Positions 1-50,846 of a stretch of 50,846 nt of DNA are shown here, piece by piece (the stretch's first letter is position 1; each line of letters opens with the position of its first letter). The stretch spans positions 1 to 50,846 of the forward strand of contig JAPPLB010000145.1 of NCBI GenBank assembly GCA_028819575.1, read 5' to 3'. Made by a program: the position numbers and the translations under genes. This stretch comes from Bryobacterales bacterium. Its GTDB lineage: Bacteria; Acidobacteriota; Terriglobia; Bryobacterales; UBA6623. A model generated the notes under the pieces. It saw only the letters and a list, made by a program, of their open reading frames with translations. It was not told the origin of the DNA and made no database searches.

Positions 1-49
1 CTGGCGGTCGTATGGCGTGCTTCGACCGTCGGGTGGTGAGAAATGCAGG
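1..49 (+). mobile_element. Right end of a MITE-like element, cut by the window edge
   Basis: These 49 bases match the reverse complement of 49112-49160 almost perfectly (about two mismatches) and share their last ~33 bases with 43876-43908. They end in GGTGGTGAGAAATGCAGG, the right terminal inverted repeat of the family described at 43652-43908. The left part of this copy lies outside the window. There is no coding capacity. Seen directly by comparing the sequences; the mobile nature is inferred from the dispersed copies and inverted ends. Confidence 0.75.
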
Positions 50-373
50 CTAGCCTTTCCGCGCAGAGGACGGGCAGCGCTGCCCGGCGCCCCGAGCCTA
101 TTCGATAACTTTTTCGCGTACGCTCGTTCCCCGGATCGCGTGATGCCGCCTCCGACTGTTTGGCATCAATCAGCTTCTCGCGCCGTTGCAGACAGCCGCA
201 AGTGGAACGATTCCCATTCAACACCTGACAACCCATATAGCAGCAATAAAGATCGAGGTATGTCGGCAATGCGGGCGGACAACCGGACGGCGGCAGAAGA
301 CTTCCTATTGCCGGTAGGCCTGTTGGCAGACCGGCTACGGGTTTTGGGATGGCGGACCCGCAGAAAGGCCTCC
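50..373. other. Intergenic stretch without recognisable features
   Basis: This is the space between the element end and the stop of the first minus-strand gene. Open frames crossing it on both strands have no recognisable protein character and run into or over the neighbouring gene. I see no RNA gene and no clear terminator here. Confidence 0.4.
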
Positions 374-1060
374 CTAAGCCTGGTGGTTGCGGGCGTTATC
401 GAGGAGGCGGCGGGCGCGGGAGGGGTTGTAAACGCCGCAGGGGCAGAAGCGAGCCAGGGTGGCAACGGCCTGGTCCGGAGTGCGGCGGCCTTCGCGGACC
501 ATGTCGAGCATCTTGCGAGCCATGTTGAAGGACACCATGCCGTGGCCGCACATCGTGGATAACTCCAGGATCTGGCTGTTGGGCAAATGGTCGTGAGGAT
601 CGGCGAAGCCCAGCGAGTACTCGACGCTGTGACGGTTCAATCCACAGGACCGGCCCAGATTCTTCGCGCCGTCGACGGAAGTGCTGACATTGACTGAGAG
701 GCCGAGGTCCGCATGAACCAGGTCATTGAGGCAGGCTTCGGCTTTCTCGCGGCTGTCGAACACGGCAGCCACCGTGCCGGACTTGCTGAGCGCATCGATC
801 ACGCTCTCATAGTCGGCATCGAGCGCGCGGTTCCAGTGAACCGTGGGCTTCAGGCTCTTCGACGGCTTGTAGCTGCCGATCTGCGAGTTGCCCAGGTTCG
901 CGGGCTTGTGCGATGAGCAGATGCGCAGAAAGGTCTTGAGCTTTTCAACGGCCCCTTCGTCGTTCTTCCCTTTGCAAGGGATCGCGAAGATGATGTAGTC
1001 GTCACGGAAACTCTCGGCATCACCGTACCGATGCAGCGTATTGGTCACTCGTTCCCTCAC
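374..1060 (-). CDS. Conserved-looking hypothetical protein with C-terminal Cys motifs
   Basis: 228 residues of unknown function. The protein is soluble, without signal peptide or membrane segment. Its C-terminal third has a Cys/His cluster (MCGHGM near residue 170) followed by FCPCGVYNP near residue 207, a spacing that could bind a metal or Fe-S centre. The start overlaps the end of the upstream ferredoxin-like gene by 41 bases on the same strand, so the two are almost certainly co-transcribed and perhaps translationally coupled. By context it is a partner or substrate subunit of that iron-sulfur protein. I do not recognise the family and assign no reaction. Confidence 0.75.
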   Translation of the reverse strand: MRERVTNTLHRYGDAESFRDDYIIFAIPCKGKNDEGAVEKLKTFLRICSSHKPANLGNSQIGSYKPSKSLKPTVHWNRALDADYESVIDALSKSGTVAAVFDSREKAEACLNDLVHADLGLSVNVSTSVDGAKNLGRSCGLNRHSVEYSLGFADPHDHLPNSQILELSTMCGHGMVSFNMARKMLDMVREGRRTPDQAVATLARFCPCGVYNPSRARRLLDNARNHQA

Positions 1061-1868
1061 TGGCCGCGGCGTTCGTCACGCGTCCGAGGCCCATGTTGGT
1101 CTTGGCCCGTTCACGGCTAAAGCCGAGCTCCTCGAGCAGCGGAGCCAATTGGTTGTCGTCGCCCTCCTCGTCGCAGCGCGTGGAAACGCCGACCGCGACC
1201 ACGGTGTCGATCTGCTTCGAAACTTCCGTCACCGTATCGAGCACCACGGGGACTTGGTCCATGCGCGTCTTGATCTCGACGATGGCCGACAGGATCTTCT
1301 CGTCGAGCAAGTCTTCCTTGAGGTCTCCGGTCGTCTTGTCGGTCATCAGATGGCTGATCGGGTTCTTCTGCTCGAACTGCACTCCGAGCTTGGCGAGCGC
1401 CCGGGTCATGGTCTGGATGTGATGAAAACGAACACCGACGCCGGGACGGCCGAACTCGATGACGTAGCCAACCTCACCGATACCAACGCGGTGCGCTACG
1501 TCGTTCGTCTTGACTTCTTCGGTGCCTCGGCCGTGGATGCCCGTGGATTTGTGCTCGACCAACGGATCACTGAATACACGGCGAGCGATGCGGGGCCACT
1601 CGAGGTCGTTCATGACGAACGCTGAGGTAGGGCAGACATCCGGCTCCGGCTCGAACCGAAATCGGAAAATCCTGGCCAGCTTGCGAATCCCGCGCACCAT
1701 CGTCGGATTCAGGTGCTCGCCGCTCATCCGGAAGCACGTTCCACATTCGACGCATTGGTCCTGATCGATCGTCGCACGATTGATTTCCGGATCCACGAAA
1801 ATCGCTCCCATGGGGCAGACCGGAATGCAGTTGGCGCAAGCTACACACTTTTGGGGATCGATCAGCAA
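1020..1868 (-). CDS. Ferredoxin-like iron-sulfur protein with a novel C-terminal domain
   Basis: 282 residues. The N-terminus has a classical [4Fe-4S] motif (CVACANCIPVCP, residues 8-19) and begins a second one (CVECGTC, about residues 39-45). The usual nearby fourth Cys-Pro of the second motif is missing; the next CP lies some 35 residues later (PDVCPTSAF), so the cluster site carries an insertion. The remaining ~190 residues are a soluble alpha/beta-looking domain containing VGYVIEFGRPGVGVRFHH, which I cannot assign. First gene of a two-gene unit with the Cys-rich protein downstream. An electron-transfer or Fe-S enzyme role is inferred from the cluster motif only. Confidence 0.8.
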   Translation of the reverse strand: MLIDPQKCVACANCIPVCPMGAIFVDPEINRATIDQDQCVECGTCFRMSGEHLNPTMVRGIRKLARIFRFRFEPEPDVCPTSAFVMNDLEWPRIARRVFSDPLVEHKSTGIHGRGTEEVKTNDVAHRVGIGEVGYVIEFGRPGVGVRFHHIQTMTRALAKLGVQFEQKNPISHLMTDKTTGDLKEDLLDEKILSAIVEIKTRMDQVPVVLDTVTEVSKQIDTVVAVGVSTRCDEEGDDNQLAPLLEELGFSRERAKTNMGLGRVTNAAASEGTSDQYAASVR

Positions 1869-2048
1869 AGCCCTGACTCCTCAGTACTTTGGGCTCAGTT
1901 TACCACGATGGCCGGAATCTCAAAGAACGGCGTGGCTGTTTACTCGCCAACGCGGGAAGCGTCATCGTCTCGCCTGCAACGCTTGGCAGGGCTGCCGGCG
2001 CGGAATATGCGAGCGGAAGCCTCCAGCCGGACACGCTGCCGATGCCAC

Positions 2049-2087
2049 CCTGCATGTATTACTACCTGACGGCCGGAGCACGCGATG
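2049..2087 (-). repeat. Diverged copy of the CCTGC-ended element
   Basis: An ungapped alignment of these 39 bases with 49112-49150 gives about 30 identities, including the CCTGCAT end, a shared GACGG block and GCAC/CGAT blocks. It therefore looks like an old copy of the same right terminus, in minus orientation. The rest of the 320-base gap between the ferredoxin start and the transporter stop (1869-2189) holds nothing else I can name; a loosely similar inverted end (GGTGATGTAAGCGCAG) at about 2112-2127 could be the other terminus of a shrunken copy. Confidence 0.5.
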
Positions 2088-2189
2088 TTCAGGCGTTGGG
2101 TGGTTTGTGGGTGATGTAAGCGCAGTCTCAGGGTAACGCGAGCGATTGTTTCGGCCCCCTGGCGAAGGGCTTCTTTCGTGACAGGCGCC

Positions 2190-3884
2190 TCACCAAAGGA
2201 CCCGCAGGCAAATCGTCCCCGCCGCTATGAGAAAACCACCGGCCCAGAGCGTGGGCCGCAGGTACCAAACCGGTCCGCCAGGGCCTGCGCTGAACGGGAA
2301 TTCCGGCCTGACACCGAGTTGATCTCTGGTAGACGCAAGCCAAGTCCCCTCGGCCGCAGCCAATCGCGGACCGGCGCCGACCCTGGTATCGCCCCCTCGA
2401 AACACCAACCCGCTCACCTCTTCCCGGGACGCCCAGCCGTACACCAGACTGAATACAACCATCGTGCCGCTGGTGAGCAAGATGCCCCACGGATAGGCCC
2501 ACCATGTATTGGTCCACCAAACCGGCAGCGGCCAATCGAGTCTGTCTCCGAGCAACGAACTCGCCCCGTATAGCATTCCCACGACGAGACCCGGCAAGCC
2601 GGAGCCACGATGTACTCGTGTGAGGGCGCCCATCACGGTCACGGTAAAAAGCGGAATCACAGCTACCGCGCTCAGCCGCAAATAGAACGCAATCATTCCC
2701 GATTGCACGAACGGAACATACCCGAATGACAAGGCGATGATCGCAGGCGTTGCCCAGCGCGATACTTGCAAATAGTGGGCATCATCGCCGTCGCGCACGA
2801 TGAAGCGCGCATAGATGTCACGTGTGAAGACCGCGGCGACCGACGAACCGATGGAATCGTAGGTAGAAACGCCACCGGCCAAGACACCACCAACCACTAC
2901 GCCGATCAGACCCGGCGCCAGGTAGTCCTGAACCAGCAGCGGAAAGACTCGATCGACCGCTTCAACCTCGGGATAGATCGCACGGCCGATAACCCCCAGC
3001 GTGATGTTGAACCACATCACGACGGCTGTTACCACACTGGCTGCGGAGGCGGCCATCTTCATGTCCCATTCCGAACGAGAGGCCAGCATGCGCATTGCTT
3101 GGGAATGGTTTACTACGCAGTATGCTGTGAGAATCGCGATCCAGCCGAAGATGACGAGCACAGGCGGCACTCCCGGTTCGCTCCGCCCACCGACGTGCAT
3201 CATGGACTCCGCAAGAGCGGGGTCGATGGCCTGGAATCGCTCTGCGAGGCCGCTCCAACCGCCGACGACATTCCATAAGGTCAACCACAAAACGAGTGAT
3301 GCGATGAACATCATCACCGACTGCAAGGCGTCCGTTATCGCTACGGACTTCAGGCCGCCGCTGGCCGTGTACACAGCCGCGGCCGTCGCAATCGCAACGA
3401 CCAGCCACCAGGTACTGTCACCCCATCCGGTCAGAATCGAAAACATCAGGTACAGCGAAAACGCGATGTTGCCAAGGACGTTCGTGCGGTTCTGAATCTG
3501 GATCAGAGCGCTCAGAATGTGTACGGATGGCCCGAAGCGATACTCGAGATATTCGGCGTTGGTGTACATGCCGCTGCGATAGAGCGGCAGGAAGACGCCA
3601 TACGAAACGATGAACCACCCGATGGGTAGGCCAAGCCACCAAGTGGTGAGGTTGGAGATACCGAACGTGTAGGCGCCACCCACGACTGCGACATAATCAC
3701 CGCTATCGACGGCGGTGGCGAACATCGAAAGCCCGACAATCCACCAAGGCAGCCCACGCGCCGCCAGAAACCAATCCGAAGCGGTCTTGGTGCCGCGAGA
3801 GATGACGAGCCCGTAACCGACGATGGCCCCGTTCATCACCACAACAATCAGCCAATCAAGATCTGTCATCTGGGGAGTGAACAA
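2190..3884 (-). CDS. Sodium:solute symporter family transporter
   Basis: 564 residues with about 13 hydrophobic helices, matching the SSS (SLC5) fold. The N-terminus has the family's short first helix, then SDWFLAARGLPWW and GLSMFATAVDSGDYV, close to the usual [D-x-F-LAGR-x-L-x-W] and [S-x-x-A-T-x-x-S] segments. GVLAGGVSTYDSIGSSVAAVFTRDIY is the typical helix-8 region, where Ser/Thr residues help bind sodium. It acts in the inner membrane and would import an organic solute with Na+; the substrate is unknown. The next gene upstream is a phytanoyl-CoA dioxygenase-like enzyme on the same strand, 80 bases away, so a small catabolic unit is plausible. Confidence 0.9.
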   Translation of the reverse strand: MFTPQMTDLDWLIVVVMNGAIVGYGLVISRGTKTASDWFLAARGLPWWIVGLSMFATAVDSGDYVAVVGGAYTFGISNLTTWWLGLPIGWFIVSYGVFLPLYRSGMYTNAEYLEYRFGPSVHILSALIQIQNRTNVLGNIAFSLYLMFSILTGWGDSTWWLVVAIATAAAVYTASGGLKSVAITDALQSVMMFIASLVLWLTLWNVVGGWSGLAERFQAIDPALAESMMHVGGRSEPGVPPVLVIFGWIAILTAYCVVNHSQAMRMLASRSEWDMKMAASAASVVTAVVMWFNITLGVIGRAIYPEVEAVDRVFPLLVQDYLAPGLIGVVVGGVLAGGVSTYDSIGSSVAAVFTRDIYARFIVRDGDDAHYLQVSRWATPAIIALSFGYVPFVQSGMIAFYLRLSAVAVIPLFTVTVMGALTRVHRGSGLPGLVVGMLYGASSLLGDRLDWPLPVWWTNTWWAYPWGILLTSGTMVVFSLVYGWASREEVSGLVFRGGDTRVGAGPRLAAAEGTWLASTRDQLGVRPEFPFSAGPGGPVWYLRPTLWAGGFLIAAGTICLRVLW

Positions 3885-3964
3885 TCAGGAAGCGGTTTGC
3901 TGGAGGCTGAGCCCGGCGCCGGTCAGCCCTTTATCGAACTGAAGCACTACCGAAAAAGGTGCGG

Positions 3965-4831
3965 TTACCGACTTACTCCCGTCGCGGCCTTTGTTCTGGT
4001 CAACTCTTCTAGATGCCGACGAGCCGCTGTCAGATGATGCTCAACAATCGCGTCCAACGGTCCGACTTCGGGACGGGTATCGATCAGGTCGTAATGACCA
4101 TGGTCATCTCGCCCTCGAACCAGCACTGCCGGCTGACGATGCGCGATCTGCACTTGCTCCACGGAAGGTCGGATGTAGCGTGGTGCGAATCCAATCCGCT
4201 TGCCGTCTGAATGATTCGCGTTCGAGCCATGGATGATGTTGACGTGGTGCAGTGACATCTCCCCTGGATTGAGCACGAGATCTGTGACATCCTCTTCTTT
4301 CACTTCGACCTGAATCTCCTGACCTCGGCTCAACAAGTTATCCTCGGCCCAGGTTTCCTTGTGCGGATGTACCGGCTCTTTGTGCGAACCGGGCACGACG
4401 CGCATGCAACCGTTCTTGGGAGTGCTCTCTGTCAGCGCAACCCAGGACGTCGTGACATCCATCGAGTTCAAGCCCCAATAGGTTCCGTCCTGATGAAACG
4501 AAATAAATCCCGGATCGTGCGGCTGCTTGGGGAAGATCGAAGATGCCCAGCAAACGATGTCAGGCCCAAGGATGTCTTCCACGGCATCAAGGACTCGTGG
4601 GTGATGAATCAGGTCCCAAGACCAGGGAAGGTGCATATGTGTGAGCGAAAGGTCTGTCGCTTTCGGCCTGCCGCCGAGAGCCGCTTCCAACTCTTCGTAT
4701 GAGGAGCGATAATGCCGCACTTCGTTTTCGGAAAGAACCGGTATCGGTGAAAGGTAACCTTCTTCCCGATACCTCTCAACTTGTTCCTGCGTTAAGACTT
4801 TCGGCACGTTTCCATCCCTCAGGAAAGACAT
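3965..4831 (-). CDS. Phytanoyl-CoA dioxygenase (PhyH) family oxygenase
   Basis: About 288 residues, a Fe(II)/2-oxoglutarate-dependent oxygenase of the PhyH family. The iron facial triad is visible as H113-Q-D115 (FISFHQDGTYW) with the distal histidine at H201 (IIHGSNAN). The following KRIGFAPRY carries the arginine expected to hold 2-oxoglutarate. The frame stays open to 4906, but the N-terminal extension has no family character, so I start at ATG 4831; a GTG at 4807, nine bases after GAGG, is also possible. No signal peptide. The substrate is unknown. Neighbours are an SSS transporter downstream and a decayed enolase-superfamily gene upstream, which hints at catabolism of a small hydroxy acid or sugar acid. 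Confidence 0.88.
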   Translation of the reverse strand: MSFLRDGNVPKVLTQEQVERYREEGYLSPIPVLSENEVRHYRSSYEELEAALGGRPKATDLSLTHMHLPWSWDLIHHPRVLDAVEDILGPDIVCWASSIFPKQPHDPGFISFHQDGTYWGLNSMDVTTSWVALTESTPKNGCMRVVPGSHKEPVHPHKETWAEDNLLSRGQEIQVEVKEEDVTDLVLNPGEMSLHHVNIIHGSNANHSDGKRIGFAPRYIRPSVEQVQIAHRQPAVLVRGRDDHGHYDLIDTRPEVGPLDAIVEHHLTAARRHLEELTRTKAATGVSR

Positions 4832-5165
4832 CTGCCGACCAAGCCGTGGCGAAGCGGCTCGACCTGTCCCACCGTAAGCATGATGGACCGAGTCGTCTCG
4901 ATCCATTCGTAATCTCTGGGGATTCCGCTCTTGACCACCGCCATCCCCGACTCTACAGGCGTTGGGCGCGAATCCGCCAACAGCTTATCGGCGCAGGCTC
5001 GAGAGTGATAGAAAGCGCGCCCGTAACGCAATTTCACTCCACACGACCACCTGGTGGTAGCCGATAGACCGTTTGACCGAGCACTTGCCCGCTATCGTCC
5101 CAGAGCGCCCGATCGATTTCCGAGACTACCGAACCCATGATCGGCCCTGCACCGTAGAACGGCAT
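4819..5165 (-). pseudogene. Frameshifted remnant of a mandelate racemase/muconate lactonizing-type gene
   Basis: Two minus-strand frames join at about 5035. The upstream piece (5165-5034) reads FYGAGPIMGSVVSEID then RALWDDSGQVLGQTVYRL, the hallmark linker of the enolase superfamily (ID-x-ALWD-x-x-GK-x-LG-x-PVY-x-LLGG). The downstream piece (5037-4819) continues with KLRYGRAFYHS and ESGMAVVKSGIPRDYEW, like the start of the barrel domain where a lysine follows G-x-x-A. The catalytic C-terminal barrel is absent, being replaced by the start of the oxygenase gene. Family assignment is from recalled motifs, not a search. A degraded gene in the same direction as the dioxygenase and transporter suggests a former catabolic operon. 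Confidence 0.6.
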
Positions 5166-5243
5166 TCATGTACTTGTCGCCGTGTTCTCAAGTACATAAA
5201 CGCTAAGTTCGTCTTGCAGCTCGATCGCTGTAGATGGTACCAT
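5166..5243 (-). CDS. Very short ORF resembling an antitoxin N-terminus
   Basis: 25 codons from ATG 5243 to a TGA that directly abuts the ATG of the racemase remnant. The peptide (STAIELQDELSVYVLEN) resembles the beta-strand plus helix start of ParD/RelB-type ribbon-helix-helix antitoxins, then stops. It is probably a broken fragment rather than a working gene. The 120 bases between it and the plus-strand OmpA gene have no other feature that I can support. Confidence 0.25.
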   Translation of the reverse strand: MVPSTAIELQDELSVYVLENTATST

Positions 5244-5365
5244 CGACAGCCCCGCTTGATCAATTTTTACCCTCTCCGGATGCTTTTTTCTCGGTGTGGT
5301 TCTTGTCTTGAGGTGTGGGAGATTACAAGCCAATGCAAGGCAAACGACAGAGGCTGTCCCTACTT

Positions 5366-7606
5366 ATGAAGCCTTCTCTGGTCTGGACAGTTTGTTCCGA
5401 GGCAGCAGTATTGCGGAAGCGGCTGCTGCTGTCTTGTGGCGCAGCTTGGCTTTCAACAGCGGTGCTATTCGGTCAAGGACTCAACACGACTCACAAGAAG
5501 GGCAACTGGGAGGAGATCGAATTTGCCTTTAACAGCGCGGTCTTGACCGACGGCTATCCCAGCTTGCTGCGCTTGGCGGAGCTGCTGAATCAGCAGCCCG
5601 ACTATCGGGTCAAGCTTGCGGGTCACGCGGACCATATCGACTCCGAGAGCTACAACATGGCGCTAAGCCGAAAGCGCGCAGAGAGTGTCCGCGATTTCCT
5701 GATGAAGCACGGCGCGCGGAAGAACCAGATAATCATCGAACCTTACGGGGAGCAAAAGCCCATCGCCGACAACAGCCTGAACGAAGGACGTTGGATGAAT
5801 CGTCGTGTCGAGATCACTGTCACCGATGCGCAAGGCAACATCATCAGCGATGGCGGCGTGGGAAATGCCATCACCTCGATCGATGATCAAATCGCAGCGC
5901 AAGAGGAGTGCTGCGAGAAGACCTCCAATGAACTGAAGAAGCTTGACACCATTCTGGCGGCCTTGGAGGACCTCAAAGACGAGAACCAGGGCCTCAAGGA
6001 CGAAGTCGACAAGCTCAAGCAGGCACAGAGCAGTTTGAAAGAAGAGATGGCCGCGGCGCCCAAACCCGCCACCGAGACTCAGCTACGCAAGGTCATTCGC
6101 GAAGAATCCCCCAAGCCGTCCAAAAAGTTCGCACGATATAACTTGTTAGCGGGACCGGACACTTACAAGGGCAACCTCTCTGTAAGTGGATCAGGTCAGG
6201 TTTTCCTGCCCTTCGCCAAGAATCACGCCGTTCAGGCCCAAGGCGAGTACATGCACAACTTCCAACGGGACGAAGGCCAGGTCGACATCGGCATCGTGAA
6301 CCGTTTCGGTCCCATGCAAGCGGGCGTGTTTTCGAGCTTCAAGTACGTGAAGTTCAGTGACCTCCCTAATTCCGGCGCACTCGGACAGGCCGCTGGCACG
6401 CTCGACTACATTTTCCAGAACGGCAGGATTGGCGTATTCGGCGCCAAAGGCTTTATGGACGGAGCGATCCTCAACACCCGCTTGCTGCCACCCAACCGCA
6501 TCGAGGAGACCTACCTGAGCATCGTTGATCAAGTTGGCTTCAGCACAGCTGTAGCCGCTTGGGGGGACAGCTGGTTCGAGGGCCACTTTGGAGCCCAGTT
6601 CAGAAAATTCGACAATAACAAGCCCGGCGGCCGTATTCGCTACATCCATCCAATCACCAACCGGATCGCCTTTACCGTCGCCGGCGGTATTAACGAGACT
6701 TTGATTTCGGACCGTAACACGGGCACTTTCACAGTTGGACTCGAGTTCGGTAAGTGGTTAAGCCCGAAGAACTACGGTGACACGGAAGGGCCCGTTCCCG
6801 TGGATGTTCCGCGAGTTCGCTACGAGGTGCTGACACGAACCGTCCGCACCGGCAACGATTCCCCGGTAGCCGATGCCGGCCCCGACCAGATCGGAGTCGA
6901 CGGAGGCACGATTGTGCTGGACGGATCACGCTCGTACGACCCGGACGACGATCCAATCACTTTCGAGTGGGAGCAGGTAGGCGGGCCGGACGGCACCCTC
7001 TCCTCACTCAATACCGCCCAGACCAGCTTCACCGCGGAAGAGGGCCAGACCTATCAATTCCGCCTGACCGTCAGGGACGACCACAACGGTGTCGGGACTG
7101 ACCGCGTCATGGTGAGCACGCTTGACCGGCAGATCACCATTCTGCGCTTCTCGGCTGAACCGCCGCAGATCAAGTCCGGTGAGTCAACGACCTTGCTTTG
7201 GGAGGTCCGCAACGCGACAAACGTGGAGATTTCCGAGGTCGGCGAGGTCAATCCGGAGGGTGGCAGCACCACAGTAAACCCGACCGAGACCACTACATAT
7301 ACTCTTACGGCGAGCAATCCGAAGCGGACGATCAGCCAAACCGTCACGGTCACAGTGCAGGACCCGCCGATTATCATTCAATTCTCCGCCACACCCCCAT
7401 CGATCCGGCGTGGCAACCAGAGCATGTTGAGCTGGGATATCCGCAATGCGACTGACGTCACGATCTCCGGCATCGGGGCCGTGAGTCCGCAGGGCTCGCA
7501 AATGGTGTCGCCAGATCAGACCACCGAGTACACGATCACCGCGCGCAACTACGTGGGCGAGGCTTCAGCCACCGCCACGGTGAGGGTATGGGACTCGCCT
7601 TTTTAG
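5366..7606 (+). CDS. Outer-membrane protein: OmpA domain, coiled coil, barrel-like region, PKD and two Ig-like domains
   Basis: About 746 residues from ATG 5366, chosen because it leaves a signal peptide (basic start, hydrophobic stretch ending near LFGQ); an upstream in-frame ATG at 5315 would bury it. Order: OmpA C-terminal peptidoglycan-binding domain (about 50-150, with GHADHIDSESYN and NRRVEI), heptad coiled coil (about 175-230), a beta-rich ~220-residue region resembling a membrane barrel, a PKD domain (about 500-590, ADAGPDQ and DGSRSYDPDDDPITFEWEQ), then two homologous Ig-like repeats (each with PP-x-I-x-x-G, W-x-x-RNAT and TT-x-YT). It probably anchors the envelope to peptidoglycan and shows the Ig/PKD domains. 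The peptidoglycan domain being N-terminal reverses the usual OmpA order. Confidence 0.85.
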   Translation: MKPSLVWTVCSEAAVLRKRLLLSCGAAWLSTAVLFGQGLNTTHKKGNWEEIEFAFNSAVLTDGYPSLLRLAELLNQQPDYRVKLAGHADHIDSESYNMALSRKRAESVRDFLMKHGARKNQIIIEPYGEQKPIADNSLNEGRWMNRRVEITVTDAQGNIISDGGVGNAITSIDDQIAAQEECCEKTSNELKKLDTILAALEDLKDENQGLKDEVDKLKQAQSSLKEEMAAAPKPATETQLRKVIREESPKPSKKFARYNLLAGPDTYKGNLSVSGSGQVFLPFAKNHAVQAQGEYMHNFQRDEGQVDIGIVNRFGPMQAGVFSSFKYVKFSDLPNSGALGQAAGTLDYIFQNGRIGVFGAKGFMDGAILNTRLLPPNRIEETYLSIVDQVGFSTAVAAWGDSWFEGHFGAQFRKFDNNKPGGRIRYIHPITNRIAFTVAGGINETLISDRNTGTFTVGLEFGKWLSPKNYGDTEGPVPVDVPRVRYEVLTRTVRTGNDSPVADAGPDQIGVDGGTIVLDGSRSYDPDDDPITFEWEQVGGPDGTLSSLNTAQTSFTAEEGQTYQFRLTVRDDHNGVGTDRVMVSTLDRQITILRFSAEPPQIKSGESTTLLWEVRNATNVEISEVGEVNPEGGSTTVNPTETTTYTLTASNPKRTISQTVTVTVQDPPIIIQFSATPPSIRRGNQSMLSWDIRNATDVTISGIGAVSPQGSQMVSPDQTTEYTITARNYVGEASATATVRVWDSPF

Positions 7607-7952
7607 AACCACAAGCACGTCACTTGTTCACTTTCAGCTTTGGGCATGGGAGCATATATCCAATCAGGAGTGTCAAAGAGACGGCTTGATTCCCATTCCT
7701 GAAGCCTTCTCCGATCCGGATTTCTCAGCGAGCGCTCTCCGCGAAGCTTCGCTTCAGGCGATACGCCACTTCATCCATCCCGATCAGGGGATCGCGTTTG
7801 TTTTGATCAGTAAAGCGAATGTTGATCTGGCCTTCATGGCGCGTGCGCCTGATGGCGTTGTGCAACTCTCAGGGCGCTAACCCGACAATCGGCTTCACGA
7901 AAACCGCAGAATGGACACTACACTTAATGGGTCTGGAACCGTGGACCTTGTC
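7607..7952. other. Intergenic region; possible 46-codon minus ORF
   Basis: No gene is firmly supported here. On the minus strand a TTG-initiated frame, 7865-7725, encodes a 46-residue peptide with NIRFTDQNKRDPLIGMDEVA and YRLKRSF. It looks more protein-like than chance, but has no recognisable family and is preceded by an in-frame stop, so it may be a gene remnant. On the plus strand a 64-codon ATG frame (7686-7880) covers the same bases and looks like its shadow. Confidence 0.3.
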
Positions 7953-8465
7953 ATGTCCGTTCTTCAGGCCGGTACGGTTGCTCCCGATTTCAGTCTCCCA
8001 GATGCACAGGGCCACGGCCATTCGCTGTCCAATTTGCGATCCGTAGGGTTACTAGGGCTCACGTTTTTCAAGGTTTCCTGTCCTACCTGCCAATCGAGCC
8101 TCCATTTCATCAATCGGCTAGCGAGTAAGCGTACTGACACCGCCCGCGTGTGGACGATCTCCCAGTATCCGCCCCGTCACACCAAACACTTCAACAAGGA
8201 CCTCGAGATACGGCTACCACAACTCTTCGACTCTGAAGAGACAGGCTTTCCGGTTTCAGAAGCCTATGGCATCGATATGGTGCCGACGACTTTTCTGATT
8301 GACGAGAGCAGGTGGATCAAGTACGTCTCTGTTTCCTGGGACCGGGCCGAGTTCGTGACAATGCCCTCTGCACTGGCCTCTACCGCAGGCCTGTCAAAAC
8401 TCAAGCTCTTCGAGCCCGATGCATACGTCGACGAGTTCCGTCTCGGCTGCGACGCAAAGAACTAG
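7953..8465 (+). CDS. Thioredoxin-fold redoxin (TlpA/AhpC-TSA type)
   Basis: About 170 residues from ATG 7953; a 14-residue longer frame starts at 7911. The protein has the peroxiredoxin/TlpA opening AGTVAPDFSLPDAQGHGHSL, a C43-P-T-C46 active site after a beta strand (GLTFFKVSCPTC), and the cis-proline loop MVPTTFLID. The two-cysteine CxxC points to a thiol-disulfide reductase/oxidase rather than a 1-Cys peroxidase. There is no signal peptide, so a cytoplasmic thiol-redox role is inferred. It runs in the same direction as the CPBP protease gene, which starts 16 bases downstream. Confidence 0.85.
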   Translation: MSVLQAGTVAPDFSLPDAQGHGHSLSNLRSVGLLGLTFFKVSCPTCQSSLHFINRLASKRTDTARVWTISQYPPRHTKHFNKDLEIRLPQLFDSEETGFPVSEAYGIDMVPTTFLIDESRWIKYVSVSWDRAEFVTMPSALASTAGLSKLKLFEPDAYVDEFRLGCDAKN

Positions 8466-8481
8466 CCCTCGCTCTATCCAG

Positions 8482-9377
8482 ATGCTCCCGGAAACACCCG
8501 CTAACGATCCGCTCGACATTTCCGTGAACCCCGTTAGGCGACGCCTTTTCGCCGTGGGTCAGGCAACCGCCTTCGCCTTCCTGACTGTCGTGCTGTGGTT
8601 TCTGATGATCTGGCTTCTGCGTGGTCAAACATGGGTCGAGAACGAACTGGTTCTTTCCGTGGTCTCGCTCGCGCCCGCAGTCGTTGTCGCGCACACCGTC
8701 TTCGTGCTTTTCAATCCATCAGTCTCCTGGAACGCAATCGGCCTCTCTTGCTCACCGCGCGGATTGGTTGAACTCACCGCCGGAATACTGGGCGGGGCGG
8801 CGATTGCGCTCTCCGTCGTCGGCGTGCTGTGGACTCTGGGTTGGATCGTCGTTGACCAAGGCTCAGCCCCGACTGTTGGCGAGCAAGAAGTGATTTGGGC
8901 CCCAGGATGGCTCAATGCCTGCATGATCCTCTTTCTGGGCGCCTCCTCGGAAGAGCTGCTCTTTCGTGGGTTTGGCTTGCAACAACTCATCCGTGCGACA
9001 AACTCTTGGGTCGCCATTATCGGAACGTCCATGATTTTTGGGCTTCTCCACGCGAGCAACCCGGGCGCATCCGAGGTCGGCTTGGTAAACACCGCGCTGT
9101 TCGGTTGTCTGTTCGGCTTCCTGCTGCTTCGCAGCCGCTCGCTCATGACCCCCATCGGTGTTCATTTCGGATGGAACTTTACTCTGGTTGCCACCGGCGT
9201 CAGTCTCAGTGGCCTTAGAATCAAGTTGGTGGACGTCACACTCACGTCCACGGGCCCCGCACTGTGGAGTGGCGGCCCGTACGGACCGGAGGCGAGCTTG
9301 CTAACCAGCCTGACGATTCCTGTGGTGATCGGGATCATCCTCTGTTGGCCACCGAAACGCAATACGGAGCCAAGACT

Positions 9378-9387
<10 letters not shown>
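8482..9387 (+). CDS. CPBP (CAAX/Abi) family intramembrane glutamic protease
   Basis: About 301 residues, with hydrophobic helices from residue 25 onward. The CPBP signature motifs are all present: EE at 157-158 with R162 (SSEELLFRG), the FGLLH motif with H190, and HFGWN with H228/N232, the residues that form the catalytic site in this family. ATG 8482 is preferred, as the longer frame (8419) overlaps the redoxin gene. It is an inner-membrane protein; bacterial members cleave membrane peptides or act in bacteriocin self-immunity, but the substrate here is unknown. Its last bases overlap the next gene's start by 10 bases, implying coupling with the BamE-like secreted protein. Confidence 0.88.
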
Positions 9388-11254
<1,867 letters not shown>

Positions 11255-11406
11255 TTCGAGCATGTTTTTCCTCCGCCCGTGCGCGGATCTTGCAAGCGGG
11301 AAACATCCTGGCCCTTGTCAACGCCGCCGGCCAAGGGGGATGATTCAGGTCAGCGGCGCGGCAGGCTGTGCGCTCGACCCCGCAGAAGCCCACCCCCAAC
11401 GCCTCG

Positions 11407-12636
11407 ATGTCCTACCGATCCATCCGTGACCTCGACCTCCGGGGCAAGCGCGTCTTACTCCGAGTCGACTTCAATGTCCCCCTTGAAGCCGACGGCAGGA
11501 CCATCACCAGCGACGCGCGGATCCGCGCCGCTCTGCCGACGGTGCGAGCGTCACTTGATGCGGGCGCAATGCTCGTTCTTGCCTCTCATCTTGGGCGCCC
11601 CCAAGGCAAGCCCACCCCGAAGATGAGTCTCATGCCCATCGCGGAGCGGCTTGGCGAGCTGCTCGGAAAAAACGTTGCGATGGCGTCCGATTGCATCGGC
11701 GGTGAAGTTGTGCAGCAGGCTCAATCACTCACGCCCGGTGACGTTCTCCTGCTTGAAAACCTGCGTTTCCACGCCGGCGAAGAGAAGAACGATCCTGAAT
11801 TCGCCCGCGCGCTCGCCGGCCTTTGCGGCATCTACGTCAACGATGCTTTCGGAGCCGCGCATCGCTCCCATGCGTCCACCGCAGGCATCGTCGAACACGT
11901 CTCGGAAGCGGCAGCCGGCCTGCTGATGGAAAGAGAAATAAAGTATCTTTCGATGGCGCTGCGTGAACCGGCCCGCCCCTATATCTCGATTATTGGCGGG
12001 GCGAAGGTCTCCGGGAAAATTGACGTCATTCGCAACCTGCTCGAAATCTCCGACCGCGTGCTGATCGGCGGAGCAATGACCTACACTTTCTTGAAGTCCC
12101 GGGGCTTGCCCGTCGGCGACTCTCTTGTCGAAGATGAGAAGCTTGACTTGGCTGCCGGGCTGCTGGCCGCCGCCGGCGATCGTCTACTGCTTCCTCTAGA
12201 CCATGTTGTCGCGCCCGACCTTGCCGCCGACGCTCCAACCCGAACCGTCGACGGCGCCGGTCAACCCATCCCCGATAGATGGAGGGCGCTCGATATCGGC
12301 CCGAAAACGATCGCCGCTTATCGAGACGAGATCGCAAAAGGGAGGATGATCGTCTGGAATGGCCCGATGGGCGCTTTCGAGATCGAACCGTTCGCGCGAG
12401 GAACGATTGAAGTTGCCAAGGCTGTCGCCGCCTCGAAGGCAACGTCGATTATCGGCGGGGGCGATTCAGAAAAAGCCATACAGATCGCGGGGGTCGCCGA
12501 CAGCATCACCCACATCTCCAGCGGAGGGGGCGCATCGCTCGAGTTCCTCGCCGGAAAGACACTGCCCGGCGTAGAAGCGCTCGAAACATCGGCGCGAAGC
12601 AACCGGCGTTCATTCAGCCATGGAACCGTTGCCTGA
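11407..12636 (+). CDS. pgk: Phosphoglycerate kinase
   Basis: 409 residues, typical length. Transfers phosphate from 1,3-bisphosphoglycerate to ADP. Signatures: RVLLRVDFNVPLE at the N-terminus (PGK signature), SHLGRPQGK, LLLENLRFHAGEEKND, FGAAHRSHAS, then the ADP-binding half with GGAKVSGKI, and near the end GGGDSEKA and HISSGGGASLEFL. ATG 11407 gives the family start (SYRSIRDLDLRGK); 13 more in-frame codons upstream have no homology character. It follows gapA by 150 bases in the same direction, the usual glycolytic arrangement. Confidence 0.98.
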   Translation: MSYRSIRDLDLRGKRVLLRVDFNVPLEADGRTITSDARIRAALPTVRASLDAGAMLVLASHLGRPQGKPTPKMSLMPIAERLGELLGKNVAMASDCIGGEVVQQAQSLTPGDVLLLENLRFHAGEEKNDPEFARALAGLCGIYVNDAFGAAHRSHASTAGIVEHVSEAAAGLLMEREIKYLSMALREPARPYISIIGGAKVSGKIDVIRNLLEISDRVLIGGAMTYTFLKSRGLPVGDSLVEDEKLDLAAGLLAAAGDRLLLPLDHVVAPDLAADAPTRTVDGAGQPIPDRWRALDIGPKTIAAYRDEIAKGRMIVWNGPMGAFEIEPFARGTIEVAKAVAASKATSIIGGGDSEKAIQIAGVADSITHISSGGGASLEFLAGKTLPGVEALETSARSNRRSFSHGTVA

Positions 12637-12666
12637 GTCGGGAAAACTCCCCAGAGCGGCACTTCG

Positions 12667-12924
12667 TCAAGTTCTACGGGGATGTTGACACGTTGCCCAG
12701 CACAGGTGCTCCACTTCATATCGCAGGTCCTGTTCGGGACTGGACAAGAGGATGTCCAGCCGCCCGGCCCGCTCCTGAGGCCGTTCTCGGTCGAGAACGA
12801 CGACTTCGCCCAGACCGAGTATGGTCGGATCTTCCGCAATCCGACCTTGAAGCCACTTCTCGTCAAAATCCGGATGAGTCTTGAGCGATATACGCTCATG
12901 GGTCGTGTAGCTAAGGCTTGTCAT
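12667..12924 (-). pseudogene. Truncated predicted nuclease-family gene (N-terminal fragment)
   Basis: 85 codons from ATG 12924. The peptide ERISLKTHPDFDEKWLQGRI, then AEDPTILGLGEV and RAGRLDILLSSPEQ, ending RYEVE, matches the beginning of a widespread protein that I recall as much longer and that continues with EIQLGA..ESHIIRTIEYWD, with PD-(D/E)xK-like nuclease features. Here the frame derails right after RYEVE into HLCWATCQHPRRT and a stop, and the catalytic and C-terminal parts are missing; the pgk 3' end lies immediately beyond. It is therefore read as a gene remnant. The assignment rests on memory of the family, not a search. Confidence 0.65.
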
Positions 12925-12947
12925 GTCGCAAGCACCGCCCGTTCCAT

Positions 12948-13679
12948 CTATGCCGGTCCCGCCTCCGGCGGCCAATTCGTTCTCAGCTTCAGGGGCTTGA
13001 TGCGGTACTTCAGCATGCACCAGAGCGCCCGAAAGGCGTCCTTCATCCCGATTTTCTTGCCTTCGGCGTACGTGCGGCCGTGATAGGCGATGCCCACTTC
13101 GTAGACCCGCGCCCCCGCCTTGGCCAACTTGCAAGTCACCTCCGGGTCAAAGCCGAAGCGGTCTTCCTCGAGTGGAATCGCCTGAATCAACTCCCGGCGG
13201 AAGACCTTGTAGCACGTCTCCACGTCGGTGAGGTTCAGGTTCGTCATCATGTTCGACAGCAGCGTGAGGAATTGATTACCCACCGAATGCCAAAAGTAGA
13301 GAACGCGGTGTTCCTGGGTCGTGATGTACCGTGAACCATAGACAGCATCGGCCTGACGACGATCGAGAGGCCCCAACAGTTTCGAGTAGTCCTCGGGATC
13401 GTACTCGAGGTCCGCGTCCTGAACAATCACATATTCGCCGCGAGCCTCCGCGAAGCCCGTTCGGAGAGCGCAGCCCTTTCCCCGGTTGCGGTCATGATGC
13501 AACACGGTAAGGTTCGAGTGCTCGTTGAGACATTCGGCAAGCATCTCACGCGTACCGTCAGTCGAGAAATCATCGACGACGATCAACTCCTTGTCGATGG
13601 GAACGTTGTTGACCCGCCGCAGGATTTCCGCAACGGTGTTCCGCTCGTTGAAAACAGGGATGACAACCGACAGCTTCAC
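12948..13679 (-). CDS. Glycosyltransferase family 2 (polyprenyl-phosphate sugar transferase type)
   Basis: About 243 residues from GTG 13679; the frame is open 15 codons further upstream without family character. GT-A fold motifs: KLSVVIPVFNERNTV at the N-terminus, ELIVVDDFSTDGT, RGKGCALRTGF, the DxD-type QDADLEYDPED, and the acceptor region GSRYITTQEHR. It lacks membrane helices and resembles DPM1-like synthases, which transfer a sugar from a nucleotide donor to a polyprenyl phosphate. The broken nuclease gene lies 23 bases downstream on the same strand. It stands alone, not in a visible envelope-polysaccharide cluster. Confidence 0.9.
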   Translation of the reverse strand: MKLSVVIPVFNERNTVAEILRRVNNVPIDKELIVVDDFSTDGTREMLAECLNEHSNLTVLHHDRNRGKGCALRTGFAEARGEYVIVQDADLEYDPEDYSKLLGPLDRRQADAVYGSRYITTQEHRVLYFWHSVGNQFLTLLSNMMTNLNLTDVETCYKVFRRELIQAIPLEEDRFGFDPEVTCKLAKAGARVYEVGIAYHGRTYAEGKKIGMKDAFRALWCMLKYRIKPLKLRTNWPPEAGPA

Positions 13680-13906
13680 CGAATGTGTATGTGTATACCC
13701 GCAAAGCCTTCGCCGATGGAGCACAAGCGCTCAGCCCATCTACGAAAATGCCGCTGGAAGATAGCCCTCGCCAAATGATGTAAGTCTTAACAGGAACTCC
13801 ATCCGAGCGTCAACAAGAACTTTCCGCCTCTCCACCGCTCAACGGGTCGAAGTTGAAGTCAAGACTCAGTCGGTGATAACCTGCGGAAACCGGTGAGGAG
13901 CATGAG

Positions 13907-14554
13907 ATGACCCCCCAAACCCGCGCTTTTGTCCTTTCGCTTGCCTTCGCGATGCTTCTTGCCGCAGACCATCACGAAGAGGGCTTCACTCCCATCTTCG
14001 ACGGCAAGTCCCTCAACGGCTGGACACTCATCGGCAAAACCGGCGGCGGATACCTCGTCGAAGATGGCAAGATTGTCTGCCCGCCCAAGGGCGGCGGCAA
14101 CCTGTTCCACGAGAAGGAATACTCCGACTTCGTCCTACGCTTCGAGTTCAAGCTCGAAGACGGCTCCAACAACGGCCTCGCCATCCGCTCACCGATGCAA
14201 AAAAGCAGCTTGGCCTACGACGGCATGGAGCTGCAAATCATCGACAACACCAGTGAGCGCTACAGAGACATCAAATCCTGGCAGAAGCACGGCTCGCTCT
14301 ACCACGTCTTTCCGGCGAAGACCGGCCATCTGAAGCCGACCGGTGAGTGGAATCAGCAAGAGGTGTCTGTCAAAGGCCGGCAGGTCAAGGTCGTGCTCAA
14401 CGGACACACCATCCTCGACGTCAACCTTGATGGCGTGAAAGACCCCGAGATCATTGCCAAGCACCCCGGACTGAAGCGTACGTCAGGCCATGTCGGGTTC
14501 CTGGGGCACGACGAGCCCATCGAGTTCCGTAACATCCGCATCAAGGAACTGTAA
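13907..14554 (+). CDS. DUF1080 (3-keto-disaccharide hydrolase-like) secreted protein
   Basis: 215 residues. A short hydrophobic N-terminus (FVLSLAFAMLLAADHHEEG) looks like a signal peptide, then the DUF1080 core begins with the diagnostic FTPIFDGKSLNGWTLIG. The family is a concanavalin-like beta-jelly roll; some members hydrolyse 3-keto-glycosides. Further family marks are FVLRFEFKLEDGSNNGLAIR, GMELQIID and the closing GHVGFLGHDEPIEFRNIRIKEL. Located in the periplasm or outside the cell by inference. It is convergent with recR, whose stop is 18 bases away. Confidence 0.9.
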   Translation: MTPQTRAFVLSLAFAMLLAADHHEEGFTPIFDGKSLNGWTLIGKTGGGYLVEDGKIVCPPKGGGNLFHEKEYSDFVLRFEFKLEDGSNNGLAIRSPMQKSSLAYDGMELQIIDNTSERYRDIKSWQKHGSLYHVFPAKTGHLKPTGEWNQQEVSVKGRQVKVVLNGHTILDVNLDGVKDPEIIAKHPGLKRTSGHVGFLGHDEPIEFRNIRIKEL

Positions 14555-14559
14555 AGGCG

Positions 14560-14573
14560 GCGCCTGTCGGCGC
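14560..14573. terminator. Small GC hairpin between convergent genes
   Basis: GCGCC-TGTC-GGCGC, a five-base-pair stem with a four-base loop, lies between the DUF1080 stop and the recR stop. There is no T-run on either strand, so at best it is a weak bidirectional terminator. Confidence 0.25.
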
Positions 14574-15172
14574 TACAACTCCCGCCTGCCGTCCATCGCC
14601 TCCATCATCGTCGCCTCATCGACGAACTCGAGTTCCGCCCCCACGGGAATGCCCATCCCGAGACGGCTCACGCGCACGTGCAGAGGCTTGAGTAATCGTG
14701 CCAGATAAGACGCTGTCGCCTGTCCTTCTGTCGTGGGGCTCGTCGCGATGATCACCTCCTCGGTCTCCATCTGCCCGAGGCGCTCCAGAAGGTTTTTCAG
14801 TTTCAAGTCTTCCGGGCCGATGTTCTTGAGCGGCGCGAGTACGCCGTGGAGTACATGGTAGAGCCCGTCGTACTGCCGGGTCCGTTCAACGATCGAGATG
14901 TTCGCTGGCTGCTCCACGACGCAGATGGTTTTTGGGGAACGGTTCGGATCGCGACAGAACGGGCAGAGCATCCCTTCGGCAATGTTGTTGCAGCGCTCGC
15001 AAAGCTGAATCGCGCTTCGCATGTCGAGAATCGCATTCGCAAGTCGATCCGCTTCATTCTTCGGAGCGCCCAGCAGATGGAAAGCCATGCGCTGTGCCGA
15101 TTTTGCGCCAACTCCCGGCAGCCGTTTGAGCTCGTCAACGAGCCGGGACATCGGCGCGGCCAGATCACTCAT
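14573..15172 (-). CDS. recR: Recombination mediator protein RecR
   Basis: 199 residues, normal length. RecR works with RecF/RecO to load RecA at gaps. It has the N-terminal helix-hairpin-helix (LKRLPGVGAKSAQRMAFHLL), a four-cysteine zinc finger (C58, C61, C70, C73), and a Toprim domain (ICVVEQPANISIVERT onwards) ending with the Walker-like GMGIPVGAELEFVDEATM. Last gene of dnaX-ybaB-recR; it starts nine bases after ybaB, with GTAGGG as a modest ribosome-binding site. This synteny is widely conserved in bacteria. Confidence 0.98.
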   Translation of the reverse strand: MSDLAAPMSRLVDELKRLPGVGAKSAQRMAFHLLGAPKNEADRLANAILDMRSAIQLCERCNNIAEGMLCPFCRDPNRSPKTICVVEQPANISIVERTRQYDGLYHVLHGVLAPLKNIGPEDLKLKNLLERLGQMETEEVIIATSPTTEGQATASYLARLLKPLHVRVSRLGMGIPVGAELEFVDEATMMEAMDGRREL

Positions 15173-15181
15173 GGCGAAGCC

Positions 15182-15490
15182 CTACAACATCCCGGGAGGG
15201 AGCCCCAAGCCACCGAGCATGCCGCCCATCTTGCCCTGTGCTTCATCGTCCACCCGTTTTGCCGCCTCGTTGACCGCTCCCCGCACCATGTCTTGCAGCA
15301 TTTCGCGGTCTTCCACTGCGTCCTCTTCGATTTGGATCGACAGCACGTTCTTGTGGCCGTCCATCTTGACCGTAACCATGCCACCGCCCGTCGAGGCTTC
15401 CACGCGAATCTCCGCGATCTGCTGCTGAAGCTGCTCCTGCATCTTCTGGGCTTGCTGCATCATCTTCTGCATGTTGCCCGGGATTCTCAC
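15182..15490 (-). CDS. ybaB: YbaB/EbfC family nucleoid-associated protein
   Basis: 102 residues. A small DNA-binding dimer that coats the nucleoid. The helical N-terminus (GNMQKMMQQAQKMQEQLQQQ) and the beta-strand core (EIRVEASTGGGMVTVKMDG) are typical; the glycine-rich tail ending LGLPPGML is also seen in family members. The start is GTG 15490, overlapping the dnaX stop by four bases (GTGA), so translation is coupled to dnaX. recR follows immediately. Confidence 0.96.
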   Translation of the reverse strand: MRIPGNMQKMMQQAQKMQEQLQQQIAEIRVEASTGGGMVTVKMDGHKNVLSIQIEEDAVEDREMLQDMVRGAVNEAAKRVDDEAQGKMGGMLGGLGLPPGML

Positions 15491-17202
15491 TGTGAGTACC
15501 CCCTCAAGTTTCTGACTTCCCGGATCTGCCCGGCGAAAGCCTTCCGGATCATCTGCACCGCGGGATCAGCCAAGGCTCGTTTTTCAGCACCACCCGCGGC
15601 GGAGTCTACCGTATTACCGTCAGACCCAATGGTGACCGATGAGCCTACAGAAACAATCTGACGAGATTCTGTTTCATCTAAATCGTCACCCAGTCTAACA
15701 TGTACCCTGCTTCCGACAACTTTCGCGACGACCGTCTCCAGCGAGTCCACACCGAGTTCGAGGGTCGTCCGATAGTCAGCCGGCGAACGTATCAAGACGT
15801 TGTCACCCTCCAGGCTGATCGTTCCGTGTTCGATGGCATCCGCGAGGTGGTCGCTTTTATCGCTGCGCAAGGCGGCCAGCACCCGGGACCGCACGTCACA
15901 GTCCGTGGACGAGACTTCCTTCCTTGGTTCGGCCCCACTAAACTGCTCCTGATGTGGCTCGGCGACCGCAGGAATCGGTTCCGACGGGATGGCCTCGCTC
16001 ACAGACTCCGCCTTGGCCGCGGAAAGCGCAGCGCCGCCCGTGCTCACTGAGCCCTTTCTGGAGCCCTCGCTTTCGGCTCCGCTCAAACGGGATAGCACCT
16101 CCTCGATCGGTTGCAGATGCCCTGCGTACAGCAGCTTGAGCAGTCCCACTTCCAGCCGGAAACGTGGCTGCGCCGCCGCTTGCAGATCGCGATACAACTC
16201 GAGCAGCAGTTGCACGTAGCGCGTCAGATCCTCTTGACTGAACGCTGCGGAGTGCGCGCTGAGGCTCTTGCGCTCATCCGGCCCGGTGCTCACCAGTCGC
16301 GAATCCGCGCCGGCAACCTTCAGCACAAGCAGGTTCCGAAAATAGCGCACGAGTTCGCCGCAAAAGTGCTGCACGTTGCGGCCTTCACTCAAGATCTGAT
16401 CGGCGGTTGCAAGCAGTGCCGAAGCGTCGTTGCCGCGCAGCGCCGACACAATGCTGTCGGTGACTTCGCTAGAGATCGCCCCCAGCAGATCACGCACGGG
16501 CTTGGCTTCCAGACGATTGCCGAAACACGCGGTTGCCTGATCCAAGGTCGAAAGCGCATCGCGGATGCTGCCATCTCCGGCCAGGGCGATCGAGACCAGG
16601 GCATCCTCGTCGGCTTCAATGCCTTCTTGCCCACAGATCCACTTCATGTGCGCGACCACCGGCTCGAACGCCACTGCTCGAAACGGGAAGCCCTGACAGC
16701 GCGAAACGATCGTCGCCGGGATCTCATGCGGCTCCGTCGTGCAAAGAATGAAGACCACCCATTCCGGTGGTTCTTCCAACGTTTTTAGCAGCGCGTTGAA
16801 GGCGTCTGTCGTAATCTGGTGTGCCTCGTCGATGATGAAGACCTTGTAGCGGTCCCGCACCGGGCGGTAGCGCACGTTCTCACGCAACTCGCGGATGTCG
16901 TCAATGCGCCGGTTCGACGCGGCGTCGATCTCCACCAGATCCATTGAGTTTCCGGCAGCGATCTCACGGCAACTTGTGCACGCAAGACACGGTTCCGGGA
17001 CGGACCCCTTCTCGCAGTTCAAAGCCTTGGCGAGAATACGCGCCATCGTCGTCTTCCCGGTGCCACGTTGGCCCGAGAAGATGTAGCCGTGCCCCACACG
17101 CTCCTGTGCGAGGGCGTTGGTCAGAGTCCGCTTGACGTGGTCTTGGTTGACGACGTCGGCAAATCTTTGCGGGCGGTACTTTCTCGCGATGACCTGGTAC
17201 AT
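15487..17202 (-). CDS. dnaX: DNA polymerase III subunit gamma/tau
   Basis: About 571 residues from ATG 17202 (MYQVIARKYRPQRFADVVNQ), the family start; the frame is open 19 codons further without homology. AAA+ clamp-loader ATPase. Visible: Walker A GQRGTGKT (about 44-51), four-cysteine zinc site (NCEK...CLACTSC), Walker B FIIDEAH, and the sensor region FILCTTEPHEIPATIVSRCQ. The C-terminal ~200 residues are the variable tau-like part. I see no A6G-type slippery site, so production of a separate gamma form is not evident. The SRP RNA gene lies 90 bases upstream in the same direction. Confidence 0.97.
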   Translation of the reverse strand: MYQVIARKYRPQRFADVVNQDHVKRTLTNALAQERVGHGYIFSGQRGTGKTTMARILAKALNCEKGSVPEPCLACTSCREIAAGNSMDLVEIDAASNRRIDDIRELRENVRYRPVRDRYKVFIIDEAHQITTDAFNALLKTLEEPPEWVVFILCTTEPHEIPATIVSRCQGFPFRAVAFEPVVAHMKWICGQEGIEADEDALVSIALAGDGSIRDALSTLDQATACFGNRLEAKPVRDLLGAISSEVTDSIVSALRGNDASALLATADQILSEGRNVQHFCGELVRYFRNLLVLKVAGADSRLVSTGPDERKSLSAHSAAFSQEDLTRYVQLLLELYRDLQAAAQPRFRLEVGLLKLLYAGHLQPIEEVLSRLSGAESEGSRKGSVSTGGAALSAAKAESVSEAIPSEPIPAVAEPHQEQFSGAEPRKEVSSTDCDVRSRVLAALRSDKSDHLADAIEHGTISLEGDNVLIRSPADYRTTLELGVDSLETVVAKVVGSRVHVRLGDDLDETESRQIVSVGSSVTIGSDGNTVDSAAGGAEKRALADPAVQMIRKAFAGQIREVRNLRGYSQ

Positions 17203-17292
17203 GACGCGCCCGGAGTCTAGCGGGGAAACAGGCCGTAGATCACCGCCCGGAACTCCCATTTGACAATTTCAAGGAGGGCGTTGTTGGTCTGT

Positions 17293-17393
17293 GGGCTCCG
17301 GGGAATCCGCGGCACTCGGCAGAGGCTGCTACCGTTGCTTCCTTCCGGACCTGGCGGAGTTCACAGCATCCCGCTGCACAGAGCCCGGAGCCC
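17293..17393 (-). ncRNA. ffs: Signal recognition particle 4.5S RNA (small bacterial type)
   Basis: Read on the minus strand, 17393-17293 forms a long hairpin: the 5' end GGGCTCCGGG pairs with CCCCGGAGCCC at the 3' end. The apical part carries the signature GGTCCGGAAGGAAGCA, the SRP54 (Ffh)-binding symmetric loop and the GGAA tetraloop. About 100 nucleotides is the usual length of the short bacterial SRP RNA without an Alu domain. It is essential for co-translational targeting of membrane proteins. Position directly before dnaX is a recurrent bacterial arrangement. The exact ends are judged from pairing only. Confidence 0.95.
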
Positions 17394-17650
17394 GATTACA
17401 CATCCTAACACGCACTTTTTGAATCGCATTTTACTTCCTGAATTCGTACCCCATCCGGTTCGCGCCTCGTGAAAACCACTTGGGAATCGGCTATCTCAGA
17501 AGCGAAGAGCGCATGCAAATGCCGATAGCACACAAGTAGTAGTTGTACAAGATTGCTCAGAACGTCTCACTGCTTGCGAATCGGGCGCTCCCAAAAGTCG
17601 TTCCTGGTAAAACTCGTTGTTATACTGCCTTCCGGCCTTCCCGGCCACAG

Positions 17651-18700
17651 ATGCTCGTTCTGAAACGACATTGGATTCGCCTGCTCTTTCGTATCCATCA
17701 AATGAAGCTCTTGGCGGGCTCCCCAGGGGCAATTTTTCGTGGCTACTCAGCCCATCTCGAGCCTGGCGGCAAGGCCTACGACCGTCATCTGAAGCAGGAG
17801 ATCGAAGAGTATCGCCGAGTCCACGGCGGGGGCGGTGAAGCCACCAGCAAACCGAATATCCCCCTCATCGAACCGGCCCCAGCCTCCTGGCTCGATATCC
17901 AAGGCCGTGCTGCAACGCGCATCCGTGACGCTACCGGCGATGACATGTACGGACACGTCCTCTCTCGTCTATGCGCACGCAAAGGCGTCCGCATGCTCTC
18001 GCTGGGCTCCGGTCCCGGAGGATTGGAATTACAGTTTGCCAGGGAAGCTCGATCCGCGAAGATCGAATGTATCGACCTCAACGCCGGCTTGCTCGAAAAG
18101 GGGTGCGCACAAGCCGCTTCGGAAGGCCTGGCCGTTGAGTTCCGGCAGGGTGATCTCAACACGATCCTGTTACCGCCGGAAAAGTTCGACCTCGTTTTCT
18201 GCCACGCCTCACTACATCATCTCTTGGAACTGGAGCACATCTTCCACCAGATCAAGCGAACGCTCAAAACCCGTGGCGAGTTGATCGTAATCGACGTCAT
18301 CACCCGGCACGGCTATCGCATGTGGCCCGAAACCCGCAAAGTGATCGACAAGATCTGGAAAACCCTGCCGGCAGCTTACCGCGTCAACCACACTTCCTAT
18401 CACGTCAAGATGATCGACGAGAGAATTGTCGACGCTGACAGTCGGCGATCCAACATGGAGTGCATTCGCTCCGAAGACATCCTGCCGCTTCTCGAGGCCG
18501 GATTCGAAACCTCCGCTTACGTCCCGTTCTACAGTCTCTGCCGACGCCTCTTCGACACGATGTACGGCCCCAATTACGATCTCGCCCGAGCGCTCGACCG
18601 AGCCATTCTCGATTGGCTTTGGGCGCTCGACTGCTACTACCTTGGCACGGGCGTCCTCAAGCCCGAGACCTTCTTCGGCATTTATCGCCCAAAACGCTGA
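17651..18700 (+). CDS. Class I SAM-dependent methyltransferase
   Basis: About 350 residues. The Rossmann core is in the middle: motif I MLSLGSGPGGLELQFA, acidic residue at ECIDLNAGLL, then FDLVFCHASLHHLLELEHIF and the post-motif strand GELIVIDVITRHGYR. The N-terminal ~110 residues and C-terminal ~100 residues are extra and unrecognised, so the substrate cannot be inferred. The start is uncertain: ATG 17651 or ATG 17702 are the realistic choices, neither with a clear ribosome-binding site; the frame runs back to a TTG at 17543. Flanked by the SRP RNA region and the sigma-factor operon on the opposite strand. Confidence 0.85.
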   Translation: MLVLKRHWIRLLFRIHQMKLLAGSPGAIFRGYSAHLEPGGKAYDRHLKQEIEEYRRVHGGGGEATSKPNIPLIEPAPASWLDIQGRAATRIRDATGDDMYGHVLSRLCARKGVRMLSLGSGPGGLELQFAREARSAKIECIDLNAGLLEKGCAQAASEGLAVEFRQGDLNTILLPPEKFDLVFCHASLHHLLELEHIFHQIKRTLKTRGELIVIDVITRHGYRMWPETRKVIDKIWKTLPAAYRVNHTSYHVKMIDERIVDADSRRSNMECIRSEDILPLLEAGFETSAYVPFYSLCRRLFDTMYGPNYDLARALDRAILDWLWALDCYYLGTGVLKPETFFGIYRPKR

Positions 18701-18881
18701 TCTCAACGCTTATTGCTCTTCCAATCGGGAAGACTCGTATCGAATAGTTGGGCGAAAACCTAAGTCATCAGAAGAAGGCGCCACGGCTGATTCGCCTCCG
18801 ACAGCACTTTGCCGCGTTGACGACACGCCGGGACCTGACAGACCCGGCGCCAACTCGAACTACCGGGGCTGGTGCCACGTT

Positions 18882-19604
18882 CTACCGGGAAGACTCGCTG
18901 AAGTGCCTGTAGAGCATGTAGATACCCAATGCAATGAGACTGACAGGCCAGTAAGGCAAGAGACTAGGGATCCGCCAGTATCCGAGAGACTGTAAGAGGA
19001 AAGTGAACCCCAACACGATGAATGCGATGCCGATGGCAGGCAACCGCGAGCCCGCATGAACCAGAGACAGCAAACCAGAAAACTCATCAACCGGCTCTCC
19101 ACGCTGCAATGCCTTCGCGGTCCTCGACGCCTCGACCGGCATATAGATAAAGAACATCAACGCGAACATGATGAGTAGGGGATCGAGTTCTCCCGAAACG
19201 CCGGAGCCGATCAACGTCATCACCCCACCGAACACAACCACGTGGAATACCGCTTTCGCATAGTGGCCGTTGTAAACGGCGCCCACACCGGGAATGAGCC
19301 CCAATACGAACGCCAAGAAGGGGGACGGGGCTTCGACGCTTGCTTCCGAAGCCTTGAACCTGACCCTATCCTTGACGCCGGCGGAAGCTTTCGGTGGAGA
19401 TGAATGTAGCCCTTCATCGGTATGTGACGCCGCTTCCGGCCCTACGCCGGGTTCCCTCTCAGCCAGACAATCCCCGCAGTGAGCCACGCCATCGTTCTCA
19501 CGAACACATCCCGCGCAGAGAGCCTTGCCGCAAGACCGGCAGAAAGCCGTTGCTTCAGTATCCGGATGGGTCGCGCAGGTCATCGTCGCTGCTATCGTGC
19601 TCAT
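18882..19604 (-). CDS. B-box zinc-finger membrane protein in a sigma/anti-sigma operon
   Basis: 240 residues. The N-terminus is a B-box-type zinc finger (CATHPDTEATAFCRSC, then LCAGCVRE and HCGDC). After a polar linker (about 45-90) come four hydrophobic segments: a pair around GLIPGVGAVYNGHYAKAVF, one at LIMFALMFFIYMPVE, one at IGIAFIVLGFTFLLQSL and a last one, LPYWPVSLIALGIYML, resembling the LiaF-type transmembrane hairpin. It is an inner-membrane protein with a cytoplasmic zinc finger by inference. Its start overlaps the anti-sigma stop by four bases, so it is the third coupled gene of the operon and a candidate sensor or modulator. Confidence 0.85.
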   Translation of the reverse strand: MSTIAATMTCATHPDTEATAFCRSCGKALCAGCVRENDGVAHCGDCLAEREPGVGPEAASHTDEGLHSSPPKASAGVKDRVRFKASEASVEAPSPFLAFVLGLIPGVGAVYNGHYAKAVFHVVVFGGVMTLIGSGVSGELDPLLIMFALMFFIYMPVEASRTAKALQRGEPVDEFSGLLSLVHAGSRLPAIGIAFIVLGFTFLLQSLGYWRIPSLLPYWPVSLIALGIYMLYRHFSESSR

Positions 19605-20161
19605 CGAGGGGACATTGGCGTCGAATCGTCAGACGGAGCCCTCTCGTGTTCGTCCGGGCCCGCGGTGTTCTGTTTCTGCTCCGGGAACGTCCTGCGATAG
19701 ACAGCAACCCCTCGCTGCCAAACTTGATCCAATCCGACCGAGGCTGATCTCATCCGGGCGACAGGCGCCGCATCTTGCCAACGATCAAGAGTTTGCTGTC
19801 CGGACCACGTCAGAATTGAAAACGAGACGATTGCCAGCGCTACGCTCATGGCGAAACGCGGCTCGAACAACGGTTGCAGAAACGGTCGCACCCAACTCCT
19901 CGATCCAACTCCCGCTGCCACCAAGCCACCGGCGGGTGGCTCCGCGTGCACCGTCGAATCCAGGATGTTGGCTACCAGGCCTTCAGGAATCTCCACTGTC
20001 GGTGCTTGGCGCAAGAACCCCAATGCCAGGTCCATGTCTTCCCTCAGAGCCACGCAATGGGGGCAAGCGGCGAAGTGATCCTCGACCCGCCGCTGCTCAG
20101 AGATGCTCAGTGCGTCATCAAAATAGTCATCCAGCAGGCTTTCTACTCGACGGCAGTTCAC
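19601..20161 (-). CDS. Anti-sigma factor with zinc-finger (zf-HC2) domain
   Basis: 186 residues. The N-terminal zinc-binding anti-sigma domain is clear: C3, H29, C33, C36 (RVEDHFAACPHC). One transmembrane helix at about 104-120 (FAMSVALAIVSFSILTW) separates it from a ~60-residue periplasmic tail that is Gln/Pro/Ser-rich and has no known sensor fold. It should bind and hold the ECF sigma factor encoded just upstream; its ATG overlaps that gene's stop by four bases, ensuring stoichiometric synthesis. Release may be by proteolysis, as in RseA-like systems, but no such genes are adjacent. Confidence 0.92.
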   Translation of the reverse strand: MNCRRVESLLDDYFDDALSISEQRRVEDHFAACPHCVALREDMDLALGFLRQAPTVEIPEGLVANILDSTVHAEPPAGGLVAAGVGSRSWVRPFLQPLFEPRFAMSVALAIVSFSILTWSGQQTLDRWQDAAPVARMRSASVGLDQVWQRGVAVYRRTFPEQKQNTAGPDEHERAPSDDSTPMSPR

Positions 20162-20832
20162 GGCCGCACCCCCATGATCCGAAGGTGTTTAGCCAAGTCA
20201 CGGCGTCCGCGGTTGATTCGCGATTTCACGGTTCCCTGAGGAATATCCAGCACGCCGGCAATCTCCTGATATTCCATCTGTTGCAGGTCGCGCAAGATCA
20301 CGGCCTCCCGCAACTCCGGCGACATGCGGTCAAGCGCCGCGCGCAGTTTCTCTGAGGCCTCGCGCCGGACTAGCGTGTGGTCTGCACGTCCTCCGACCTC
20401 TGAAGTTTCCTCGATACCGGAAATTTGATCCTCCAGCGGCTCCAGCACCTTGTCTTTGCGGGATCTGCGGTAATGGTCAATCAGCAGGTTGCGCGTCAAT
20501 CGCAGCAACCAGGTCCGAAATGCCGCCGCCTCGGGCTGGTAGCTGCCCAGCCCGCGATAAACCCGCAAAAAGACTTCCTGAGTCAAGTCCCGCGCATCTT
20601 CCGAGTGCCCGGTGAATCGATAGCAGGTGGCATACACGACACGGGTATGAACCCGGACCAGGGCTTCCCAAGCGCTGCCGTCCCCATGCAGACACCGCCG
20701 GACGAGGTTCGCATCCCGCTCAGCCGCTTCTCTAGCGATCTGCTCACTGTAGCCACCCTCCTGTCGCGACCCCATCCAAGGGGTTGACCACGGGTGGATA
20801 GCTGCTTCAGATGCCATATCGGATCGATGCAC
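20158..20832 (-). CDS. ECF RNA polymerase sigma factor
   Basis: About 220 residues. Sigma region 2 is at YRFTGHSEDARDLTQEVFLR through YQPEAAAFRTWLLRLTRNLL, region 4 at LDRMSPELREAVILRDLQQM through EYQEIAGVLDIPQGTVKSRI with the helix-turn-helix. Acts in the cytoplasm and is controlled by the coupled anti-sigma gene. GTG 20832 or ATG 20817 are both possible starts. Upstream on the minus strand, GAACTT at 20873-20868 resembles an ECF -35 element, with TCTGA some 20 bases on; autoregulation is therefore possible but the -10 is not convincing. The N-terminal ~45 residues are extra compared with minimal ECF factors. Confidence 0.94.
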   Translation of the reverse strand: MHRSDMASEAAIHPWSTPWMGSRQEGGYSEQIAREAAERDANLVRRCLHGDGSAWEALVRVHTRVVYATCYRFTGHSEDARDLTQEVFLRVYRGLGSYQPEAAAFRTWLLRLTRNLLIDHYRRSRKDKVLEPLEDQISGIEETSEVGGRADHTLVRREASEKLRAALDRMSPELREAVILRDLQQMEYQEIAGVLDIPQGTVKSRINRGRRDLAKHLRIMGVRP

Positions 20833-21042
20833 CGTCCCTAATCAGAGTAAACGACGACTGAACCCAAAAGTTCATTGTTTTTTGCGGCCGCCTCGAGTGT
20901 CTGCCCCACATCAATGGCTTTTCACGATCCTCAACCCATTCCAACTCGATAAAGAGAATTCCGCAGCCCTTTGGACTGCCGCGGAAGACAAGAGCCGTTT
21001 AGAATAGAGGCGGTGATTTCGTTGAGCGCAGCCCCATCACGG

Positions 21043-23565
21043 ATGCATCACATCGCGCTTCTCTCAATAGGGTGCGCCTTGTCCATGGGCTTTTCACAAG
21101 CGCAAACAAATCCTGAATCGGTCCGCTTCTTCGAGGAGAAAGTCCGCCCTCTGCTGGCGGCGAAGTGTCTCACCTGCCACAACGAACAAGCCAAGATGAG
21201 CGGGCTTTCTCTGGAGTCGCGTGAGAGCGCCATGCTGGGAGGCAGCCGGGGCTCCGCAGTGATCCCCGGGCAACCGGAGGAGAGTCTCCTCGTCCAGGCC
21301 ATTAACCGGACGGGCGTCCTGAAAATGCCACCCACTGGACCTCTCGAAAGTCATGAAGTCAGTGTCTTGGAGTCATGGGTCCGGGCGGGAGCCCCATGGG
21401 GCATTGCCGCTGGCAAGAATGTCAAGCGTGCCGGTCCGTCACATTGGTCTTTCCAGCCTGTGCGTCGACTAGATCCTCCTGCGGTGGAAGATCATCATTG
21501 GATACGGAATCCGATCGACTGGTTTGTGCTCGCGCGCTTGGAAGCCAAACAGATCCGCCCCTCACCGCCAGCCTCGCGGCGAACTCTCATCCGACGAGTC
21601 AGCCTCGATCTCATCGGCCTGCCACCGATTCCTGAAGAGATCGCCGCGTTCCTCGCAGACAAGGCTCCGGGCGCTTACGAGCGCCTCGTGGACCGCCTTC
21701 TTGATTCCCCCCATTACGGCGAGCGCTGGGGGCGTCATTGGCTCGATATTGCCCGTTACGCCGACTCGAACGGCTACTCGATCGACAGCAACCGCTCGAT
21801 TTGGCGATACCGTGACTGGGTCATCAACGCACTCAACGACAATATGCCGTTCGACCGGTTTGTGATCGAGCAGCTTGCCGGCGACTTGCTGCCGAATCCA
21901 ACGACAGACCAGCTCATCGCGACCGGATTCCACCGCAACACGATGATCAACGAGGAGGGCGGTATCGATTTTGAACAGTACCGCGTCGAGGCAGTCGTCG
22001 ATCGCGTCAGCACAACCGGGGCGGCTTTCTTGGGACTGACCATCGGCTGTGCCCGCTGCCACGACCACAAGTTCGACCCGATCTCGCAGAAAGATTTTTA
22101 TCAACTCTACGCCTTCTTCAACAGCATCGACGAGCTGAGCGGCGAAATGTCCGCAAAAAAGGGCAACAGGCGCACGATGGACCCGATACTCGAGTTTGGC
22201 GAACCGGCGGACTTTGCGGGGCGGGAAGCAGCGCGGCGCCAGATCTCGGTCTTGCAAGATGAACTCGAAGACTACGAGACCGAAGTTAAGAAGAAATTCG
22301 CCGAATGGGAACGAGAGCTGTCCGAGAAAGAGCGCGCGGAATTCTTGCCCCACATCCAGGAGATTCTTGCAACCCCGCCCGCACAGCGGATATCACATCA
22401 GAAGGGTGTGCTCGAGCGCTTTTTCGTCTCGCAGGACCCGGCTTGGCAGGCCCGTCAAGAGGGTCTCCGGGTACTGCGCTCCGCCGAACCGAAACTCGAG
22501 TCCACTCTCATCATGCGTGAGCTGGCGCAACCACGCCAAGCTTTCATACATGTGGCGGGTGATTTCACGCAGCGAGGCGAATCGGTTGATCCCGCCACCC
22601 CCGCCGTTTTGCCGTCGCTTCCCGAGACAGCGAAGCCGAATCGTCTTGATCTGGCTCGTTGGCTGATGTCACCTGAGAACCCGCTTACGTCGCGAGTGAC
22701 CGTGAATCGAATGTGGCAGCGATATTTCGGTCTCGGACTCGTCGAAACAGAGAACGACTTCGGCTCGCAGGGCACTCTGCCAAGCCACCCGCAATTGCTG
22801 GACTGGCTGGCTTCCGAGCTGATTCACCGGGATTGGGACCTCAAGCAGATGCACCGTTTGATCGTCACCTCGGCTACCTATCGACAGTCGTCGGCCGCGC
22901 GGCCGGAACTCTCTGAAATTGATCCGGACAATCGGCTCCTCGCCCGGCAGAACCGGCTGCGTTTGGAAGCGGAGTTGATCCGGGATGCCGCATTGACTGC
23001 ATCCGGCCTCCTCACGTCAGAGATCGGGGGCGTCAGTGTCTTTCCGCCTCAGCCGGAGGGTTTCGGGCAGTTTACTCAGGTCAATCGCGAGTGGAAGACC
23101 GCCGAGGGGCGCGACCGCTACCGCCGGGGCATGTACACTTTCTTCCGGCGTTCCGCTGCTTATCCGGGCCTCGCCATGTTCGACGCTCCCAACACACAGG
23201 CGACCAATACAAGACGCAACCGCTCGAACACGCCCCTGCAGGCGTTGACCTTGCTTAACGATCAGACGCAGACCGAGTTCTCCCGGGCCCTTGCGAAAGC
23301 AATCCTGAATCAGGGAGGCGTAACGCGTTCCGACCGTATCCGTTACGTTTTCGAACGTTGTTTGACCCGCCTGCCGGAGCCGCGAGAGGAGGATCGTTTG
23401 AGATCGTTCCTGGCCCGCATGGTCGATGACTTCCGCACTCACCCCGAAGCGATCCAAGACGTAATCGGCGAAGACCCGGAGGACGGTGACAAGCCTCTCC
23501 TGGCGGCGTGGACGGCCGCCTCCCGCGTGTTGCTGAACCTTGACGAATTCGTAACGAGACAATGA
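21043..23565 (+). CDS. PSD1-type protein: cytochrome c-like, DUF1549 and DUF1553 domains
   Basis: About 840 residues from ATG 21043, which leaves a signal peptide (LLSIGCALSMGFSQAQ). Order: planctomycete-type cytochrome domain with a CLTCH haem site (about residue 46) and PP-x-G; DUF1549 (SHWSFQPVRRL..., LDSPHYGERWGRHWLDIARYADS, EQLAGDLLPNPT) that includes a second CxxCH, CARCHDHKFDP; a helical charged linker; and DUF1553 (TSRVTVNRMWQRYFGLGLVE onwards, ATNTRRNRSNTPLQALTLLND). Exported, probably periplasmic, with bound haem. Function is unproven; such proteins are thought to act on polysaccharides. It overlaps the DUF1501 gene by four bases, the usual pairing. Confidence 0.92.
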   Translation: MHHIALLSIGCALSMGFSQAQTNPESVRFFEEKVRPLLAAKCLTCHNEQAKMSGLSLESRESAMLGGSRGSAVIPGQPEESLLVQAINRTGVLKMPPTGPLESHEVSVLESWVRAGAPWGIAAGKNVKRAGPSHWSFQPVRRLDPPAVEDHHWIRNPIDWFVLARLEAKQIRPSPPASRRTLIRRVSLDLIGLPPIPEEIAAFLADKAPGAYERLVDRLLDSPHYGERWGRHWLDIARYADSNGYSIDSNRSIWRYRDWVINALNDNMPFDRFVIEQLAGDLLPNPTTDQLIATGFHRNTMINEEGGIDFEQYRVEAVVDRVSTTGAAFLGLTIGCARCHDHKFDPISQKDFYQLYAFFNSIDELSGEMSAKKGNRRTMDPILEFGEPADFAGREAARRQISVLQDELEDYETEVKKKFAEWERELSEKERAEFLPHIQEILATPPAQRISHQKGVLERFFVSQDPAWQARQEGLRVLRSAEPKLESTLIMRELAQPRQAFIHVAGDFTQRGESVDPATPAVLPSLPETAKPNRLDLARWLMSPENPLTSRVTVNRMWQRYFGLGLVETENDFGSQGTLPSHPQLLDWLASELIHRDWDLKQMHRLIVTSATYRQSSAARPELSEIDPDNRLLARQNRLRLEAELIRDAALTASGLLTSEIGGVSVFPPQPEGFGQFTQVNREWKTAEGRDRYRRGMYTFFRRSAAYPGLAMFDAPNTQATNTRRNRSNTPLQALTLLNDQTQTEFSRALAKAILNQGGVTRSDRIRYVFERCLTRLPEPREEDRLRSFLARMVDDFRTHPEAIQDVIGEDPEDGDKPLLAAWTAASRVLLNLDEFVTRQ

Positions 23566-25016
23566 TGCCACCCGACGATCCGATCTACTCAGCCCTCAAG
23601 CGCACGACCCGGCGACACTTCTTCGAGCAATGCGGCATCGGACTCGGCAAGACGGCGTTGACCTCTCTCATCGTCGGCGATTCGTTGTTCGGTTCGCCTG
23701 CGAATGGACCTCTTCTCAAAAAACGCCACTTCCCTGCAAAGGCGAAAAATGTCATTTACCTTTTCATGGCTGGCGCTCCCAGCCAATTTGAGCTGTGGGA
23801 GCACAAGCCCGACTTGCAGAAGTTGAACGGCCAGCCTATTCCCAAGTCGCTGATGGAAGGCAAACGCTTCGCCTTCATGGAAAGTTTTACGAAGGACCCA
23901 CCGAAGCTACTCGCAACGAAGCGGAAGTTCAAACGCTACGGTCAGTCGGGCAAGCTGGTGTCTGAGTGCTTCCCGCACACGGCCCAGGTTGTCGACGATC
24001 TCGCGTTCGTCCGATCCATCCACACCGAGAACTTCAACCACGCGCCAGCCAAGATCATGATGAATACTGGTACGCCGATCTTCGGGCGGCCGAGCATGGG
24101 ATCCTGGGTCAGCTATGGCATCGGCAGCGAGTCGAAGGAGCTTCCTGGATTCGTGGTGTTGCAGTCCGGCCCACGGGGACCTCGCGGAGGCGCACTCAAT
24201 TGGGCAAGTGGATTCCTGCCGACAGCGCATCAGGGCGTTCCATTCCTGAGCGGCGGCGATCCGATTCTCAACATGTCAAACCCCCCGGGTTTCGACGACG
24301 TGCGTCAAGAGACCACGATCGACACGATTCTCGACCTCAATGGCATGCAGCTTGAGCGCGTGGGCGACCCGGAAATATCGACCCGGATTGCCGCCTATGA
24401 GATGGCCCACCGCATGCAGACGAGCGGTCCGGAATTGATCGACTTTTCCACCGAGTCCAAGTCAACGCTCGCGATGTACGGCGCTGAACCGGGAGCCAAG
24501 TCGTTTGCGAACAACTGTATCTTGGCGCGGCGCTTGGTGGAGCGGGGTGTTCGCTTTGTCCAGCTCTATCACTCAAGCTGGGACCACCACGGTGGCCGCC
24601 TCGAGAACCTCGAAAACAGCCTGGACGAAGTCTGCCTGGACGTCGACCAGGCTATAGCGGCGCTCATACGCGACCTCAAGATGCGCGGCCTTCTGGAAGA
24701 AACGCTTGTCGTTTGGGGCGGTGAATTCGGCCGAACCCCGATGGGCGAAGAGCGCGAAACAATCGGCCGCAATCACCACATTGACGCCTTTACCATGTGG
24801 TTCGCCGGCGGCGGTATCAAACCCGGTCAGACAATCGGCGAAACCGACGAAATCGGCTTTTCCGCGGTCAAGGACCCGGTTCACGTCCACGACATCCAGG
24901 CCACAATCCTTCATCTGCTCGGAATCGACCACACCAAGCTGACCTTCAAGTTCCGTGGGCGCGATTTCCGACTGACGGACGTCGGAGGTCATGCCATTAA
25001 CAAGATACTGGCTTAG
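23562..25016 (+). CDS. DUF1501 (sulfatase-like) Tat-exported protein
   Basis: 484 residues. The N-terminus has a twin-arginine motif (TRRHFFEQCGIGLGKTALTS), so it is probably exported folded. Then comes the DUF1501 core, with AKNVIYLFMAGAPSQFELWE, VDDLAFVRSIHTENFNHAPA, GRPSMGSWVSYGIGSES, and WGGEFGRTPM near the end, all typical. The family has an alkaline phosphatase/sulfatase-like fold, but a confirmed substrate is lacking. The ATG overlaps the stop of the PSD1-type gene (ATGA), so the pair is one transcriptional and translational unit and likely one functional complex at the cell surface. Confidence 0.93.
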   Translation: MMPPDDPIYSALKRTTRRHFFEQCGIGLGKTALTSLIVGDSLFGSPANGPLLKKRHFPAKAKNVIYLFMAGAPSQFELWEHKPDLQKLNGQPIPKSLMEGKRFAFMESFTKDPPKLLATKRKFKRYGQSGKLVSECFPHTAQVVDDLAFVRSIHTENFNHAPAKIMMNTGTPIFGRPSMGSWVSYGIGSESKELPGFVVLQSGPRGPRGGALNWASGFLPTAHQGVPFLSGGDPILNMSNPPGFDDVRQETTIDTILDLNGMQLERVGDPEISTRIAAYEMAHRMQTSGPELIDFSTESKSTLAMYGAEPGAKSFANNCILARRLVERGVRFVQLYHSSWDHHGGRLENLENSLDEVCLDVDQAIAALIRDLKMRGLLEETLVVWGGEFGRTPMGEERETIGRNHHIDAFTMWFAGGGIKPGQTIGETDEIGFSAVKDPVHVHDIQATILHLLGIDHTKLTFKFRGRDFRLTDVGGHAINKILA

Positions 25017-25163
25017 TGTTGATCAGTGCGTTGTAATATGGCGCGCCGTACCAGGTCGCTTCGAGGCCTCATGGCGGGTGACTGAGTGAACAAAGGCGTA
25101 TTCGGCAGGCGCCGTCAAGTCGGCCGTATGTAGTGAGATAGGATCAAAGATCTCCGCCCAAGC

Positions 25164-25628
25164 ATGCGCTGTCCTTTCTGTGAACAAACGTCCGACAAGG
25201 TCGTCGACTCCCGTGAAAGCAAGGAGGGGGATGTCATCCGCCGGCGTCGCGAGTGTCTGCATTGCTATAGGCGGTTTACTACCTACGAGCGTATCGACGA
25301 AGTCCCCTACATGGTGGTCAAGAAAGACGGCCGCCGCGAAAAGTTCGACCGCCAGAAGGTCCTCAACGGACTCTTGCGTGCATGCGAGAAACGTCCCGTC
25401 AGCATGAGCAATCTGGAAGAGCTGGTCAACGAGGCGGAATCGATGGTTGTCGAGGCGCCAGAGCGTGAGTGCGCCACCGTGGCCATCGGGGAATGCCTGA
25501 TGGAACGTTTGCGCACAATCGACCAAGTTGCCTATGTCCGCTTCGCATCCGTGTACCGCGATTTTCAAGACGAAGAAGAGTTCCTCAAAGAGGTCACCGC
25601 CCTGATCAAGCAGAAGAAATTGAATTGA
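25164..25628 (+). CDS. nrdR: Transcriptional repressor NrdR
   Basis: 154 residues, standard length. NrdR senses ATP/dATP and represses ribonucleotide reductase genes by binding NrdR boxes. The N-terminal zinc ribbon has C3, C6, C31, C34 (MRCPFC ... [14 protein letters not shown]), followed by an ATP-cone domain from about residue 49 ([20 protein letters not shown]) ending near [11 protein letters not shown]. No nrd genes are in the window. The start at ATG 25164 is the canonical MRCPFC. Confidence 0.98.
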
Positions 25629-25720
25629 AAGCGCTTTTGCGTCAGTTGGCCGTCAGGGCCGCACATTGCGGATTTTCTATTGCAAATAAGACGTCTTTCA
25701 CTGATACTGTTCTTGAAAGG

Positions 25721-25743
25721 CCGTAGACCCGCTGGATCTACGG
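25721..25743 (+). other. Hairpin in the nrdR-rpoD intergenic region
   Basis: CCGTAGA and TCTACGG form a perfect seven-base-pair stem around a nine-base loop. No T-run follows, so it is not a standard terminator. The whole gap 25629-25949 (about 320 bases) must hold the end of nrdR transcription and the promoter of the sigma factor, but I cannot pick a convincing -35/-10 pair or any known riboswitch. Confidence 0.4.
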
Positions 25744-25949
25744 AGTTAATTCTCGCCTTCCCCACCACATGTTCGACCCGGCCCTTTCAGACGTTTTGCT
25801 CTGCTTGGCATCCCGTTGCCAAGTTGGGTGGGATCAAGGCTCCTGCTCGTGACCGTGAAAACAGCCATTGGGGTCTGGACGCGCTTATTAGGCCTTAGGT
25901 GGAGCATGACCTCGTCTCAGTGCAGGAAAGTCTTTCCTGACAAGTCGAT

Positions 25950-27515
25950 ATGAGATCCGAGGATTCGTCTGTGGATCAGTTCGAGGAACAACAGCTCATT
26001 CCCGAGTCCCGCGAGAGACTCAAGGTCGAGGTCGAAGACAACGGCGACTTCATTGACGGCCAGGGGCGAGGCCTGAATGCCGGTGACCTGGAACCAGCCA
26101 CGGAAGCAGCTCTGTACACCGACGATCCGGTTCGAGTTTATCTGCGTGAGATGGGCTCCGTTCCCTTACTGACCCGCCAGGGCGAAGTGGACTTGGCGCG
26201 CCGCATGGAGCGTGGCAAGACGCAGATGTTTCGAGCCATTTCACGCTCTCCACTCGTGCTGGCCGAGATTATGGCTCTTTACGATCGGATCAAGCGTGGC
26301 GACACCGACCTGGAAGCTGTCGTCGTTATTCCACGTACTGACGAAACAGAAGACGAGCGTGCAGAGAAGCGCATCGAAGCCAAGCGGAAGTTTACCCGTG
26401 TGATGAGGGCTTACAAGCGGGTCGAGACTATCGACCAAAAGATCCAGCGAACTCCAAAGCGAAACGTCCATGTCGTCCGACAACTCCAGTGGAAACGAAA
26501 GAGACTCCTGGTCAAGCTCTCGAGGACAATTCAGCAAGTGCCTTTCTCGCAGGCTTACTGGGACAAGTTCAGCGACGAGTTGGAGAAAGCCCAATCGAAT
26601 CTCGCTCCGCTCTATTCCGAACTGGATCGGCTCAAGACCAAGTCAGCGAGGAAAACCAGTTCCGTTGCGGCGGCCCAACGGGAAATCCGACGTGAGATCC
26701 GCAAGGCCGAGGCAGCCTACAGGTTGACGCTCAAAGAGGTCCGGCACACGACGAGGCGCATCTATAGCGGCTTCTGCGAGTCGGAGAGGGCCAAGAAAGA
26801 GCTCGTGGAAGCGAACCTCCGCTTGGTCGTGTCCGTAGCGAAGAAGTACGTCAACCGCGGACTCCACCTGCTCGACTTGATTCAGGAAGGCAATCTCGGG
26901 CTGATGCGGGCTGCCGAGAAGTTTGAATACCGCCGCGGCTACAAGTTCTCCACCTACGCCACTTGGTGGATTCGCCAAGCCATTACCAGAGCCATCGCCG
27001 ATCAATCGCGTACGATCCGCATTCCCGTTCATATGAACGAGAGCATGAACAAGTTTCTGCGAGCCTCACGCGAGTTGGAGAAGGAACTCGGTCGCATGCC
27101 CACCAACGACGAAATCGGGGGCAGCATGGAAATCTCGGCGGAGAAAGTCCAGAAGCTCAAGACGATTTCACGAGACCCGGTTTCGCTGGAGACTCCTGTC
27201 GGCCGAGATGGTGAATCAGCACTCGGTGACCTGCTGGAAGACCGCTGGGTCGGTTCCCCCGTAGACACTGTCATCGAATCAAATGTCCAGGACGAGACAG
27301 CCGACGTGCTCAAGACCCTTTCTCCCAAAGAAGAAAAGGTGATCCGCATGCGATTTGGTATCGGATGCGATCGAGAACATACTCTGGAAGAGATTGGTCA
27401 GGAGTTTGCCGTCACACGGGAACGCATCCGGCAAATCGAAGCGAAGGCGCTCCGTGCTCTGAGGGGCCCGGACCGCGCCCGCCGGTTGCGCGCCCTGATG
27501 GCTGCCAAGCACTAG
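25950..27515 (+). CDS. rpoD: RNA polymerase sigma factor RpoD/SigA type
   Basis: 521 residues. Region 1.2 ([20 protein letters not shown]), a charged non-conserved spacer of about 200 residues, regions 2.1-2.4 ([60 protein letters not shown]), region 3 ([20 protein letters not shown]) and region 4 ([36 protein letters not shown]). This is a full group 1 sigma factor, though region 1.1 appears absent or much reduced. It is the probable vegetative sigma factor. A second copy elsewhere cannot be excluded. Confidence 0.95.
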
Positions 27516-27573
27516 TCACGTTGTCACCACGCAGCGGAGCACAAGGCAGCCGTCAGGTCGAATCGCAAGTTGC

Positions 27574-28371
27574 TTGGTGGGCATTTGGACGCTAAGCTCG
27601 CCATCGCTTCCTCGGAGCCAGTCTCTCTTGTTGCCTCCCCTTTCGGTTGTCATTCCCGCCTACAACGAACAGCAGCGCCTGCCTGCCACCTTGCGGAAGG
27701 TTGCTGGTTTCCTTGGTGCGCATGTTGACGGTCCCTGCGAGATCCTGGTTGTAAACGACGGTTCGACCGACAGCACTTTCGAGGCTGCCCGAGAGGCTGG
27801 AGCCGGCATGGAGAACGACCAACTGCAAGTGACCGTGCTTGACAACGGGGCCAATCGCGGTAAGGGCTACTCGGTTCGGCACGGCGTCTCCGAGAGCTGC
27901 CATGGATGGGTGCTGGTTACCGACGCCGACCTTTCCTCGCCAATCGACGAGTGCTTGAAGCTTTTTGCAGCCGTAGAAGAACAAGGTTGTGACATTGCGA
28001 TCGGCTCACGAGCCGTCGACCGCTCACTCATCGTTGTCCGCCAGTCCCTGTTCCGTGAAACGATGGGCCGCGTCTTCAACGTCGCCGTGCGCCTCGGAGC
28101 CGGGCTCGCCTTCAAGGACACCCAATGCGGATTCAAGCTCTTTTCCGGCAAGTCCGCGCAGGATATCTTTTCCCGGCAGCTTCTGGAAGGTTTCGGCTTC
28201 GACGTGGAAGTGCTCTATCTCGCGCGCAAACTCGGCTACCGGGCTATCGAGGTGCCTGTTCGCTGGGACGATTGCCAAGGAACCAAGGTCAATATATTTT
28301 CCGGTCTAAACGCCTTCGTGGACATCCTCCGAGTCCGTAAGAACGATTGGACGGGCAAGTACCGAAAATAG
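27574..28371 (+). CDS. Glycosyltransferase family 2, dolichyl-phosphate glucosyltransferase (ALG5)-like
   Basis: Up to 265 residues; the true start is uncertain because no ATG is available: TTG 27574, or TTG 27628 just before LPPLSVVIPAYNEQQRLPAT. GT-A motifs are complete: VNDGSTDSTFEA, NRGKGYSVRHGV, the DxD segment VTDADLSSPIDE, then AIGSRAV and the ALG5/DPG-type region DTQCGFKLFSG and FGFDVEVLYLARKLGYRAIE. No membrane helices. Expected to transfer a hexose from a nucleotide sugar to a polyprenyl phosphate. It stands 58 bases after the sigma factor in the same direction. Different subtype from the GT2 at 12948-13679. Confidence 0.9.
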   Translation: MVGIWTLSSPSLPRSQSLLLPPLSVVIPAYNEQQRLPATLRKVAGFLGAHVDGPCEILVVNDGSTDSTFEAAREAGAGMENDQLQVTVLDNGANRGKGYSVRHGVSESCHGWVLVTDADLSSPIDECLKLFAAVEEQGCDIAIGSRAVDRSLIVVRQSLFRETMGRVFNVAVRLGAGLAFKDTQCGFKLFSGKSAQDIFSRQLLEGFGFDVEVLYLARKLGYRAIEVPVRWDDCQGTKVNIFSGLNAFVDILRVRKNDWTGKYRK

Positions 28372-28505
28372 CGCCGCCGCTCTGCTGGCCGCCGCGGCGT
28401 CTTCGCCCATCCCCCCAAAGAAGTCCTACAGGGCCGAGTCTACAGCACGGTAAACAGCTTGATCAGGCATTGTTACCCGGCGGTTCTCCAGGTCCGGATG
28501 GTGGC

Positions 28506-28778
28506 TCAACGGTACACCCTGTCGCGGATGCCGACCCTCACCACCAGGACACGCAAGGCATCGTCCTGAATGTCGCAGATCACGCGGCAGTCCCCTACCC
28601 GATATCGCCACAACTCACCCAGAACGCCCGTCAGTGCCTTGCCCACGATGCGTGGGTCTTCCAGTACCGCAACTCGCTCGTTCATGTAATCGACAATGCG
28701 TCGAGCGATCTGCTTGTCGAGCTTGCGAAGTTGGGTCCGGGCGGTTGCGGTGTACTCAATCGTCCAGGTCAAGGTCAT
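28506..28778 (-). CDS. RelE/ParE-family toxin
   Basis: 90 residues. RelE fold signature: WTIEYTATARTQLRKLDKQI followed by RIVDYMNERVA, the GELWRYRVGDCRVICDI beta hairpin with the basic residues used for ribosome-dependent mRNA cleavage, and VLVVRVGIRDRVY at the C-terminus. The start overlaps the end of the RHH antitoxin gene by 23 bases on the same strand, the standard antitoxin-first operon. Both are small, and the module is probably horizontally acquired. Complete and apparently intact. Confidence 0.9.
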   Translation of the reverse strand: MTLTWTIEYTATARTQLRKLDKQIARRIVDYMNERVAVLEDPRIVGKALTGVLGELWRYRVGDCRVICDIQDDALRVLVVRVGIRDRVYR

Positions 28779-28983
28779 TCCTCACATCGGCGGAGGAATA
28801 CACTTTCTCTTTGCCTTGACGAAGGCGCTCCAATACGTCCGCCGCGAGATAGTAGTCCTCCATATCCTCAAGGCCTCGCTCGATCAGCTCTCGCAGATAA
28901 AATGCTTTGGCGCGCCCGGTCTGCGAAGCTAGAAAATCAAGTCGTTGCTCGGTTTCAGGAGCAAGTCGAATCGAAGTCGCCAT
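28756..28983 (-). CDS. Ribbon-helix-helix antitoxin of the RelE-type module
   Basis: 75 residues. The N-terminal strand SIRLAPETEQRLDFLASQTG and helix RAKAFYLRELIERGLEDMED form a ribbon-helix-helix DNA-binding domain; the acidic tail (VLERLRQGKEKVYSSADVRN) should wrap the toxin. ATG 28983 has GGAGGG nine bases upstream. Expected to repress its own operon through the palindrome at 29009-29020 and to neutralise the toxin until degraded. Confidence 0.9.
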   Translation of the reverse strand: MATSIRLAPETEQRLDFLASQTGRAKAFYLRELIERGLEDMEDYYLAADVLERLRQGKEKVYSSADVRNDLDLDD

Positions 28984-29008
28984 GCCAGAGGCCCTCCAGA
29001 GTTCTCTA

Positions 29009-29020
29009 AATACATGTATT
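29009..29020 (-). promoter_or_regulatory. Palindromic operator candidate of the toxin-antitoxin operon
   Basis: AATACATGTATT, a perfect 12-base palindrome 26 bases before the antitoxin ATG. A TAATAT (29030-29025 on the minus strand) next to it could be the -10 of the promoter. Position and symmetry fit autoregulation by a ribbon-helix-helix antitoxin dimer; binding is inferred. Between here and 29200 a short plus-strand frame without an ATG (FLPGRTELHYVDLRSIKSF) looks protein-like, but I cannot support it as a gene. Confidence 0.55.
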
Positions 29021-29200
29021 CATCATATTACACCTGGCCGTCGCTGCGGTTGATCGAGAACCATCAGACGGCGTAACACTCAATCGAGTTCCATTCTTGC
29101 CTGGACGTACTGAATTGCATTACGTCGACTTGCGCTCGATCAAGAGCTTCGCCGACAAGCGTATCGAGGCCATCTCCGCGGACATGCCCCCGGATAGGTG

Positions 29201-29500
29201 CTAACTTTGCTGTTTCCGTCGTACAAGTTGTGCCAAGGGACCAAAAACGAAGCGACACAGTTCAAACATCCCAAACATTACTGCAAACAGCAAAATTAGC
29301 GGCAAAATCAGTAGAGCGGCGATTCCTTGAGTGACGGCGACGATAATTTCAGCGACGACGGAGTCAGGTTCCGCAACATGAATTATCACGACAACCATCA
29401 AAAGCAGCAAAGCGACGAGCGGGGCCTCGATGACAAACCAATCCCGATCCAGAACAGCGAACCCGGACATCCACAGTAAGAAGCCCGCGACCAGAAGCAC
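29201..29500 (-). CDS. Small hydrophobic membrane protein of unknown function
   Basis: 99 residues from GTG 29500; there is no ATG and no strong ribosome-binding site. Three hydrophobic segments (LLVAGFLLWMSGFAV, APLVALLLLMVVVIIHV, IAALLILPLILLFAVMFGMF) and a basic C-terminus (QLVRRKQQS), so an inner-membrane location is likely. The bases here are visibly AT-richer than the surrounding genes, as in a recently gained segment next to the toxin-antitoxin pair. No family recognised. Confidence 0.45.
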   Translation of the reverse strand: MLLVAGFLLWMSGFAVLDRDWFVIEAPLVALLLLMVVVIIHVAEPDSVVAEIIVAVTQGIAALLILPLILLFAVMFGMFELCRFVFGPLAQLVRRKQQS

Positions 29501-29629
29501 GGAACAGACCCACAGGGATGCAATGGCTTCACGCCAAGACTCGATGCCGTCCGAACACCAAATGACCTGTTATTGCGACCGGGGTCGGCAGACGATTCCA
29601 AAGACGACTAAGCCTGTCCATATAGTCTT

Positions 29630-29950
29630 CTAGTCTTCGAATTCCGAGTGTTCGGCAGACGGCCCGGTACTACGATTCTTTGCACGGCCTCTCCGTTTCT
29701 CTGTTCCGGATTGCTCTGTTCCAGAGGCGTCGTGCTTGGACCCCGTGTGCTTTGGGGGCCGGAAAGACGAGCGCTCGGATTTCTGCTCTTTCTTGATCGA
29801 CTTCAGCAGACTCTCCATAGCCCACTGACGATGCTTCGCAGTGCTATGGAGCTCCTGCAGAGTAGCCTCAAGTAGACAGCTACCGAAGTTCAACGGGTTT
29901 CTGTCTGCTCTTTGAACAGCCTCACGCCAAGCAATCTCGAACCTGCACAT
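29630..29950 (-). CDS. Hypothetical charged protein after the transglutaminase gene
   Basis: 106 residues from ATG 29950, overlapping the end of the transglutaminase gene by 29 bases in another frame. The N-terminal half (FEIAWREAVQRADRNPLNFG, then ATLQELHSTAKHRQ) looks like an ordered helical domain; the C-terminal half is Ser/Lys/Glu-rich and disordered. No known family. It could be translated together with the ATP-grasp triad, or be a chance frame; the position argues mildly for a real gene. Confidence 0.45.
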   Translation of the reverse strand: MCRFEIAWREAVQRADRNPLNFGSCLLEATLQELHSTAKHRQWAMESLLKSIKKEQKSERSSFRPPKHTGSKHDASGTEQSGTEKRRGRAKNRSTGPSAEHSEFED

Positions 29951-30791
29951 TCACATCGAGCCGGGTTTGCCCCCCTCCCCGATAGACGCCACGAGTTGGA
30001 GACACGTCCTGATAGTCGCGGCCTACCGCGATTCGCACGTGCCGTTCGTCGGAGACACTCTTGTTGACCGGGTCGAAACCGACCCAGCCGAGTTCAGGCA
30101 GCAGGCATTCGACCCAAGCATGCGTGGCGTTTTCCTGCACCTCCTCGCCATCCGGGCCGATGATGTGCAGGTAGCCCGAGACATAGCGGGCGGGAATACC
30201 CCAGGACCGCGCAATGGCGATCATGACGTGGGCGTAGTCCTGACAGACTCCCCGTCCGGATTCGAGGATGTGCTCAATGGGGGATGCTGCCGAGGTGCTC
30301 CCCGGAACGTAGTGGAAGCTGTTGTGAAGAGTGTCGGAAAGCCGCAAGAGATCCCTGAGAGGATCGTCTGCGCGCTTGATGCCGTTGCCATCAACGAAAC
30401 GGGCAAGTGCGGGTGAAGACTTGGCCAACACACTAGGGTGCGTGAAGTCCCAATGAATGAAGGATGCCTTCCAGGAGTCGATCTCCGGCCAGGCATCTGC
30501 GCCGAGACCGTCTGGAAGCGGGCTAAAGGATGCTGGCTGGACCTTGGAGCGGGCCGTTATTTCCAAGGAGTGGTGTTCCCGATGGATGTTGAGGACATGT
30601 CTCGTGTTGCCGAAACTATCCGTTTCACGGCTCAGGAAAGTCAGTGGTTCCGTTTCGATCTCGAACTGCAAAAGCCGCTGACCCCGATCGTCGCGCGGCT
30701 GCAGGCAGAGCACCATGACGCTCTGCCGTGCAGGAGATACATAGAGATAGCGGGAGACGTGCTTGATTCCATATTTGATGGCTCCGGCCAT
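29922..30791 (-). CDS. Transglutaminase-like cysteine protease/amide-bond enzyme
   Basis: 289 residues. It has the N-terminal beta domain found in this class (VSRYLYVSPARQSVMVLCLQ) and a transglutaminase-like core with catalytic triad C183 (GRGVCQDYAHV), H224 (NATHAWVECLLP) and D240 (GWVGFDPVNK). Cytoplasmic, no signal peptide. It is the third gene of the conserved ATP-grasp, alpha-E, transglutaminase set; comparative genomics by Iyer and Aravind proposed that such sets make and hydrolyse peptide-like amide bonds. It starts four bases after the alpha-E gene, so the operon is tight. Confidence 0.93.
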   Translation of the reverse strand: MAGAIKYGIKHVSRYLYVSPARQSVMVLCLQPRDDRGQRLLQFEIETEPLTFLSRETDSFGNTRHVLNIHREHHSLEITARSKVQPASFSPLPDGLGADAWPEIDSWKASFIHWDFTHPSVLAKSSPALARFVDGNGIKRADDPLRDLLRLSDTLHNSFHYVPGSTSAASPIEHILESGRGVCQDYAHVMIAIARSWGIPARYVSGYLHIIGPDGEEVQENATHAWVECLLPELGWVGFDPVNKSVSDERHVRIAVGRDYQDVSPTRGVYRGGGQTRLDVNVQVRDCLA

Positions 30792-30795
30792 GGCG

Positions 30796-31758
30796 TCAGC
30801 GTGCCGGAGAATCTTCGATGGCGTAATTGACGTAGGCGGCGATCACGAGATCGTGGAGTTCCCAACCGGACTGCCTGACTTGCTCGAGAAGAGCCTCGTG
30901 GTCGTCTCGGTCCGGCCAATCATTCTGGATCAGAGCGCTCATACGTCCGGCCATGCGCCGGGCTGCGGCGCTGGAATGCTCCTGAGGGCCTGGGCCGATG
31001 GCATCCAGCTCCGCGGCCGCCGCTTCGAGCGAGCAACACAGCGAGTTGTGGAGCGAAGGGTCCGTGACGAGCAAGTCAAGGACCCGGCGCGGCTGGACAT
31101 CGACGCTGTAGTTACGGTTGTAGGCATCATATGCCTGGCAGACGCGCAACAAACTCGTCCAGTCCGCGTCGAAGGATACGTCCCTTAGTTTGGCGATGGC
31201 GAGTTGAGACAGCAGCAATGCAGTCGAGCACTGGGCGCGTTCAATGAAACGCCCGAGCTGCAGGAAATGCCACCCTTCGTCGCGATACATGGTTGCCTCC
31301 GCTACGCCGGAGAAAGTGTTGATCTCACTCGCCGTTGCCGCGTAGAAGCTCTCCGGGGCGGTCTTCCAGATTTCCGGAATACTCGACTTCCGGAGCCTGA
31401 GGTAGGCCAGGTTCAGACAGGTCCACATTTCTGCGCTGATGCAGTGGCGCATCTGGCGGGCATTCTCACGGCCGAGGGCGAAACAACTCCAGATCGAATC
31501 GGAGTTCTCGAAAGTAAGGTCGCCGGCCAAAGTGTAAGCATCGGCCAGAGTGTAGTCGTCGCTGCCGAGCAACTCGAGTCGTCCGCCGGGAGGCTGCCGG
31601 TTCAAGCTCATGTAGATCCGGCTCCAGCCAAAATAGATTTCCCGGATCGGCCGATCTACCAGAATTTCCACCTGCCATCGAAGCAGGCGGCAGAGATGCT
31701 CCGCCCGCTCGAAGTAACGGCCCATCCAGTAGAGACCCTCTGCGCTGCGTGAAAGCAT
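30796..31758 (-). CDS. Alpha-E domain-containing protein
   Basis: About 320 residues, all helical. ATG 31758 is chosen because MLSRSAEGLYWMGRYFERAE is the family opening and GAAGGA precedes it; a 15-codon longer frame would overlap the ATP-grasp gene. The conserved start motif SAEGLYWMGRYFERAEHLCR, an internal YRDEGWHFLQLGRFIERAQC and the closing HDLVIAAYVNY fit COG2307. The biochemical role is unknown; always found with the ATP-grasp and transglutaminase partners, so it likely works with them on the same substrate. Confidence 0.93.
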   Translation of the reverse strand: MLSRSAEGLYWMGRYFERAEHLCRLLRWQVEILVDRPIREIYFGWSRIYMSLNRQPPGGRLELLGSDDYTLADAYTLAGDLTFENSDSIWSCFALGRENARQMRHCISAEMWTCLNLAYLRLRKSSIPEIWKTAPESFYAATASEINTFSGVAEATMYRDEGWHFLQLGRFIERAQCSTALLLSQLAIAKLRDVSFDADWTSLLRVCQAYDAYNRNYSVDVQPRRVLDLLVTDPSLHNSLCCSLEAAAAELDAIGPGPQEHSSAAARRMAGRMSALIQNDWPDRDDHEALLEQVRQSGWELHDLVIAAYVNYAIEDSPAR

Positions 31759-31774
31759 TCTCAGTCCTTCACCA

Positions 31775-33235
31775 TCACTCACTCTGCCCGGAGGATTGGT
31801 CATCTTCCGCTAACACCCACAGGTCTTTGCCGCCTCCACCCTGACTGGAGTTCACCACCAGGCTGCCCCGGCGCAGGGCGACGCGGCAGAACGCACCGGG
31901 TACGATGCGAGTCTCGCAGCCATGAAGCACGAATGGACGCAGATCAACGTGGCGCGGCTCTGCGCGGCCTTCGATCAGACAGGGCGCGCGGGAGAGCGCC
32001 AGTACGGGCTGCGAGATGAAGTCGGCCGGGTTGGCGCGCACCTGCTTGGCGTAGGTCTCACGCTCCTCGGGCGTGGAGTGGGGGCCGACCAGCATGCCGT
32101 ACCCCCCTGACTCGCCCACTCGCTTCACCACCAGGTTCTCCAGGTTGTCGAGGGTGTACTCGAGATCCTTCGGCCGTCGGCAGATATAGGTCTTCACATT
32201 GGCCAGAAGCGGCTCTTCACCCAAGTAATAGCGGATCATGTCAGGCACATAGGCATAAACACTCTTGTCGTCGGCTACGCCCGTTCCAGGTGAGTTCACC
32301 AGGGCTACATTGCCAAGTTTGTAGGCGTGCAACAGCCCGGGCACGCCGAGTAGAGAGTCCGCTCGGAATACGAGAGGATCGAGAAAATCGTCGTCCACAC
32401 GCCGATAGATCACATCGACACGCCGCAGACCTGCGGTGGTGCGCATGTATACGAAACCGTTGTTGACCAGGAGGTCCCGGCCTTCGACCAACTCCGCACC
32501 AATCTCGCGAGCCAGGAACAGATGCTCATAGAAAGCGGAGTTGTAGACGCCGGGTGTCAGGAGCGCGATGCAAGGGTCGGAGTTCCCTCTCGGAGCCAGC
32601 TCTCGCAGGGTCTTGAGCAATATGCGTCCGTAGTGCTCAACCTCCTGTACGCCGGTTTTTCGGTAGAGGCGTCGTAGACTTGCCTTCACCGCTTTGCGAT
32701 TGGCGACCATGTACGAAACACCCGAGGGGACCCGCAGGTTGTCTTCCAGCACCATGAAGCCGTCGTTGGTACGCACCAGGTCGGTACCACAAATGGCGAC
32801 CCAGGTGCCGTGGGAAGCGGAGAAACCGCGCATCTCGATACGGTACTGGGGACAGCCACGCACCATTTCCACAGGGATGACACCATCGGCGATGATGCGC
32901 GCTTCGTTGTAGATATCCTCCAGGAAGCGGTTCAGGGCGCCGAGGCGTTGGGTCAGGCCCGCTTCAAGCTTTCGCCATTCGGCGTCTGAGAGAATCCGGG
33001 GCAGGCAGTCGATGGGGATGATGCGCTCGTCGGCTTCTTCGTCGCCGTAAACGGTAAAGGTGATGCCCTCGTTCAAGAACGAGCGTGTAATCCGTTCCTG
33101 GATGCTGCCCAACTCCTCGGCAGAGAGCTTTCTCAGTGTTTCGTGAAGAAGCCGAGAATGTTCCCGGGGGACGCCGTCCGGCAGGAACATCTCGTCGTAG
33201 TTTTCGGCATCCAGGTTGTAGTCATCGAAATCCAT
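31775..33235 (-). CDS. Circularly permuted type 2 ATP-grasp protein
   Basis: 486 residues, the normal length. Family marks: YDEMFLPDGVPREHSRLLHE near the N-terminus, DCLPRILSDAEWRKLEAGL, GTWVAICGTDLVRTNDGFMV with LEDNLRVPSGVSYM, and VKRVGESGGYGMLVGPHSTP near the end (nucleotide and metal site in the permuted order). Uses ATP to join a carboxylate and an amine in an unknown substrate. First gene of the triad with alpha-E and transglutaminase-like proteins, reading toward lower coordinates. Cytoplasmic. Confidence 0.95.
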   Translation of the reverse strand: MDFDDYNLDAENYDEMFLPDGVPREHSRLLHETLRKLSAEELGSIQERITRSFLNEGITFTVYGDEEADERIIPIDCLPRILSDAEWRKLEAGLTQRLGALNRFLEDIYNEARIIADGVIPVEMVRGCPQYRIEMRGFSASHGTWVAICGTDLVRTNDGFMVLEDNLRVPSGVSYMVANRKAVKASLRRLYRKTGVQEVEHYGRILLKTLRELAPRGNSDPCIALLTPGVYNSAFYEHLFLAREIGAELVEGRDLLVNNGFVYMRTTAGLRRVDVIYRRVDDDFLDPLVFRADSLLGVPGLLHAYKLGNVALVNSPGTGVADDKSVYAYVPDMIRYYLGEEPLLANVKTYICRRPKDLEYTLDNLENLVVKRVGESGGYGMLVGPHSTPEERETYAKQVRANPADFISQPVLALSRAPCLIEGRAEPRHVDLRPFVLHGCETRIVPGAFCRVALRRGSLVVNSSQGGGGKDLWVLAEDDQSSGQSE

Positions 33236-33280
33236 GGCAGTAAGGCTACAGATGTATTCGGAAGATACCAGAATAATCGG

Positions 33281-34699
33281 TCAGACCAGAGGCCGCTGCC
33301 GGTGCCAATCGGTCCGTTTTTGGAATTCCTTGCCCAAAGAGATCAGAGCAGCCTCGTTGTGAGGCCGCGAAACGAGTTGAAGCGCTGTCGGCAGGTTGTT
33401 GAGTCCGAATCCACATGGGATTGTCAGCGCCGGGAGCCCCGCCACGTTCCCCGCCGCTCCCAAATCAGTGTTCCCTTTGTCGGCTAACTTCAGGTTGCTG
33501 CTGCGCCGGATCCCCGGTACCTCCTCGATGAGTGGCGCGGTTTCCGCGGATGCCGGCTGCACCACAATGTCTACCTTCTCGAAGAACTCCGCGAGCTTCC
33601 CTTGCATCACACGACGAATCCGCATCGCTTTCAAGTAATCCGTCGCCGGAATACCCAGACCTCGCCGCAACCCCTTCTTTTGGCTGGGATCCGGGTGCTT
33701 CTCGAATGCCTCGCTGCGGATGACGTCCTCGAACACCGATGCCGCCTCACAGGAAATCAGCGTTCGGGCAACGTCCCGATACGGCATTTCCGGAAGCGAA
33801 GCAGGTTTCATCTGCGCGCCGGTGTCACGTAAGACTTCGAGCGCTTCGCGCAGAGCGGGACGTGAATCCGGATGAGCCCATTCCTCGAAATCCACTTCCG
33901 AGTAGCCGACCCGCAGCATGGATGCCGGCGGCGCCGGCCCGTCGGCGCGAAAGCGCCGGCCCGACTGAGATGGATCATCTCCATCAGGTCCCGAAATCGC
34001 CTCGAGCACCAGCGCGCAATCTTCCGCCGAGCGGCACATCGGCCCGAGCTTGTCCATCGTCCACGAGAGCGCCATCGCTCCGGAGCGGCTCACCAAACCA
34101 TATGTAGACCGCAGGCCCGTGACTCCACAGTAAGAACAAGGGCCGACGATCGACCCCCACGTCTCGGACCCAATCGCGAAGGGCACCATCGCCGCCGCGA
34201 CAGCGCTGCCCGAACCACTCGACGACCCTCCAGCCCAATAATCAGGGTTCCATGGATTCCGACCGGGCCCATGCAGCGATTCCGTCGGGTGCTCGTAGCC
34301 CCCGCCGCCGGCAAAGCGCACCATCGCCAACTTGGCCGCCAATACGCCGCGGGCATGAGCCAGCTTTCGGACCACCGTGGCGTCAAAGTCGAACTGCTGG
34401 TCGCGAAACACTTCGGAGCCCCATGAGGTCACATAACCTCTCGCGGCCAACAGATCCTTCACCGCGAATGGGATACCTTGCAAAGGGCCTTCCAGCCTGC
34501 CTTGCTGAAACAGTCGATCTGCCGCGTCCGCTTGAGACAGCGCCGTTTCTTCGGTCAGCCGGGCAACGGAGTTGAAGCGAGGACCCAATTCTCGAAGCCG
34601 CTTCAGATAGGCCTCGGTCAGTTCCCGGCTCGTAAGAGCGTGCTCGGTAAGGAGGCGACCCAACTCGGGGATCGTCGAGTACAGTACGTCTTCGTCCAT
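33281..34699 (-). CDS. Amidase signature family protein
   Basis: 472 residues. The Ser-cisSer-Lys triad of amidases is readable: K81 (GIPFAVKDLLAARGY), the Gly/Ser-rich loop GGSSSGSGSA (157-166, cis-Ser about 160), and the nucleophile S183 in GSETWGSIVGP, where a Trp replaces the first Gly of the usual TGGS. The rest of the fold is present (GLVSRSGAMALSWTMDKLGP). It hydrolyses an amide bond; the substrate is not predictable. Its ATG follows directly on the stop of the small Tat-signal protein, so the two are co-translated. Confidence 0.93.
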   Translation of the reverse strand: MDEDVLYSTIPELGRLLTEHALTSRELTEAYLKRLRELGPRFNSVARLTEETALSQADAADRLFQQGRLEGPLQGIPFAVKDLLAARGYVTSWGSEVFRDQQFDFDATVVRKLAHARGVLAAKLAMVRFAGGGGYEHPTESLHGPGRNPWNPDYWAGGSSSGSGSAVAAAMVPFAIGSETWGSIVGPCSYCGVTGLRSTYGLVSRSGAMALSWTMDKLGPMCRSAEDCALVLEAISGPDGDDPSQSGRRFRADGPAPPASMLRVGYSEVDFEEWAHPDSRPALREALEVLRDTGAQMKPASLPEMPYRDVARTLISCEAASVFEDVIRSEAFEKHPDPSQKKGLRRGLGIPATDYLKAMRIRRVMQGKLAEFFEKVDIVVQPASAETAPLIEEVPGIRRSSNLKLADKGNTDLGAAGNVAGLPALTIPCGFGLNNLPTALQLVSRPHNEAALISLGKEFQKRTDWHRQRPLV

Positions 34700-34903
34700 C
34701 TAGGCTTTGAAGGTGAAAGAGGGCTCCGTGCTTCGCGGGAGATCATGCTCGGCCAGTCCGGGATTGACGGAACAAGGCAGCGATGAGGCTTCACCCTGAT
34801 CCTCGGCTCCTTCTTGCTTCTGCTGCGCCGCGGAGGACGGCGCCGCCACGGCCGTCATTGCGGCGAACGTCTTGCCGAAGCGCCGTCTTGAAGTCTTTTC
34901 CAT
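34700..34903 (-). CDS. Small Tat-signal protein preceding the amidase
   Basis: 67 residues from ATG 34903 (a 16-codon longer frame exists). The N-terminus, EKTSRRRFGKTFAAMTAVAA, is a twin-arginine signal; the remainder is short, Gln/Glu-rich and ends STEPSFTFKA. There is no catalytic domain, so it is probably an exported accessory peptide or a signal remnant split from an exported partner. Its stop abuts the amidase start codon with zero spacing, implying coupled translation. The function is unknown. Confidence 0.65.
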   Translation of the reverse strand: MEKTSRRRFGKTFAAMTAVAAPSSAAQQKQEGAEDQGEASSLPCSVNPGLAEHDLPRSTEPSFTFKA

Positions 34904-34969
34904 CGTTGTTTCTCGATAGTCCGGTTGCTTATGGCGACCGTAAGATACCACAATGGCTGCTCCTGGAAG

Positions 34970-35680
34970 ATGATACGAACCTATCTACTCGTGTTCCCTT
35001 TTCTCGTTCTCTATGTGGTAGTCGTTTCCGCTGTCTTTGTCCCCTTCACTTGGATCACGAAGAACATCAAGCCCATCTACCGTATGGCGCAGATCGGCGC
35101 CCACTCGGCTCTACGCCTCGCAGGAGTGCAGCTGAGATTGCTCCGCCGTGAACACGCGTTCGCACCGGCTACGGCGGTCTTCGTCTGTAACCACGTCAGC
35201 AACCTTGACCCGCCCGCCCTGTTCGGCGCCTTGCCGAGGATCGTCGTCGTTCTGAAGGAATCCCTGGGCAGGATTCCCGTACTCGGCTACGTCATGGGTA
35301 TGGGCGGCTTCATCTACGTCAACCGCTCGGACCGCGATTCCCGTCGCCGCGCCATGGAAGCCAGCGTCGCCAGCCTGTGCAAGGGAATCTCTCTGCTTGT
35401 TTTTCCCGAGGGCACTCGCAGCCCCGACGGCAAGCTCCTTCCCTTTCGCCCCGGTCCGTTCTCGATGGCTATCGAAGCCCAGGTGCCTGTCGTGCCCATC
35501 ACCGTGCACGGCAGTCACCGGCTGATGCCCAAAGGACGAAATTGGGTTCAGCCCGGCGAAGTCACCCTCATATTCCACGAACCCATCGTCACGGAGGGTC
35601 TGACCATCCAGGACCGCGTCGGCCTGATGGAGCGCACGCGTTTCGTCATGGAGAAGGCGCTCGCGGTAACAGGAGCATAG
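34970..35680 (+). CDS. 1-acyl-sn-glycerol-3-phosphate acyltransferase (PlsC family)
   Basis: About 236 residues from ATG 34970, which leaves an N-terminal membrane helix (YLLVFPFLVLYVVVVSAVFV). PlsC motifs are in order: NHVSNLDPP (the H-x4-D catalytic motif), GGFIYVNRSDRDSRR, LVFPEGTRSPDG (phosphate binding) and VPVVPITVHGS. Makes phosphatidic acid from lysophosphatidate and acyl-ACP/CoA at the inner membrane. Divergent from the Tat/amidase genes, with only 66 bases between starts, so a shared promoter region. Confidence 0.94.
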   Translation: MIRTYLLVFPFLVLYVVVVSAVFVPFTWITKNIKPIYRMAQIGAHSALRLAGVQLRLLRREHAFAPATAVFVCNHVSNLDPPALFGALPRIVVVLKESLGRIPVLGYVMGMGGFIYVNRSDRDSRRRAMEASVASLCKGISLLVFPEGTRSPDGKLLPFRPGPFSMAIEAQVPVVPITVHGSHRLMPKGRNWVQPGEVTLIFHEPIVTEGLTIQDRVGLMERTRFVMEKALAVTGA

Positions 35681-35848
35681 CAACCAGCATTCTATCCGCA
35701 TCTCTGCCGAACTCTTCCGGGAAAATACAACGCCTTTTGAGGATGCGGCAAAGAAATCACGCAACTGATTCTGAGTGATTTACCTGGAAATCAGACTGCT
35801 CCGCCTCACTCCAGGCCGCCAGGTTCAGAACACCCCAAAACCCGCCTC

Positions 35849-37714
35849 TCAATCCAGGGGAATCACGGGAAGCACAATGTGAGACGGATGCTGAGTGTCG
35901 ACATGGATACTGTTTTCCGCAATGACGCTCTTGCCCCCCATCATGTACGGGCCCCCGGTGTTGGGATTAGGATCATACGCCGGGTAGTTGCTGCTGGAGA
36001 TATCGACGCGAATCCGGTGGCCCTTTCGGAAGAGGTTGCTGGTGGGAGGCATGTCGATGACAAACTCGTAAACCTCGCCCGGCGTCATGAGCTCAGCTTT
36101 CTCGAAGCCGTTCCGGTAGCGCATACGCAGGATGCTGTCGGAGAGATTCATCGCAAAGCCTTCCGGGTAGTCCTCGTTGGGGGGATGCACGTCGATGAGT
36201 TTGGCCGTGAAATCGGTATCGACCGCCGACGAGGAGGCCCAGAGCCTCACGCTGATCGGACCCGTCACCTCAGTGTCAGCCGCGAGCGGCGCCGTCATGA
36301 ATACCAGAACGTCTGAACGCGCCGCGAGGGGCAGGTTCGTGTTGCAGCCGAAATACTCGGGATTTTCTCTCTGGTCATATGGGCCAAAGGGAACAAACGG
36401 AGCCGTGAGTTCGCTCCGGTCGGAGAGGAAATAGGAGGTGCCGCCTACAGTCGGCACCGGGTTTTTCGGATCGCAAACAAAGCTGGACGCCGCTTCGTCC
36501 CCGGGCCTCGTTGTGCTCAGCGTGCCGCCGGAATGAAAGTAATAGTTCGTGTAGCGGGTACGCGGGAGCGGCCAATCGTTTTCAATACGCCACCTGCCAC
36601 CGTGGTTGAGACGCCCGTCACTGTTCCTGCGCCCATCCCCTCCCCCCATGACAAAGATCTTCACAGGAGGCTCCGTCAGCGAACCGGTCTTTCTGTCTCG
36701 CAACGTCGCATCGAACCAGTTCCGCTGTGCAGCGTTGTAGGCGTCGTAGCTCATTTCGGCGTCCCGTCCGAAGTCGACTTCTCCCGCGTAACGGTTCCAG
36801 TCCATGTGTGTCCACGGGCCCATCAGGAGCTTGATCCTGCTCTTCTTGCGCTTGGAAAGACCGGTGTAGAAAACTTCTTCGCGATAAAGGTCATACCAGC
36901 CGGCCACGTAGTACCCCGGGATGTCCTTGTAGTCATCGAAGAACTCTTCCGGCTGCCAAAGAGGCACCTTTTTCCAGAAATCGCTGTAGTCGGTCTCCGT
37001 CATCACGTCGAAGAACCAGCGCTCGGTCTCGGCATCAGGGCTGAAAGGAGTCAGGCCTCTCTTGAGAGGCATTCGTGACAGCCACTCGGACGACTTCCTC
37101 CACGGATCGTGGGCCGCCTTCCTCAGGACAGGGTCTTCAAGGGCGAGCTTGCTGCTACCGGCCAACATGAAGGCGATCGGTAATGTGTGCATCAGAAACG
37201 TTCCGTGGTGGCGGAAACCGTTTTGGTAATAATTTGCAGGCGCCTTGACATGAAAGACCGAAGCCAGATGCGGAGGGTTGATCGCCGCGGCGGCGGCTTG
37301 TACGGCCCCCAGGTACGAGATTCCCGTCATGCCGACCCGGCCGTTGGACCAGGGCCGGAGAGCGATCCATTCAATCGTGTCGTATCCGTCCTCTGCCTCG
37401 GCAACACCGTGATAATGCGACCCCCCCGACTTGTACCGGCCCCGAACGTCTTGAATCACGACCACGTAACCCCACCGGACGAACGATTCGTAGTCGAGCT
37501 GCTTCTGAGCGTTGTCCTTGTTGTAGCTCGTGCGTATCAGAATCACCGGAAACCTGTCCTCGACCGGCACACCCCTCCGCGCCGGACGATGCACGTCGGC
37601 AACGAGCTTCACGCCGTCCCGCATTTCGACGGGAACGTCCCGCTCGACGAAGACATCGAACTCTTCTGTATCGGCGGCGAGAGGCTTGGTGGAGGCAGGG
37701 TTTCTTTGCGCCAT
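35849..37714 (-). CDS. CocE/NonD family hydrolase (alpha/beta hydrolase with X-Pro dipeptidase-like C-domain)
   Basis: About 621 residues. The N-terminal catalytic domain has VPVEMRDGVKLVADVHRPA, VIQDVRGRYKSGGSHY and the nucleophile elbow GISYLG (Ser about 133). The C-terminal beta domain is typical: GPISVRLWASSSAVDTDFTA, IDVHPPNEDYPEGFA and YEFVIDMPPTSNLFRKGHRI. Family members cleave esters or X-Pro peptides. ATG 37714 is preferred; an upstream TTG (37750) is weak. No signal peptide is evident. A CCTGC-type element end lies just upstream at 37771. Confidence 0.93.
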   Translation of the reverse strand: MAQRNPASTKPLAADTEEFDVFVERDVPVEMRDGVKLVADVHRPARRGVPVEDRFPVILIRTSYNKDNAQKQLDYESFVRWGYVVVIQDVRGRYKSGGSHYHGVAEAEDGYDTIEWIALRPWSNGRVGMTGISYLGAVQAAAAAINPPHLASVFHVKAPANYYQNGFRHHGTFLMHTLPIAFMLAGSSKLALEDPVLRKAAHDPWRKSSEWLSRMPLKRGLTPFSPDAETERWFFDVMTETDYSDFWKKVPLWQPEEFFDDYKDIPGYYVAGWYDLYREEVFYTGLSKRKKSRIKLLMGPWTHMDWNRYAGEVDFGRDAEMSYDAYNAAQRNWFDATLRDRKTGSLTEPPVKIFVMGGGDGRRNSDGRLNHGGRWRIENDWPLPRTRYTNYYFHSGGTLSTTRPGDEAASSFVCDPKNPVPTVGGTSYFLSDRSELTAPFVPFGPYDQRENPEYFGCNTNLPLAARSDVLVFMTAPLAADTEVTGPISVRLWASSSAVDTDFTAKLIDVHPPNEDYPEGFAMNLSDSILRMRYRNGFEKAELMTPGEVYEFVIDMPPTSNLFRKGHRIRVDISSSNYPAYDPNPNTGGPYMMGGKSVIAENSIHVDTQHPSHIVLPVIPLD

Positions 37715-37770
37715 GGCGATCACGAGTTCGGTGCTGTTTTCTTGATGCAAGTCGGCGGAGCCAGTGCTAA

Positions 37771-37790
37771 CCTGCTTTTCTCACCATGCG
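37771..37790. repeat. Solo end of the CCTGC/TTCTCACCA element
   Basis: CCTGCTTTTCTCACCATGCG matches the element terminus with one difference in its first 16 bases. It lies in the 160-base gap between the Gfo/Idh stop and the CocE start. I do not find a matching inverted end within this gap, so it is a relic or a solo terminus. Function beyond the repeat family is unknown. Confidence 0.5.
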
Positions 37791-37911
37791 GTGGGGCGGA
37801 AAACAGAAGAGCGCCGGCCGCCAACAGGCAGGGTCGCTACGGCCCCAGGACCCAAGCGATTCCTGCGATCCGTACACCTGTCATCTGTCCGTACTTTCAG
37901 GGCCGGAGCCG

Positions 37912-39126
37912 CTACCCCGATCGATCGAACTGGGGAACTTCCATCTGCTCTCCGTTCTTGAGCGATGACTCGTGGGCGACGATGCCCGGGACGGTCATGG
38001 CCAGAGACTCGTAGAGGTCGATGGCCGGCTCGCGATCCTCCACCAGAGCATTGATGAACTCGGCGCTGATAAACACATGGCTCCCGCCGTGACCGCTTGC
38101 GAGACGCATCGGCTCCGGAAGCATGTCGCTCTTCCAATATTCCGGTATTTCAACCGGCTCGGGAGGAGCGGTCGGGTCTCCCGTTCGCTGGGCCCAAGTG
38201 TTGGGGTGCAGGCCTCGATTTCGCATGTACAGCGACCCTTTCTCTCCAAACCACTGTGCGCGTTCTCCGCCCGCTCCAACCAGCTTGAACATGTTGCAGC
38301 GAACCATGTGGCCGCGGTCGGTTTGCATCAGCGCTGCTTCGTTCCAGAAGGGGTTGTTGTAACGGTTGTCGTCATTGTGCGGATGACTGGTTCCCCAGCC
38401 CAGGCTGGAGACCCGCAGGATGCGTTCGCCGGTCACTCCGACCAGGAAACCCGTCGAATGCGTCGGATACAGCATCGGAGGATAGCCCCAGCGCCAGCTC
38501 CGAGAGCCGTCGGGTTCGTAGAACATGGTGGTCTTGTCATTGACAATCTTGTCGAGGTCTTGGTTGTGGTAATACTCGACCTCGCTGTAGAAGATTGCTC
38601 CGAAACCGCCCGACCTGAAAAGGTTCCTGGCGTAGATACAGGCCTGCCGGTAATAACTCGTCTCCGCCATCATGTAGCGAAGGCCAGTCTTTTCTTTGAG
38701 TTCCTTGAGTCTTTCGGCTTCAGCCAGCGTCAAACAGGCCGGTACGGCGCAAACGACGTGCAGGCCCCGGCGCATGCACATCTCGACATGCCGCGCATGG
38801 TCGGGAGCTCCCGTGAATACGGCGACGGCGTCGAGGTTCTTGGCCCGCTGCAGCATCACCTCGAGCGACTCGTAGAAGTTGTCGCAACGATACCTCTCGC
38901 GGAGCCTCTTGCGCCGGTCGGCCCTCAGGTCAGTAACGGCGGCCACCTCGCAGTTGGGATGGTTGTGCCATTGAAAGGCGGCTCCGAACCCGCCTCCGAC
39001 AACACCAATCCGGATCTTTTTCGCAGAACCGGCTGGTGCGGCCAAGCCTGGTCTCATCGCCATCGCAGAACTGAGAGCGGCCGCACTCAGCGCTGAGGCG
39101 CCCAGGAATTCGCGTCTGGTCTCCAT
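37912..39126 (-). CDS. Tat-exported Gfo/Idh/MocA-family oxidoreductase lacking the usual Lys
   Basis: 404 residues. Twin-arginine-like signal (METRREFLGASALSAAALSS), then a Rossmann start KIRIGVVGGGFGAAF (glycine-rich NAD(P) loop) and strand AAVTDLRADRR. The Gfo/Idh active-site E-K-P motif is replaced by A127-V128-P129 (VVCAVPACLTLAEAERL), so the usual catalytic lysine is absent; the flanking GLHVVC and LAEAERLKEL are otherwise canonical. The C-terminal domain keeps YPTHSTGFLVGV and HGGSHVFISAEFINALVEDR. Export plus the loss suggest a non-dehydrogenase or altered chemistry on a sugar, by inference. Alternatively this is an inactive family member. Confidence 0.88.
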   Translation of the reverse strand: METRREFLGASALSAAALSSAMAMRPGLAAPAGSAKKIRIGVVGGGFGAAFQWHNHPNCEVAAVTDLRADRRKRLRERYRCDNFYESLEVMLQRAKNLDAVAVFTGAPDHARHVEMCMRRGLHVVCAVPACLTLAEAERLKELKEKTGLRYMMAETSYYRQACIYARNLFRSGGFGAIFYSEVEYYHNQDLDKIVNDKTTMFYEPDGSRSWRWGYPPMLYPTHSTGFLVGVTGERILRVSSLGWGTSHPHNDDNRYNNPFWNEAALMQTDRGHMVRCNMFKLVGAGGERAQWFGEKGSLYMRNRGLHPNTWAQRTGDPTAPPEPVEIPEYWKSDMLPEPMRLASGHGGSHVFISAEFINALVEDREPAIDLYESLAMTVPGIVAHESSLKNGEQMEVPQFDRSG

Positions 39127-39370
39127 GTCCTTCTGCCACCTCCCGGTAGGATTGAATGGCGGCTCTCGGAATCGTTTCCTTGATCGGCGCCGCGCTACCC
39201 AGCAACCCTACCTCAATACACTTCCCCGGTCAATGCCAAATACACGGTCCGCTATCCGGCGCCATTACCCCGTGACGATTCCCGTTCACCTGCGACAAAG
39301 ACAGCCATCGATTCACCTTGGACGCTCCGAGTAAAGACGAAGCCGACGGGCGGCAGCGAAAGACGATCGA

Positions 39371-39390
39371 GCCCCCGATTCGAAGGGGGT
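39371..39390 (-). terminator. GC hairpin downstream of the AceE-like gene
   Basis: ACCCCC-TTCGAATC-GGGGGC on the minus strand, a five- to six-base-pair stem about 50 bases past the stop of the AceE-like gene. No T-run follows, so factor-dependent or weak termination. The rest of the 316-base gap 39127-39442 shows nothing else. Confidence 0.35.
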
Positions 39391-39442
39391 CGCTTCCGTC
39401 ACCGAGCACGTGCCGCGGCTGAGAAAGGTGCGCAATCCGTTC

Positions 39443-41872
39443 TCAAGCCGCCTCTGACGTCAGTGTCGACTCCACGGCCTCGACGATGGCCGATGCGGAG
39501 ATGCCGTAATGCTCATAGAGTTCCTGGCGGCTGCCGGTCTGGCCAAACTCATCGACGCCCAGGGAAACCGTCCTCGTGCCGAACACGGCTCCAAGAAAAG
39601 AAAGCGTATGAGAATGACCGTCGATGACCGTCACAATCGGGCAGGTGCGCTCCGTCTCGGTAATCAGGTGTTCAAGCAGCGCGGTGGAACGCGCCCGAGG
39701 GTTCCTTGCACGCAGACGCGTGGCGTGCTTCCAGCCGCGATACAGCAGACCGGGGCTCGTCATGTTGACGACGTTGGCCAGAATGCCCCGCCGTTCCAAT
39801 ACTCGGCTCGCTTCCAAAGCGATCGGTGTCATGACCCCGCAAGCGAAGATGTGAGCGACGTTTTCGCCCGGGCGGTAGTCCGGGTGGGTCCTGTGATCGA
39901 CAAGCCGGTAGGCTCCGCGCAGAACGCCCCGTCGCAGTTCCGATTCCTTGGCGCTTCCGGGTTCGAGGGGAAACAGTGCTTGATCAATCGGCGCCGTGGA
40001 TAACCTCAGGTATACGGACTTTCCACGCTCGCGGTCCAGCAGATTACGCAGGCTGGCCAGCAGGATCCACTCCAGCTCCTGTCCGAAGCAGGGTTCGTAG
40101 TAGACCAGATGAGGCAGCTCCGCACCGATCGAAGGCGTGATCACGGATTGGTGGGCTCCCCCTTCACGGCTGAGGGTGATTCCCGATGGCGAACCCACGA
40201 AGAGGAACTTCGATTTGCAGTACAGGCCGTAGTTCAAGGCATCCAGTCCGCGGGAGATGAACGTGTCGTAAATGGTGCCGATCGGAAGCAGGGTTTCACC
40301 GAAGAACTCGCTGGACAGCCCCAGTGCGGTCAACAGTAGAAAAAAGTCATTCTCGGAGATGCCCAGCTCGATATGCTGGCCCCGCGGGGACTGCTCCCAG
40401 TTCAACAGTTGAGGGATCTGGGCTTCTTTGAAATAGTTGGTCCGGTCTCGGGAACTGTAGACGCCCATCTTGTTGATCCACCCGCCGAGGTTCGTCGAGC
40501 TGGCTACGTCGGGCGACGTCGTAACGATCCGGGCCGCAATCTCGGGATCGCGGGCAAGCGAGCTGAGCAGTGTGCCCAGAACCTGCTGCGTAGAACGCCT
40601 GCCTTTATGAACCGTGCCAAGAGTCTCGGGAATCTCGCAAGCGCGCCGGCCGGCGGACTTGCGGGGCTTTTTTCCTGTCGAAAGCCGGGCTTTGCAGAAC
40701 TGGATATGGCCCGCCTCCTCGCTTCCGGGCGCAAAACTCGCAAACTCTCCTCCTTGCGGCACTCCCAGTTGCACCTGCAGCTCGTCCATCTGCGCAGTCG
40801 TCAAAAGCTTGGAGTGATTGAGCGGATCTCCCGCGATCGGGAGGCCCCAACCCTTGATGGTGTAGGCAATGATGACGACAGGGCGATCCCGCACCCGGTC
40901 AGCCTCCTGGTAGGCATCAAGGATCATGTCGAGGTCGTGGCCGCCGAGGTCCGCCAGCAGAGCCCGGATCTCTCCCGTGGGGCAATCCTCGAGTAGTCCC
41001 AGCAACTCGTGATCCACCGAGCCATTGGAACGGGCCAGATGCTCGCGGATCGCGTTGCCGTCGCTGATCCGCAGCAGGCTCTGGTATTCGTCGTTCGTCA
41101 TCAGGTCGATGCGCTCACGGAGGCGGTTCCCATTGGGCCGCTGGAAATAGGCCTGTAGGCGGCGGCCGTACTTGACCTCGATGACCTGCCAGTCGTGGAC
41201 GCGGAACATCTCTTCGATCTTTTGAGCTTTTCCGCTCGGCACGACGCGGTCGAGGCTTTGGCGATTGAGGTCGACGATCCAGAGGACTTGATCAAGAGCA
41301 AGAAGGTTGTCCTCGCCCAGGGCTTCCCACACGTTGCCCTCGTCCAGTTCCGCATCGCCTATCAGAGCGATAAAGCGGTGAGAGCCGCCGGTGCCGAAGT
41401 GGTCCTTGACGTATCGGGCCGTCAGAGCCGCGAAGTTCGGCGCCACGGCGCCCAGGCCGACCGATCCGGTCGAGAAGTCCACCGGGTCCACGTCCTTGGT
41501 GCGGCTTGGATAAGCCTGAAGGCCCTGGTATGCGCGGAGTTGCTTGAGCTTGTCGGCGGGCAGATTGCCCAGCAGGAACTGAATGGCGTGGAATACCGGC
41601 GATGCATGTGGTTTGACAGCCACGAAGTCGCCGCGCCGCAGCTCATGGAAGTAGAGTGCGGTCATCAAGCTGACCATCGAGGCCGAACTGGCTTGATGAC
41701 CTCCGACCTTGAGACCGTCGGGGTTGTCGCGAACGTTATTGGCGTAGTGGACGATCTGCGTACTGAGCCACAGTACCCGATTCTGAATGCTCTCCAGTAT
41801 CCTCAGATCACGCCGCTGTGATTCCGGCAACTCCTCGTGTAGCGTTTGTGGGTTTGCGGCCATCCGACTCAC
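39443..41872 (-). CDS. AceE/transketolase-like thiamine-diphosphate enzyme
   Basis: 809 residues. It resembles the homodimeric pyruvate dehydrogenase E1 (AceE) and transketolases: GGHQASSASMVSLMTALYFH at 57-76, PVDFSTGSVGLGAVAPNFAA, the ThDP-binding segment GDAELDEGNVWEAL followed by LDQVLWIVDLNRQSLDRVV (GDA instead of GDG), and NYGLYCKSKFLFVGSPSGIT with HQSVITPSIGAELPHL in the second domain. AceE proteins are usually ~885 residues, so this is a shorter variant. No E2/E3 or aldolase genes are nearby, hence the substrate is open (2-oxo acid decarboxylation is inferred). Start ATG 41872; an internal ATG at 41863 is possible. Confidence 0.88.
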   Translation of the reverse strand: MSRMAANPQTLHEELPESQRRDLRILESIQNRVLWLSTQIVHYANNVRDNPDGLKVGGHQASSASMVSLMTALYFHELRRGDFVAVKPHASPVFHAIQFLLGNLPADKLKQLRAYQGLQAYPSRTKDVDPVDFSTGSVGLGAVAPNFAALTARYVKDHFGTGGSHRFIALIGDAELDEGNVWEALGEDNLLALDQVLWIVDLNRQSLDRVVPSGKAQKIEEMFRVHDWQVIEVKYGRRLQAYFQRPNGNRLRERIDLMTNDEYQSLLRISDGNAIREHLARSNGSVDHELLGLLEDCPTGEIRALLADLGGHDLDMILDAYQEADRVRDRPVVIIAYTIKGWGLPIAGDPLNHSKLLTTAQMDELQVQLGVPQGGEFASFAPGSEEAGHIQFCKARLSTGKKPRKSAGRRACEIPETLGTVHKGRRSTQQVLGTLLSSLARDPEIAARIVTTSPDVASSTNLGGWINKMGVYSSRDRTNYFKEAQIPQLLNWEQSPRGQHIELGISENDFFLLLTALGLSSEFFGETLLPIGTIYDTFISRGLDALNYGLYCKSKFLFVGSPSGITLSREGGAHQSVITPSIGAELPHLVYYEPCFGQELEWILLASLRNLLDRERGKSVYLRLSTAPIDQALFPLEPGSAKESELRRGVLRGAYRLVDHRTHPDYRPGENVAHIFACGVMTPIALEASRVLERRGILANVVNMTSPGLLYRGWKHATRLRARNPRARSTALLEHLITETERTCPIVTVIDGHSHTLSFLGAVFGTRTVSLGVDEFGQTGSRQELYEHYGISASAIVEAVESTLTSEAA

Positions 41873-41996
41873 TCCCTGTACTTGAAGCGTCCTGGGAAGT
41901 CGTATTACGGCGCCGCCGTAAGTCTACCGCTTCAGTCGAAGCCTTGCCGGACAAAGCGCAACGCGCAGACTATGATTTGCGGGACGCTGGGAGTTT

Positions 41997-42527
41997 TCAG
42001 TTGTCGCTCGAATCTCCTCGCAGGATGGCGTACAAGAACTGGTCCTGCACCTTGCCGTCCTTGATGGCGCTCCGGCGCATGCGTCCCTCGAGTCGATACC
42101 CGGCCTTCTGCAGCACGCGGCAAGACGCGGTGTTCGAGGCGTAGGGCACGGCGTACAATCGTTCCAGGTCGTAAGCGGTAAAGGCAAAGCGGGTGAATGC
42201 CGCAAGCGCGCGTGCCATGATGCCGCGGCCCCAGTACGGCTCGCCGAGCCAGTAACCCACTTCCGCCGAGCAGCGCTCCACGTCGTCGCGGAGTTTCGCT
42301 CCGATCCCGCCAACCGCCACCTCGCTGACGGTAATCGCGAACATCGTCTCGGGGCGCCCGCCGCGAGCGAGGGAGATGAAGTTGCGCGCATCGTCGATCG
42401 TGTAGGGATGCGGGAACTGATCACGCAGTTGCAGCCACACTTTTCGATTATTGGCGTGCCGGGCCAGTTCGGCGGCGTCGGCCTCACGGAACGACCGCAC
42501 TCCGCATGTGCCCAGATCGAGTCGCAT
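41997..42527 (-). CDS. GNAT family N-acetyltransferase (RimJ/RimL type)
   Basis: 176 residues. Core elements: VRSFREADAAELARHANNRK at the N-terminus, AVGGIGAKLRDDVERCSAEV, the acetyl-CoA signature GYWLGEPYWGRGIMARALAA (Q/R-x-x-G-x-G/A) and NTASCRVLQKAGYRLEGRMR near the end. It transfers acetyl from acetyl-CoA to an amine, perhaps a protein N-terminus; the target is unknown. Downstream of the methyltransferase on the same strand, separated by a 165-base gap with repeats. Confidence 0.93.
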   Translation of the reverse strand: MRLDLGTCGVRSFREADAAELARHANNRKVWLQLRDQFPHPYTIDDARNFISLARGGRPETMFAITVSEVAVGGIGAKLRDDVERCSAEVGYWLGEPYWGRGIMARALAAFTRFAFTAYDLERLYAVPYASNTASCRVLQKAGYRLEGRMRRSAIKDGKVQDQFLYAILRGDSSDN

Positions 42528-42636
42528 CTCCCGTCCCTATTCCCCAGTATCCGTCAAGCCGGAAGGTGAGGAAACACCTGCATTGGAGCAAGCATCGGGG
42601 CAATGCGATTCACCGCGCACTGCCGTTCCGAGCCGC

Positions 42637-42666
42637 GCCGCTCCAAGCCGCTCCGTGCCGCTCCAA
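42637..42666. repeat. Three tandem 10-base repeats (GCCGCTCCaa/gt)
   Basis: GCCGCTCCAA, GCCGCTCCGT, GCCGCTCCAA in direct succession, between the methyltransferase stop and the GNAT start. A separate hairpin AGGTG-AGGAAA-CACCT sits at 42565-42580 in the same gap. Both are seen directly; possible attenuation or simple slippage origin is inference. Confidence 0.6.
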
Positions 42667-42692
42667 TACGCGGGCCGTCGCCGTCACCGGAG

Positions 42693-43532
42693 CTACTCCT
42701 TCTCGGCGATGATCCCGATCATCGGCGGCGTCGACAGGAATACGCCCGGGGCCCGCTCGCGATCGCGCCATTCGGATTCGAACGCGCTTTGTTCCGCCTC
42801 CGTCAACAAGCCGGCTTCAACCAGCCTTGGCACATAGCCAAAGAAAAACTGTGTCGGCCAGTCCCAGAACGTCGTGCCCGGTCTGACAAAACGCACCAGC
42901 GGGACCAGGTCGATCAGGCGGCAGCCGGATTCCACGATCTGCGCCGGCAAGCGGTCGCCGACGTTCAGGCTGCCCCCGGTGCGCCGCCAGCTTTCGTAGA
43001 CCGCAGCAAGCACGCGATCGAACGCCGGACTCCTCGGCTGAAGCGTCGTCGCGCTGTAGTTCAGGTAATCCCAGACCACGAGGCGGCCGCCTGGCCGCAA
43101 CCCGAGAACGACCCGGTCGATGACCGGGGCCGGATCCGGTAGAAAGCAGAACAGCCACCGCACGAAGGCACCGTCCAGCGAGGCGGGCTCGAGCCGCAAA
43201 TCCTCGACCCGCTCCACCCGCGCCGTGAGCTGCACGATCCCGAGACGCTCCGCTTCGCGGGCCAGCGCGGAGATGAAGCGCGCCGACTCGTCGACGGCGA
43301 GCACCTGGCCCCCGGCCCCGACACGGTCGGCCAGCTCGAGGGCGGCGAACCCCGGGCCGCAGCCGAGATCAATCAGCCGCTCTCCAGCCCCGAACCCGGC
43401 ACGGTCCCACAGCTCGCGCGCGGCCCCGGCCCACAAGCGGTGCTGCGTTTCGAGACGCCGCCCCTCCTCCGGATCGGTACCGAGCAGATACGGTTCTTCC
43501 GATGCGAGGCGCGAGTCCATTGCGCTACTCAT
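42693..43532 (-). CDS. Class I SAM-dependent methyltransferase
   Basis: About 279 residues from ATG 43532; the frame runs 37 codons further but into the element end. Motif I GERLIDLGCGPGFAALELAD, then acidic AVDESARFIS, motif with RWLFCFLPDPAPVIDRV and the strand LRPGGRLVVWDYLNYSATTL are all present. The C-terminal ~110 residues resemble cap regions of ubiquinone/menaquinone-type or small-molecule methyltransferases, but the substrate is not identifiable. The GNAT gene follows on the same strand. Confidence 0.9.
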   Translation of the reverse strand: MSSAMDSRLASEEPYLLGTDPEEGRRLETQHRLWAGAARELWDRAGFGAGERLIDLGCGPGFAALELADRVGAGGQVLAVDESARFISALAREAERLGIVQLTARVERVEDLRLEPASLDGAFVRWLFCFLPDPAPVIDRVVLGLRPGGRLVVWDYLNYSATTLQPRSPAFDRVLAAVYESWRRTGGSLNVGDRLPAQIVESGCRLIDLVPLVRFVRPGTTFWDWPTQFFFGYVPRLVEAGLLTEAEQSAFESEWRDRERAPGVFLSTPPMIGIIAEKE

Positions 43533-43651
43533 GCGGTTTCCGTGCCCGAAACAGGCGGTTCCAGAAGATGCAAGCTGTACCGGCCCATCTTCACTACCCA
43601 ACTCCCTCGGTCGGGAAACAAAATCCATGGGTAAGTATTGCACTTCATTAG

Positions 43652-43908
43652 CCTGCCCTTCTCACCACACGGCGAGTTGAAGTGCGTGAGAGGGCCGTCA
43701 GGACGAGGCGCGCGCCGGGCGGAGGAAAAAGGCGCGCGCAGGGGTAGTGGCCTGATCGTCTCCTTCACCCCTCGGTTCACCGGCCGTCAGACATTTCTTC
43801 TGGAGCGAACCTGGCCCCCGCCCATGGTTTTCACGAATCACGAGACACGAAACACGAATCACGGCCTTTTCTTGTGTGCTTCGGCCGTCGGGTGGTGAGA
43901 AATGCAGG
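43652..43908 (+). mobile_element. Complete non-coding element with inverted ends (MITE-like)
   Basis: 257 bases. The left end CCTGCCCTTCTCACCAC is nearly the reverse complement of the right end GTGGTGAGAAATGCAGG (two to three differences), giving 17-20-base terminal inverted repeats. Bases 43660-43735 align with the reverse complement of 49275-49200 through AAGTGCGTGAGAGGGCCGTC and GCGCGCGCAGG. The middle differs and contains CACGAATCACG-type short repeats. No ORF for a transposase, so it would need mobilisation in trans. Clear target duplications are not seen (flanks ATTAG and CTGGA). The CC..GG ends loosely recall IS1380-type termini, which I cannot confirm. Confidence 0.75.
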
Positions 43909-43967
43909 CTGGATTCTCCGTTGCCGGACGGGGTAGTATGCTTCCAATGAAATGAGGAGCATGAATC

Positions 43968-45473
43968 ATGATTCGATTGAACCTTGCCGCAGTCTTGATC
44001 CCGTTGCTCGCCCTGTTCGCCTGCGGGAACGAGAAAACGTCGACCTCGTCCTACGACAGGGGATCGGAAGTCGATGCGCTGGTGTCCCGCGCCAAGTCCT
44101 TCGAGCTGCCCACGGAGTGGGTAGGCCCTCCAGGCGACCCTCTCCATCATCACACCGCGGGCTTCGCGAAGATCCTGTGCTCGGCCGTGTTCGTCACAGG
44201 ACTCGACGCCGATTTTGCCGCCGAGAACATCGGCTACTTCACGAGCCACTACGACGAGCGCTCGAAAGTAACCAAGCGCGAGATCGACATGGAGAAGAAG
44301 TTGGTGCGCCTGACGCTCCCGGACGGCGTGGTGCGTACGGCCAAATACCTCGGCGACCAAGGCTGCGTCACGTTTCCTCTCGGGGAGGATGGACTCCATT
44401 TCGAGGCCGTCGACGTGACCAGCTCGCTTCCCGATCCCGACAGGCAGCCGTGGCCGATGGGCGACTCGCTGCCCGACGAACCGTTTCCGGCCGAGCTCGA
44501 TGAAGCGAAGGTCGGGGCCGCCGTCCAAGCCGCCTTCGAGCCGGCCGAGGGCATGACCGCCGCCTTCGTCGTCACCTGGAAAGGACGTCTTGTCGCTGAA
44601 CGCTACCGCGACGGGCTGGACCTTCACACGCCGCTTGAAAGCTGGTCGATGGGCAAGAGCTTGACCGCGACGCTGATGGGGGTTCTCATTCAGCAAGGGG
44701 TCTACGACCTCTGGCAGCCGGCGCCGGTCCCGGAATGGCAACAGGAAGGGGACCCGCGGGCGGAGATCCGAATTGCCGACATCCTGCGGATGTCGAGCGG
44801 GATCCGCTGCGTGAACCGCGGCGATCCGGAATATGATCCTGCCATGGGATACCCCGACCATCTCTATCTCTACACGAGCGGGGGGGACTCGTTCAAATGG
44901 GCCGCGACGAGGCCGCAGCAGTGGCCGCCGAATACGATCGGGCGCTACCGGAACTGTGATCCCGTCCTGACGAACTACCTCGTGCGGCTCGCCGTCGAAG
45001 GACGCGGGGACGAGTACCACTCCTTTCCCCAGCGGGAACTCTTCGACAAGATCGGCATTCGTGACATGGTGATGGAGACCGACCCGTACGGCAACTTCCT
45101 GATCCAGGGCTATGAATTCGGAACGGGCCGGGACTGGGCGCGTCTCGGCAACCTGTACCTGCAAGACGGTGTTTGGCGAGGCGAGCGGATCCTTCCGGAA
45201 GGCTTCGTGGAGTTCGTCAGCACGACGGCGCCCGCGTGGGAGGCCGACGGCCGCCCCATCTATGGCGGCTTTTTCTGGATCAACAGCAGGGACGCCTACC
45301 CGATTCCGAAAGACGCGTACTACATGGCGGGAGCCGGAAACCAGAAAACGATCATCATTCCCTCCCACGACCTGGTCGTAGTGCGCCTCGGACACTACAA
45401 AGGCTCGAGCCCGGGCAACGAGGGCCTGAAAAACGCCTTGACGCTGCTCATGGAAGCCGTTCCCAAAAGCTGA
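43968..45473 (+). CDS. Secreted serine hydrolase, beta-lactamase/class C fold, lipoprotein
   Basis: 501 residues. A lipoprotein signal (AAVLIPLLALFACGNEK; lipobox Cys19) anchors it to a membrane. After a ~170-residue extra N-terminal region of unknown fold comes the class C beta-lactamase/esterase domain with the S-x-x-K motif S227-M-G-K230 (ESWSMGKSLTATLMG) and Y-x-N at Y327-R-N329. Members are esterases, D-aminopeptidases or 6-aminohexanoate-dimer hydrolases (the SWSMGKS form is common in the last). Complete, no frameshift. ATG 43968 follows GAGGAGC, a good ribosome-binding site. Confidence 0.92.
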   Translation: MIRLNLAAVLIPLLALFACGNEKTSTSSYDRGSEVDALVSRAKSFELPTEWVGPPGDPLHHHTAGFAKILCSAVFVTGLDADFAAENIGYFTSHYDERSKVTKREIDMEKKLVRLTLPDGVVRTAKYLGDQGCVTFPLGEDGLHFEAVDVTSSLPDPDRQPWPMGDSLPDEPFPAELDEAKVGAAVQAAFEPAEGMTAAFVVTWKGRLVAERYRDGLDLHTPLESWSMGKSLTATLMGVLIQQGVYDLWQPAPVPEWQQEGDPRAEIRIADILRMSSGIRCVNRGDPEYDPAMGYPDHLYLYTSGGDSFKWAATRPQQWPPNTIGRYRNCDPVLTNYLVRLAVEGRGDEYHSFPQRELFDKIGIRDMVMETDPYGNFLIQGYEFGTGRDWARLGNLYLQDGVWRGERILPEGFVEFVSTTAPAWEADGRPIYGGFFWINSRDAYPIPKDAYYMAGAGNQKTIIIPSHDLVVVRLGHYKGSSPGNEGLKNALTLLMEAVPKS

Positions 45474-45998
45474 AGACGGTTGAGATGGGCCGCTGCCGTT
45501 CGAGGGCGCCCCAGCCACCTGTGTCACCTGGATCAGCACTTGGCCGTCAGGCCGGATCCGGAGATCGGCGCTCCACAGCCAAGTCGGGAAAATCAGACCT
45601 GTGTGAAGTTGTTAGAGTGGAGCGCATTCCGAGCTCGGAATCGTCGTCACACCATCGCTGGTCGCTTCCACCGCGCGACCAGGGATATCGAGGCCCTGCG
45701 AAGGCATTGCCAGTGTTGCCGGTTACCGAGTTTCCAAGCCGCACATCGAGGATTCAGACGAGGGTTCACTACTCATATCTTGAGTTCGCCTCTGCTTGCG
45801 ATGCGTTGACAATGCCTGGCGGCACCCTTCCGGTTTCGCGTGACGAAGCTGCCCCGGCGCCTATGGTTTTTCAGTTCGTACCGATGATTTCTTTCACTCT
45901 GTTCGGATGATTTTTCCCTTCGGAATCAGCAATTTTTTCCATCGGAATACGCACTGTAACCTGCAACAGCGAATTAATATTCCTGCGAGGGCCTCTGG
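45474..45998 (+). other. 525-base gap before the TonB receptor
   Basis: No gene is supported. Frames crossing it are shadows of neighbours. It must hold the receptor's promoter and leader; the last 100 bases are AT-richer (ATTAATATT just before GCGAGGGCC and the ATG). A TTGACA near 45809 has no acceptable -10 at 16-18 bases. No riboswitch or hairpin of note. Confidence 0.35.
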
Positions 45999-48900
45999 AT
46001 GGCACTGAATACACTTGGACAGCGGGTACGCATGGCTGCACTATTGTGCCTTGTGCCGTTGGCGATGCCTCCGGCAACTGCGCAGTCCACATCGGGGTCC
46101 ATCCTGGGCGACGTGACGGACCTATCGGGAGCGTTCCTGCCGGGAGCGACCGTGAGCGTGAGTAACAACGCAACCGGCGCGACGCGGGAGGCATCGACCA
46201 ACGAAGCGGGGGCGTTCCGGTTCTCGGGGCTGCCGCCGTCCAACTACTCGGTGACGGTGGAGTTTCCCGGCTTTCGGGCCGTGACGCGGCCGTCGGTGAC
46301 GCTGGCCGTGGGCGGCGCGACGAAAGTCGATTTCGAGTTGGATTTGGGGCCGATCGAGGAGTCGATCATGGTAACCGGGACGGTGCCGCTCGTGCAGCCG
46401 ACGGAGAACACGCTCCAGGTTGTAGTGGCTAACCAGCGAGTGCAGGAACTGCCGACCAAGAGCCGCGACTTCATGGATCTGATGCTGCTGTCGCCGGGCG
46501 TGACAGTAGACCAGAGCTCGGCCCGCAGTGGCAACAGCGACTCGGTCAGCTTCTATGGAATGGACGAACGGAACAAGTCGGTGTGGCTGGAAGGCGTGGA
46601 CTTCAACGACGAGGTAACGATGGGCGGTTCGGACATTTCCGAGGCGACCCGGACGCGATTGGGGCAGGAAGCGATCCAGGAGTTTCAGGTGTTGTCGTCG
46701 GGCTATTCGGCCGAGTTTGGCCGGACCGGCTCAGGTGCGATCAATGTTGTGGTGAAGTCGGGAGGCAACGACATCCACGGCAGCGGTTTTTACTTCATCC
46801 GTGACGACGCCTTCGACAAGGATCCGTTCCAGGTGGTCCGGGGTGAAGCAGTGCCGGATGCCAACCCGCCGCCGTTCCAGACCCAGCAGTACGGGTTCAC
46901 GGTGGGCGGCCCCTTCGTGCGGCACAAGGTGTTCTACTTCGGATCTATCGAACGCCGCACTGACGAGAACAGCTCGCACGTGACGATTCCAGATTCGGTG
47001 AAGGCGTTCGTGGATTCCCTGAATGCAGGCTACGACACGTCCAGCGCGCTGCCGCGGTCGGGGGACGAGCGGAACGCGTTGGGCAAGTTCACTCTCAACC
47101 TGCATCCACTGCACACGTTGAACATCATGTACCTGTACGACGACAGGGAGTTCACCAACAAGCAGACCGGGCAGGCCAACGGAGCCGACAACGGGTTCGA
47201 CGACGTGCGCAGCTCCTATTACGCAACGGCGAGCCTGACATCGCTCATTGGCAACAGAATCGTGAACGAATTCCGGGCGAACCGCTCGATCCAGCGGCTG
47301 ACCCGGGATTTGCAGGCCAGAGCGAGCGGACGGTTCCTGCCGACGCTGGATTTTCCCTCGGTCGACCTCGGCCCGGCGGGCAACGTCCCGCAGGGCCGGG
47401 TCCAGGCGAACTGGATCTTCTCCGACACGATGAGCTGGGAGCGGGGCAACCACTCGTTCAAGTGGGGCGGAGAATCGAATCGGGTCCTGGCTACGGCTGA
47501 CGCGAATGTGGATTTCCAGGGGGTCTACCGGTTCCCATCCGATACGGCGACGTTGCCGGACCGCTATACGGCGAACTTCAACCTCCCGTTCGAGAACGGC
47601 ACTTCAACCGAGCCGAGGTTCATCAGCATCCGCCGCGACGTGGCCTCCTACGCCGCATTTGTCAACGACACGTGGCGGGCGACGCCGCGCTTCACGATCA
47701 ACATGGGGCTGCGCTGGGACAAACGGACCTATCTGGATGTGGACGGCGTGGCGTCCATCGGCGGACCGGACGCTTTCGAACAGCCGGGTTTCTCGCGGGA
47801 CCGGCCGCAGGATGTCTGGGTGTCAGTGGCGTTGGGTGAACTTGGCGCCTTGCCGGTGAGGGACTGGCGTCCGGGTGTAGAGGACAAACTGGACCTCTCG
47901 CCGCGTTTCGGTTTCTCCTGGGATGTGACCGGCAACGGTCACGCGGTGGTCCGGGCCAGCTATGGCGTCTTCCATGACCGGATCAACACGAGTACGCTCC
48001 GGAGCCGGGTCTTGAGCTACAACGGGCTGTTGACTTCGGGAACGCAGTTGAACGCCTCGAACGCGGCGCAGAACGCGATCATCCAGGGGAACTTCCCGAA
48101 CCGGATCGCGACGTCGCTGTTGCCGGGAGGCGCCAGCGTCGGTGGAACTCCCGATGCGCCCTCGGAGCGGATGAACACGCCCTACACGCAACAGTCCCAC
48201 GCGGGCTTCCAATATGGGATCAAGCAGGACCTGGCCGTGTCGGTCGACTTCGTGCACATCTTGGGTCTGAACTACGACTGGGGATCGGGCCTGTCAACCC
48301 CATGGGAGCCGAACGCGCCGCTGCCAGGAGCCACATCGCCGTCAGGGCGAGTGTGCCCGTTCGCCCGCCAGATCGTTGCGCAATTGGGGTTGCCGGCAAC
48401 GGCGGCCAACCTGCGTTCCAACAGTGCGGGCTGTCTGCGGATCCAGGTCGCCGACTTCACCAACCGGTTGCACATCAACAGCTTGAGTTTCCGGATCGAG
48501 AAGCGGTTCACGCGGGACTTCGGTTTTCTGGCCGGCTACTCGCTAGGCTCAGCGAAAGGCTTCGACTGGACCTCACCGCACATCAAGCACGGCGAGGCCA
48601 ATTTCGGCCCGACCGAGAACGACGTGCGGCACCGTTTCACGGGCAACTTCATCTACCGGTTTCCCCACGACGTACAGGTGTCGTCGATCCTTACAGCCAA
48701 CAGCGCGCCGCCCTACGACATCACGACCGGCAACGACGACAACTTCGACTTCCTGCGCAACGACCGTCCGGCGGGAGTCGGGGCCTGGGCCGGCCGTGGC
48801 GCGAACTTCTTCCGGTGGGATCTGCGGTTGACGAAGAAGTTCGTCATCGCCGAGGACATGAGGGTGGAGGTGATGTGGGAGATGTACAACGTTGGCAACC

Positions 48901-49016
48901 GGGCCAACCTCGTTAACTTCAATGGCAACCAGCGCTCCTCCAGCGCCAACCAGGCGCGCGGTGTCGTCCCTAGCGGTCAGTTCCAAGGTCAGTTCGGCCT
49001 GCGGTTCGTTTTCTGA
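45999..49016 (+). CDS. TonB-dependent receptor with carboxypeptidase-regulatory domain (Oar-like)
   Basis: 1005 residues. Signal peptide to about residue 28 (MAALLCLVPLAMPPATAQ), then a carboxypeptidase-regulatory/CNA-B-like beta sandwich (about 30-118: GSILGDVTDLSGAFLPGATV, SGLPPSNYSVTVEFPGF), plug domain (about 120-260: SIMVTGTVPLVQPTENTLQV, QRVQELPTKSRDFMDLMLLS, AEFGRTGSGAINVVVKSGGN) and a large outer-membrane barrel finishing in QFGLRFVF, with the terminal Phe that marks outer-membrane barrels. It lacks an N-terminal signalling domain. Such receptors take up large substrates such as glycans or peptides. It lies next to a secreted hydrolase and between two element copies. Confidence 0.95.
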   Translation: MALNTLGQRVRMAALLCLVPLAMPPATAQSTSGSILGDVTDLSGAFLPGATVSVSNNATGATREASTNEAGAFRFSGLPPSNYSVTVEFPGFRAVTRPSVTLAVGGATKVDFELDLGPIEESIMVTGTVPLVQPTENTLQVVVANQRVQELPTKSRDFMDLMLLSPGVTVDQSSARSGNSDSVSFYGMDERNKSVWLEGVDFNDEVTMGGSDISEATRTRLGQEAIQEFQVLSSGYSAEFGRTGSGAINVVVKSGGNDIHGSGFYFIRDDAFDKDPFQVVRGEAVPDANPPPFQTQQYGFTVGGPFVRHKVFYFGSIERRTDENSSHVTIPDSVKAFVDSLNAGYDTSSALPRSGDERNALGKFTLNLHPLHTLNIMYLYDDREFTNKQTGQANGADNGFDDVRSSYYATASLTSLIGNRIVNEFRANRSIQRLTRDLQARASGRFLPTLDFPSVDLGPAGNVPQGRVQANWIFSDTMSWERGNHSFKWGGESNRVLATADANVDFQGVYRFPSDTATLPDRYTANFNLPFENGTSTEPRFISIRRDVASYAAFVNDTWRATPRFTINMGLRWDKRTYLDVDGVASIGGPDAFEQPGFSRDRPQDVWVSVALGELGALPVRDWRPGVEDKLDLSPRFGFSWDVTGNGHAVVRASYGVFHDRINTSTLRSRVLSYNGLLTSGTQLNASNAAQNAIIQGNFPNRIATSLLPGGASVGGTPDAPSERMNTPYTQQSHAGFQYGIKQDLAVSVDFVHILGLNYDWGSGLSTPWEPNAPLPGATSPSGRVCPFARQIVAQLGLPATAANLRSNSAGCLRIQVADFTNRLHINSLSFRIEKRFTRDFGFLAGYSLGSAKGFDWTSPHIKHGEANFGPTENDVRHRFTGNFIYRFPHDVQVSSILTANSAPPYDITTGNDDNFDFLRNDRPAGVGAWAGRGANFFRWDLRLTKKFVIAEDMRVEVMWEMYNVGNRANLVNFNGNQRSSSANQARGVVPSGQFQGQFGLRFVF

Positions 49017-49111
49017 TCGCGAGATGGAGCCATGGATCTGTCGCAGATTCGGGACTTACCGCAACCTCCAAGGGCCCACTCTTTTCACCTCCATCAAACG
49101 AAGGGGCTTAG

Positions 49112-49275
49112 CCTGCATTTCTCACCACCCGACGGTCGAAGCACACGATACGACCGCCAGGACTTCGTTGCGCTTGCTTGCCGTGCTCAACGTACTGTTC
49201 AAGTACGCCTGCGCGCGCCAAGCGGCTCACGCCTCGTCATGACGGCCCTCTCACGCACTTCGCCTCGCCGCGTGG
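49112..49275 (-). mobile_element. MITE-like element copy interrupted by the group II intron
   Basis: Same family as 43652-43908, in opposite orientation. Its end CCTGCATTTCTCACCAC at 49112 is intact; its interior contains CTTGCCGTGCTCAACG and a small palindrome, CGTACT-GTTCA-AGTACG (49193-49209). The other terminus should continue past CCAC (read on the minus strand) as TGAGAA..GCAGG, but the sequence instead jumps at 49275/49276 to the 3' end of the group II intron. The remaining ~15 bases should lie beyond the intron, outside the window. The stretch 49017-49111 after the receptor is otherwise empty. Confidence 0.75.
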
Positions 49276-49394
49276 GTAGAGTCGAGGGGAGGCGCGCCGG
49301 CCGTAGGTCGAGGGAGTAGCTGTTGCTGGCGGCTTTCGCCCCTTGCCAGTGCCTCGGTCTCTCCCCTAGCCACGTTTCCTCTCCCCCGCTCGTC

Positions 49395-49428
49395 AAACCG
49401 GACGTGCGGTTTTCCCGCATCCGGCTTT
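49395..49428 (-). ncRNA. Group II intron domain V
   Basis: 34 nucleotides. AAAGCCGGA pairs with TCCGGTTT, then a two-to-three base bulge (ACG side), then GCGG/CCGC capped by a GAAAA loop, the classical catalytic hairpin that holds the AGC triad and the bulge metal site. It is the ribozyme's active centre, just downstream of the maturase gene. Confidence 0.9.
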
Positions 49429-49437
49429 CAGTCGGGA

Positions 49438-50778
49438 TCATGCCTTCGCCCACGGAAAGCTCTTCGTCCTCGTCTCCAGGCAAGTCAGACCGTATTGCTG
49501 CCACAGCCTCTCGTCCGGGAAGCGCATCTTCCCCCCGGTCCTGACCCGGTGTCTCCGACAGAGCCACTGACGCAGCCGCCGGACCGCGTGGCGGTCGATC
49601 GCTCGATAGGCCGGGCTCACCTGCCCCAAGCGAAAGTAGTTCGCCCATCCCGTCATCATCCGGTTCAGGCTCTCTACCACCTCGCCCGGCGGCAGCGTCC
49701 CGTTGCTCGACGCCGTCCACTCGCTGATCTTGCGGCACAGGCTTTGAACGCTCGCCCGGCTGGGTCGGGTCCCCATGTAGCTCCCCTTCCCCGTCCGGCG
49801 ATAGTTGCGCCCGATCCGGTACCCCAGAAACTCCATCTCCTCCTGCGGGCACCGCATGCAGCGCGTCTTGCGCTCGTTCACCTCCAGCTTCAACTCCTCC
49901 ATGATCCGCTTGACCGCTTCCAGCATCTCTGCCCCCGCAGCCTTGCCCACCACACAGAAGTCATCCGCATAGTTGACGATCTCCGCGCTGAAGCGCCGGG
50001 CATATCCCAGCACCTTCCAGCCCACCACGAATCGCCTCAGATAGAGATTGCTCAGCAACGGTGAGATCGGGGCTCCTTGCGGCGTCCCCTTGCGCTGCCT
50101 CCGCCCGCGGTTCCGGCGGCGTCGGCCGCCCTTCCCGTCGTCCTCCTCCTCCGGCATCTCCAGCCATGCCTTGATCCACTTCAGCATTCGCCCGTCACTC
50201 ACCCGTCGGGCCACGCTGCGGATCAACTCCGCATGCGGAATCTCTCCGAAGTAGTTGGACAGATCTCCATCGACCACCTCGTTGTGTCCCCTCTTCAGGA
50301 GCTCCTGTACTCGGATGATCGCGTCGTTGGCGCTCCGCCCCGGCCGATACCCGTACTGCTCCGGCTCCAGGTCCGCTTCAAAGATCGGCTCCAACACCAA
50401 CAACGCCGATCTCTGCGCCACCCGGTCCCGCAGGCACGGTATGCCTAACGGCCGATACTTCCCAGACTGTTTCTTCGGAATCAGGACCTGCCGCACCGCT
50501 CGCGGGCGGTACGTCCCTTCCCTCAACTCCCGCGCCAGTTCCCCCAACCAGCCCTCCACCCCCTGCGCCTCGATGTCCTTGATACTTTCCCCGTCCACCC
50601 CGGCCGAGCCGCCATTACGTCGTACCCGCTCCCAGGCTTCCCTCAGAAAGTCCTTCCGCCACACCTTGTCGGCCAGCGCGTGAAACCGCCGCTCGGGGTC
50701 CTCCTTCGCTTTCGCATGCAGCACCGTCTGGAGTTTCCGAACCCTCTCTGACCCTGTTAGACCTTTGTCAGTGGCCAC
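49438..50778 (-). CDS. ltrA: Group II intron reverse transcriptase/maturase
   Basis: 446 residues. Reverse-transcriptase blocks: LIPKKQSGKYRPLGIPCLRD, EQYGYRPGRSANDAI, VVDGDLSNYFGEIPH, GTPQGAPISPLLSNLYL (QG-x-P-x-SP at 234-240), NYADDFCVV with the catalytic Y270-A-D-D, then the thumb/maturase domain X (NGTLPPGEVVESLNRMMTGW, ANYFRLGQVSPAYRAID). There is no C-terminal HNH endonuclease. A Lys/Arg/Glu-rich insertion (EEEDDGKGGRRRRNRGRRQR) sits at about 210-230. The start is GTG 50778, seven bases after AGGAGG. It splices its own intron and copies it into DNA. Confidence 0.96.
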   Translation of the reverse strand: MATDKGLTGSERVRKLQTVLHAKAKEDPERRFHALADKVWRKDFLREAWERVRRNGGSAGVDGESIKDIEAQGVEGWLGELARELREGTYRPRAVRQVLIPKKQSGKYRPLGIPCLRDRVAQRSALLVLEPIFEADLEPEQYGYRPGRSANDAIIRVQELLKRGHNEVVDGDLSNYFGEIPHAELIRSVARRVSDGRMLKWIKAWLEMPEEEDDGKGGRRRRNRGRRQRKGTPQGAPISPLLSNLYLRRFVVGWKVLGYARRFSAEIVNYADDFCVVGKAAGAEMLEAVKRIMEELKLEVNERKTRCMRCPQEEMEFLGYRIGRNYRRTGKGSYMGTRPSRASVQSLCRKISEWTASSNGTLPPGEVVESLNRMMTGWANYFRLGQVSPAYRAIDRHAVRRLRQWLCRRHRVRTGGKMRFPDERLWQQYGLTCLETRTKSFPWAKA

Positions 50779-50846
50779 GCCCTGCCTCCTTGGGACCAGC
50801 TACCGGCCGTACCAGCCGGATCAACCGTTTCTATTGCCACCGTCGT

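Follow-up and report, generated by a model that had tools for sequence, protein, structure and literature searches.

The window analysed here, 50,846 nucleotides long, is an entire contig (C35) of a Bryobacterales genome (G000; 5,368,506 bases in 200 contigs) and carries several copies of a short repeat with inverted ends. The locus raises two questions: what kind of element is this repeat, and which enzyme could have spread it?

Copies in the window and among related genomes

The window was searched with a profile built without its own copies; the reversed window gave 0 matches. The three clear copies named in the original prediction were all recovered, and the complete one has, as proposed, two mutually inverted ends (read directly as CCTGCCCTTCTCACCAC ... 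GTGGTGAGAAATGCAGG) and no ORF. The truncated end at the contig start agrees with the consensus at 47 of 48 bases. Of two weaker copies proposed earlier, that at 2049 is real, since its alignment score to the consensus was equalled in 0 of 300 shuffles. The other, at 37771, is doubtful and a stub at most: past the terminus, only about 25 bases show a weak match (score 20 versus a best of 17 in 300 shuffles), and the profile search of the window did not detect it. The family accounts for 1.1% of the window, and its terminus alone, with up to three mismatches, occurs there 6 times against 1.6 expected, which is modestly above chance. The window also contains a gene for the bacterial small SRP RNA (17293-17390, minus strand; RF00169, 70 bits).

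Table 1. Copies of the repeat in the window and features that adjoin them
Feature	Position	Strand	Evidence or remark
MITE right-hand end, truncated by contig start	1..49	+	profile E=1e-11
Decayed MITE end	2049..2114	-	profile E=6.5e-6; alignment to consensus
Possible MITE terminus stub, weak	37771..37816	+	consensus alignment
Methyltransferase gene, one neighbour of the 257-bp MITE	42693-43643	-	
TTAG, left target-site flank of complete copy	43648..43651	.	YTAR; differs from right flank
MITE complete copy, 257 bp, replaced-centre (long) type	43652..43908	+	profile E=7e-80
CTGG, right target-site flank of complete copy	43909..43912	.	decayed YTAR; duplication not intact
Beta-lactamase-fold gene, other neighbour of the 257-bp MITE	43968-45473	+	
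TTAG, left flank of the 49112 MITE copy	49108-49111		
177-bp-type MITE, 164 bp present	49112..49275	-	profile E=2e-54
Group II intron inside MITE, 3' part, running off contig end	49276..50846	-	
Group II intron reverse transcriptase/maturase ORF	49438..50778	-	TIGR04416 340 bits; PF00078, PF08388

The copy at 49112 ends where it does because a group II intron (RF00029 match at 49276-49429 in the window, 40.7 bits) interrupts it 13 bp before its far end. On the minus strand the break falls between TTCTCA and CCAC, exactly at the intron 3' end; the profile match, given as 49112-49288, overruns this true break.

The repeat had been expected to be very abundant, and whole-genome scans agree. The terminus CCTGCNNTTCTCACCAC has 612 exact occurrences in G000, and the wider form CCYGCNTNTCTCACCA has 823 there, 391 in G002 and 7 in G001; both patterns read backwards gave 0. 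With the 257-bp copy as DNA query, 54 matches were found in G000; roughly half span its whole length, with 75-84% identity. Beyond the pattern scans, counts rest on sampled contigs. Across 483 kb in five long contigs, profile matches at 83 places add up to 13.1 kb, or 2.7%; as these contigs were partly picked for carrying copies, the share in the whole genome can be put only roughly at 1-3%.

Among 61 genomes searched the terminus is confined to G000, G002, G001 and G042. Of 257 genomes from the order, 5 carry the conserved core of the element; they belong to three genera in two families. We rejected the notion that G001 lacks the family: it holds a few copies, and the pattern CCTGC overlooks ends that read CCCGC. 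One copy in G042 carries a CTAG/CTAG duplication. A phylum-wide sample of 396 genomes gave no convincing core outside the window's own genome, and a core match in G325 was dismissed as a chance match. The family has expanded in two of the three members of a single Bryobacterales genus, and scattered relatives occur in two further genera. Copies also lie on two contigs of 3 kb (L198, VYEH01000451.1; L201, JAAXGO010000110.1) from MAGs labelled Proteobacteria and Rhodothermales; these contigs are more probably misbinned than a sign of transfer.

Another scattered repeat, whose ends resemble CCTGAAACATCC ... GGATGTTTC, lies at 11290-11410 (minus strand) of the window and at many loci of G000 and G002, for example L158:18975-19070 and L128:14969-15032. 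Searching about 1.1 Mb from G000 gave 18 matches and 0.39 Mb from G002 another 20, with 0-1 in the controls; this repeat may be a further MITE family.

Ends, interiors and insertion sites

Sequence fetched from G000 and G002 (770 kb at first, later more than 1.4 Mb) yielded complete copies of 34-311 bp, with length peaks at 176/177, 201 and about 280 bp; the 160-260 bp proposed earlier was too narrow. The inverted ends are 17 bp long (CCYGCATTTCTCACCAC) and were paired in 119 copies, and the copies contain no transposase gene. The 177-bp consensus folds almost throughout its length into a single imperfect hairpin, with -110 kcal/mol and z = -9.2 as RNA and z = -7.9 as DNA. In the 201- and 280-bp types the centre is inserted or replaced, and roughly 50 bp and 40 bp are kept at opposite ends. 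At the lower extreme, 34-bp solo palindromes consist of two ends back to back (for example L068:8886, L080:13716, L089:7023, L098:10644 and L100:9076), with flanks that are mostly decayed. At one insertion site G000 has a 281-bp-type copy (L075:18151-18431) and G002 one that is shorter by about 100 bp (L194:2266-2443), which suggests that interiors are swapped between copies (or that two insertions occurred at one site).

The 119 complete copies are flanked on both sides by YTAR (CTAG, TTAG, TTAA, CTAA). Target duplications, which had been suggested as a check, are evident at a length of 4 bp: the two flanks are identical in 23 of the 119 copies against a shuffled mean of 10.2, and 0 of 2000 shuffles reached 23. 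In the same 119 copies there is no excess of identity at lengths 2 or 5-8 and none that is significant at 3. The excess comes from G000; G002 alone shows none (2/40), a result that fits older, decayed insertions there. Empty orthologous sites give the same picture. The G000 copy at C9:14711 reads TTAA[177]TTAA where its congener has one TTAC, the copy at L089:8673 (contig C20) corresponds to one TTAG, and in the reverse case a G002 copy (L164:9106) faces one TCAG in G000. For the complete copy of the window no clean empty site was found, as other repeat sequence fills about 520 bp at that position in the congener. Judged by these sequence features, the copies are transposon insertions.

The insertions also avoid genes: 20 of 107 sites lie within predicted genes where 86 were expected (P about 1e-42), in a test for which copies were excised in silico and genes were called crudely. 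The same 107 sites show no preference among convergent, tandem and divergent neighbours. A short element (below about 600 bp) with inverted ends, a fixed duplication, an intergenic position and many copies is a MITE by the usual features, and what we describe is a new MITE family of a known kind.

A candidate IS1380-family partner and its rivals

A search for an autonomous element with the same ends had been suggested, with the IS1380 family to be considered first, and a transposase of that family was indeed found between such ends, with the same kind of duplication. A PF13701 HMM search of G000 retrieved two full genes, on contigs C109 and C121, each inside a complete 1.72-kb element; the two elements are 97% identical. 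The transposase belongs to the IS1380 family (NF033539, E=4e-115, 385 bits versus a cut-off of 180), and the elements are flanked by CTAA/CTAA and CTAG/CTAG duplications. Their ends read CCYGCATTTCTCACCAG and CCCGGATATCTCACCAG, the left one having the form CC[CT]GCATTTCTCACCAG in the two elements. The MITE sequence CCTGCATTTCTCACCA equals the left end of the C121 element over 16 bases, giving 16 of 17 on one side; the right end of the IS departs from the MITE end at several positions. The interiors of MITE and IS align no better than shuffled sequences and are thus unrelated, so that the comparison supports shared ends and not an origin of the MITE by deletion from the present IS copies. The C121 element itself sits in a MITE, since its flanks minus one CTAG make a continuous 201-type copy, a form known uninterrupted elsewhere.

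Other IS1380 lineages of the genus have similar ends beside YTAG. In sister genera the IS1380 targets are CTAG or TTAG and the ends are again similar, with CTAG on both sides in G009 and G013; the ends in G008 differ more. G008, a single contig from another genus of the same family, has dozens of IS1380 matches, many of full length (for example L273 and L285), with CCCG ends next to YTAG and no MITE termini.

From these matches of ends and targets we consider it very probable that the repeat is a MITE family mobilised through its ends by an IS1380-family transposase whose gene lies at another place in the genome. This transposase would recognise the shared 16-17-bp ends, take up the MITE and join it to a YTAR target. 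As the long and short forms retain the outer stem only, the ends alone are probably sufficient for movement. The copies later decayed and probably swapped interiors, and a group II intron, an IS110 element and an IS1380 element have each inserted into one of them. Against this reading stand the unrelated interiors and the divergent right end of the IS, the lack of an excess of identical flanks in G002, and the 43652 copy itself, with its unequal flanks (TTAG/CTGG) and no clean empty site.

The same MITE might instead be moved by a different IS family with a YTAR or TA target, such as the IS5 group or IS630 (TA). Some IS5-family members are likewise known to use YTAR, and DDE_3/IS630-type and DDE_Tnp_1 genes occur in the genus. 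However, in the fetched loci MITE ends surround a transposase gene in the two IS1380 elements only, and the flanks fit a 4-bp model better than a 2-bp model, which makes such a mover improbable. An IS630/Tc1-type MITE with a TA duplication was rejected in particular, as the flanks correlate over 4 bp, beyond TA, and the fetched DDE_3 loci lack MITE ends. Two further candidate partners were discarded. A 1.6-kb unit of G002 (L161:18316-19937), flanked by two MITE ends, proved to be an IS110-family element that has entered the centre of a MITE and whose reading frame is broken into two parts; the group II intron could not serve the whole family, as the genome has a single group II intron match.

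The hairpin calls for separate consideration. Both sides had changed in 23 of 51 pairs, against 9.3 after shuffling and 7-10 in slid structures, and 95% of cells were paired; this set comprises 29 copies from five genomes and two families, whose relatedness inflates the counts. The fold extends over the whole length and recurs in copies from other genera. These observations would suit a functional structured RNA or folded DNA that is kept by selection on the hairpin, with mobility secondary. Yet the centre is lost or replaced in many copies, no gene orientation is favoured, and arm-to-arm correction within a palindrome yields compensatory changes without selection. A known RNA family was rejected, as Rfam covariance models gave no match to the MITE even at relaxed thresholds. 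We therefore hold a primarily structural element to be very improbable; the covariation itself may stem either from selection acting on the hairpin or from arm-to-arm correction. A narrower version, in which the full-length hairpin would be under structural selection, either as DNA for IS1380-mediated movement or as a processed RNA, and the conserved core would also act as a landing pad for RNA-guided IS110 elements and group II introns, so that the repeat would be more than an inert MITE, is rather unlikely. Finally, REP/BIME-like or integron attC-like repeats, which a RAYT or an integrase would spread with no target duplication, are likewise palindromic, intergenic, very abundant and sometimes clustered, but they are so ill-suited to the 4-bp duplication, the empty sites and the full inverted ends that the repeat has in common with a DDE insertion sequence that this explanation is scarcely credible.

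Relation to known elements

The MITE and IS1380 (NCBIfam NF033539, Pfam PF13701) have in common their ends (16 of 17 on one side), the YTAR target and the 4-bp duplication; they differ in that the IS is 1.7 kb long with a transposase, whereas the MITE spans 34-311 bp, lacks a transposase and has an unrelated interior. For IS1247, which belongs to the IS1380 family and comes from Paracoccus, the listed duplication is 5 bp (PMC3281130). Among described small repeats, the enterobacterial ERIC, RU-1 (127 bp) and RU-2 (168 bp) resemble the present family in size, intergenic place, hairpin and hundreds of copies (PMC2759123), and ERIC reaches up to 711 copies in Photorhabdus luminescens (PMC10969869). 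Going by published descriptions, their sequence, host and target differ from those of the present family. The Correia element of Neisseria is likewise an abundant intergenic hairpin MITE, with ends, target and presumed partner unlike those of the present MITE. It is present in >120 copies (PMC10969869).

QMITE2 of Coxiella burnetii varies in length (about 190 bp when full), leaves truncated palindrome-like remnants, is present in 78 copies and hosts insertions of the IS110 family (IS1111) (PMC10969869). The IS110 element in a G002 MITE is a parallel to IS1111 in QMITE2, although the hosts differ and the 78 copies of QMITE2 compare with several hundred here. MITEPye1 of Paracoccus yeei was linked to its IS through agreement in ends and duplications and through hairpin folding (PMC11578231); its partner is an IS1182 and its chromosomal copies number 1-3, whereas the present MITE has IS1380 as its candidate partner and hundreds of copies. 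In the open literature searched, no IS1380-driven MITE was evident, and a 2024 review of prokaryotic MITEs does not mention IS1380 (PMC10969869).

The undescribed family thus joins the few MITEs with hundreds of copies per genome and is tied, as a candidate, to IS1380. Such repeats explain why contigs of these uncultured genomes end inside copies, as at the start of the window. Termini number about 800 and 400 in two of the three related genomes and fewer than 10 in the third, which offers a natural setting for the question of what triggers a MITE burst.
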